DNA of 37,564 nt from a bacterium. GTDB lineage: Bacteria > CLD3 > SB21. Each line of letters opens with the position of its first letter. Positions within the stretch are counted from its first letter, which is position 1. The position numbers and the translations under genes were made by a program. Below, piece after piece: positions 1-37,564 of the stretch. Under the pieces are notes generated by a model. It searched no databases and had not been told where the DNA came from. It was given only the letters and a program-made list of their open reading frames with translations. The stretch spans positions 1 to 37,564 of the forward strand of contig JAEUSJ010000010.1 of assembly GCA_016788215.1 (NCBI GenBank), read 5' to 3'.

Positions 1-1
1 C

Positions 2-1960
2 GATCCGCTTGTCGCAAACCGTGACACAACGGTGGCGCCCGGCAGCAATTTCTTTTATTACGCCAACGGCGGTTGGATCAAACGCAACCCAATCCCCTCG
101 TCCGAACGCGCCAACGGTATTTGGCTGACAATAGAAGATGGCGTGAAGGATGCTGTTAAAGAAATCTGCGAATCCTCCGCCAAAGGGACTGCCAACAAAG
201 GAAGTAACAAACAAAAGATCGGTGATTTTTTTTCCAGCGGTATGGATACGCTTAAGATAGAGCAAATGGATTTAAAGCCCCTTGAATCCGAATTTCAAAA
301 GATCGATGCCATCGCAGACATCCCGGGACTACTAAAAACCGTCGCGCATTTACAGAAACTTCAGGTCGGCGCGATGTTCAGTATCTATGTAAACCGTGAT
401 GACAAAGTTCCGAACCAATACGCCATATTTCTGAATCAAGGCGGACTCGGCTTACCCAATCGCGATTATTATTTCAATACGGACGCGCGAACCGCTAATA
501 TCCGCAGCGAATATAGCAAACACTTGCAGACGATGTTTCAGATGTTACAGAAATTAGGCGATCTATCCTCAGCCGACAAACTCAGCAATGATATTGTGAC
601 ATTGGAAACCGCGTTGGCCAAATCAAGCCGTAAACTCGAAGACCTGCGCGATCCGTATAAGAATTACAACAAGATGACCATAGCAGAACTGAACAAACTA
701 ACTCCTTCAATCGATTGGAACATACTGCTTAAAGAAATGGGTGTGACGAAACTGGATACCGTCGTGGTCGGACAGCCGGAATTTTTCAAGACTCTCGACG
801 ATAAGGTGAAATCGATACCCATCGATCAATGGAAAACGTATCTGCGTTGGAACCTAATCAATTCGTATGCGGCGTATGTAAGTAAAAAATTTGACGATCA
901 GGATTTCGATTTTTATTCCAGAACTATTTACGGAATACAGGAACCTAAACCGCGCTGGAAACGCGTGGTAGAAAAAACAAACCGCTCCCTTGGCGAAGTT
1001 ATCGGACAGGAATATGTCGCTAATTATCTTCCGAAAGGAACGAAAGAAAAATTGATCGAAATCGGAAATAATATTCGGGATGAAACGCGAGAACGAATCA
1101 AGAAACTAGATTGGATGACTGAGCCTACGCGTCAAATGGCCCTCAAAAAAATCGAAACCATGGTCATGAAAGTCGGCTATCCCGATCAGTGGAAAGATTA
1201 CTCTGAACTCGAAGTGTCGCGTGATTCGTATGCACAGAATGTCATGAATGCACATAAGTGGTCCTTTAACTACATGATTCGCAAATACGGCAATCCGGTT
1301 GATCGACTGGAATGGAATATGTTCCCCCAGACCTATAACGCGTACTATGATCCCACAGGAAATGAGATCGTCGTTCCGGGCTGTAATATTATCGTCCCGG
1401 GTTATGGCAAGAAATTACCTGATGATGCCGTGCTTTACGGGATAATTGGCGGAAGTACGTTTGGCCACGAGATCATTCACGGTTTCGACGACCAGGGAAG
1501 TCAATATGATGAAACGGGACGGCTTAATAACTGGTGGACCAAGGAAGACCGTGAGAAATTCGAAGCGCGCACCAAACTTCTGATCGAGCAGTATAATAAT
1601 TACGTAGTACTCGACAGTTTACACGTTCGCGGCCAGGCTACCCTGGGTGAAAATATTGCCGATCTTGGCGGCATCCAATTAGGATACTCGGCGTTTAAGA
1701 AAACCGCTCAAGGCAAGTCAAACGAAACATTTAACGGATTAACGGCCGATCAGCGGTATTTCCTCGGGTTCGCCTACGCGTGGATGGTTCAGATTCGCGA
1801 TGAATCACTCGCAGCGCAGATCATGACGGATGTCCACTCCCCGGTTCAGTTTCGCGTGATCGGGCCAATGGCAAATACACCGGAATTTTACAGGGCGTTC
1901 AATATTCAGCCCGGGGAACCGATGTACCGGGATGAAAAAATTCGTGTTTCACTTTGGTAG
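2..1960 (+). CDS. M13 family zinc metallopeptidase (neprilysin/PepO-like), 5'-truncated by the window edge
   Basis: The frame is open to the first base, so the N-terminus and any signal peptide lie outside the window. The GTG at 32 is not the real start, because the residues before it already match the family (D-P-L-V... then PGSNFFYYANGGW, the usual M13 N-terminal signature). The zinc site HEIIH is encoded at 1466-1480 and is followed by GFDDQG. The downstream GENIADLGG at about 1646-1672 supplies the third ligand Glu and the conserved Asp of this family. The C-terminus ends with R-V-S-L-W, a close variant of the C-R-V-W ending seen in the family. Family members are membrane-anchored or secreted endopeptidases that cut short peptides. 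About 652 residues are visible, so nearly the whole protein is present. The stop is followed directly by an inverted-repeat element. Confidence 0.93.
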   Translation, partial: DPLVANRDTTVAPGSNFFYYANGGWIKRNPIPSSERANGIWLTIEDGVKDAVKEICESSAKGTANKGSNKQKIGDFFSSGMDTLKIEQMDLKPLESEFQKIDAIADIPGLLKTVAHLQKLQVGAMFSIYVNRDDKVPNQYAIFLNQGGLGLPNRDYYFNTDARTANIRSEYSKHLQTMFQMLQKLGDLSSADKLSNDIVTLETALAKSSRKLEDLRDPYKNYNKMTIAELNKLTPSIDWNILLKEMGVTKLDTVVVGQPEFFKTLDDKVKSIPIDQWKTYLRWNLINSYAAYVSKKFDDQDFDFYSRTIYGIQEPKPRWKRVVEKTNRSLGEVIGQEYVANYLPKGTKEKLIEIGNNIRDETRERIKKLDWMTEPTRQMALKKIETMVMKVGYPDQWKDYSELEVSRDSYAQNVMNAHKWSFNYMIRKYGNPVDRLEWNMFPQTYNAYYDPTGNEIVVPGCNIIVPGYGKKLPDDAVLYGIIGGSTFGHEIIHGFDDQGSQYDETGRLNNWWTKEDREKFEARTKLLIEQYNNYVVLDSLHVRGQATLGENIADLGGIQLGYSAFKKTAQGKSNETFNGLTADQRYFLGFAYAWMVQIRDESLAAQIMTDVHSPVQFRVIGPMANTPEFYRAFNIQPGEPMYRDEKIRVSLW

Positions 1961-1968
1961 ATTACTTT

Positions 1969-2103
1969 GCCACAGAGAACACAGAGAGAATGCAGAGATT
2001 TTTTAGGTGAATTAAGGGATTTATGTGTTTCGCCAAGTGACCAATGAAAAAATTACTATTTGAAGCAGATAGTTTAAAAACATGACTCTGTGTTCTCTGT
2101 GGC
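1969..2103. repeat. Short inverted-repeat element (MITE/REP-like)
   Basis: The 18-base arm GCCACAGAGAACACAGAG at 1969-1986 returns as its exact reverse complement at 2086-2103, bounding a 135-bp unit with no open frame of note. The left arm runs into further CAGAG units (to about 1998), so it is internally repetitive. It fills the gap between the M13 peptidase stop and the WYL gene, ending 16 bp before the WYL start. CACAGAG-type arms of this kind recur in many environmental bacterial genomes as dispersed repeats; that is recollection, not something tested here. No target-site duplication is obvious. Confidence 0.7.
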
Positions 2104-2119
2104 TAAAATCTTATAGCTT

Positions 2120-2962
2120 ATGATCAAAAGTATAGACGAGCTCCAGCGGCAGATCGAGATCGTTGCATTCGTATTCGAACATCCCGATAAATATTCCGAC
2201 ATAGAACTCGCAGAACATTTTTTCACCAGTGACACCTCCATCCGACGTGACATGAAAGCGTTACGTGAAATGGGAATTGTGATTCACTCGCGTAAGCACG
2301 CCTACCGTATTGAATTGACCCAGGAACAGGTTAATCAGTTGATTACCGCCTATTTCGCTTTCGGGAATAATGAGACAATAAAGAACCTTCCCTTGGTATT
2401 TGAAAAATTTCAGCAAAAAACGTTGATGTTTTTTGTACAGACCATAAAAGCGATCCGCGAAAAAACCGTCATGGAGATCGAATACCGCTCTGCAAAAAAC
2501 GGCAGGCTCCAGTGGCGCTCCGTTACGCCGGTCACGTTTTACAACGCCGGTAAAACCCACTATCTCATCGCCATGCACCACGAAACACCTAAAATGTTTA
2601 CGCTCGAACGCATTAATGCTTTTCGTTTTACCAACCAACCATCGACGATCAAACATCTTCCTTCACTGAGCGAACTATTTAAGTACTCGTGGGGCTCTTT
2701 TACCGGGGGCGCAATCACTAAAGTGCGACTTCTCTTTCAGGACGATATGGAACAATATATGTCTGAAAAGTTTTGGGTGGAAAATCAAGAAGTGAAACAT
2801 ACCGACGAAGGATTTGAAGTTACCATGCAGGTCAAACTGTCCAATGAGTTTGTAGCATGGATAATGGGTTGGGGCAGCGCAGTTCGAATTCTGGAACCAA
2901 AAGAATTGGTAGAGAATGTTTTGAATAAAGCGAAAGCAATCACAGAAAAATATTCACCATAG
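2120..2962 (+). CDS. WYL-domain transcriptional regulator with N-terminal HTH
   Basis: A 280-residue protein. Residues 1-65 form a DeoR/HTH_11-like winged helix (TSDTSIRRDMKALREMGI is the recognition-helix region). Residues 105-175 form a WYL domain, with the signature Trp-Tyr-Leu here reading H147-Y148-L149 and the conserved E-R-I at 163-165. Residues 195-280 fit the C-terminal WCX extension. WYL regulators bind nucleic-acid or nucleotide ligands and control varied genes, including DNA-damage and defence genes. Nothing in the immediate neighbourhood points to its target. The ATG has no good ribosome site and sits 16 bp after the inverted-repeat element, which must therefore carry or have displaced its promoter. 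Confidence 0.85.
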   Translation: MIKSIDELQRQIEIVAFVFEHPDKYSDIELAEHFFTSDTSIRRDMKALREMGIVIHSRKHAYRIELTQEQVNQLITAYFAFGNNETIKNLPLVFEKFQQKTLMFFVQTIKAIREKTVMEIEYRSAKNGRLQWRSVTPVTFYNAGKTHYLIAMHHETPKMFTLERINAFRFTNQPSTIKHLPSLSELFKYSWGSFTGGAITKVRLLFQDDMEQYMSEKFWVENQEVKHTDEGFEVTMQVKLSNEFVAWIMGWGSAVRILEPKELVENVLNKAKAITEKYSP

Positions 2963-3119
2963 GACAGAATCCCTGCGATGTCAAAATGCAATTTTTAATG
3001 CTTTCATGTTCCCGCCCACCTACGAAAAAAATCAAATCTTGAAGAAAAATCTTTCATTTATATCGAATTAAAAATATATTGTTTCATTCAAAATATAAAC
3101 ATCCTTTCCATAGTTTTTG

Positions 3120-4262
3120 ATGAAGAAACGACTTTTTACCCCGGGCCCCACGCCCATTCCTGAGTCTGTCATGCTGGCAATGGCTCAGCCGATCCTTCAC
3201 CATCGTAATAAAGACTTTGAAGAGATTTTTCGGGAAGTTAATTTGGGGTTGCAGTATTTATATCAAACATCACGTCCCGTTTTAACCTTCGCATCATCCG
3301 GAACCGGCGCAATGGAAGCGGCTTTCGTCAGTTGCTTATCCAAGGGGGATACAATCATCAATATTGAAGGCGGAAAGTTCGGCGAGCGCTGGACGAAAAT
3401 CCCTCAGGCCTACGGCGTCCATGTAGACCTTATAAAGGTTGAATGGGGAAAATCTGCAACTGCAGATGATATTAAAATAAGATTGAAAACCAACCCGAAG
3501 ATCAAAGCCGTGGTCATGACGCACAGTGAGACGTCAACAGGCGCATTCACGGATGTAAAAGAAATTTCAAAAGTTGTGCGTGAAAACTCCGATGCCCTGG
3601 TCATGGTGGACGGCGTTACGTCGGTCGGCGCCATGGAATTGAAGTTCGATGATTGGGGTCTCGATACGGTCGCAACAGGATCGCAAAAAGGGTTGATGCT
3701 GCCGCCCGGTCTTGGCTTTTGCGCGGTAAGCGAACGCGCGATGAAAGCAAGAGAGACGTCCGATCTGCCAAAGTTCTATTTTGATTTTAAACGCGCTGAG
3801 AAAGAATTAAGTGCGTTTACGACGCCGTTCACGCCGGCTATTTCACTAATCATTGGATTACGGGAATCGCTGCGATTGATCCGTGAAGAGGGTATTGAAA
3901 GCGTGTGGAAACGGCATTCGCATATGGCCGAGTCGTGCCGGTTAGCCGTCAAAGCATTGGGTTTGGAAGTATTTGCTGAAAAGCCGGCCAATTCCGTTAC
4001 GGCTGTAAAAGTTCCATCCGGTCTGGATGCCGATATGGTTTTTAAAACGATGCGCAGCAAGTACGGTATAACACTCGCCAGCGGACAGGATCATCTTAAA
4101 GGAAAAATTTTTCGCATTTCACATTTAGGCCATTATGATATTTTTGATATGGTAACTGTTATCGCAGGAATTGAAAACACGCTATACGACTTAAAATTCA
4201 AATTCGACCCCGGAAGCGGTTTGCAAGCCATCCAGCAATATATCCTAATTACATCCAACTAA
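3120..4262 (+). CDS. Class V aminotransferase (alanine-glyoxylate / serine-pyruvate aminotransferase family)
   Basis: A PLP enzyme of 380 residues. The N-terminal LFTPGPTPIPESV is typical of the alanine-glyoxylate, serine-glyoxylate and phosphoserine aminotransferase relatives. The glycine-rich SSGTGAMEAA binds the cofactor phosphate, and the GSQKG motif places the Schiff-base lysine at K190. HLGHYD near the C-terminus is also family-typical. I chose ATG 3120; a TTG directly before it at 3117 would add one residue. A possible promoter TTTCAT-17-TATATT lies at 3052-3080. The secreted-protein gene follows after 38 bp and may be co-transcribed. Exact substrates (alanine, serine or other donor; glyoxylate or pyruvate acceptor) cannot be read from sequence. 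Confidence 0.9.
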   Translation: MKKRLFTPGPTPIPESVMLAMAQPILHHRNKDFEEIFREVNLGLQYLYQTSRPVLTFASSGTGAMEAAFVSCLSKGDTIINIEGGKFGERWTKIPQAYGVHVDLIKVEWGKSATADDIKIRLKTNPKIKAVVMTHSETSTGAFTDVKEISKVVRENSDALVMVDGVTSVGAMELKFDDWGLDTVATGSQKGLMLPPGLGFCAVSERAMKARETSDLPKFYFDFKRAEKELSAFTTPFTPAISLIIGLRESLRLIREEGIESVWKRHSHMAESCRLAVKALGLEVFAEKPANSVTAVKVPSGLDADMVFKTMRSKYGITLASGQDHLKGKIFRISHLGHYDIFDMVTVIAGIENTLYDLKFKFDPGSGLQAIQQYILITSN

Positions 4263-4300
4263 GCCACCGGATAAGCGGACACATGAAAGGAAGATGAACT

Positions 4301-5191
4301 ATGGGTTCATGGCGGCAAATATTTCTTACATCTCTATTGATCATTGGAGCTCAACAGCCACTTGCGGGACAGGAATGGAAAATGGTCAAAGGCACAATGC
4401 TTTGTGGAATTGGCGGATTGGCTTTGATAGGCCATGAGGGAAAACAAACCCGATATCTCGCCGTTCATGATGCCAAGAAACCAGGAGAGCCGCGCCTGGC
4501 AATAATCACAGACGAACCAGGGAAACCCGTAATGTACGAAAGCATTGCTTGGCCTGACAGTAATCCCCCCATTGATGCAGAAGCAATCAGCGCAATTCCC
4601 GGTATGGAGAATGCTTTCGTGGTGATGGCAAGCGGCGGAAAACTGTTTCATATAATTTTTGATCTACCGTCAAAAAACGTTCGAGTCGTTCATACTTTTA
4701 GTTTACCTGAGATAAATCAGGGAAGTAATTATGAAGGGCTCTCTTTCCTGCGGATGGATGGGGATGTGGTTGCCGTATGGGCACACCGTGGGCAAGGATC
4801 GGTTCCGGCAAAGTTATTTTGGAGTATATTGGATCCATCAAATTATACGTTCTCATCAATAAGCTCCGACACACTAAGGGTTCCGTGGCCTGTCGAAGGT
4901 GTACGCCATGTTGCCGATTTAAAGGTCGGACCTTTGGGTATTCTATACATCGTGGCTTCAGCGGATTTAGGCAATAACGGGCCATTTGAATCAGCTTTCT
5001 ATATTGCAGGAGTTTTCAGGGCTTGGAACAAGGAAATCCTGTTTAGAAAAAATCCCGTCATGTACCGCATCATGCAGTTCTATGATCACAAAATTGAGGC
5101 CCTAGAATTTGTTCCGGGCCCAGGCGGAGGCCTTATCTTCGGGTCGGATGATGAAAATTTGGGAGGCTGTATTTATACGACGTGGAAATGA
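4301..5191 (+). CDS. Secreted protein of unknown function, possibly a beta-propeller
   Basis: A 296-residue protein with an N-terminal signal peptide (residues 1 to about 23, hydrophobic FLTSLLIIGA, then small residues before QEW). The remainder is rich in beta-type segments. The phrase YEGLSFLRMDG and the alternation of short hydrophobic strands with Gly/Asp turns recall the esterase-like phytase family of propellers, but I see no catalytic motif and do not assign it. A strong ribosome site AAGGAAG lies 8 bases before the ATG. It follows the aminotransferase by 38 bp on the same strand and ends 5 bp from the convergent glycosyltransferase gene with no terminator between them. Confidence 0.75.
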   Translation: MGSWRQIFLTSLLIIGAQQPLAGQEWKMVKGTMLCGIGGLALIGHEGKQTRYLAVHDAKKPGEPRLAIITDEPGKPVMYESIAWPDSNPPIDAEAISAIPGMENAFVVMASGGKLFHIIFDLPSKNVRVVHTFSLPEINQGSNYEGLSFLRMDGDVVAVWAHRGQGSVPAKLFWSILDPSNYTFSSISSDTLRVPWPVEGVRHVADLKVGPLGILYIVASADLGNNGPFESAFYIAGVFRAWNKEILFRKNPVMYRIMQFYDHKIEALEFVPGPGGGLIFGSDDENLGGCIYTTWK

Positions 5192-5196
5192 CCTGC

Positions 5197-6306
5197 TTAT
5201 TTCCATTTAAAATACCCTAAAGCGCCCTTGAGCCCCACCCAAAGCACCAAAGGCGTCTGCAAAAAAAACCACACAGCAAAAACAGCTAACGAATATTTCT
5301 TTTTGAAAACCTGGGCGCCATAAAACGTCACGGCAAAGTCCACAATACCCTTGGTTATCCAAATAAATGCGGTCATGACCATGATCGGAACGTATACGAC
5401 GCTTAAGGTCAGTCCCGCAACTAGCAAAAAGTGTAAACAATATATACTAACCAGGTAGAAAAAAAATAAAGGATTCAGACGAAGCATAATAGTACCGTTT
5501 GACGCCCAACGGGCGCGCTGTTGAATGAATTCATATAATGTATTCATCGGCAGTGTTGTATTAAATGTTCCCGCATGTCCGGAAAACACTATACGGTATG
5601 AAGTATATTTTCTTATAAGCTGGATCATCAACGTATCATCGCCGGAAATACGTTCGATGATTTCTTCAAATCCGCCGACGTCTTCAAAGGCTTTTCTGCG
5701 GTAAGCAAGGTTCTGTCCGCTCGCAGCTAATGGAAATCCCATATTGGTTATTCCGCACGTAGCCGACATCAGAGCCGAAAAATCAAATTCCTGCCATCGT
5801 TCAAAAAAGGTCTTCGATTCTACTTCTGAATAACCTATCACGGCTCCAACATCTTCCAGAAAAAAGGAAGCCATTCCTGCGACCCAGGAGTCCTTAACAC
5901 GGCAATCGGCGTCAGTGAATAGCAGTATCTCACCTTTGGATTCTTTTATTCCCATAGACAAAGCATTTTTTTTGCCGGAAATTTTTTCGGGTTTATCCGA
6001 AACGTGAACCAATTTGACCTGCAAGTTATGCCTTACAAATTCCGAAACCAATTGCATCGTTTTGTCTGTGGAACGGTCATCTATCACAATGACTTCGAAC
6101 AAATCTTTCGGATACGTTTGATTTACAACGGATTCCAAACATCGAATAATGTGGTCCTGTTCATTGCGAGCCGCAATAAGCACAGAAACAAACGGCTGGG
6201 ATAAATTATTATTTCGCGCAGGAAGAAAAAGGCCAATAAGGTACAACAGGCTCATGACAAGATATACGATAAGAACGATCCCGGTTAACACAGCTATAAA
6301 AATCAT
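5197..6306 (-). CDS. Membrane glycosyltransferase, GT2 family (CESA/HAS-like fold)
   Basis: A 369-residue inverting GT2 enzyme. There is one N-terminal membrane helix (about 3-28), a cytosolic GT-A domain (about 38-270) and roughly three C-terminal membrane helices (about 278-365). The catalytic motifs are all present: VIDDRSTD at 74-81, the metal-binding T131-D132-A133-D134, the catalytic-base motif S221-G222-D223-D224, and a proper QxxRW box at Q263-W267. Members add a sugar from a nucleotide donor to a lipid or polysaccharide. The ATG is preceded by AGGAAT. It follows a paralogous GT2 gene by 12 bp, so the two are probably co-transcribed and may act on one envelope glycan or glycolipid. 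Confidence 0.9.
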   Translation of the reverse strand: MIFIAVLTGIVLIVYLVMSLLYLIGLFLPARNNNLSQPFVSVLIAARNEQDHIIRCLESVVNQTYPKDLFEVIVIDDRSTDKTMQLVSEFVRHNLQVKLVHVSDKPEKISGKKNALSMGIKESKGEILLFTDADCRVKDSWVAGMASFFLEDVGAVIGYSEVESKTFFERWQEFDFSALMSATCGITNMGFPLAASGQNLAYRRKAFEDVGGFEEIIERISGDDTLMIQLIRKYTSYRIVFSGHAGTFNTTLPMNTLYEFIQQRARWASNGTIMLRLNPLFFFYLVSIYCLHFLLVAGLTLSVVYVPIMVMTAFIWITKGIVDFAVTFYGAQVFKKKYSLAVFAVWFFLQTPLVLWVGLKGALGYFKWK

Positions 6307-6318
6307 GATATTCCTGCC

Positions 6319-7467
6319 TTATTTAAGCGGTTTTGAAACCGTATCTTTCCATTGAAATTTTCCAAACAACCCCCACGCTCCAAAAACTGAAATATACAAA
6401 GGGTGAAGCAAGGCGATAATGGGATAAAACAGCAGATACCTCCATTTTTTAAAACGGAATGCGCCAACTGTCATAAGTAAAAAATCAGCGATCAATTTGA
6501 TTGCCCACACCATAGCATAGAATGACCAATGAATAAAAGTCTCAGAGATCAGTATTTTCACAGGAACATATGTGATCATCGAAACATTAAAAACATAAAA
6601 TAAACTTAAGCCGATAATCATGGCAAAGCCGTAATGGCGTCCTTTTGAAGCCTGTCGTATTTTTTGATTTACAAATTTACCAAACGACGATGGCGGATCT
6701 GTGACGGCCATTGTATTCTCACCCAAGCAATATCTTATTTCCCAAAGTGTTTTTCTAACCAACCCGAGCAACAGATCATCGTCCCCGGACACAAAATGTG
6801 CAATCTTAGAAAATCCGCCTACTTCCTGGAATACTTTTTTACGATAAGCCAGACTGCGGCCGGTCGCAGTCATCGTTTTTCCAAAAGCCGAACTTGCTGC
6901 GGCTACCGATGCCAATGCAAGTGAATCCAACGCAATAAAATTCTCAAATACGGAATACTTTCGTATGGGTTCGATAGGCGAATACCCGACGACCATGCCA
7001 ACTCTTTCACCGAATTCGGACACCATTGCAGACAGCCAATTCTCCTCCGGCCTGCAATCTGCATCCGTACATACCAAGATGTCTCCTTTTGAAGCTTGGA
7101 TCCCTACATTTAAAGCATGCTTCTTCGGCGCCATATCAGGCGACGGTTCAGTAACTGTAATCAATCGGATAGCCTTATTCTCTTTTTGATAGGACTTAAC
7201 AATAGACGAAGTCTGATCTGTAGAACGGTCGTCGATGATAATAATTTCAAACTGATCCCTCGGATAGGTTTGTCGTAGAAGGTGTTGAATACAAGTCCCA
7301 ATGTGTTCTTCTTCATCACGCGCGGCGACGAGAACTGATACGAAATTTTTGTGACGGGCAAAACCGGCGGGCTGATAAAATAGGAATCCAATGCTGTACG
7401 CGGCAAGGATTAACGCATAAAGGCTAACAAATAAAATCAAAAATATATCAAATCCGTTCAATTCCAT
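6319..7467 (-). CDS. Membrane glycosyltransferase, GT2 family, with altered QxxRW box
   Basis: A 382-residue paralogue of the gene downstream with the same plan: N-terminal membrane helix (about 8-30), GT-A domain (about 40-275), then C-terminal membrane helices. IDDRSTD at 78-84, TDADC at 134-138 and SGDDD at 227-231 are intact. The acceptor/product-binding QxxRW box, however, reads Q268-K-I-R271-Q272, so its tryptophan is missing. That suggests a different acceptor or a non-processive enzyme. The start ATG lies one base after the stop of the AlkA-type gene, which implies translational coupling and one transcript for AlkA, this gene and the next glycosyltransferase. Confidence 0.88.
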   Translation of the reverse strand: MELNGFDIFLILFVSLYALILAAYSIGFLFYQPAGFARHKNFVSVLVAARDEEEHIGTCIQHLLRQTYPRDQFEIIIIDDRSTDQTSSIVKSYQKENKAIRLITVTEPSPDMAPKKHALNVGIQASKGDILVCTDADCRPEENWLSAMVSEFGERVGMVVGYSPIEPIRKYSVFENFIALDSLALASVAAASSAFGKTMTATGRSLAYRKKVFQEVGGFSKIAHFVSGDDDLLLGLVRKTLWEIRYCLGENTMAVTDPPSSFGKFVNQKIRQASKGRHYGFAMIIGLSLFYVFNVSMITYVPVKILISETFIHWSFYAMVWAIKLIADFLLMTVGAFRFKKWRYLLFYPIIALLHPLYISVFGAWGLFGKFQWKDTVSKPLK

Positions 7468-7468
7468 T

Positions 7469-8398
7469 TCATGCGCCCGGCTTCTTCAATCGGTCATCAG
7501 TAAGTGCATGCCAGAGATAATACGTTGCAAAAGATTCCCAACCCTTCCATTTGTCTGCATATTTTAGAACTTTCTCCAAACCGGTATCTTTATCTATATT
7601 ATAAAACCTGCGAATTGCCTGATGAAGTCCTATGTCGCCCCGCGGCAATATGTCACGATGACCAAGATGCATCAAACTACATTCGGCAGTCCACATCCCG
7701 ATTCCGCGAATTTTTGTAATTTCTTTTCTAAATGCATCCGCAGGCAGGAATCCCATTTTATGAAAATCAACTGTCCCGTTCACAACGTCTCGAGCCAGAT
7801 CGATCAAATATTCTGCTTTACGTTCTGAAAACTGTATTTTCAGCAAATCTTTCTTATTGATTTCAGACACCGTTTTGACATCCGGATAAACATAAAAGGA
7901 TTCGCCATGATGAACCAATTTTTTTCCGAATTTTTGCACATAGATCATTTCCACTTTATCGGCAAACGTTACATTGATCTGCTGGCTGATGATACACCGT
8001 GTCACACATTCAAAAAGATCGCCCGGGTAGTTTGGCTTCAATCCGAAATATTGCGTTAACAATCCTGCTAATATCTTATCATTAGAACAATGCTTGTAAA
8101 AGGGCTTCAGATCCGTGTTTGTTAAAAATTGCCCTTGTATCTGCGTTCGAACCGAATCCACCATTCTTTCGTTGATACTTTGGCCAATTAGTGAAACGGA
8201 TAACCGCGGCTTCTTTACAGTTCCTTCACTGACTATTTCGGCCAAAAGAACTTTTTTTTCAAATTCGTACGCCTTTTTGTATTTCCCGCTCAGACGATCA
8301 TACTGATCAAAGTGATATTTTTTGTACCGATGAGAATGCGTTGAAGCAAAAAAATCATATGGCGGGACTACATCAATTAGAATCGTAAAGCGTTTCAT
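7469..8398 (-). CDS. DNA-3-methyladenine glycosylase, AlkA/HhH-GPD superfamily
   Basis: A 309-residue base-excision repair glycosylase. The HhH-GPD core spans about 122-295. CIISQQINV at 135-143 matches the conserved helix of AlkA/OGG proteins. The hairpin is KIRGIGMWTAE (229-239), and the catalytic aspartate is D255 in the GDIGL segment. No lysine occupies the OGG1/Nth nucleophile position in the hairpin, so a monofunctional AlkA-type enzyme removing alkylated purines is more likely than an 8-oxoguanine lyase. The N-terminal 120 residues form an AlkA/OGG-like beta domain. The gene ends one base before a glycosyltransferase start and begins 9 bp after the secreted protease gene. An alkyltransferase-like gene is two genes upstream. 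Confidence 0.88.
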   Translation of the reverse strand: MKRFTILIDVVPPYDFFASTHSHRYKKYHFDQYDRLSGKYKKAYEFEKKVLLAEIVSEGTVKKPRLSVSLIGQSINERMVDSVRTQIQGQFLTNTDLKPFYKHCSNDKILAGLLTQYFGLKPNYPGDLFECVTRCIISQQINVTFADKVEMIYVQKFGKKLVHHGESFYVYPDVKTVSEINKKDLLKIQFSERKAEYLIDLARDVVNGTVDFHKMGFLPADAFRKEITKIRGIGMWTAECSLMHLGHRDILPRGDIGLHQAIRRFYNIDKDTGLEKVLKYADKWKGWESFATYYLWHALTDDRLKKPGA

Positions 8399-8407
8399 GT
8401 TTTATTG

Positions 8408-9439
8408 CTAGGGGAATAATTTTTCAATGTCATAACCTTTATCAATAAACGTCTGCCGGTTTTTTTTAATCAAGTCACTGATGGACTCTGTGGATATAGA
8501 GTTCGTTATGCCGTATTTGAGGTCGGTTTTGAGTTCGACGTACATCTCCCCTTGATATGGAATTGATGGACTGTATTCGCTGACTTCGAACTCCTTGTTT
8601 GGAGTTAAAACGTACGTGGAGTTTGCCGGAACCGATTTCGCCATTCCGACGAGTTCAAAATTGGGCACTCCGTCGCGAATAGCTAAGATGATTCCGCCGC
8701 TGAATCCCCTGTTAAAGGAGGCATCGGTTAGAAAAGAACCCCGTTTATCACGATTGGGGCTGCTGACAGTTCCTTTGGTTATCATTTTGAAGCCCATCGG
8801 ATAGCCAACGATATATATGAATGTTCCCCAATTCAGATCCTTGGATTTCCCGATCGGATACGTAAAAACCGGAATAGCTGTCTCCGGCTTATGATCAAAT
8901 TTACGGCCAAGAATGGCGATATCCTGCGCGTTATCAATGGCCAGTATTTCAAGCTCCCCGCCTTCCGGCAGGTCCTTGATAAAATTGATCTGACGATCCT
9001 TGATCGAAATACTTTGAACAAAACCGTGTCCGTTGTCATCCTTACTGTAATAGGAGATCATCGTATCCGGAAAATCAATGATATGCGCACAAGTTAGAAG
9101 CGCGACGCGCACATCCTGATAATAGATCACGGTGGCCGTTCCCACGACGGAACTGTGAGGATAAACGGTTTGTATGGATTTCTCCTTCAGAACCGATTCG
9201 TTAATATCCTTTATACCTACTTCTGATTTTTCGGAAAAAGTATACGTTTTGTAGAAAGCCGTCGCATTGATCATTTTTACGGTTTCTACAATTTCAGATA
9301 ATTGTTTCGAACAATCTTTATAAGGAAACTCCGAATCGTATTTCCCGTCGGCGAGCGTTGGGTATGCAACTTTATATATCTTATCTGCGCAGGACATTAA
9401 CGATAATGTCGTCAGTATAAATATAAGATAACTTTTCAT
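8408..9439 (-). CDS. Trypsin-like serine protease lipoprotein
   Basis: A 343-residue predicted lipoprotein. I chose the ATG at 9439 over one 42 bases upstream because it has a strong AAGGAGA ribosome site and begins directly with a lipoprotein signal ending L14-M-S-C17. The protease domain spans about 88-280. H119 (TCAHI), D173 (NAQDIAIL) and S247 (GFSGG, the usual GNSGG with Phe) form a complete chymotrypsin-fold triad like that of DegP/S1C enzymes. No PDZ domain follows; the last ~80 residues are not recognised. It should sit in the outer or inner membrane facing the periplasm or the outside. It lies between two DNA-repair genes (9 and 19 bp spacings), an unexpected place for an exported enzyme. 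Confidence 0.85.
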   Translation of the reverse strand: MKSYLIFILTTLSLMSCADKIYKVAYPTLADGKYDSEFPYKDCSKQLSEIVETVKMINATAFYKTYTFSEKSEVGIKDINESVLKEKSIQTVYPHSSVVGTATVIYYQDVRVALLTCAHIIDFPDTMISYYSKDDNGHGFVQSISIKDRQINFIKDLPEGGELEILAIDNAQDIAILGRKFDHKPETAIPVFTYPIGKSKDLNWGTFIYIVGYPMGFKMITKGTVSSPNRDKRGSFLTDASFNRGFSGGIILAIRDGVPNFELVGMAKSVPANSTYVLTPNKEFEVSEYSPSIPYQGEMYVELKTDLKYGITNSISTESISDLIKKNRQTFIDKGYDIEKLFP

Positions 9440-9458
9440 ACGGTCTCCTTTTGAGAGG

Positions 9459-9767
9459 TCAGCCTTTTGGGGTCCACTCAAACTTAATCAGATCGATCTT
9501 TTCACCTTCGAAAATAATTTTTTCTTTTTGTAATAATTTCTTCTGCATCTGATACATCCCGTCTTTTTTCGGTAGCGAAATCATACCTTTGGAATTAATC
9601 ACACGATGCCACGGAATAGAAGATCCGCGCGGAATATTATGCATGGCGTAGCCGACGAGACGCGCATTCTCGCCCAATCCCGCGATCCGAGAGATCTGGC
9701 CGTAGGTTGATACTTTACCCTTTGGAATTTTTTTGACGGTTTCCCAGATGATCGTATAAGTACTCAT
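9459..9767 (-). CDS. Alkyltransferase-like protein (ATL), MGMT-fold without the active cysteine
   Basis: A 102-residue protein matching the C-terminal DNA-binding domain of O6-alkylguanine-DNA alkyltransferase. The active-site PCHRV box reads P52-W53-H54-R55-V56, so tryptophan replaces the alkyl-accepting cysteine, the hallmark of ATL proteins. The HTH (VSTYGQISRIAG, 19-30) and the arginine-finger segment E33-N-A-R36 are intact. ATL proteins (E. coli YbaZ, S. pombe Atl1) bind O6-alkylguanine and hand it to nucleotide-excision repair. The length is full for the family. It heads a minus-strand group that also contains an AlkA-type glycosylase, which supports a role in the response to alkylation damage. 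Confidence 0.92.
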   Translation of the reverse strand: MSTYTIIWETVKKIPKGKVSTYGQISRIAGLGENARLVGYAMHNIPRGSSIPWHRVINSKGMISLPKKDGMYQMQKKLLQKEKIIFEGEKIDLIKFEWTPKG

Positions 9768-9785
9768 GATTCATCTTTCACTAAG

Positions 9786-9816
9786 AACCTATAAGGTTTC
9801 CTAAACCTTATAAGTT
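9786..9816. repeat. Long palindromic hairpin between the DUF885 and ATL genes
   Basis: Two 14-base arms at 9786-9799 (AACCTATAAGGTTT) and 9803-9816 pair with one mismatch around a 3-base loop. The hairpin starts two bases after the DUF885 stop codon. No T-run follows on either strand, so it is not a standard intrinsic terminator. It could stabilise the 3' end of the DUF885 message or be a dispersed REP-like palindrome. Confidence 0.6.
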
Positions 9817-9817
9817 T

Positions 9818-11041
9818 CTAAATCAACCCCGACGGTGTCTGTGGTGTGGAAATTAATTTTGTAAAGATGCTCCAGCGTTTTTCAGGGTTTGTCAACGTTC
9901 CCCCATTTTTCTCGATATAATTCTTGACGATATCCTGACCTAAATTATAATTGATCACATAGCTTCGGTATTTCTCTATAAAACGAATACGTTGTTGCGC
10001 GCGATCGCGAGGATATAACCCAAACTGAATCAGCCATTCCACCGCTTCCTCCATGGTCATTTTTCCATCGAGGTAGTCACGTGCGGCTTCATTTCCGGCA
10101 TAACCCAGTTTTCCGACCAACTCATGTATCTGGTAATATTTTGCTGCCGTTTCCGGCGCCATACCGGCGATTGGGAATAGTACTTTGCTCTCAAAATCGA
10201 TCCTTTCTTTCCCCGAAAGGGCCATTTCGATTCCAAAATTGGCCGTACCTTCTGCGATTAGAGACTGCGGGCTGAAAAGCGCATACGCGGAAAACTCAAA
10301 CCATTTGTTTTCTCTTACAAGATGTTTTTCGAGCAGTGAATTATACACATGGTGCCCCGGATAACCTTCATGACAGGCGAGGTCGACCGCGCGGTCGATG
10401 TAGATCGGCAGATCGGTATTGATCTGAATCAGGCTGAAAGCGCCGCCTTTATACCAATTATAACCGCTCCACGCTTTGTTCGTCACATATTCTACGACGA
10501 AATTTTCATTTTCCGGCAGTGAAATATATTTCCTTGTACGTTTTCTGCCCTCTTCAATGGCCGCTTTAAAAACTTGATCCAGTTTTTCTTTTGGAATAAT
10601 AAAAGTATTTTTGAAATCCTCTATACGTTTCGATACGCTGCCTCTGCCGGGCAATTCCATATCCAGTTCTTTCATCGATTTTTCGAAAAAATTCTTATCA
10701 TGTTTTGGCGCAACGGCATCATACAACAATCGCGATTCTTCGTCAAAAGTAAATTTCTTGCCGATCAGCATTTGTATTTTCGTTCGAATGGCCACGAATT
10801 GCTTGGCCAAAAAATTATAACGCAATCTGTCCATTTCCGGTAAATCAGAATTCTCGTATGACTTCAGTTTTTCGGCTAGGTTCAACGACTGTTCTTCCAA
10901 TTTCTTCAAATTATCAGCCCTATCTCCCGATAGTTCCGACGGCTTCCATTCTTCAGGGCCATAATAGGCGTCGACAAAGTCCGCGTCATACAAACCAACC
11001 TGCAAAACTAATTTTACGTACGATTCAGCTATCGTATTCAT
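9818..11041 (-). CDS. DUF885-family putative metallopeptidase
   Basis: A 407-residue protein with the family signature H224-E-G-Y-P-G-H230-H231, an extended zinc-binding motif of the gluzincin type. A second conserved Glu lies in LIAEGTANFG (E264). The rest is mainly helical, as in M3/M32-like or thermolysin-like oligopeptidases. No signal peptide is visible, so it is probably cytosolic. DUF885 proteins are annotated as peptidases largely by motif; the substrate is unknown. The ATG has GGAGAG and AGGAAA just upstream. It lies 82 bp downstream of the MetH-like gene on the same strand and is followed at once by a palindromic hairpin. Confidence 0.85.
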   Translation of the reverse strand: MNTIAESYVKLVLQVGLYDADFVDAYYGPEEWKPSELSGDRADNLKKLEEQSLNLAEKLKSYENSDLPEMDRLRYNFLAKQFVAIRTKIQMLIGKKFTFDEESRLLYDAVAPKHDKNFFEKSMKELDMELPGRGSVSKRIEDFKNTFIIPKEKLDQVFKAAIEEGRKRTRKYISLPENENFVVEYVTNKAWSGYNWYKGGAFSLIQINTDLPIYIDRAVDLACHEGYPGHHVYNSLLEKHLVRENKWFEFSAYALFSPQSLIAEGTANFGIEMALSGKERIDFESKVLFPIAGMAPETAAKYYQIHELVGKLGYAGNEAARDYLDGKMTMEEAVEWLIQFGLYPRDRAQQRIRFIEKYRSYVINYNLGQDIVKNYIEKNGGTLTNPEKRWSIFTKLISTPQTPSGLI

Positions 11042-11123
11042 GGTTTCCTACTCTCCTGTGGGAAATTAACTCCGGCTCTGCAACCGTTTCGAAGTATTTT
11101 GCTATTAAGAAACGTGAACTAAA

Positions 11124-13244
11124 CTATTTTATATTAAAATATTTTGCTTCAGGATGGTGTACTATAATTGCGCTGGTCGACTGTTCCGGAACAAGATGAA
11201 ATTCCTCCGTAAGGGATACACCTATCCGTTCCGGCTCAAGCAGCTCAAACAACTTGGCTTGATCTTCGAGATACGGACACGCGGGATATCCAAAACTGTA
11301 TCGCGATCCGCGGTACTTTTGCTGAAATAATTTTTTGATTTCCTGATTATCATCATGGCTGAAACCAAGTTCGCTCCGTATTTGCCGATGCCAATATTCC
11401 GCCAACGCCTCCGCCGTTTCGACGCTGAGCCCGTGAAAATACAAATAATCGGAATAATTATTCGCTTCAAATAATTTTGCCGAAAATTCCGACGCCTGCA
11501 ATCCGACCGTAACAAGCATACAGCCGAAGACGTCCATCCTGCCGGAATCATTTGACGCAAAAAAATCGGAAATACAATAATAATTACCTTCAGACTGCCT
11601 CGGGAAGGTGAACCGCATCTTCTCCGTTTTCTGATCGTCCTGATACAGTATCAGGTCGTCCCCGTCCGATTGGCAGGGATAATAACCATACACGATTTTC
11701 GGAATGAGCAGATTTTCCGAAACTGAACGGAATTTCCATTGTTCAAATACCGGTTGAACTTTTTCTTTAACAAAGGCTTCGTATTCGGCAACACTCATTT
11801 TTCCGCGCGTAAATTGCCATTGTCCACGGAATAACGCAATCTCATTAATATAAGGGTATATATCGTTGAGAGAGACCGAGTCTATGATCTTGCTTCCAAA
11901 AAATGGCGCTTGCGGAATGTCGACATTTATCGCTACTTTTGAACGTCTTTTCACACGTGGCACTTTTGTTTTATCCAATTTCTGGTTCTCGATGATCCAT
12001 GCTTGAACTTTGTGCAGATGAACATATTCATGTGCAAATGACGACTCGGCGATCATGTCGCTGACAGTACCTTGACCAATCAGGATTGCAAAATGTTCAG
12101 GAAGCAAAGAGGTTATTTGCTGAATCAGACCGGACTGAGCCTCATTCCATAAATCAATCAGCTCCATTCTCGGATACGATTTGTATTTTTTGACTGCTTC
12201 AGTATTCGTATGGTCTGTTTCCTCATCGCTAAATTGTTTCAATTTTGAAAGTTCATTGTTCACTGCATGACGTAATCGCGCGATCAGAATATACTCCCAT
12301 TCTATAAAATGAGCGATGAAATCACGTACTGACCAGTTACCAAATGTCTTCGATTTTTCAAATTCCTCATCGGAAATGTATTCCAACGCTTTATTCCATT
12401 GATGACGAACAATACGGATTCTCTTTATTGTTTCCTGAACGGTCGCAGCAGGCAACGCGAGTACGTCTTCTGCCGTTTTCATTTCGCCCTTGTCGCCGCT
12501 CATCAGGTTTTCCATAACACGTAACCCGGAGAAGGCATCTTCACAATAGAATAACGGCGCATCGTAAACGGCTCTCAGGTCTTCTTCGACATAACGCCGT
12601 GTTAGCGCGGCGCCTCCAAGAAGAACGGGTATCTTCAAGTCACGCTCTGCCATTACTTCCAGATTTTCCTTCATGATCATCGTTGATTTCACAAGCAGGC
12701 CGCTCATCCCTATCGCATCCGCTTTATGCTCTTCTACCGCATGCAACATGACGTCGACAGGACATTTAATACCTAAGTTGATTACTTTATAACCGTTGTT
12801 CGTCAGAATAATATCAACCAGATTTTTTCCAATATCGTGAACATCGCCTTTGACCGTTGCTAAGACCATCGTCCCTTTTTGCGTACTGCCGGCCTTTTCC
12901 ATCAATGGCTCGAGGTAGGCTACGGCAACTTTCATGACCTCCGCCGATTGCAGGACGAAAGGTAACTGCATTTCGCCTTTGCCGAAAAGTTCACCGACAA
13001 CCTTCATGCCGCCCAGAAGAATCGAATTGATTATGTCGAGAGGTTTATATCGTTCCAAAGCCAGTTTCAGATCGTCTTCCAATCCCTGCTTCTCCCCGTC
13101 AATGATACGATTCTTCAGACGGTCCTCGACGGAAGATGAAACCGGAGCCTTTGACTTAGCGGTATCAGACTTCTTGCCGGCATAGTAGTTAATGATCTCT
13201 ATAAGCGGATCATATACCACTTTTTGTTTTTTTTCCTCTTGCAA
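11124..13244 (-). CDS. MetH C-terminal half: B12 cap and binding domains, DinB-like insert, AdoMet activation domain
   Basis: A 706-residue protein in four parts. Residues 45-118 form the methionine-synthase B12 cap. Residues 123-250 form the cobalamin-binding fold with D134-V-H136-D-I-G139 (His is the cobalt ligand), the SGLL loop and GGAAL. Residues about 265-430 form a helical DinB/YfiT-like bundle (WSVRDFIAHF with H312; H405-E-Y-V-H409-L-H411), potential metal ligands. Residues about 433-706 are the MetH activation domain (PFFGSK, RGSRYSFGYPACP with C656, then a C-terminal HP.AKYF). The homocysteine and folate domains are absent. An in-frame stop at 13260-13262 and a TTG start behind AAGGGG show this is the true N-terminus. 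It presumably works with a separate methyltransferase subunit encoded elsewhere. Confidence 0.88.
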   Translation of the reverse strand: MQEEKKQKVVYDPLIEIINYYAGKKSDTAKSKAPVSSSVEDRLKNRIIDGEKQGLEDDLKLALERYKPLDIINSILLGGMKVVGELFGKGEMQLPFVLQSAEVMKVAVAYLEPLMEKAGSTQKGTMVLATVKGDVHDIGKNLVDIILTNNGYKVINLGIKCPVDVMLHAVEEHKADAIGMSGLLVKSTMIMKENLEVMAERDLKIPVLLGGAALTRRYVEEDLRAVYDAPLFYCEDAFSGLRVMENLMSGDKGEMKTAEDVLALPAATVQETIKRIRIVRHQWNKALEYISDEEFEKSKTFGNWSVRDFIAHFIEWEYILIARLRHAVNNELSKLKQFSDEETDHTNTEAVKKYKSYPRMELIDLWNEAQSGLIQQITSLLPEHFAILIGQGTVSDMIAESSFAHEYVHLHKVQAWIIENQKLDKTKVPRVKRRSKVAINVDIPQAPFFGSKIIDSVSLNDIYPYINEIALFRGQWQFTRGKMSVAEYEAFVKEKVQPVFEQWKFRSVSENLLIPKIVYGYYPCQSDGDDLILYQDDQKTEKMRFTFPRQSEGNYYCISDFFASNDSGRMDVFGCMLVTVGLQASEFSAKLFEANNYSDYLYFHGLSVETAEALAEYWHRQIRSELGFSHDDNQEIKKLFQQKYRGSRYSFGYPACPYLEDQAKLFELLEPERIGVSLTEEFHLVPEQSTSAIIVHHPEAKYFNIK

Positions 13245-13276
13245 AGAAGCCCCTTCATGTTAATTTATATAGGAAT

Positions 13277-13304
13277 AATATAGGCAAAACAATGTCCATT
13301 ACAA
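13277..13304 (-). promoter_or_regulatory. Predicted sigma-70-type promoter for the MetH-like gene
   Basis: On the minus strand, TTGTAA (13304-13299) is followed after 16 bases by TATATT (13282-13277). This places the transcript start about 25 bases before the TTG start codon. The leader is too short for a cobalamin or SAM riboswitch. Confidence 0.45.
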
Positions 13305-13311
13305 AAACTAT

Positions 13312-14385
13312 TCAGCGCGTTTCGAGCAGATTTTTGACGGCCGTGATAGATTGCATAAGCTCCAGGCCGCTGATGGGCTCATTCGGCCTGAATTGGCCGT
13401 CTGCCGTAAGGGACATAATTCCCTGCCTGCAAATCGTTATGATCGCATCGAATTGAAAATCGTTTTTATCAACATCAGATAGAACCATTTCCTTTTCGAA
13501 TCGATGATTTGGTGTCTTTTCCCTCAAAAAACGATACAAATAATAGGCAATGTTGCGCCTTTTCATCACATATTCTGGATAAAATTTCCCGTCAGGCAAC
13601 GTCTCTAATGCTCCCATGATAACCGACCGTTTGTAAAAATCTATCATCGGGTTATCGTCGGAAACATCTAGGAAGCGTGTAGCGGTAGTTGCCCCGTCAC
13701 TTAATTCCCTAAATTCGATGACCATAGAATGAGCAAATTGACCTCGAGTAACCGTATTCGATTGGCTTAGATTTTTTAATAGTTCGTTTTCAAACGAATT
13801 TCTCGGATTATGGATATGCAGGATGGCATTGACCTTTTGGCTCAAGGCAACGATTTTTTCATTGCCTGCGGATAAACTGTCTTCCAATAACCTCTCCAAG
13901 TAGTCTGATGCATGCTTATAGTTCTCTAACTGGAAATATAACTGAGCCAGCATCCATGATGCCTTCCAATGATATGGAGCTATTTGAATGGATTTTTCAA
14001 GATTTACCACTGCATCATTCATTTTTTTCTGATAAAACTGAGCCGATCCGGTAAGATAATAAATTTCCGCATCGCGCCGAACGGTGATCGGGATACTGCT
14101 TAAAATAGATTCAACATTCCTATAATCTCCCCGCAAAATCAATATCTCTCCAATTTCACTGTACGCATCAACAAATGTCGAATCAGCTTCAATGGCTTTT
14201 TTAAAGTATTGTATCGCTTTGTCATTATTCCCGTCATTTTTGGTTTTTAGCCCTTTTTGAAAAGAATGGATGGCAATTTCCTGGCGTTCCGCCCGGGTAA
14301 GCCTTGACAAATCGGAACATGAATTCACAAAAAATGAATAAATGAGGAGTGTGAATGTAATTGAAAAAATCAGATTAGGGCGCAT
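13312..14385 (-). CDS. Lipoprotein with TPR repeats and C-terminal S-layer-homology domains
   Basis: A 357-residue protein. I chose the ATG at 14385 because upstream in-frame codons run through the tRNA-Gly gene, and because this start begins with a lipoprotein signal (hydrophobic 5-20, then V20-N-S-C23). Residues about 34-170 hold TPR-type helices (AIQYFKKAIEADSTFVDAYS and a second copy NLEKSIQIAPYHWKASWMLA). Residues about 210-350 hold two or three SLH units (TRGQFA, F-L-D-V, LPDGKFYPE, then L-S-D-V, TADGQFRPNEPIS). SLH domains bind cell-wall or outer-membrane-associated polymers, so this is probably an envelope scaffold. It lies 26 bases downstream of tRNA-Gly on the same strand and shares its promoter. 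Confidence 0.85.
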   Translation of the reverse strand: MRPNLIFSITFTLLIYSFFVNSCSDLSRLTRAERQEIAIHSFQKGLKTKNDGNNDKAIQYFKKAIEADSTFVDAYSEIGEILILRGDYRNVESILSSIPITVRRDAEIYYLTGSAQFYQKKMNDAVVNLEKSIQIAPYHWKASWMLAQLYFQLENYKHASDYLERLLEDSLSAGNEKIVALSQKVNAILHIHNPRNSFENELLKNLSQSNTVTRGQFAHSMVIEFRELSDGATTATRFLDVSDDNPMIDFYKRSVIMGALETLPDGKFYPEYVMKRRNIAYYLYRFLREKTPNHRFEKEMVLSDVDKNDFQFDAIITICRQGIMSLTADGQFRPNEPISGLELMQSITAVKNLLETR

Positions 14386-14411
14386 GCAGGCTCTGAAGAA
14401 TTTTAATAAAA

Positions 14412-14486
<75 letters not shown>

Positions 14487-14501
14487 ATTGACTTCGGTAA
14501 A

Positions 14502-14530
14502 AATATACTCAGTTGACATAGTATTGTCAA
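14502..14530 (-). promoter_or_regulatory. Near-consensus promoter for tRNA-Gly and the SLH lipoprotein
   Basis: On the minus strand TTGACA (14530-14525) and TATATT (14507-14502) are separated by exactly 17 bases. The predicted transcript start is a few bases before the tRNA 5' end at 14486. The -35 box lies in a small inverted repeat (TTGACA ... TGTCAA, 14513-14530). Confidence 0.75.
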
Positions 14531-14546
14531 TAACCAAAAATATCTC

Positions 14547-14575
14547 TTGACAAGCATTATTTATTACTTTATATT
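14547..14575 (+). promoter_or_regulatory. Near-consensus promoter for the RRM gene leader
   Basis: TTGACA (14547-14552), a 17-base spacer and TATATT (14570-14575) form a promoter facing away from the tRNA promoter. The two -35 boxes are 16 bp apart and use identical hexamers. The predicted start near 14582 gives a leader of about 225 bases before the RRM start codon. Confidence 0.75.
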
Positions 14576-14581
14576 GATTAC

Positions 14582-14774
14582 GCATATCTACTTTGTGGAT
14601 TTGTATGTTTTTTGTTAAGATGTTTTGTCCCAAGTGGGAAACAGCTCATTAGAGTCTGGTGAATACCTTTACTTTGTGTACTTTTTTTGGACTTGCTTGT
14701 CTCGAAAAATTTCCAAAAAATAAGTTTTTATCCATTGTCTCAAAGTGTTATATGGGCGCTTTGAGATTTTTTTT
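14582..14774 (+). ncRNA. Structured leader or stand-alone small RNA ending in a terminator-like hairpin
   Basis: The stretch between the promoter and the RRM ribosome site has no credible coding sequence. It is U-rich, contains TACTTTGTG twice (14589-14597 and 14670-14678), and ends in a hairpin plus U-run at 14738-14774. It could be a regulated 5' leader of the RRM message or an independent RNA of about 190 nt whose read-through supplies the RRM transcript. I do not recognise a known RNA family. It accounts for most of the 322-base gap between the tRNA and the RRM gene. Confidence 0.5.
14738..14774 (+). terminator. Intrinsic-terminator-like hairpin in the RRM leader (attenuator candidate)
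   Basis: TCTCAAAGTG (14738-14747) pairs with CGCTTTGAGA (14757-14766): ten base pairs with one G-U, a 9-base loop, then eight Ts at 14767-14774. It lies upstream of the RRM ribosome site at 14796, so stopping here would silence the gene. Confidence 0.7.
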
Positions 14775-14795
14775 ATCCCATAGTTTAACTTTTTC

Positions 14796-14808
14796 AAGGA
14801 GATATCTC
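14796..14808 (+). promoter_or_regulatory. Ribosome site embedded in a palindrome upstream of the RRM gene
   Basis: AAGGAGATATCTC abuts the start codon. GAGATATCTC (14799-14808) is a perfect palindrome, so the Shine-Dalgarno sequence can pair with itself or with another copy, such as the one at 15123-15135. Confidence 0.6.
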
Positions 14809-15114
14809 ATGAATACCAGCAAACTTTACGTTGGTAACCTTTCGTACAAAGCGGACGAACAAACCTTAGCCGATCTGTTCAAACAGGCAGGCGAAGTGAC
14901 TTCCGCTAAGATCATCGTGGACAAAATGTCCGGTCGTTCAAAAGGTTTCGGTTTTGTCGAAATGGCAACAACCGAAGAGGCAGCAAAAGCCATCGAAATG
15001 TTCAACAACTTTTCCTACATGGAAAGACAGTTGGTGGTGAATGAAGCCAAGCCGCAAGAAAAAAAGAGTTTCGGCGATCGCGGCGACCGATTCAGCAGAA
15101 GAGATTCACGATAA
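14809..15114 (+). CDS. Small RRM-domain RNA-binding protein
   Basis: A 101-residue single-RRM protein like the cold-inducible Rbp family of cyanobacteria and other bacteria. RNP2 is K5-L-Y-V-G-N-L-S12 and RNP1 is K45-G-F-G-F-V-E-M52, with the aromatic residues needed for RNA stacking. The tail (about 82-101) is basic with Gly/Arg/Asp/Ser. The ATG at 14809 has the site AAGGAG at 14796-14801; an open frame upstream of it is leader, not protein. The ribosome site is part of a 10-bp palindrome (14799-14808), and a 13-base copy of it lies after the stop. Such proteins bind single-stranded RNA and often respond to cold; autoregulation is plausible here. Confidence 0.93.
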   Translation: MNTSKLYVGNLSYKADEQTLADLFKQAGEVTSAKIIVDKMSGRSKGFGFVEMATTEEAAKAIEMFNNFSYMERQLVVNEAKPQEKKSFGDRGDRFSRRDSR

Positions 15115-15122
15115 ACGATAAA

Positions 15123-15136
15123 AAGGAGATATCTCC
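15123..15136 (+). repeat. Second copy of the ribosome-site palindrome after the RRM stop
   Basis: AAGGAGATATCTC recurs identically 8 bases after the stop codon, here extended to the perfect 12-bp palindrome GGAGATATCTCC (15125-15136). No credible coding sequence follows it before the terminator. Confidence 0.65.
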
Positions 15137-15171
15137 AAATTATTGATTCGATCGTTACTATCTTTCGTTAT

Positions 15172-15205
15172 AAAGCCTCAAAGCTTGCTTTGAGGCTTTT
15201 TTTTT
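15172..15205 (+). terminator. Intrinsic terminator of the RRM gene
   Basis: AAAGCCTCAAAGC (15172-15184) pairs perfectly with GCTTTGAGGCTTT (15187-15199) around a 2-base loop; a T-run continues to 15205. Its core CTCAAAG/CTTTGAG is the same as in the leader hairpin at 14738-14766. Confidence 0.92.
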
Positions 15206-15228
15206 GCTTCGGTTTCAACTCAGATGTC

Positions 15229-15257
15229 TTGAAACTACCCCATGAATCAACTATATT
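15229..15257 (+). promoter_or_regulatory. Predicted promoter for the UbiA-led operon
   Basis: TTGAAA (15229-15234), a 17-base spacer and TATATT (15252-15257) lie between the RRM terminator and the UbiA start, giving a leader of about 23 bases. Confidence 0.65.
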
Positions 15258-15286
15258 ATTGAAAAATTCCGCATTACTTTGAGGCT

Positions 15287-16219
15287 ATGCGATTCGTTAA
15301 TCTATTGGATTACTTCTTTGTTCTGAGGCCGATCCTTTTCTTTCCCGGATGGACCACTACATTAGCCGGATTTCTCGTGGCTAGTAACACCCTAGGTAAC
15401 TTGAGTTTTTTCGACGCAAATCCCTCGCTAATCCTGGTATGTATTTCGTCCGCTATGGTTATGGGCGCCGGTTTTATCGTCAACCAGATCAAAGATAAAG
15501 AAACCGACCGAGTCAACAAGAAACTGTTCTTCTTGTCAGAAGGTGTCACTCATCAAAAAACAATGATAATAGAAACATGGATATTAATATCGTCGTCACT
15601 TGCAATCGCCGCATTTATCTCATGGCCAATGTTATTCATTCATATACTGGCTTTATTTCTGATAACCGTAGCCTATAACCTGAAACCGTTTTCACTCAAA
15701 GATCGAACCTTTGGCAGTTTTATCGCCAATTCACTGATGGGAATTTTTGCATTTGCGTTTGGCTGGTATACGCTCGATTCCTCCTTCTTTCTCTTCATTG
15801 AAAAATCCTTGCCTTATCTCTTCTTCAATACTGCACTTTACTTTTTAACGACTATTCCGGATGCGGAAGGCGACAAACTTACACATAAAAAGACCATTTG
15901 CGTCGTCTATGGCATTCCTACAACAATCTACTGGGCTTTTGGGTTTGAATTAATTGCAATCTTCTTAGCCGGAATAACTATGGATTGGCTGATTTTGATT
16001 CCATCAGTAATGACACTTCCCCTTTACGTCAGACTCATAATTTTCAAAAACGTTTCCGCTTCAATTTTAACAATTAAATTTGGTCTATTGTTTTTTTCTT
16101 TAATGGTAGGTATTTTCTTTCCATGGTATATCGTACTCATAATTTTGTTTTTCATACTTACTCGATTTTATTACCGAAAGCGGTTTAACATTATCTATCC
16201 TAATTTTAAAGGCGAATAA
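15287..16219 (+). CDS. UbiA-family prenyltransferase
   Basis: A 310-residue integral membrane protein with about eight or nine helices. Both Asp-rich motifs are present: N66-xxx-D70-xxx-D74 (NQIKDKETDRVNKK) and D192-A-E-G-D196 followed by K and T (PDAEGDKLTHKKT). These bind Mg2+ and the prenyl diphosphate. The family transfers prenyl chains to aromatic or sugar-lipid acceptors (quinones, chlorophyll, heme O, decaprenyl-phosphoribose). The acceptor cannot be told from sequence; the distant relation suggests a homogentisate- or chlorophyll-synthase-like subgroup rather than UbiA or MenA proper. The next gene starts 4 bp after its stop. Confidence 0.85.
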   Translation: MRFVNLLDYFFVLRPILFFPGWTTTLAGFLVASNTLGNLSFFDANPSLILVCISSAMVMGAGFIVNQIKDKETDRVNKKLFFLSEGVTHQKTMIIETWILISSSLAIAAFISWPMLFIHILALFLITVAYNLKPFSLKDRTFGSFIANSLMGIFAFAFGWYTLDSSFFLFIEKSLPYLFFNTALYFLTTIPDAEGDKLTHKKTICVVYGIPTTIYWAFGFELIAIFLAGITMDWLILIPSVMTLPLYVRLIIFKNVSASILTIKFGLLFFSLMVGIFFPWYIVLIILFFILTRFYYRKRFNIIYPNFKGE

Positions 16220-16223
16220 AGCG

Positions 16224-17327
16224 GTGCGAACCTTTTTTTCATATTTCTTTGGTATCGCTGTAACCTTCCTGGCTGTAACTTTCGTTCCAATAGAACGGCT
16301 GTTAGACGAGATCATGAATACGCAAAAGCTGATTGATAATGTCCAATCGGCTAACTTGCATGAAAATCTCTGCCGTCTCACAGTTCAAAAAATCGTTGAA
16401 CAAAAACAGTTTGGGCTCCTGATAAACACGCCATTGATGCCGGCACAAGACGACGTCCGTGAGGTGATTCAACAAACATTTCCTGAAGAGTGGCTTCTGA
16501 ACAACCTGGCTGCCGCCCATGCCGATCTGATTAATTTCATGAAAGACCCTGTAACGGATGAACGTTATTTTGTGGGAATCCTTTTAACGGACCGCAAAAA
16601 TCTACTTTCTGAAAATCTTACGATGCTCATCGAGGCAAAAATGAACAGCCTTCCGCAATGCACTTATCAGGAACTGATCAAGATGAGTCCAAATTTTTTA
16701 ACAATGCGTAAAGGAATGTACATTGATATCAGTAAATTGAATGTAACATGCAGGCCACCCGAGGCAGTTCAGAAATTGCTATTCAAATCACTTCGGATAC
16801 AAATTGAGAGGGCCGTTAACGTTTTACCCGACAGTCTTGGTTTGCTTAAAAGCACGAGCGGAAAGAATGATCAAATCGGAATTATACGTGAACTAAAATC
16901 ACTATATCGATTTGCACAATCGTTTGCGGTTTTTGGCTACGGCGTACTGCTGTTTTTCCTTATGCTCATCGTGATCATTAACTACGAAAATTTATCTGTT
17001 TTATTGCATCGTCTTGGCTTTCCTTTCGTCCTTTCAGGCATTCTGCTTCCGCTGCCATTTGCTCTATTTTTGGCTAAAAGCAATGAAATTTTTTCCATGT
17101 CTTCAAAACATTTTACGTACGGTGAAGTATCGGCTGATTCCGTCAGCTACGAAGCATTGCACCTTATCGTATCCTTTGTTAAGTCGCTCGCGGAACAGTA
17201 CAGCTGGAACATGGTATATTTAGCCGTTATCAGCCTTATTATCGGAATCGGGCTTATCGTATGGAGCCGGATCTTGAGGATAACACCTCTATCACCATTG
17301 GATAGCAGAGATGAAACAAGTATATAA
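16224..17327 (+). CDS. Integral membrane protein of unknown function with a large extracytoplasmic domain
   Basis: A 367-residue protein. One N-terminal helix (about 3-22) is followed by about 205 soluble residues, then three hydrophobic segments (about 232-250, 260-280, 335-355). The soluble part therefore probably lies in the periplasm. It contains a segment PQCTYQELIKMSPNFL and two conserved-looking cysteines (C50-region and PQC) that I cannot assign to a family. The GTG start at 16224 is preferred because the first internal ATG would remove the signal/anchor helix. It begins 4 bp after UbiA and overlaps XdhC by 17 bp, so it is co-translated with both. Confidence 0.75.
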   Translation: MRTFFSYFFGIAVTFLAVTFVPIERLLDEIMNTQKLIDNVQSANLHENLCRLTVQKIVEQKQFGLLINTPLMPAQDDVREVIQQTFPEEWLLNNLAAAHADLINFMKDPVTDERYFVGILLTDRKNLLSENLTMLIEAKMNSLPQCTYQELIKMSPNFLTMRKGMYIDISKLNVTCRPPEAVQKLLFKSLRIQIERAVNVLPDSLGLLKSTSGKNDQIGIIRELKSLYRFAQSFAVFGYGVLLFFLMLIVIINYENLSVLLHRLGFPFVLSGILLPLPFALFLAKSNEIFSMSSKHFTYGEVSADSVSYEALHLIVSFVKSLAEQYSWNMVYLAVISLIIGIGLIVWSRILRITPLSPLDSRDETSI

Positions 17328-18078
17328 AGATATACTCGAATCGTTAGATCGTTACGAAAAGATCGCCGTCGTAACCATCATAAACGCGAACGGTTCGACT
17401 CCCCGAAAGGAAGGAGCCAAAATGTTGGTCTTCCCTGACCAAAGTTTTCTTCATTCAGTTGGGGGAGGTATTTTTGAATCCATTGTTATTCAGGATGCTC
17501 TCGGCGTTTTGCGCGACGGCAAGACTATAATTAAAAAATATTCTTTTAACCAGGAAGGTAAATACGCTACCGGCGCGATATGCGGCGGACAAGTGGAGGT
17601 GATGATCGAGATGATTACCAATACACCGGATTTATTGATCGTAGGCGGAGGCCATGTCGGAAAGGCCCTCGCCAAAGCAGCATCGCTGCTCGATTTTACC
17701 ATTACCATTGTGGATGACCGTAAAGAATATACGGCCGGAGATGACCCTGGCTTGAAAATCAATTGGATCCATACTCCGCCGGATTTCAGCGCTATTCCAA
17801 TGATTACAGAAAATACTTATATATGTCTTGTATCTAAAGGCTGCCCAACGGACGAAGCCGCGTTGAGGCGAGTGATAGGTTCGCCGGCCAAATACATTGG
17901 TATGATAGGAAGCAAAAAGAAAGTTCAAACCGTGTATAAAAATATGCAAGCCGACGGCTTTGATCCATCCCTATTCGAACGAATCCATGCGCCTATAGGA
18001 ATCGACATTGGCGGCGATTCGCCGGATGAAATCGCAGTCAGCATCCTTGCAGAAATCATCAGCATCAAGAACAAATGA
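17311..18078 (+). CDS. XdhC/CoxI-family molybdoenzyme maturation protein
   Basis: A 255-residue protein. Residues about 10-90 form the XdhC_CoxI domain (NANGSTPRKEGAKMLV, then VGGGIFE and A-I-C-G-G-Q-V-E-V, with the conserved cysteine). Residues about 107-250 form the C-terminal Rossmann domain (LIVGGGHVGKALAKAA and VDDRKEY, then MIGSKKK and GIDIGGDSPDEIAVSI). XdhC-type chaperones bind molybdenum cofactor, assist its sulfuration and insert it into xanthine-dehydrogenase-family enzymes. No such enzyme is encoded in the window. The ATG lies inside the end of the preceding membrane-protein gene. Confidence 0.9.
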   Translation: MKQVYKDILESLDRYEKIAVVTIINANGSTPRKEGAKMLVFPDQSFLHSVGGGIFESIVIQDALGVLRDGKTIIKKYSFNQEGKYATGAICGGQVEVMIEMITNTPDLLIVGGGHVGKALAKAASLLDFTITIVDDRKEYTAGDDPGLKINWIHTPPDFSAIPMITENTYICLVSKGCPTDEAALRRVIGSPAKYIGMIGSKKKVQTVYKNMQADGFDPSLFERIHAPIGIDIGGDSPDEIAVSILAEIISIKNK

Positions 18079-18090
18079 GAGTTTCCCTTC

Positions 18091-18822
18091 ATGCCTGACA
18101 GCAACTATAAGCTTATTCAACTGGAAGAAGTTGATTCAACCAATGAATATGCAAAAAAACTTGTGGTGCAAGAAGATAATCGAGGTCCATACGTCATCAT
18201 TGCAGATCACCAAACCCGCGGCAAAGGGCGGCTTGGCAGACTTTGGGAATCGCCGCGGGGCATGGGGCTTTGGATGTCAATCATCCTGAAGTCGGGAAGG
18301 AGTCATGAAGAAATGGTCTGGACCAATTTTATGGTGTCCGTGACCGTTTGTGAAACGCTCAGAGAGCTGACCCGGTTGCCGCTTGAACTCAAATGGCCGA
18401 ACGACATTCTGATTAATGGTAAGAAGATATGCGGAATTTTAATGGAAACGGTGAATAAGAACAGAGAAGTATTCCTGATCATCGGTATTGGTATTAATAT
18501 CAATCAGCAAAATTTTCCGGAACCTCTGGACAGCACGGCAACTTCCCTCTTCATTGAAACGCAAACCGTATGGGATCGTTGGATTATACTCGCAAAGATA
18601 ATATCCAGATTTGACGATAACAACGCCAATTTAAGTCCGGAAATAATCACACGATGGAAATCGCTATCCGGTATGTTGGGTCATCGGGTTACGGTTGTGC
18701 AGGGTAATCATACTTTTGAAGCAATAGCAACAGACATCGCGAAAGATGGTGCTTTGGTTGTAGAAAGAAACGGAAGAACTGAAAAACTATATGCCGGGGA
18801 TGTGCATATATTAGTTAATTGA
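18091..18822 (+). CDS. birA: Biotin--[acetyl-CoA-carboxylase] ligase, short (non-repressor) form
   Basis: A 243-residue BPL of group I, lacking the N-terminal HTH that makes E. coli BirA a repressor. The biotinyl-AMP loop T-R-G-K-G-R-L-G-R is at about 47-55, and KWPNDILINGKKICGIL at about 108-124 contains the catalytic lysine. A C-terminal SH3-like BPL_C domain ends the protein (LVVERNGRTEKLYAGDVHIL). It activates biotin with ATP and joins it to the carrier protein of carboxylases. It starts 12 bp after XdhC in the same operon, and its last 8 bases overlap the convergent small membrane-protein gene. Confidence 0.93.
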   Translation: MPDSNYKLIQLEEVDSTNEYAKKLVVQEDNRGPYVIIADHQTRGKGRLGRLWESPRGMGLWMSIILKSGRSHEEMVWTNFMVSVTVCETLRELTRLPLELKWPNDILINGKKICGILMETVNKNREVFLIIGIGININQQNFPEPLDSTATSLFIETQTVWDRWIILAKIISRFDDNNANLSPEIITRWKSLSGMLGHRVTVVQGNHTFEAIATDIAKDGALVVERNGRTEKLYAGDVHILVN

Positions 18823-19153
18823 AAAAATGTTTGCGTCCTACTCTATATCGTTCAACAATATATTGGCTGGCAAGCGATCCAATCAGCAGGGACGACATCA
18901 CTACAAGCAAATTAAGAACAACAATCTCAAAAAATTCTCTTGCATGATCTAAAACAGTCACAATCGCCATGACTGTCAGTGCCACAAAAAGTAAAGGCGT
19001 CACCCACTTTCGTGCAAAATAACAAATACGCAGGTGCGGATTATCGCGTTGCATGAATTTGCTGCTCCAATCGGTTGTTTTTTCCACCGCGCGAGGCCAC
19101 AAATACAGAAAGCCAATAGATTCACATAAACTGATGAAAATATAGTCTTCCAT
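18815..19153 (-). CDS. Small membrane protein of unknown function
   Basis: A 112-residue protein with two closely spaced membrane helices (about 51-67 and 77-96) after a polar N-terminal part with several aromatics, and a basic C-terminus. No family is recognised. It overlaps the birA 3' end tail to tail by 8 bp. It lies 75 bp after the amidohydrolase gene on the same strand and may be the last gene of that operon or have its own promoter. Confidence 0.6.
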   Translation of the reverse strand: MEDYIFISLCESIGFLYLWPRAVEKTTDWSSKFMQRDNPHLRICYFARKWVTPLLFVALTVMAIVTVLDHAREFFEIVVLNLLVVMSSLLIGSLASQYIVERYRVGRKHFFN

Positions 19154-19228
19154 ATCGCAGCATGTATAATGATGTTATTTAGACTAAATATACAAAATAC
19201 TCGCCCGAGCAGTCACATCTTTTGATGT

Positions 19229-20548
19229 TCATATCCGATTTAACAATTTCTTGATCTGTGGACGAATATTTTTGACAACTTGCTGTTCGTCTATGGTTCG
19301 TAATTCACGATTCTTCATTACAACTTTACCGTCGACAATAACCGTTTTAACATCAGTGGATCTGGCAGAATAGATAATGCTGGAGTATATGTTTTCTTCC
19401 GGCATAGAGTGTACGTTTTCTAAGTCCATCAAAACAAGATCTGCATTTTTCCCAGGCTCAATGCTCCCGATTTCTTTTTCCATTCCAAGCGTTCGTGCCC
19501 CCTGGATGGTTGCCATAGCAAACACGTTTTCTGCCGTCAGGGATTTAGGGCCTACTCTGGGTTTTTGAATAAGCGCAGCTAAACGCATTTCCTGAAATAT
19601 ATCCAGATTATTATTACATGGAGCGCCGTCAGCGCCCAATGATACTGTAATGCCGCGGTCGAGCATTTCCGGAACAGGAGCGATTCCCGATCCCAATTTT
19701 AGGTTGGACGATGGACAATGCAGCACCTTTGTCAGCGTTTCCTGCAAAATATCCATTTCATTCGAATTGAGCCAGATGCAGTGAGCGAGACATAGACGTT
19801 CCCCGGTCAAATGGATATGATGAAAATATTCAATATTACTTTTCTGATATCGTCGGACTACTTCGTCAAGTTCGCTCCGATTTTCGGAAGCATGAGTATG
19901 AATAATCAATTTCTCGTCAGCTGCAATATCACGCACTTCACATAAAAGTTTCTCACTACAGGACAACACAAATCGAGGCGCAAAGGCAAATTGTAACCGT
20001 CCATTCGACTTCCCATGCCAGTCTTTTTTAAGACGTAGACTTTCATCGATCGACCATCTCATAGATTCCGTCAGGCTCCTTGGGGCGCCAGCACAGTCAT
20101 CCATCATGGCTTTCCCGCAAATTGCCCGAATCCCGGATTTTTCAATTTCTTCAAAAATCTGGTTGGTGTGATGAACCGAAGCCATATCCATAATCGTTGT
20201 GGTTCCGCATTTGATAAGTTCGGCCAACCCAATCCTGGCTGATAGAGCTATCGATTGAGGCGAATGAGCTCCCTCGAACGGCCAGATCTTAAGTTTCAGC
20301 CAATCAAGCAATTCAAGATCGTCCGCAAGATTACGAAAAAGGGTTTGACACAAATGCACATGCGTTTGTACAAAACCCGGTGATACAATTAGCCCTGAGG
20401 CATCGATGGTTTTTGCATTTTCGAAATCAGATCGGTTTAAACGCCCAACCTTCTTGATCGTAGCATCCTCAATCAGAATATCGCCGCGCAACACTTCGCG
20501 CGCGGCATTCATTGTAACAATTTTTCCGTTTTTGATTATCCTCTTCAC
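19229..20548 (-). CDS. Amidohydrolase: 5'-methylthioadenosine/S-adenosylhomocysteine deaminase type
   Basis: A 439-residue TIM-barrel metal-dependent deaminase of the TRZ/ATZ/SsnA/MtaD group. The metal ligands are H63-V-H65, H219 (IHTHASE), H256 (LAHC) and D307 (GADGAP), with catalytic E222. The N- and C-terminal beta-sandwich parts are complete (KNGKIVTMN; EIGSIEPGKNADLVLMD). The family deaminates MTA, SAH or adenosine, and some members hydrolyse triazines or guanine, so the substrate is inferred. The ATG shares four bases (20545-20548) with the end of the SpoU methyltransferase gene. SAH release by that methyltransferase and by other SAM enzymes gives a loose functional link. Confidence 0.87.
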   Translation of the reverse strand: MKRIIKNGKIVTMNAAREVLRGDILIEDATIKKVGRLNRSDFENAKTIDASGLIVSPGFVQTHVHLCQTLFRNLADDLELLDWLKLKIWPFEGAHSPQSIALSARIGLAELIKCGTTTIMDMASVHHTNQIFEEIEKSGIRAICGKAMMDDCAGAPRSLTESMRWSIDESLRLKKDWHGKSNGRLQFAFAPRFVLSCSEKLLCEVRDIAADEKLIIHTHASENRSELDEVVRRYQKSNIEYFHHIHLTGERLCLAHCIWLNSNEMDILQETLTKVLHCPSSNLKLGSGIAPVPEMLDRGITVSLGADGAPCNNNLDIFQEMRLAALIQKPRVGPKSLTAENVFAMATIQGARTLGMEKEIGSIEPGKNADLVLMDLENVHSMPEENIYSSIIYSARSTDVKTVIVDGKVVMKNRELRTIDEQQVVKNIRPQIKKLLNRI

Positions 20549-21348
20549 TTGGCATCCCCGTAGCGTTGCTTTGAAAATTCATACATTAAAATCGCGCAAG
20601 CTGTCGCGGCATTCAGCGACTCTGCATGGCCGAATTTAGGAATTCTGATCTCGTGCGAACAGAGCTGCTTTATGGACTCCGAAATGCCGTGCGCTTCATT
20701 TCCGATGACAATAACGCTTGACGTATTATTTTTGTCGAATTCGACGGGTGCGTCCGGATCGATGGATGCCGCGAAAATGCTATAGTTTCTTTCTCTTGCC
20801 TGCCTCAGAAATTGCGGCATGTCCAGTGACTGACAGGATACGCGAAAGATCGATCCCATGCTGGCCCTAACCACTTTTGGATTATAAATATCCACCGACG
20901 ATTTACTTAATACAATTTTCTTAATCCCAAACCAATCGGCGCTGCGAAGAATCGTTCCTAAATTTCCCGGATCGTTAATCTGATCTAAAGCCACGATAAT
21001 GTCTTTACCCGTAGTAGAAAAATTGATTTCACTATTTTTTTTCTGATGAATACCCGCAGCAATTCCCTGAGCATTTTCCGTATCGGATATTTTTCGGAAT
21101 TCTGCAGCATTTGCCTGATAGGTAATTGCTGCAAATTTGTTCCAGATTTTATTGGCTAGATCAGGATGTTGTGAAATAAAATCAGTGTGGAGGACTATCC
21201 AGTCGGCTTTAAATCCGCTTTTCAAAAATTCTTCAAAGAGATGAATGCCCTCGATGTGAAATGACCCCGATGCCTGCCTCTTTTTTTTGTCCAAAATCGA
21301 AGAAAAGTACTGCAGTTTGCTTTTGGTTAGCCGCTCAAAAGTCACCAT
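20545..21348 (-). CDS. SpoU/TrmH-family (SPOUT) RNA 2'-O-methyltransferase
   Basis: A 267-residue protein. Residues 1-105 form the substrate-binding L30e-like domain. The SPOUT trefoil knot follows with motif 1 DPGNLGTILRSADWFG (126-141), motif 2 V-I-G-N-E-A-H-G-I (214-222) and motif 3 IPKFGHAESLNAATACAI (236-253). These bind SAM and the 2'-OH of an rRNA or tRNA nucleotide. The length fits RlmB/TsnR-like 23S rRNA methyltransferases; the target base is not readable. It follows the HAD gene by 15 bp and overlaps the amidohydrolase start. Confidence 0.9.
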   Translation of the reverse strand: MVTFERLTKSKLQYFSSILDKKKRQASGSFHIEGIHLFEEFLKSGFKADWIVLHTDFISQHPDLANKIWNKFAAITYQANAAEFRKISDTENAQGIAAGIHQKKNSEINFSTTGKDIIVALDQINDPGNLGTILRSADWFGIKKIVLSKSSVDIYNPKVVRASMGSIFRVSCQSLDMPQFLRQARERNYSIFAASIDPDAPVEFDKNNTSSVIVIGNEAHGISESIKQLCSHEIRIPKFGHAESLNAATACAILMYEFSKQRYGDAK

Positions 21349-21363
21349 AGCGAACTCAAAGCG

Positions 21364-21984
21364 TTAGATGGATATGTTGAGTTTATCAAGTTCGACCCGC
21401 AATTGGTCCGGATCTTTGTAATGGATTGCGTGCATACCGCAATGCCGTGCCGCTTCGACATTTTGCGAACGGTCATCTATAAATACACACTCCTCCGCTT
21501 TGCGGTGTGAAATATTTAGGGCGGCGCGATAAATCTCAGGATTAGGCTTCATGATGTTAAGATAACAGGACGAAAAAAACGCTCCGAAATAATTAGGAAG
21601 GTCAAAATGTCTGATACGGTGTTCATTGAGTTCTTTGGATTCGTTGTTCAGCGACGCCAAAAAATATTTACCGGATCCGGCAACTTGTTTTAGCACTTCC
21701 ATTCCGGGTAGGGATTTTGATTGTTCGAACATCTTTTCTTTGAACTGGTCGTGAGTAAAAATCTGAGGCATTCCAAACAGTGTCATATTTAAATATTCTT
21801 GCAGCGAAAATTTGCCGCTTTCAAACAATGCGGCTACTTCGCGGTGCCGATCGCCGAATTCGTTTAATTCCTCACCGGTACGGATATTAAATTCATTCAG
21901 CACCCGAACACGTTGTTCACGGTCCCAAGCATTGGTCAGTACGACCCCGCCCAGATCCCAGAAAATCGAAGTAATGTTATTCAT
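21364..21984 (-). CDS. HAD-superfamily hydrolase (subfamily IA, YihX-like)
   Basis: A 206-residue protein with HAD motif I F-W-D10-L-G12-G-V-V. The nucleophile D10 is present, while the second aspartate is glycine, as in many proteins of this subgroup. Motif III lysine lies in MKPNPEIY, and motif IV is VFIDDRSQNVEAA. A helical cap occupies about 15-85. Likely activities are phosphatase or haloacid-dehalogenase-type hydrolysis of a small metabolite. The gene lies 6 bp after the B12-binding protein gene and 15 bp before the methyltransferase gene. Confidence 0.88.
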   Translation of the reverse strand: MNNITSIFWDLGGVVLTNAWDREQRVRVLNEFNIRTGEELNEFGDRHREVAALFESGKFSLQEYLNMTLFGMPQIFTHDQFKEKMFEQSKSLPGMEVLKQVAGSGKYFLASLNNESKELNEHRIRHFDLPNYFGAFFSSCYLNIMKPNPEIYRAALNISHRKAEECVFIDDRSQNVEAARHCGMHAIHYKDPDQLRVELDKLNISI

Positions 21985-21990
21985 GAAGAA

Positions 21991-22407
21991 TTAAGTTATT
22001 GGCTCGGTTTGGTGACTGTGCATCCAGTCTTGAATATACTTGACCACATCCGTTGTTGCGGTTCCCGGACCGAAAAGTTTTCCAACGCCCATTTTTTCGA
22101 GTTCCTCAGCGTCTTTGTCCGGGATAATGCCGCCACCGATCAGCAGTATATTTTCAAGTTCTTCTTTTTTCATCTGATCCAGTATTTTTGGAAATAATGT
22201 CATGTGGGATCCCGATAAAATACTGACTGCAACTACATCGACGTCTTCCTGAACGGCTGCGCTCACAATCATCTCAGGCGTTTGGCGTAATCCGGTATAA
22301 ATGACTTCCATGCCCGCGTCCCTAAGCGCACTGGCAATAATTTTAGCCCCGCGGTCGTGGCCATCCAGGCCCGGTTTAGCTACTAAAACTTTGATCTTCT
22401 TATTCAT
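21991..22407 (-). CDS. Stand-alone B12-binding subunit of methylmalonyl-CoA-mutase type
   Basis: A 138-residue cobalamin-binding domain matching the C-terminal domain of methylmalonyl-CoA mutase and its split small subunits. The base-off/His-on motif D15-G-H17-D-R-G20 begins after KVLVAKPGL, and the S-I-L-S-G-S-H loop and GGGIIPD follow. No separate large (TIM-barrel) subunit gene occurs in the window. Split mutases are known (for example in archaea and several bacteria), so the partner is probably elsewhere. Its ATG shares bases with the TGA of a 13-codon upstream frame (22404-22445). A role with methylmalonyl-, ethylmalonyl- or isobutyryl-CoA mutase cannot be distinguished. Confidence 0.9.
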
Positions 22408-22460
22408 GTATTTGATTGTTGGTTTAATAAATATTCCATCGCCATATCGTAAAACGCGCC

Positions 22461-22901
22461 TTAAGGGTTCTTGTTTTCCGAAGCTTCAATTTCCGCACGA
22501 AATACGAGTTTTATTGCCGGTGAATCACTATCATTTGAAAAAACAGTAAGAGTCTTTTTTTGTATTCCGAATCTGCCTTTTGAATTAAACGTTGTTTTGA
22601 TTTCTCCCATGCCTCTAGGCGGAATCCGATTGGCGCTAAGCAAAGTGGCAGTACAGCCGCATGAAGCTCTTACCTGGGCTATTTTTAACGTATCGTTGCC
22701 GATATTGGTAAAGGTAAACACGTGTTCCACCAATTCGCCTTCTTTGATCTTGCCGAAATTAAACTCCTCCTCGGTAAATTCTATTTTTGCTTTTTTCAAA
22801 TCCTGAAACAGGGAAATTCCGCTGTGTAACTTTGATTGAAAAACAAAGCCCAGTGCACAAAGGGCAACAACAAAACTAATAATAACGATTTTTTTCTTCA
22901 T
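22461..22901 (-). CDS. DUF1573 protein, membrane-anchored
   Basis: A 146-residue protein. An N-terminal signal/anchor (about 4-22) is followed by a single immunoglobulin-like DUF1573 domain (about 38-140). It contains the signature RASCGCT (79-84) with C81 and C83, and E-F-N-F-G-K-I at the start of the domain. DUF1573 proteins are exported and common in Bacteroidota and relatives; their function is unsettled. It is the first gene of the minus-strand group 22901-18815 and has a predicted promoter just upstream. Confidence 0.88.
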
Positions 22902-22927
22902 GACGGTACCATACGATTTATTGAAGA

Positions 22928-22956
22928 AAATTACCCCATTCAGAAGTTAAAATCAA
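22928..22956 (-). promoter_or_regulatory. Predicted promoter for the DUF1573-led operon
   Basis: On the minus strand TTGATT (22956-22951) is followed after 17 bases by TAATTT (22933-22928), about 27 bases before the DUF1573 ATG. Confidence 0.45.
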
Positions 22957-23000
22957 GGTATTTTTGACCATGAACCGGCTATAGATGCTTGAAATTACTG

Positions 23001-23029
23001 TTGATTTTCGACGTAAATAATTTTATGTT
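23001..23029 (+). promoter_or_regulatory. Predicted promoter for the recO-lpt-rpoN operon
   Basis: TTGATT (23001-23006), a 17-base spacer and TATGTT (23024-23029) lie about 36 bases before the recO ATG, divergent from the DUF1573 promoter. Confidence 0.4.
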
Positions 23030-23064
23030 CACATGCACTAAACAGCAAAAAATGAGCCAACAGA

Positions 23065-23826
23065 ATGTCAATCCAACGAACAGAAGCTATAATTCTTAAG
23101 ACCATTCCCTTTGGGGAAACTAGCAAAATCCTTACCACTTTTACGAAAAATATGGGTAAGGTCAATTTGCTTGCAAAAGGAGCGCGCGACGTTAAGAGCA
23201 AATACGGCGGATCATTGGAACTATTTAATTACATCTCGGTCATTTACTATGATCGGACCGAAAGAGACCTGCAATATGTCTCCGATGTGAGCGTTATCGA
23301 TCCTTTTCTACAGATTCATAATGATCTGGACAGAACATACGAAGCGCTGGCTATTATAGAAATGTGCAACCGTTTAATCCTCGGCAATGAAGATAATTTA
23401 CATTTATTTGACCTTTTGGTACAAACCCTGCAGGGAATTGACCGGGCGGAAAAAAGACCTGTGAACGGGTTATTGTATTTCATGCTGCACGTTGCGACTC
23501 GATTAGGATTCACGATGGACTTTGAATCATGCAAAAATTGCCGGGATGTGATGGACCACAAAGAACTGAATTTCAGTGTAGAACACGGCCGCGTTGTTTG
23601 CGAATCTTGCCCTGCTCACCTGCGGAATGTTTCAGGCGCCTTATTGTCCAAAGAATCTTTGGGTATTATGAGACAGATAGCCCGTTCACACGGCAATGGA
23701 ATATACAATATCGCAATGTCAGAGAAAGCTTGCAATGAAGTTTATCAATTGCTTCTTAGGCATTTGCAGTATCATATGGAGGAATTACAGAATCTAAATT
23801 CGCTTTCCTTTTTGAAATTAGCGTAA
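23065..23826 (+). CDS. recO: DNA repair protein RecO
   Basis: A 253-residue protein. The N-terminal OB fold (about 1-80) begins TEAIILKTIPFGETSKILTT, characteristic of RecO. A helical domain contains the zinc site C156-x-x-C159 ... C179-x-x-C182. RecO anneals single strands and, with RecR, loads RecA on SSB-coated DNA in gap repair. The ribosome site is weak. lptC starts 3 bp after the stop, which puts a repair gene at the head of the Lpt operon. Confidence 0.95.
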   Translation: MSIQRTEAIILKTIPFGETSKILTTFTKNMGKVNLLAKGARDVKSKYGGSLELFNYISVIYYDRTERDLQYVSDVSVIDPFLQIHNDLDRTYEALAIIEMCNRLILGNEDNLHLFDLLVQTLQGIDRAEKRPVNGLLYFMLHVATRLGFTMDFESCKNCRDVMDHKELNFSVEHGRVVCESCPAHLRNVSGALLSKESLGIMRQIARSHGNGIYNIAMSEKACNEVYQLLLRHLQYHMEELQNLNSLSFLKLA

Positions 23827-23829
23827 AAA

Positions 23830-24483
23830 ATGGTTTTCTATATAAATAAAATTACGATAATTTTTGTTTTTGTTGCAGCACTCTTCTCAGGGGTTGCCTG
23901 TTCCGATTTGACCGAATCCGGCACCGAATCGGTCGGTAAGGATCTGGCCAGCCCTGATCAGGAAGGATGGAATTCTAAAGCTGTTTTTACAACCAGAGGC
24001 GTAGTTGAAGCGGAACTTTTTTCACGACATATGATGCGGTGGAATGCTCAGAAACTGACCACATTCGGACAAAGCTTACGTGTAGAGTTTTATGAAAAGG
24101 GAAAACATAATGCGACTTTGACCTCCGACAGCGGAGAAGTTCGCGGCGCCACGAATAATCTTTCTGCTTTTGGAAATGTTGTGATCGTGTCCGACAGCGG
24201 GCTTACGATGCGAACTCAAAAAATCTACTGGGATGACCAGAAACAGTTAGTATTTGCAGACGGTTTTGTAACCCTGACCTCTGCTGAAGACACACTCAAT
24301 GGGTATGGATTTGAATCCAACAAGGATTTGTCCAATTGGAAAATGAAGAATGCATACGGACAGTCCGCTCGGGATATTGATTTGCGAACGGGTTCGATCC
24401 GTTCCAAGAACGAGAAAAACGTTCGGAAGCAGGATGATGAAATGGATAAGGAAATGCAGAACGTACTGAAGGAAAACAAATAA
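23830..24483 (+). CDS. lptC: LptC-like lipoprotein of LPS export
   Basis: A 217-residue protein. The signal ends in a lipobox G21-V-A-C24, so it is a lipoprotein rather than the single-helix inner-membrane form of E. coli LptC. The body (about 45-180) is a repeated beta-jellyroll/OstA-like pattern (SDSGEVRGATNNLSAFGNVV, then ADGFVTLTSAEDTLNGYG). A charged C-terminal tail (about 190-217) is K/E/D-rich. LptC accepts lipopolysaccharide from LptB2FG and passes it to LptA. Its position between recO and the lptA-like gene supports the call. Confidence 0.85.
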   Translation: MVFYINKITIIFVFVAALFSGVACSDLTESGTESVGKDLASPDQEGWNSKAVFTTRGVVEAELFSRHMMRWNAQKLTTFGQSLRVEFYEKGKHNATLTSDSGEVRGATNNLSAFGNVVIVSDSGLTMRTQKIYWDDQKQLVFADGFVTLTSAEDTLNGYGFESNKDLSNWKMKNAYGQSARDIDLRTGSIRSKNEKNVRKQDDEMDKEMQNVLKENK

Positions 24484-24510
24484 TGAGCAATGTATAATGT
24501 CTCATGAGAT

Positions 24511-25722
24511 ATGATGATCGTTTTTGTGAATAGGCTCTTGTCAGCGCTAATGCTCTTAACAATGAGCTATGAAATGTTGCGGACGCAAACAAATTCGTCA
24601 CGGCAAACACAGGAGGAATATAATCCTTTACGGCTTGACGCGGCCGATGAGATTGAAAATCAGCGTATTGACAACAAGGATATTCTTAAAGCTAAAGGCC
24701 ATGTAAAATTTTCTCAGGACACCCTAACGGCAACTTGCGATCAAGCCGCATTTTTCAGGGATCTTCAGATGGCTATCCTGATCGGTGATGTGGCTCTAAA
24801 TGATCTCCACCGTACGATCTTCTGCGAAAAGGCGCGATATTATGCGAAGCAGAGAAAATCAGTGTGCCAGGGCAACGTGATATTTATTGACCGTTCCACG
24901 ACGCTGGTCGCGGATTCGTTGATCTATTTTCAGGACATAGGACAACTGTTTGCATTTGGGAATGTTGTAGTATTTGACAGCCTGGAATCCGTTACCATTT
25001 ACGGAGATGAAAGTTTCTACGATGTGCGAAGAGAATACGCCAACGTAAAGGGTCACCCGTATATGATACAATATGACAGCACAAAGTTCAAAGGCCAGAA
25101 CACGGCTCGCCTAAGCAGGGGTTTGACTTCTAAACCCCTATTGGATACTATAGGCAATCCAATCAGATACCGATCTGAGGACCAGTTATCCGCAAAAGGC
25201 CTTTTCGTGGAATCGTTTATTGAAAAAAACAAAGTCATTATCAAGGACAGCGTATCTTTTGTTCGAGAAAAACTCTATACCACGTCGCAAAAAGCAACGT
25301 TTTTTACAAAAAAAGAAATTTTGTTGCTTGAAGACAAACCGGCGGCAACATATGAAAATAATTTAATGACTGGCGACACAATGCAGGTACAGTTTAAGAA
25401 TAAGGTCATACATACTATTTACGTTAAAGGCAATGGCGAAGCCTCATCTGAAGCTGACTCACGTGGAAAAAAAACTCACCGATTGAAAGCCAAAGAAATG
25501 ACGATGTCCATTGAGGATAATAAGCTGCAAACGCTGGAAGCTCAAGGCAATGCGTATAACATTTATTATCTTGAAAATAGTGGCGGCGTCAACGAAATTT
25601 CCGGCCCAAAGATCATTCTTTATTTTGCACAGTCCGGCAGACTGGACCGATTTAAAGTTGTAGGAGGAACGGAAGGAACTTATTTTCCTGAAAAATATGA
25701 GGATAAAGTTGGGAAAAACTGA
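24511..25722 (+). CDS. LptA/OstA-like periplasmic LPS-transport protein
   Basis: A 403-residue exported protein. A short hydrophobic N-terminus (about 2-20) is followed by repeated OstA beta-jellyroll units ([19 protein letters not shown], then [40 protein letters not shown]). The last ~120 residues repeat the pattern ([26 protein letters not shown]). It is about twice the length of E. coli LptA and closer to the OstA_2 proteins of Bacteroidota. It would bridge the periplasm between LptC and the outer-membrane translocon. The last 26 bases overlap the lptB start. Confidence 0.85.
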
Positions 25723-26557
25723 TTTTGAAAACCAAAATGTGAACGCGAACCGTGACGAACCTACGAGTCACTTGTCTTCGCATACCGTTGAATTGTCAGC
25801 AGATTACATTGACCACCAGCGTGAAGCAAAGAAAACCTTGCGCGCAGAAGCTCTTGTTAAGAAATACGGCGGTCGAAGCGTAGTTAACGGCGTTGACGTT
25901 CAGGTCACTCAGGGAGAAATTGTAGGACTGCTCGGCCCCAATGGTGCAGGGAAAACTACGACGTTTTATATGATCACAGGTATGATCAAGCCTAACGTCG
26001 GCCGAATATTTCTCGATGAAAAAAATATTACCAAAATGGCAATGTACCGCCGGGCTCGGATGGGCATCGGCTATCTGTCTCAGGAAGCATCTATATTCCG
26101 GAAATTGACTGTTGAGCAAAACATCATGGCTATACTACAGACTTTGGATATTTCGCGTCAGGAACGCAAGCAGAGACTTGAACAATTACTGGAGGACATG
26201 ACGATTACGCGCATTGCGAAGAACAAAGGGTATTCTTTATCCGGCGGCGAGCGGCGCAGAACCGAGATTGCTCGGGCGTTAGTGACCAATCCCCGATTTT
26301 TGCTGCTGGACGAACCGTTTGCAGGTATAGATCCTATCGCGGTTGAAGATATCCAATCCATTGTAAAAGAATTGCGTGAGCGCGGCATTGGGATTCTAAT
26401 TACCGACCATAATGTTCACGAGACGCTCGCTATTACCAATCGCGCTTATCTGCTTTTCGATGGCAAAGTGCTGAAAAGCGGTTCAGCCGAATATTTAGCA
26501 GATGATCCCGAAGCGCGTAAATTATATCTTGGCGATAAATTCAAGCTTAGACATTAA
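25697..26557 (+). CDS. lptB: LPS export ABC transporter ATP-binding protein LptB
   Basis: An ABC ATPase of 286 residues. Walker A is G80-P-N-G-A-G-K-T87, the Q-loop lies in Y-L-S-Q-E, the signature is LSGGERRR (181-188), Walker B is FLLLDEP (201-207), and the switch is H238. The closeness to LptB over its full core and the gene order lptC-lptA-lptB-rpoN support the name. LptB is usually about 240 residues; here a polar extension of about 45 precedes the ATPase core. It would be shortened by 14 residues if GTG 25739 were used. The extension is not a recognised domain. Confidence 0.94.
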
Positions 26558-26571
26558 GGAGAAACTGACAG

Positions 26572-28239
26572 ATGTCCCAGGGTATGAAACAGGTTTTGAG
26601 CCAGCAGATGAAGATGACTCCACAGCAGATATTGCTGTCCAGCCTGCTGCAATTGCCTCTACAACAGCTTGAACAAAGACTCAAACAAGAACTTGAAATG
26701 AACCCCTTATTGGAAGAATCTCAGGAACTCGAAGAAGTTATCGAACAAGAAGAGGAATTGGAACTCGAAGAGGAAGAAAAACAGGAACTGCTGCAGAAAC
26801 AGGAGAAAGACGAAAAACAGAAGGAAGAAGAACAACTCAAGGCCGAACGTGAAAAAGAACGTAAAGAAGAGGAAGAAGTTGATTGGGATAAATTTTTGAA
26901 TGACGAGAATAATTTTGAAGTACGAACGCCTCGCGATTTTAGCAGTGAAGAGGACGAGTCGGAATGGGTACAGCCCGATCAAAAGACGCTGGCGGATTTT
27001 CTTTTAGAACAACTTCGATTTACTCCGCTGAACGAAAAAGAACGCGAGATCGGCGAATACATTATTTGGAATATCAACGAAGACGGCTACCTCATGTTTG
27101 ATGAGCCTGTACTTGAAAAAGCAAAGGCTGAAGAAATAAAAAGTTTTGCCGAAGCAGCGGACGATTTCAGAGACGACCATATATCGTTTATTAAGGAAAA
27201 CAACCCCGCTCACCCGGCTCAAAACGAATCGGAAATTCTTCAAAAAAAAGGTAAACCAAATGCCAAAATTGACCCTATTCAGGCCATTGCAGAGGAATTG
27301 CAAACAACAAATGCTGAAGTTGAAAAAGTTTTAAAAGTGGTGCAATCATTGGATCCTCCGGGTATAGCCGCGCGCGATCTAAGGGAATGTATTCTTATTC
27401 AGCTAGAGAGATCAAAAACGGGATTTTATGACGATGGGATTTCGCTGTCCATTCAAATCATAAACGAAGCATATAACGATTTCATCAATCGCCGTTACGA
27501 CAAAGTCAGCCGGCAACTCAAAATACCTATGGAATCGATCAAAAACGTTATCGGATACATACTGCAACTTAATCCCAAGCCGGGCGATGGTTATATTAAG
27601 CCGGAACAAAACTATATCACACCGGACGTTCTCATCAAGAAAGTGAACGACAAATTTGAAATCATTTTAAACGATTACGGCGTTCCTAATTTACGTATTA
27701 ATCACGCTTATAAAAAAATGATGCTGGAAAAGAACAAAGAAAAAAAGGAAGCAAAAGAATTTATCAAAAATAAACTAGAGGCTGCTAAATGGCTTATCAA
27801 CTCCATTTACCGCCGCCGTGATACCATCTACAGAACCGTGGAAACGATCGTCGACATTCAGAAAGACTTTTTCGAAAAAGGGAGAGAATTCATCAAACCC
27901 ATGAAGCTTGAAGATGTTGCTTTAAGAATCGGCATGGATATTTCTACGATCAGTAGAGCAACGAATGGAAAGTACGCGCAGACGGACTACGGGGTTTTTG
28001 AATTAAAATATTTCTTTTCGACCGGCATGGTCAATTCCGACGGCGAAGACATCTCCACCAAACAGATTAAAGTCCTATTAAAGCAAGTCGTTGACGAGGA
28101 AGATAAGAAAAAACCATTGAGTGACGAGGATCTGGCAAAAATGCTCACCGAACGCGGCACGCCGATCGCACGGCGAACCATAACAAAGTATCGCGAGCAA
28201 ATGATGATTCCGGCCGCCCGTTTAAGAAAAGAAATATAA
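26572..28239 (+). CDS. rpoN: RNA polymerase sigma-54 factor
   Basis: A 555-residue sigma-54. Region I (1-50) is Gln/Leu-rich ([20 protein letters not shown]) and contacts the activator. Region II is unusually long, with a nearly pure Glu/Lys/Leu/Gln stretch at about 52-103 and a further acidic linker to about 230. The core-binding domain follows, then an HTH (about 445-470, [20 protein letters not shown]). The RpoN box [10 protein letters not shown] (533-542) reads the -24 element. A strong AAGGAG lies before the ATG, 14 bp after lptB. Sigma-54 genes next to lptB are common in bacteria. Confidence 0.96.
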
Positions 28240-28287
28240 TTTTTTTTAAAAATTTTCAAACCTAGATAAATTAAACCGGAGATATGC

Positions 28288-29223
28288 ATGAGAATTGTCG
28301 TTACGGGAGGCGCCGGATTTTTGGGTTCACATCTGTGTGACCGCCTGCTTGCAGAAGGACATGAGGTTATTAGTATTGATAATCTGATCACCGGCAGCAT
28401 TGCTAATATCGAACACATCCGAAATGAGAATTTCTCTTTTATTTTCTATGATGTAACAAATTATCTTTATGTGGACGGGCAGGTTGATTTTGTTTTTCAT
28501 TTTGCCAGCCCGGCAAGCCCAATCGATTATTTGGAATTGCCGATACAAACCCTTAAAGTCGGATCACTCGGAACGCACAAGGCGCTTGGGCTGGCTAAAC
28601 ATAAAAACGCCGGCTTCTTATTAGCATCCACTTCCGAGACGTATGGCGACCCCTTGATCAATCCGCAACATGAAGAATACTGGGGCAATGTTAATCCGGT
28701 CGGGCCGCGCGGCGTTTACGATGAAGCAAAACGTTTTGCGGAGGCCATGACTATGGCCTATCACACGTTTCATAAAGTGGACACGCGTATTGTGCGTATT
28801 TTTAATACCTACGGCCCGCGTAACCGCGCCAATGACGGGCGTGTCGTACCGTCCTTTATCAATCAAGCTATCCGTAACGAACCCATTACCGTTTTTGGCG
28901 AAGGCAAACAAACGCGTTCGTTTTGCTACGTCAGTGACCTCATCGACGGTATTTACCGGTTGATGAAGTCCGACGAACATTGGCCGGTCAATATAGGTAA
29001 TCCAAACGAGATGACTATTCTGCAATTTGCAGAGATTATCATTGAACTAACCAATAGTAAAAGTAAAATTATTCATAAACCTCTCCCACAGGACGACCCG
29101 GCTGTGCGCCGTCCGGATATCAGTAAAGCAAAAAGAGTTCTGGGATGGGAACCGAAAGTTGACATTCGTGAAGGATTAAGTAAGACGATAGAATTTTACC
29201 GCGCGCTGATGAATAGGAAGTGA
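28288..29223 (+). CDS. NAD-dependent epimerase/dehydratase, UDP-glucuronate decarboxylase (UXS) type
   Basis: A 311-residue extended SDR. The NAD-binding G7-G-A-G-F-L-G13 and D31 lie at the start. The catalytic T115-S-E117, Y144 and K148 (GVYDEAKR) follow, with the RIFNTYGPR and RRPDISKAK segments typical of UXS enzymes. These convert UDP-glucuronate to UDP-xylose; dTDP-glucose dehydratases are close relatives but usually differ in the TSE region. GGAG lies upstream of the ATG. It is the last gene of the recO-rpoN run. Its stop abuts the tadA stop on the other strand with no bases between. Confidence 0.88.
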
Positions 29224-29694
29224 TTAATTCATGTTTGGCGTTCGTTTACGTAATTGCGCAAAAAAATCCTTGAGTATAGACGAACATTTTTCTTCCATAA
29301 CTCCACCGACCAATTCTGCACGATGGTTGAGTCTTTCATCTTGGACGATATTATACAGCGACGCGCATGCCCCGGTCTTTGCATCGTACGCTCCGAATAC
29401 GACCCTATCCATTCGCGCCAGCACGATCGATCCTGCGCACATGACGCAGGGTTCAAGGGTCACATACAGCGTAGCGCCATTCAGCCACTTAGAACCGATC
29501 GTTGCAACGGCCGAAGTAATAGCTATCATTTCAGCGTGAGCCGTCGGGTCTTGGAGCATTTCAATCTGATTGTATCCCCTGCCAATAATTCTATTTTCAA
29601 ACACGACTACAGCGCCTACCGGGATCTCATTTTTTTTGTATGCATTTTCGGCTTCTTTAAACGCAAATTGCATCCATGCATCATGTTCACTCAT
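29224..29694 (-). CDS. tadA: tRNA adenosine(34) deaminase TadA
   Basis: A 156-residue zinc deaminase. H53-A-E55 provides a ligand and the catalytic glutamate, and P82-C83-V-M-C86 the other two ligands. IPVGAVVV at 24-31 is family-typical. TadA converts A34 to inosine in tRNA-Arg(ACG), an essential step for reading CGN codons. The length is standard. Its ATG overlaps the TGA of an upstream open frame (ATGA arrangement), which suggests a gene once lay directly upstream. It converges on the UXS-type gene with zero spacing and no visible terminator. Confidence 0.95.
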   Translation of the reverse strand: MSEHDAWMQFAFKEAENAYKKNEIPVGAVVVFENRIIGRGYNQIEMLQDPTAHAEMIAITSAVATIGSKWLNGATLYVTLEPCVMCAGSIVLARMDRVVFGAYDAKTGACASLYNIVQDERLNHRAELVGGVMEEKCSSILKDFFAQLRKRTPNMN

Positions 29695-29873
29695 CGAGAT
29701 TTAACGTCCAGCTTTAAATGACTTGTATTATCGGAATGAAGATAGTAAACACCTTTTTCTTTTACAACATTAATTACCACAGGAACATTAGAATTACAAA
29801 AAACAAGCGGATGATACCGTGTCGTATGAACGCGACAATTTACTGAGAAATGAGTTGCATTTGTAAGATAAAA
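29691..29873 (-). pseudogene. Possible 3' remnant of a gene upstream of tadA
   Basis: On the minus strand, 60 sense codons from 29873 end at a TGA (29693-29691) that overlaps the tadA ATG. The translation has protein-like composition (for example RYHPLVFCNSNVPVV and GVYYLHSDNTSHLKL). It has no ATG, only a late GTG, and an in-frame TAA just upstream at 29874-29876. A second minus-strand frame (ATG 29961 to TAA 29794, 55 residues, NLNWNAIKLIILSY in the middle) overlaps it. The two together look like one frameshifted, decayed gene, though chance is possible. They occupy most of the 359-base gap between tadA and the TPR gene. No family is recognised. Confidence 0.35.
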
Positions 29874-30053
29874 TTATCAATTTGATGGCATTCCAATTTA
29901 AGTTTTTTACAGGCAAACCATATAATAATAATAGTTTATGACTAAACTTACTATTAGGCATGTTTGTTGTCTCTTTACGCTGTAATGTGTGAAGCTGATT
30001 AATTTATTCGAATAATTTTGTAGAACTTACATAGTCGCAAGAAAGATTTTTTC

Positions 30054-31205
30054 ATGGAACAAATTGGTTTAAATAGCAATGTATTTGCCGGAGGCAAGAT
30101 ATTCCATATCCAGACTGCAGGTAATATCTCCGGGCTGACAATGCAGTCGGAAATATTTGACGCCGGTCGCGTGGTTACAGTTCACAGAAAGAAGCTTGAC
30201 GATGGAATGAAAAATATTACCGAAGAAGATTTCAAAGAAACGGTAAGCTCTTTTCATCAGGACATTGCGTGGGAAATTGAATTACTTTTCTTTATCCGCG
30301 ACAAAATACGGACAGTTAAACATTCCATTTCGCATAATAAGATGGGACTTCTTTTCATGCGCAAAGGATTGATGGACGAAGCGATTGTTGAATTTGAGCA
30401 TGCCGTTGAAAAAAATCCTGAATTAGTCGAATCGTACAACAATCTGGGCATGGCTTTGGCTCAAAAAGGCGACTTATCCGATGCAATTGACATCTTAAAA
30501 AAAGCAGTAGGCATGGAGCCGAACTACGCCGATTTAAGAAATAACCTCGGAATTGCATTAGGCAAATTCAAGAAATATGAAGAAGCCATGGCTGAATTGC
30601 AGACGGCTCTGAAAATCAACCCTAATTATCTTGAGCCGCAACTAAATATTGCCACCTTATTATTAGAAAGTGTAAAAAACAGCCCTGAAGACAAAAATCT
30701 GCCCCCCGCAGCAATCCGAATTAACAGAGTGACTGAGAGTTTGCAGAACCTTATAACCACTGTGCCTGAATTTTCGGGTTACCGGTTTTATACTTACCGT
30801 ATTGAAAAAACTATAAAACTCTTGCAATCGGATCAGTTGCCACAAGCAATCGAAACAATTAGAGAAATTAAAGATGCCATTCAGAAGCCAAATCTGGATG
30901 AAACGATCCACGGATTTTATCTTAAGTTCCTGTTTGGCGGCGCCGGCAAAGACGAAAAAGTGTTGTTAGATTATAGAAAACGTTTGGAAAAAGGCGTTGA
31001 AGAGAATCCAAAATATGCCGACCTGCATAACTCACTCGGAACGGTCTATCTGATCCAGTGCCGTAATTTATTTATTAAAGCGATGACACAATTCAAAAAA
31101 GCCTACGAAATTAATCCATCATACAAAAGTGCCTACAAAAATTTCCGGCTGGTTCAGAATGATGGGCGCGAGTTTTTAAACTTACTGCGGGCCATTCTGA
31201 AATAG
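30054..31205 (+). CDS. TPR-repeat protein with an unassigned N-terminal domain
   Basis: A 383-residue protein without a signal peptide. Residues 1-80 form a small beta-rich module (GGKIFHIQTAGNI, then SEIFDAGRVVTVHRKKL). It resembles the N-terminal part of TPR proteins in other environmental bacteria but has no functional name I can give. Residues about 100-205 hold three clear TPRs (NKMGLLFMRKGLMDEAIVEF, YNNLGMALAQKGDLSDAI, RNNLGIALGKFKKYEEAM). A further unit lies near 325-365 (ADLHNSLGTVYLIQ). TPRs mediate protein contacts. It lies upstream of the hybrid kinase gene on the same strand (120 bp), so a shared signalling role is possible but unproved. Confidence 0.85.
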   Translation: MEQIGLNSNVFAGGKIFHIQTAGNISGLTMQSEIFDAGRVVTVHRKKLDDGMKNITEEDFKETVSSFHQDIAWEIELLFFIRDKIRTVKHSISHNKMGLLFMRKGLMDEAIVEFEHAVEKNPELVESYNNLGMALAQKGDLSDAIDILKKAVGMEPNYADLRNNLGIALGKFKKYEEAMAELQTALKINPNYLEPQLNIATLLLESVKNSPEDKNLPPAAIRINRVTESLQNLITTVPEFSGYRFYTYRIEKTIKLLQSDQLPQAIETIREIKDAIQKPNLDETIHGFYLKFLFGGAGKDEKVLLDYRKRLEKGVEENPKYADLHNSLGTVYLIQCRNLFIKAMTQFKKAYEINPSYKSAYKNFRLVQNDGREFLNLLRAILK

Positions 31206-31240
31206 AATGACATTATTTTAACGCCTGTGATACTATGTTC

Positions 31241-31269
31241 TTGTAAGATCGGTGTCATTTTACTAAATT
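31241..31269 (+). promoter_or_regulatory. Possible promoter for the hybrid kinase
   Basis: TTGTAA (31241-31246), a 17-base spacer and TAAATT (31264-31269) lie about 57 bases before the kinase ATG. Confidence 0.3.
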
Positions 31270-31325
31270 AGAGATCAGTCGGTAGCTGGCAGGTAACAAT
31301 TAAAGTTGCATTTCTCTTGGGGCAT

Positions 31326-34300
31326 ATGATGGAAAATGATATTCGCGTACTTTTAGTTGAAGATTCCATTTCTGAAGCAAAGTTGATCGTCAGTTCTCTT
31401 TTGTCGGCACAGATATTGTTCAAACTGAAACAAGTTGCAGCTGAAGATGAACTGAAAGAACAACTTAAAGGGTTTAATCCCGATATCGTGATATCTAATT
31501 ACAACGTTGCATCGCTGAACGGCCTGAAAGCGCTAAAAATAGTTAAAGAACATTCCCCAAAAACCCCGGTCATTATTCTGACCCTTCCCAATAACGAAGA
31601 AACTGCGATAGCCTGTTACAGAAACGGCGCGTCAGACTATATTTTCAAGAATGAGCTCGAACTGCTGGGCCCGGCGATGCAACGCGCACTACTGAAGTCT
31701 AAATTTCCCGAATCTTACGAAATTCTCAATGAAAACGATAAACGCAGCATTGATACTTTCGAGTTGATCGACCATACCATTTCAGATATGCTCCTCATTC
31801 TTGATTCGCAGGGGCATATCACCTTTGCTTCATCATCTTATCACCGGATACTGAACAATAAAAAGATCGAAACCGGGTATGATTTTTTTTCTGATGTTCA
31901 TCCCGGCGATCGTGGTTTGACCCTCCAGACTTTTCATGACGTTCTAAAAGGCGACTCCGACAAACGGATCGAATATCGGCTGATTATTCAAGACGATGAA
32001 TATAAACATATCGAATCGCAATGGAATGCGGCTGTAGATGAACTTGGCCTTGTTCGACAAATTATCCTTGTAGCGCGAATAATCACTAAACGTAAACGAG
32101 CCGAAGAAGCGCTGCGGGAAAGCGTTAAACATTTCAGAGCCCTGCTTGAAAATATCTCCGACGCTATTTCACTCATCAATCCGTACGGCATCGTGCTATA
32201 CACCAGCCGTTCGACAAACCGTGTGCTGGGTTATTCTGCAAATGAATTTGTCGGAACCAATGTATTTGACCTGATTCACACCGACGATCTCTCGACTGTG
32301 TTGGAACAAATGACCGTTTTAAGAAAAAAGGAAGGCAGTGTACAATCGCTGCAGTTTCGAATCAAACACAAAGACGCGTCCTGGCGATGGATGGAGGGCG
32401 TAGTAAATAACCTGACGCATGAACCCAGTGTACAGGCCATCGTATTTAATTACAGGGACATCACGGAAAGAAAAGAGGCAGAAGAGGCTTTCAGAGAAAA
32501 CGATAAACGATTCCGGGCTTTAGTTGAGAACAGTTCGGATGCCTTAATACTCATTTCCGGTGAAGGCATAATTTCATACGTAGGCCCATCTTTTTCGCAC
32601 ATTGTCGGCCATTCTCAAGAAGAAACATTGACGGTCAATTTATTCCAGTTCATCCACCCCGATGATAGAAAGCAAACTGAATCATTGTTTAATGAACTGC
32701 TGAAACGGCCAAAACACATACTGACGATACAGTTCCGAATGTTTCATAAGGACGGTTCCTGGCGATGGATGGAGGGCGTGGCCAATAATCTTTTGACCGA
32801 GCCTAGCATTGGAGCAATCGTTCTTAATTTTAGAGACATTACAGACCGAAAGAAGGCAAATGAAGCTTTGGCAGAAGAAAAAGGCCGTCTATTAGTCACT
32901 TTAAGGTCGATCGGCGAAGGAGTGATCACAACGGATATTTTGGGACGAGTGATGCTAATGAACAAAAGCGCGGAGTTGATCACGCAATATACGCAGGAAG
33001 AAGCGTTTGATAAACCGATTCGACAGATCCTCCCGCTCAGATCCATCAAAAGCGAAGAGTCTATTGACCATCCTGTTGACAAAGTTCTAAAGACCAAACG
33101 AATTGCCGATGCCGCTGATCATGTATTAATCATGCCTAGAAACAAAGAGCGTCACATTATCACCGACAACGCCGCGCCTATTCAGGATAAAGACGGTAAC
33201 CTGCTTGGCGTGGTGGTCGTTTTCCGCGACACTACGGATCGTTTGAAAATGGAAGAAGAACTTCTGAAGGCGCGGAAAATCGAATCCATCGGAATATTGG
33301 CCGGCGGGATTGCGCACGACTTCAATAATATTTTATCGGCGATTCTTGGCAATATTTCCATGTCCAAAATGAAACTGGAACACGGGAATAAAGAAAAATC
33401 ACTTGAACTTTTGATACGCGCCGAAAAGGCGTCGGAACGAGCGCGTGACCTTACGCAGCAATTATTAACTTTTTCAAAAGGCGGCGCACCGGTAAGAAAA
33501 ACATCAAGTATTTCAGATCTGCTTCGTGATTCAGCTAATTTTTCCTCTGCTGGTTCGAATGTCCGGTGCGAGTTCGCTATCTCCCCTAATCTCTGGCAGG
33601 TCGATATGGATGGCGGTCAAATGAGCCAGGTCATCAATAATTTGATCATCAATGCCCGACAGGCCATGCCCAATGGCGGCGTCGTCACAATAGAGGCGCT
33701 GAATATTATTTTCGACTCGGACAATACCAAATACGGTGTCCTTCTGAAAAAGGGAAATTACATAAAGATCGCCGTCCGTGACCAGGGTATGGGAATAGCA
33801 CCGGAGAATCTACAGAAAATATTTGATCCGTATTTTACGACCAAAAAGACCGGGAGCGGATTAGGACTTGCAACATCATATTCGATTATTAAGAATCATG
33901 AAGGCGCAATCACTGCTGAGTCGATCTCCGGTAAAGGCACCACTTTTATCATTGTGTTACCCGCATCGAAGAATATTATGCCGGTACAAAAGGTTCAGGA
34001 AAGCCGCCCGGCGCCGGCTCACGGTAAAATATTAATCATGGACGACGAAGACATCATAGCAGAGATGAGTGAAACTATGCTTACAGAACTCGGTTATCAG
34101 GTGCGCACGGCAAAGGACGGAAAAGAAGCTATCGAAATGTACATCAAGCATAAAAATGCGGGGTCGCCTTTCGATGTTGTCATCATGGATCTGACTATTC
34201 CTGGAGGCATGGGTGGAGAGGAAGCAATCAAGCAATTAATCGACTTCGATCCAAACGTAAAAGCAATTGTCTCCAGCGGTTATTCCAATGATCCCATTAT

Positions 34301-34406
34301 GGCAAACTACAAGAATTTCGGATTTACAAACGTGCTGACAAAACCCTATCAAATCAGGGAACTTGCTCGAATAATAGAATCGACATTTACAGAGAATTCA
34401 AACTAA
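31326..34406 (+). CDS. Hybrid sensor histidine kinase: degenerate receiver, PAS array, HisKA-HATPase, C-terminal receiver
   Basis: A 1026-residue soluble kinase. I take ATG 31326 (or 31329) over a TTG at 31317. The N-terminal receiver (about 5-122) keeps E12-D13 and K108, but its phospho-acceptor position is N58 (ISNYNV), so it cannot be phosphorylated normally. PAS domains follow at about 145-260, 265-388, 392-514 and 518-638. The second and third are near-copies, sharing SWRWMEGV exactly at both protein and DNA level. HisKA carries H664 (GGIAHDFNN). The HATPase has its N box (NLIINARQAM) and G boxes (DQGMGIAPE, GSGLGLA). The C-terminal receiver has D955 (VVIMDLTIPGG). There are no membrane helices, so it senses a cytosolic or redox cue. 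No DNA-binding output is fused. Confidence 0.94.
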   Translation: MMENDIRVLLVEDSISEAKLIVSSLLSAQILFKLKQVAAEDELKEQLKGFNPDIVISNYNVASLNGLKALKIVKEHSPKTPVIILTLPNNEETAIACYRNGASDYIFKNELELLGPAMQRALLKSKFPESYEILNENDKRSIDTFELIDHTISDMLLILDSQGHITFASSSYHRILNNKKIETGYDFFSDVHPGDRGLTLQTFHDVLKGDSDKRIEYRLIIQDDEYKHIESQWNAAVDELGLVRQIILVARIITKRKRAEEALRESVKHFRALLENISDAISLINPYGIVLYTSRSTNRVLGYSANEFVGTNVFDLIHTDDLSTVLEQMTVLRKKEGSVQSLQFRIKHKDASWRWMEGVVNNLTHEPSVQAIVFNYRDITERKEAEEAFRENDKRFRALVENSSDALILISGEGIISYVGPSFSHIVGHSQEETLTVNLFQFIHPDDRKQTESLFNELLKRPKHILTIQFRMFHKDGSWRWMEGVANNLLTEPSIGAIVLNFRDITDRKKANEALAEEKGRLLVTLRSIGEGVITTDILGRVMLMNKSAELITQYTQEEAFDKPIRQILPLRSIKSEESIDHPVDKVLKTKRIADAADHVLIMPRNKERHIITDNAAPIQDKDGNLLGVVVVFRDTTDRLKMEEELLKARKIESIGILAGGIAHDFNNILSAILGNISMSKMKLEHGNKEKSLELLIRAEKASERARDLTQQLLTFSKGGAPVRKTSSISDLLRDSANFSSAGSNVRCEFAISPNLWQVDMDGGQMSQVINNLIINARQAMPNGGVVTIEALNIIFDSDNTKYGVLLKKGNYIKIAVRDQGMGIAPENLQKIFDPYFTTKKTGSGLGLATSYSIIKNHEGAITAESISGKGTTFIIVLPASKNIMPVQKVQESRPAPAHGKILIMDDEDIIAEMSETMLTELGYQVRTAKDGKEAIEMYIKHKNAGSPFDVVIMDLTIPGGMGGEEAIKQLIDFDPNVKAIVSSGYSNDPIMANYKNFGFTNVLTKPYQIRELARIIESTFTENSN

Positions 34407-34460
34407 TGATCAATCCATAAGTTATCTAAATCCAGCCACGCCGCTAATGGTCAACTATTT

Positions 34461-34480
34461 GCGTAGCACGCCTTTTTTTT
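34461..34480 (+). terminator. Weak terminator-like element after the kinase gene
   Basis: GCGT (34461-34464) and ACGC (34468-34471) can pair around AGC, followed by C and eight Ts. The stem is only 4 bp, so efficiency is doubtful. Confidence 0.4.
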
Positions 34481-34535
34481 GATCCAAACCTGACAACTCT
34501 TAACCCTCCAAACTTTTTTCATCCTAAATAATGCT

Positions 34536-34564
34536 TTGAATTAAAATCCAAAGATCATTAAATT
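34536..34564 (+). promoter_or_regulatory. Predicted promoter for the permease operon
   Basis: TTGAAT (34536-34541), a 17-base spacer and TAAATT (34559-34564) lie 29 bases before the permease ATG. Confidence 0.4.
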
Positions 34565-34593
34565 ATTCCTGATGTTCAGTGAGAGGTTTATTT

Positions 34594-36858
34594 ATGAAAA
34601 AATTTGATACGGAAGTTCATCTCAGTAGAGAAATGGGTCTCATGGATGCGACTCTAATCGGTGTTGGCGCAATGATCGGCGCCGGAATTTTTGTACTAAC
34701 CGGCATCGCGGCCGGAGTAGCTGGACCCGGTTTAATCATTGTGTTTTCTCTTAATGCGGTCGTAGCGATCCTAACAGCATTCTCGTATGCTGAGCTCGGC
34801 TCGTGTTATCATGATGCAGGGGGCGGCTATTTATGGGTCAAGGAGGGTCTCCCAAAATGGAATGGATTTATTTCAGGTTGGATGAGCTGGTTTGCACATG
34901 CCGTTGCGTGCAGTTTGTATGCTTTAGGATTTGGAGCTTATTTTGAATTAGTCCTTCATGAATTTAATATTATAATGCCACACTGGGGATATTTGTCTCC
35001 TCAAAAAATTCTCGCAGTTGTAACTGCGCTTGTTTTTGCCTATGTAAATTTCCGCGGTGCATCTGAAACGGGAAAAGTCGGAAGCATCGTAACGGTAGGC
35101 AAAATTATGATTCTGATGATATTTATTGGTTTTGGTTTGAATTTGATTTTTCAACGGCCTGATTGGCAAGATGCTTTCTCCCCCTTTCTCCCCAATGGCT
35201 GGGGAGGAGTATTTAAAGCCATGGGATTGACCTTCATTGCTTTTCAGGGATTTGAGGTTATATCGCAGTGTTCTGAAGAAATCAAGCAACCAAAAAAAAA
35301 TATTCCGAGAGCCGTTTTTCTTTCACTCCTAATCGTTGTTCCAATATATCTATTGATTGCTGTGACTTCTTTGGGAGCTGTAAAACCGGATGGCGATATA
35401 ACGCCTTGGGACTATCTGGCGTCACATAAGGAAACAGCACTGGTTGAAGTTGCAAAAACCTTTTTTGTCGGCGGAGGCATCATGTTATTGGTAGGCGGTA
35501 TTATCTCCACCATGTCGGCGTTAAACGCCACCATTTTCTCATCTTCGCGGGTTGCTTTTGCTATGGGAAGAGATAGAAATTTTCCGACCTTTTTTAGCAA
35601 AGTCCACCGCAAGAACAGTACTCCGCACATGGCAATTATTTTTTCATTATGCATCGTCGTAGTTATGGCCGTATCCTTACCCATCGAAGACGTGGCCAGC
35701 GCAGCGGATCTTATGTTCCTTCTTTTATTTCTTCAAGTCAACATCACGCTAATTCGGTTGAGAAAGAAAAGACCGGATTTGGATCGAGGTTTTTTTACGC
35801 CGCTATTTCCATATTTGTCCATTGTTGGAATTATGATGTTATTATTTCTAGCCGTGTATATGTTCGATTATAGCCCAGCCGCATGGTTTGTTACCACTAT
35901 CTGGATTGCAATTGGCTTACTAACATACAAATACTATGCCTCACACAGGGAGATAGAACATATACGAAAAGTTAGATCTTTAGAAAGGCTGGAATTAAAG
36001 CAGTATAGAGTATTATTACCTCTTTCAAATGTCGAATCGGTGATCGGTCTAACGCACATTGCCGTGGCTATTGCAAAGAAATCGAAGGCTGAAATACTAT
36101 TTTTGCATGTTGACGAAGTCAGAGAAAAAAGTCCGCTAGTTGCCGAGATAAGCGACCATGTGAGAATTAAGCCGCTTTTTGATCCTGCCAATGAGGTCGC
36201 CGCCAACGAGAACGTTGCTGCACGGTCAATCCTGAATGTATCATACAGGATATCTCAGGGTATTGTGAATACGGCCGAGGAACAAGAGTGTAACTTTATT
36301 TTGGTCGGAAGGCGAAAACATCCGGATTTTTTTGAAAGATTTTTTTCATCGATCATTGAAAGCGTTATTCGTAAATTTCCAGGGGAGGTTGCCGTTTTAC
36401 ACGGTATTCTTGAACGTCAAAATATCAAGACTATACTAATACCCTTTACAATTGATATACACACCATTTTGGCAACCGAAATTGCTCCTGCGTTAATAGA
36501 CTACTTTAATTGCAAGCTAACTATTCTTTTGGTATATGATCCCGAAACAACCTTAAGTGAAAGAGTGGAAAGAGAATCAAAAGTCAAAGAACTGATTGTG
36601 GAAAATTCACTTGTCGCGGATGTTGTGATCATCAGGGACGCTGACATTGTCAAGACCGTTGTTGATGAATCTAGGAAAGTAGATCTCATTCTGATGGGCG
36701 GATCGACGGGAGACTTTCTGGAACTTTTATTCGGTCGTTCGGTTTCGCAGGAAATAACTGAACAAGCGGCATGTCCGGTTCTTTGGGTAAAAGAGTACGA
36801 AGAAAGGGAGCCCTTGTGGAAACTATTATTAAAATCACCAAAGAAGATAGGAGTATAA
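34594..36858 (+). CDS. APC-family amino acid permease with C-terminal tandem USP domains
   Basis: A 754-residue fusion. The ATG at 34594 is preferred over a GTG 15 bases upstream because GAGAGG sits at the right distance. Residues about 10-445 form an APC transporter with about 12 helices; the first contains GVGAMIGAGIFVLTG, the substrate-binding unwound segment. Residues about 460-608 and 612-740 are two universal-stress-protein domains (RVLLPLS ... ILVGRRK; TILIPF ... ILMGGSTGDFLELLFGRS), the second with the better ATP-type G-x2-G-x9-G-S motif. APC-USP fusions occur in cyanobacteria, archaea and others; the USP part probably senses nucleotide or stress state. A channel-like gene follows after one base. 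Confidence 0.9.
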   Translation: MKKFDTEVHLSREMGLMDATLIGVGAMIGAGIFVLTGIAAGVAGPGLIIVFSLNAVVAILTAFSYAELGSCYHDAGGGYLWVKEGLPKWNGFISGWMSWFAHAVACSLYALGFGAYFELVLHEFNIIMPHWGYLSPQKILAVVTALVFAYVNFRGASETGKVGSIVTVGKIMILMIFIGFGLNLIFQRPDWQDAFSPFLPNGWGGVFKAMGLTFIAFQGFEVISQCSEEIKQPKKNIPRAVFLSLLIVVPIYLLIAVTSLGAVKPDGDITPWDYLASHKETALVEVAKTFFVGGGIMLLVGGIISTMSALNATIFSSSRVAFAMGRDRNFPTFFSKVHRKNSTPHMAIIFSLCIVVVMAVSLPIEDVASAADLMFLLLFLQVNITLIRLRKKRPDLDRGFFTPLFPYLSIVGIMMLLFLAVYMFDYSPAAWFVTTIWIAIGLLTYKYYASHREIEHIRKVRSLERLELKQYRVLLPLSNVESVIGLTHIAVAIAKKSKAEILFLHVDEVREKSPLVAEISDHVRIKPLFDPANEVAANENVAARSILNVSYRISQGIVNTAEEQECNFILVGRRKHPDFFERFFSSIIESVIRKFPGEVAVLHGILERQNIKTILIPFTIDIHTILATEIAPALIDYFNCKLTILLVYDPETTLSERVERESKVKELIVENSLVADVVIIRDADIVKTVVDESRKVDLILMGGSTGDFLELLFGRSVSQEITEQAACPVLWVKEYEEREPLWKLLLKSPKKIGV

Positions 36859-36859
36859 A

Positions 36860-37516
36860 ATGGATAACAATTTAGAAAGTCTGTTTCTCGATTTTGGAAG
36901 ACAGATAATCAATTATTTGCCAAGCCTATTAGCTGGAATTATTTTGTTATTAATTGGTTGGCTAATTGGATGGCTTGTAAAGAGGATAGTTGTTCAATTG
37001 CTTGTAGTATTAAGATTTGAAAAGCTGTTTATAAGATTGCAGTGGCGACAAGCGCTGTCTAAAGCCGACGTAAGATACGCCGTTTTCAATTTAATTGGGA
37101 ATGTGATTTTTTTTGTTATTTTTCTAATTTTTCTCAACTCCTCCCTCGATGCGATGAAACTTACAGCGCTGTCCGGCCTAATCCAACAAGGCGTGGTTTT
37201 TATCCCAAAGCTAATTACAGCGCTGCTAATTTTTGGATTAGGTTGGATTATTGCATCACGCACCTCATCAACCGTTTATAATGCACTGCTTAAAGAAAAT
37301 TTTCCTCAATATTCAATCGTTTCCCGTTTTGTTAAATTTGTTGCGATCCTTTTTTTTTCGTCCATGGCTTTGGTTGAATTAGATATTGCTCCGTTGATCG
37401 TTACTATTGGATTTACTACAACTATTATAACGCTGGGAATAATTCTTATCGCGCTAACTGTATATAGCGGTAAATCATCGTTCAATGCCCTTTTTAATAT
37501 TGGCGATAAAAAATAG
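36860..37516 (+). CDS. Channel-like membrane protein with TM-helix repeats (MscS-related family)
   Basis: A 218-residue protein of about five hydrophobic helices. It begins with an amphipathic segment and the helix SLLAGIILLLIGWLIGWLVKRI (about 17-38), which matches the conserved TM-helix family found next to or within mechanosensitive-channel proteins. A second copy of the pattern is PKLITALLIFGLGWIIASRT (about 114-133). The large cytosolic MscS beta domain is absent. It begins one base after the permease stop with AGGAG just before the ATG, so the two genes are translated together. Its role, perhaps osmotic or stress-related, is inference. Confidence 0.75.
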   Translation: MDNNLESLFLDFGRQIINYLPSLLAGIILLLIGWLIGWLVKRIVVQLLVVLRFEKLFIRLQWRQALSKADVRYAVFNLIGNVIFFVIFLIFLNSSLDAMKLTALSGLIQQGVVFIPKLITALLIFGLGWIIASRTSSTVYNALLKENFPQYSIVSRFVKFVAILFFSSMALVELDIAPLIVTIGFTTTIITLGIILIALTVYSGKSSFNALFNIGDKK

Positions 37517-37564
37517 AGCGCGCATAAATATTGACTGGCCTGATTGAATTCATGAGTCAATGCG

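Follow-up and report, generated by a model that had tools for sequence, protein, structure and literature searches.

Methionine synthase (MetH) is the textbook enzyme in which several domains work on a single cofactor by turns; these movements are believed to be steered by its Fol:Cap and Cob:Act linkers. The window analyzed here, a stretch of 37,564 nucleotides (contig JAEUSJ010000010.1), holds a MetH gene that begins at the cap domain and carries additional sequence between the cobalamin-binding (Cob) and the AdoMet activation (Act) domains. This raises the question of what the additional segment is, where the rest of the enzyme is encoded, and whether the segment has anything to do with the B12 chemistry of its host protein.

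Judged from its domains, the 706-aa ORF (Table 1) is the C-terminal half of a cobalamin-dependent MetH, with cap, B12-binding and AdoMet-activation domains, and all its Pfam matches lie above the curated cut-offs. The NCBIfam metH model matches it in two stretches (E 7.7e-179) with 596.8 bits, below the equivalog cut-off of 1010.85 bits, and for this reason we classify the protein as a split-MetH C-half and not as a whole MetH; such a score is expected, since the ORF is half a protein. A preliminary description of this DNA had placed the start at the B12 cap and excluded a longer form because of an upstream stop codon. Its coordinates are exact and the TAA is in frame. A longer protein with an N-terminal homocysteine (Hcy) and folate (Fol) part is ruled out by this stop, by the TPR gene upstream and by the location of the partner on another contig. 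The family genome G003 has an ATG start at nearly the same place as the TTG of the window.

Table 1. Features of the split MetH locus in the window (positions of the whole stretch; all on the minus strand).
Feature	Position	Strand	Basis
C-half of split MetH with DinB insert	11124..13244	-	ORF reading, Pfam, fusion in 7/7 family genomes
TTG start codon	13242..13244	-	TTG kept in G002, G005, G006
Ribosome site AAGGGG	13250-13255	-	GGAG-type site kept in G002, G005, G006
In-frame TAA stop, 18 bases upstream of TTG	13260-13262	-	sequence reading
Cap domain (B12-binding_2), residues 39-112	12909..13130	-	PF02607 E 2.7e-22
Cobalamin-binding domain, residues 125-241	12522..12872	-	PF02310 E 1.8e-18; Thermus MetH 8ssc alignment
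Inserted DinB/YfiT four-helix bundle (predicted), residues 267-422	11979..12446	-	PF05163/PF12867; AlphaFold2; PDB fold matches
H312, putative metal ligand 1	12309..12311	-	invariant 7/7
H405, putative metal ligand 2	12030..12032	-	invariant 7/7
H409, putative metal ligand 3 (H-xxx-H)	12018..12020	-	invariant 7/7
AdoMet-binding activation (reactivation) domain, residues 444-706	11124..11915	-	PF02965 E 2.9e-47; 8ssc alignment
TPR/SLH-domain putative lipoprotein gene, directly upstream	13312..14472	-	Pfam; 7/7 family loci
tRNA gene upstream of TPR gene	14415..14486	-	Rfam RF00005

Both the cobalamin-binding and the AdoMet reactivation domain were found, as had been read from the letters, by Pfam and by alignment with Thermus MetH (8ssc), which covers residues 7-249 and 425-705 and leaves the middle unmatched; the Met_synt_B12 match spans residues 459-705. 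The Cob domain contains the corrinoid motif D134-V-H136-D137-I-G (residues 134-139) and S187, all invariant in an alignment of the six full-length fusions of the family and, by reading, in the seventh (L017). The activation domain contains RYSFGYPACP (R648-P657, which includes Tyr653), invariant in the six full-length fusions. The motifs DVHDIGKN, LLVKST and RYSFGYPACP are intact and invariant in the family fusions. From these aligned motifs and from established knowledge of the enzyme, we take His136 to be the Co-ligating residue and regard His136, S187 and Tyr653 as counterparts of catalytic residues in other MetH enzymes.

Residues ~267-422 are predicted to form a bundle of the DinB/YfiT fold between the B12 and activation domains, on which Pfam, NCBIfam, AlphaFold2 and Foldseek agree. 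Within the window copy Pfam places DinB at residues 272-357 and DinB_2 at 277-386, and PF12867 and PF05163 match all seven inserts of the family in alignment. AlphaFold2 on the insert alone (four family sequences) gave a pLDDT of 90.4 and a pTM of 0.86. When compared with the PDB by Foldseek, ranks 1-43 (E to about 1.5) were all DinB/YfiT/DfsB/ClbS, mycothiol isomerase/transferase and EgtB proteins, among the fold matches 5cof, 5civ, 6anr, 2nsf and 1rxq. When the insert profile was searched against PDB sequences, the sole match was a sub-threshold, YfiT-like one (2rd9), so that the fold is settled by prediction and Foldseek. Since the Foldseek E-values are modest (best 9e-4, TM about 0.6-0.72) and sequence identity is 9-18% (12-17% for the best structural matches), we regard the fold as secure but not the subfamily. 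The NCBIfam YfiT (bacillithiol-transferase) model matches residues 265-413 weakly (E 4.8e-5, 23.2 bits against a cut-off of 160), below the level at which the insert could be filed as a bacillithiol transferase, and by Foldseek the insert is equally near ClbS/DfsB-type (DUF1706) structures and YfiT. ClbS/DfsB-type members need not be thiol transferases. The four-helix bundle that had been proposed between Cob and Act is thus well borne out, and its size needs correction: the extra segment, put at about 165 residues, measures ~184 with its linkers (~250-434), of which the bundle takes ~156. The full-length AlphaFold2 model is poor outside the Cob domain and the insert because only six sequences were usable (pTM 0.35, Act domain mostly below pLDDT 50), and where it puts the bundle with respect to the corrin is unreliable.

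Three histidines of the bundle (H312, H405 and H409) stand out as a putative metal triad. Their spacing, 93 residues from H312 to H405 and 4 from H405 to H409, equals that of H67/H160/H164 in BstA (PMC5815605). Of the ligands suggested earlier these three hold, and H411 drops out: its site reads H/R/R/E/Q/Q/E in the seven family copies, with histidine solely in the window copy, which places it outside the conserved metal site. H281 is also invariant among the seven inserts, and none of them shares a conserved Cys. In total, 42 of 167 insert columns are invariant. That the triad is preserved while the rest of the domain drifts speaks for metal binding that serves a purpose.

The phylum of the window is represented in our collection by nine genomes, seven in its family, a small uncultured one with four genera, and two in a sister family. 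All seven family genomes carry the same fusion with 66-84% identity (the G006 copy is broken at a contig end, with both pieces present), whereas in the two sister-family genomes MetH is of the usual kind (1232 and 1257 aa). For the wider survey we drew on two sets, one of 60 and one of 386 genomes, spread over the domain with usually one to three representatives of each family. The distance between Cob and Act matches, compared by hand, is 552 bp in the window as against 10-220 bp (median 103) in 56 non-family genomes with both on one ORF, among the matches listed; no insert of comparable size was seen in the phylum to which G276, the closest outside match, belongs. Likewise, a profile search with the insert in 145 genomes gave no other B12 fusion among the matches listed, and 65 pattern matches in viral contigs yielded no confirmed DinB relative. 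The architecture is therefore found throughout the family and, among the matches listed, in none of the other genomes surveyed. Several further DinB candidates are free-standing in some of these same genomes. As a separate observation, a DinB-like match at G083:C1:142402-142689 (L071) lies within a 567-aa ORF and represents a different DinB fusion.

The other half of the enzyme is encoded elsewhere. A gene of ~600-605 aa with the Hcy and folate domains is present in all seven family genomes (82-97% identity); in the genome of the window it sits on another contig (G000:C137) and encodes 603 aa with PF02574 (S-methyl_trans, E 1.6e-81) and PF00809 (Pterin_bind, E 9.8e-46). A separate homocysteine/folate methyltransferase, which the preliminary description had recommended looking for, thus exists. 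The suggestion made there that the insert stands in for a missing partner is ruled out, because this N-half is a conserved gene of its own in 7/7 genomes. A conserved gene of 444-447 aa, which we take to be an S-adenosylhomocysteine (SAH) hydrolase, lies upstream of the N-half in the five genomes inspected. A full-length metH was not found in any of the seven family genomes, that of the window included, and the C-half there has its motif residues intact. As for MetE, PF01717 had no match in 10 genomes, with controls positive in 10 of 14. The genome of the window also encodes a 620-aa homocysteine methyltransferase fusion (G000:C222), its partner presumably a methylenetetrahydrofolate reductase, and a 301-aa homocysteine methyltransferase (C510), neither of them a full-length MetH. 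Besides, a cluster at G000:C366 383-4599 (L089) comprises an MttB-like methyltransferase, a short corrinoid protein, a 304-aa homocysteine methyltransferase and a divergent Met_synt_B12 activation protein. By gene content it resembles a pathway that makes methionine from a methylated amine without folate, and it too includes no full-length MetH; it is absent from the match lists of the six relatives and may be contamination.

Compared with its relatives, the family has its MetH divided at the Fol:Cap linker, and its Cob:Act linker is occupied by the bundle. The nearest MetH that we found, the full-length protein of a KSB1 bacterium (L010, 1166 aa; 66% identity to the N-half and 64% to the C-half), is unsplit and has no insert, unlike the window family. 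Because it shows neither change, both are most simply placed on the branch leading to this family. In another family (f6), genomes G012 and G160 have C-half ORFs of 571-583 aa without the insert (583 aa in G160, G160:C9:33742-35394), and G012 (L018/L090-L091) has a separate N-half. This cut is probably a separate event, since the G012 N-half is only ~46% identical to that of our family, against 66% for KSB1. Thermus MetH (8ssc/8ssd, cap:Cob:Act fragment) has the same domains and the same cofactor-binding and AdoMet motifs, but forms one chain with Hcy and Fol, and its Cob:Act linker has ~20 residues where the window family has an insert-bearing segment of ~184. In Thermus numbering the cut falls on linker II and the insert on linker IV. 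In the full-length Thermus enzyme the mobility of both linkers prevented their modeling, and the Cob:Act linker is disordered (PMC10567725).

Neither component of this arrangement is new by itself. Split MetH has been documented in B. thetaiotaomicron (BT0180/BT0249) and Burkholderia (BPHYT_RS02305/02310), and in three parts in Phaeobacter (PMC7311316, PMC5764234), although at other cut points; the Fol/Cap cut into 2+3 domains found here is shared with G012, which lacks the insert. Fusions of DinB domains with other enzymes are likewise known, as in EgtB and LmbV (PMC5815605). EgtB/OvoA/LmbV-type enzymes combine a DinB bundle with a second catalytic domain, and EgtB-IV was among our Foldseek matches; however, that partner domain is not B12-dependent, whereas here the bundle lies between two domains. 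The insert has the fold of the DinB/YfiT (S-transferase-like) superfamily (BstA/YfiT 1rxq, mycothiol maleylpyruvate isomerase 2nsf, DfsB/ClbS) and the three-His spacing of BstA, and differs in being embedded in a corrinoid enzyme. What is new is a DinB bundle inside MetH, in a narrow lineage. In agreement with the earlier opinion that the arrangement had not been described, no such bundle between the B12 and activation domains appeared in those portions of the literature on DinB and B12 methionine synthase that our search covered.

We tentatively favor a two-protein MetH in which the bundle would contribute metal or thiol chemistry to the reactivation or protection of B12, over a role in docking or spacing. 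From domain content, residues and co-occurrence we infer that the two halves act in trans. The N-half would move a methyl group from methyl-tetrahydrofolate to cob(I)alamin on the C-half and then from methylcobalamin to homocysteine; upon oxidation of the cobalt to Co(II), the activation domain of the C-half would remethylate it with AdoMet after a one-electron reduction. A working two-piece enzyme fits the finding that the two halves of apo human MTR act independently (PMC13376404). The bundle, set in the mobile Cob:Act linker, would be a metal-dependent thiol-binding module, probably for bacillithiol, that acts on cobalamin exposed in, or close to, the reactivation conformation, where it would aid in the reduction, de-ligation or protection of the corrin. 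Alternatively, it might signal the thiol status of the cell to the exchange between Cob and Act. The position in the Cob:Act linker suggests the reactivation step. The thiol is suggested by the bacillithiol genes together with the activity of B. subtilis relatives, where eight of eight superfamily members are metal-dependent bacillithiol transferases with three His as the sole fully conserved residues (PMC5815605). Judged from its genes, the phylum makes bacillithiol: BshA is over the cut-off in 7/7 family genomes and BshC in 6/7, with BshC controls positive in B. subtilis, Thermus and Deinobacterium only. Gating of reactivation and thiol chemistry, both raised in the preliminary description, are compatible with the triad and with these genes. 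The two class relatives without the insert match BshA and BshC too, so that bacillithiol does not explain why the insert is present. The more specific proposal, in which bacillithiol at the DinB metal site serves the corrin during reactivation as a low-molecular-weight-thiol step of MetH's own, we consider unlikely as it stands; if true, it would give MetH an internal equivalent of the cobalamin chaperones of animals, which use glutathione. In either form, the family offers a natural experiment on linker constraint, with one linker cut and the other filled by a folded domain that keeps a putative metal triad. It does so in an organism that, as far as tested, has no other methionine synthase, and in which the thiol status of the cell may be tied to the reactivation of B12.

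A docking or spacing function, in which the bundle holds the free N-half or a reductase or limits domain swinging and any metal is structural, is possible but on the unlikely side. The cut and the insert co-occur in 7/7 family genomes, they fall on the two linkers that are mobile in Thermus MetH (PMC10567725), and in human MTR the C-half is a known docking site for partner proteins (PMC13376404). The insert is also the fastest-evolving domain, with a mean pairwise identity in the family of 52% against 87% for the Cob (B12) region and 77% for Act, and such drift fits a scaffold. Yet the bundle is not needed after a cut, because the C-halves of G012, with the same cut, and of G160 do without it, and a pure spacer would have no use for the exact triad with its spacing.

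A bundle that works on its own as a thiol transferase or hydrolase, for example for electrophile detoxification, and is uncoupled from B12 seems distinctly improbable to us. The DinB fold is complete with the triad and self-contained, and many DinB proteins are free-standing; but a passenger would be oddly placed inside a moving enzyme and not at its end, at the same site in four genera, when some of these genomes already have the free-standing relatives mentioned above.

A nearly neutral insertion, tolerated in a permissive linker and now decaying, would suit the disorder of that linker and the variability of the insert, the highest of any domain, but is very hard to reconcile with its selection. 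Within the genus, dN/dS is 0.10-0.14 for the insert, 0.04-0.06 for the B12 region and 0.06-0.09 for Act, rough figures since synonymous sites are near saturation in the insert. The insert is thus under purifying selection, though with a higher dN/dS than the flanking domains, and its invariant columns include the three ligands. These values and its location at the same place, intact, in 7/7 family genomes identify it as real protein-coding sequence. An assembly or binning artefact, which a 621-contig assembly with 8.75% contamination might invite, is refuted by the same junctions in six other, independent assemblies (e.g. JAEUSK010000069.1, JAGQUY010000080.1, JABWBZ010000225.1).

Regarding the surroundings of the gene, Rfam gave only tRNAs and no riboswitch upstream of the C-half. 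The TPR/SLH gene (the window and L007, L079, L080, L081, L082 and L083) shows ~27-32% identity between most genera. A tRNA precedes it in four loci (the window, G002, G004 and G005). The listed GTG start of the TPR ORF is wrong because it overlaps the tRNA gene, and the true start is probably the Met near 14385. Genes downstream of the C-half vary among the family loci. In the window, positions 9818-11041 (minus strand) encode a 407-aa protein without Pfam or NCBIfam match, which also adjoins metH in G001, G002 and G004 with 60-95% identity.
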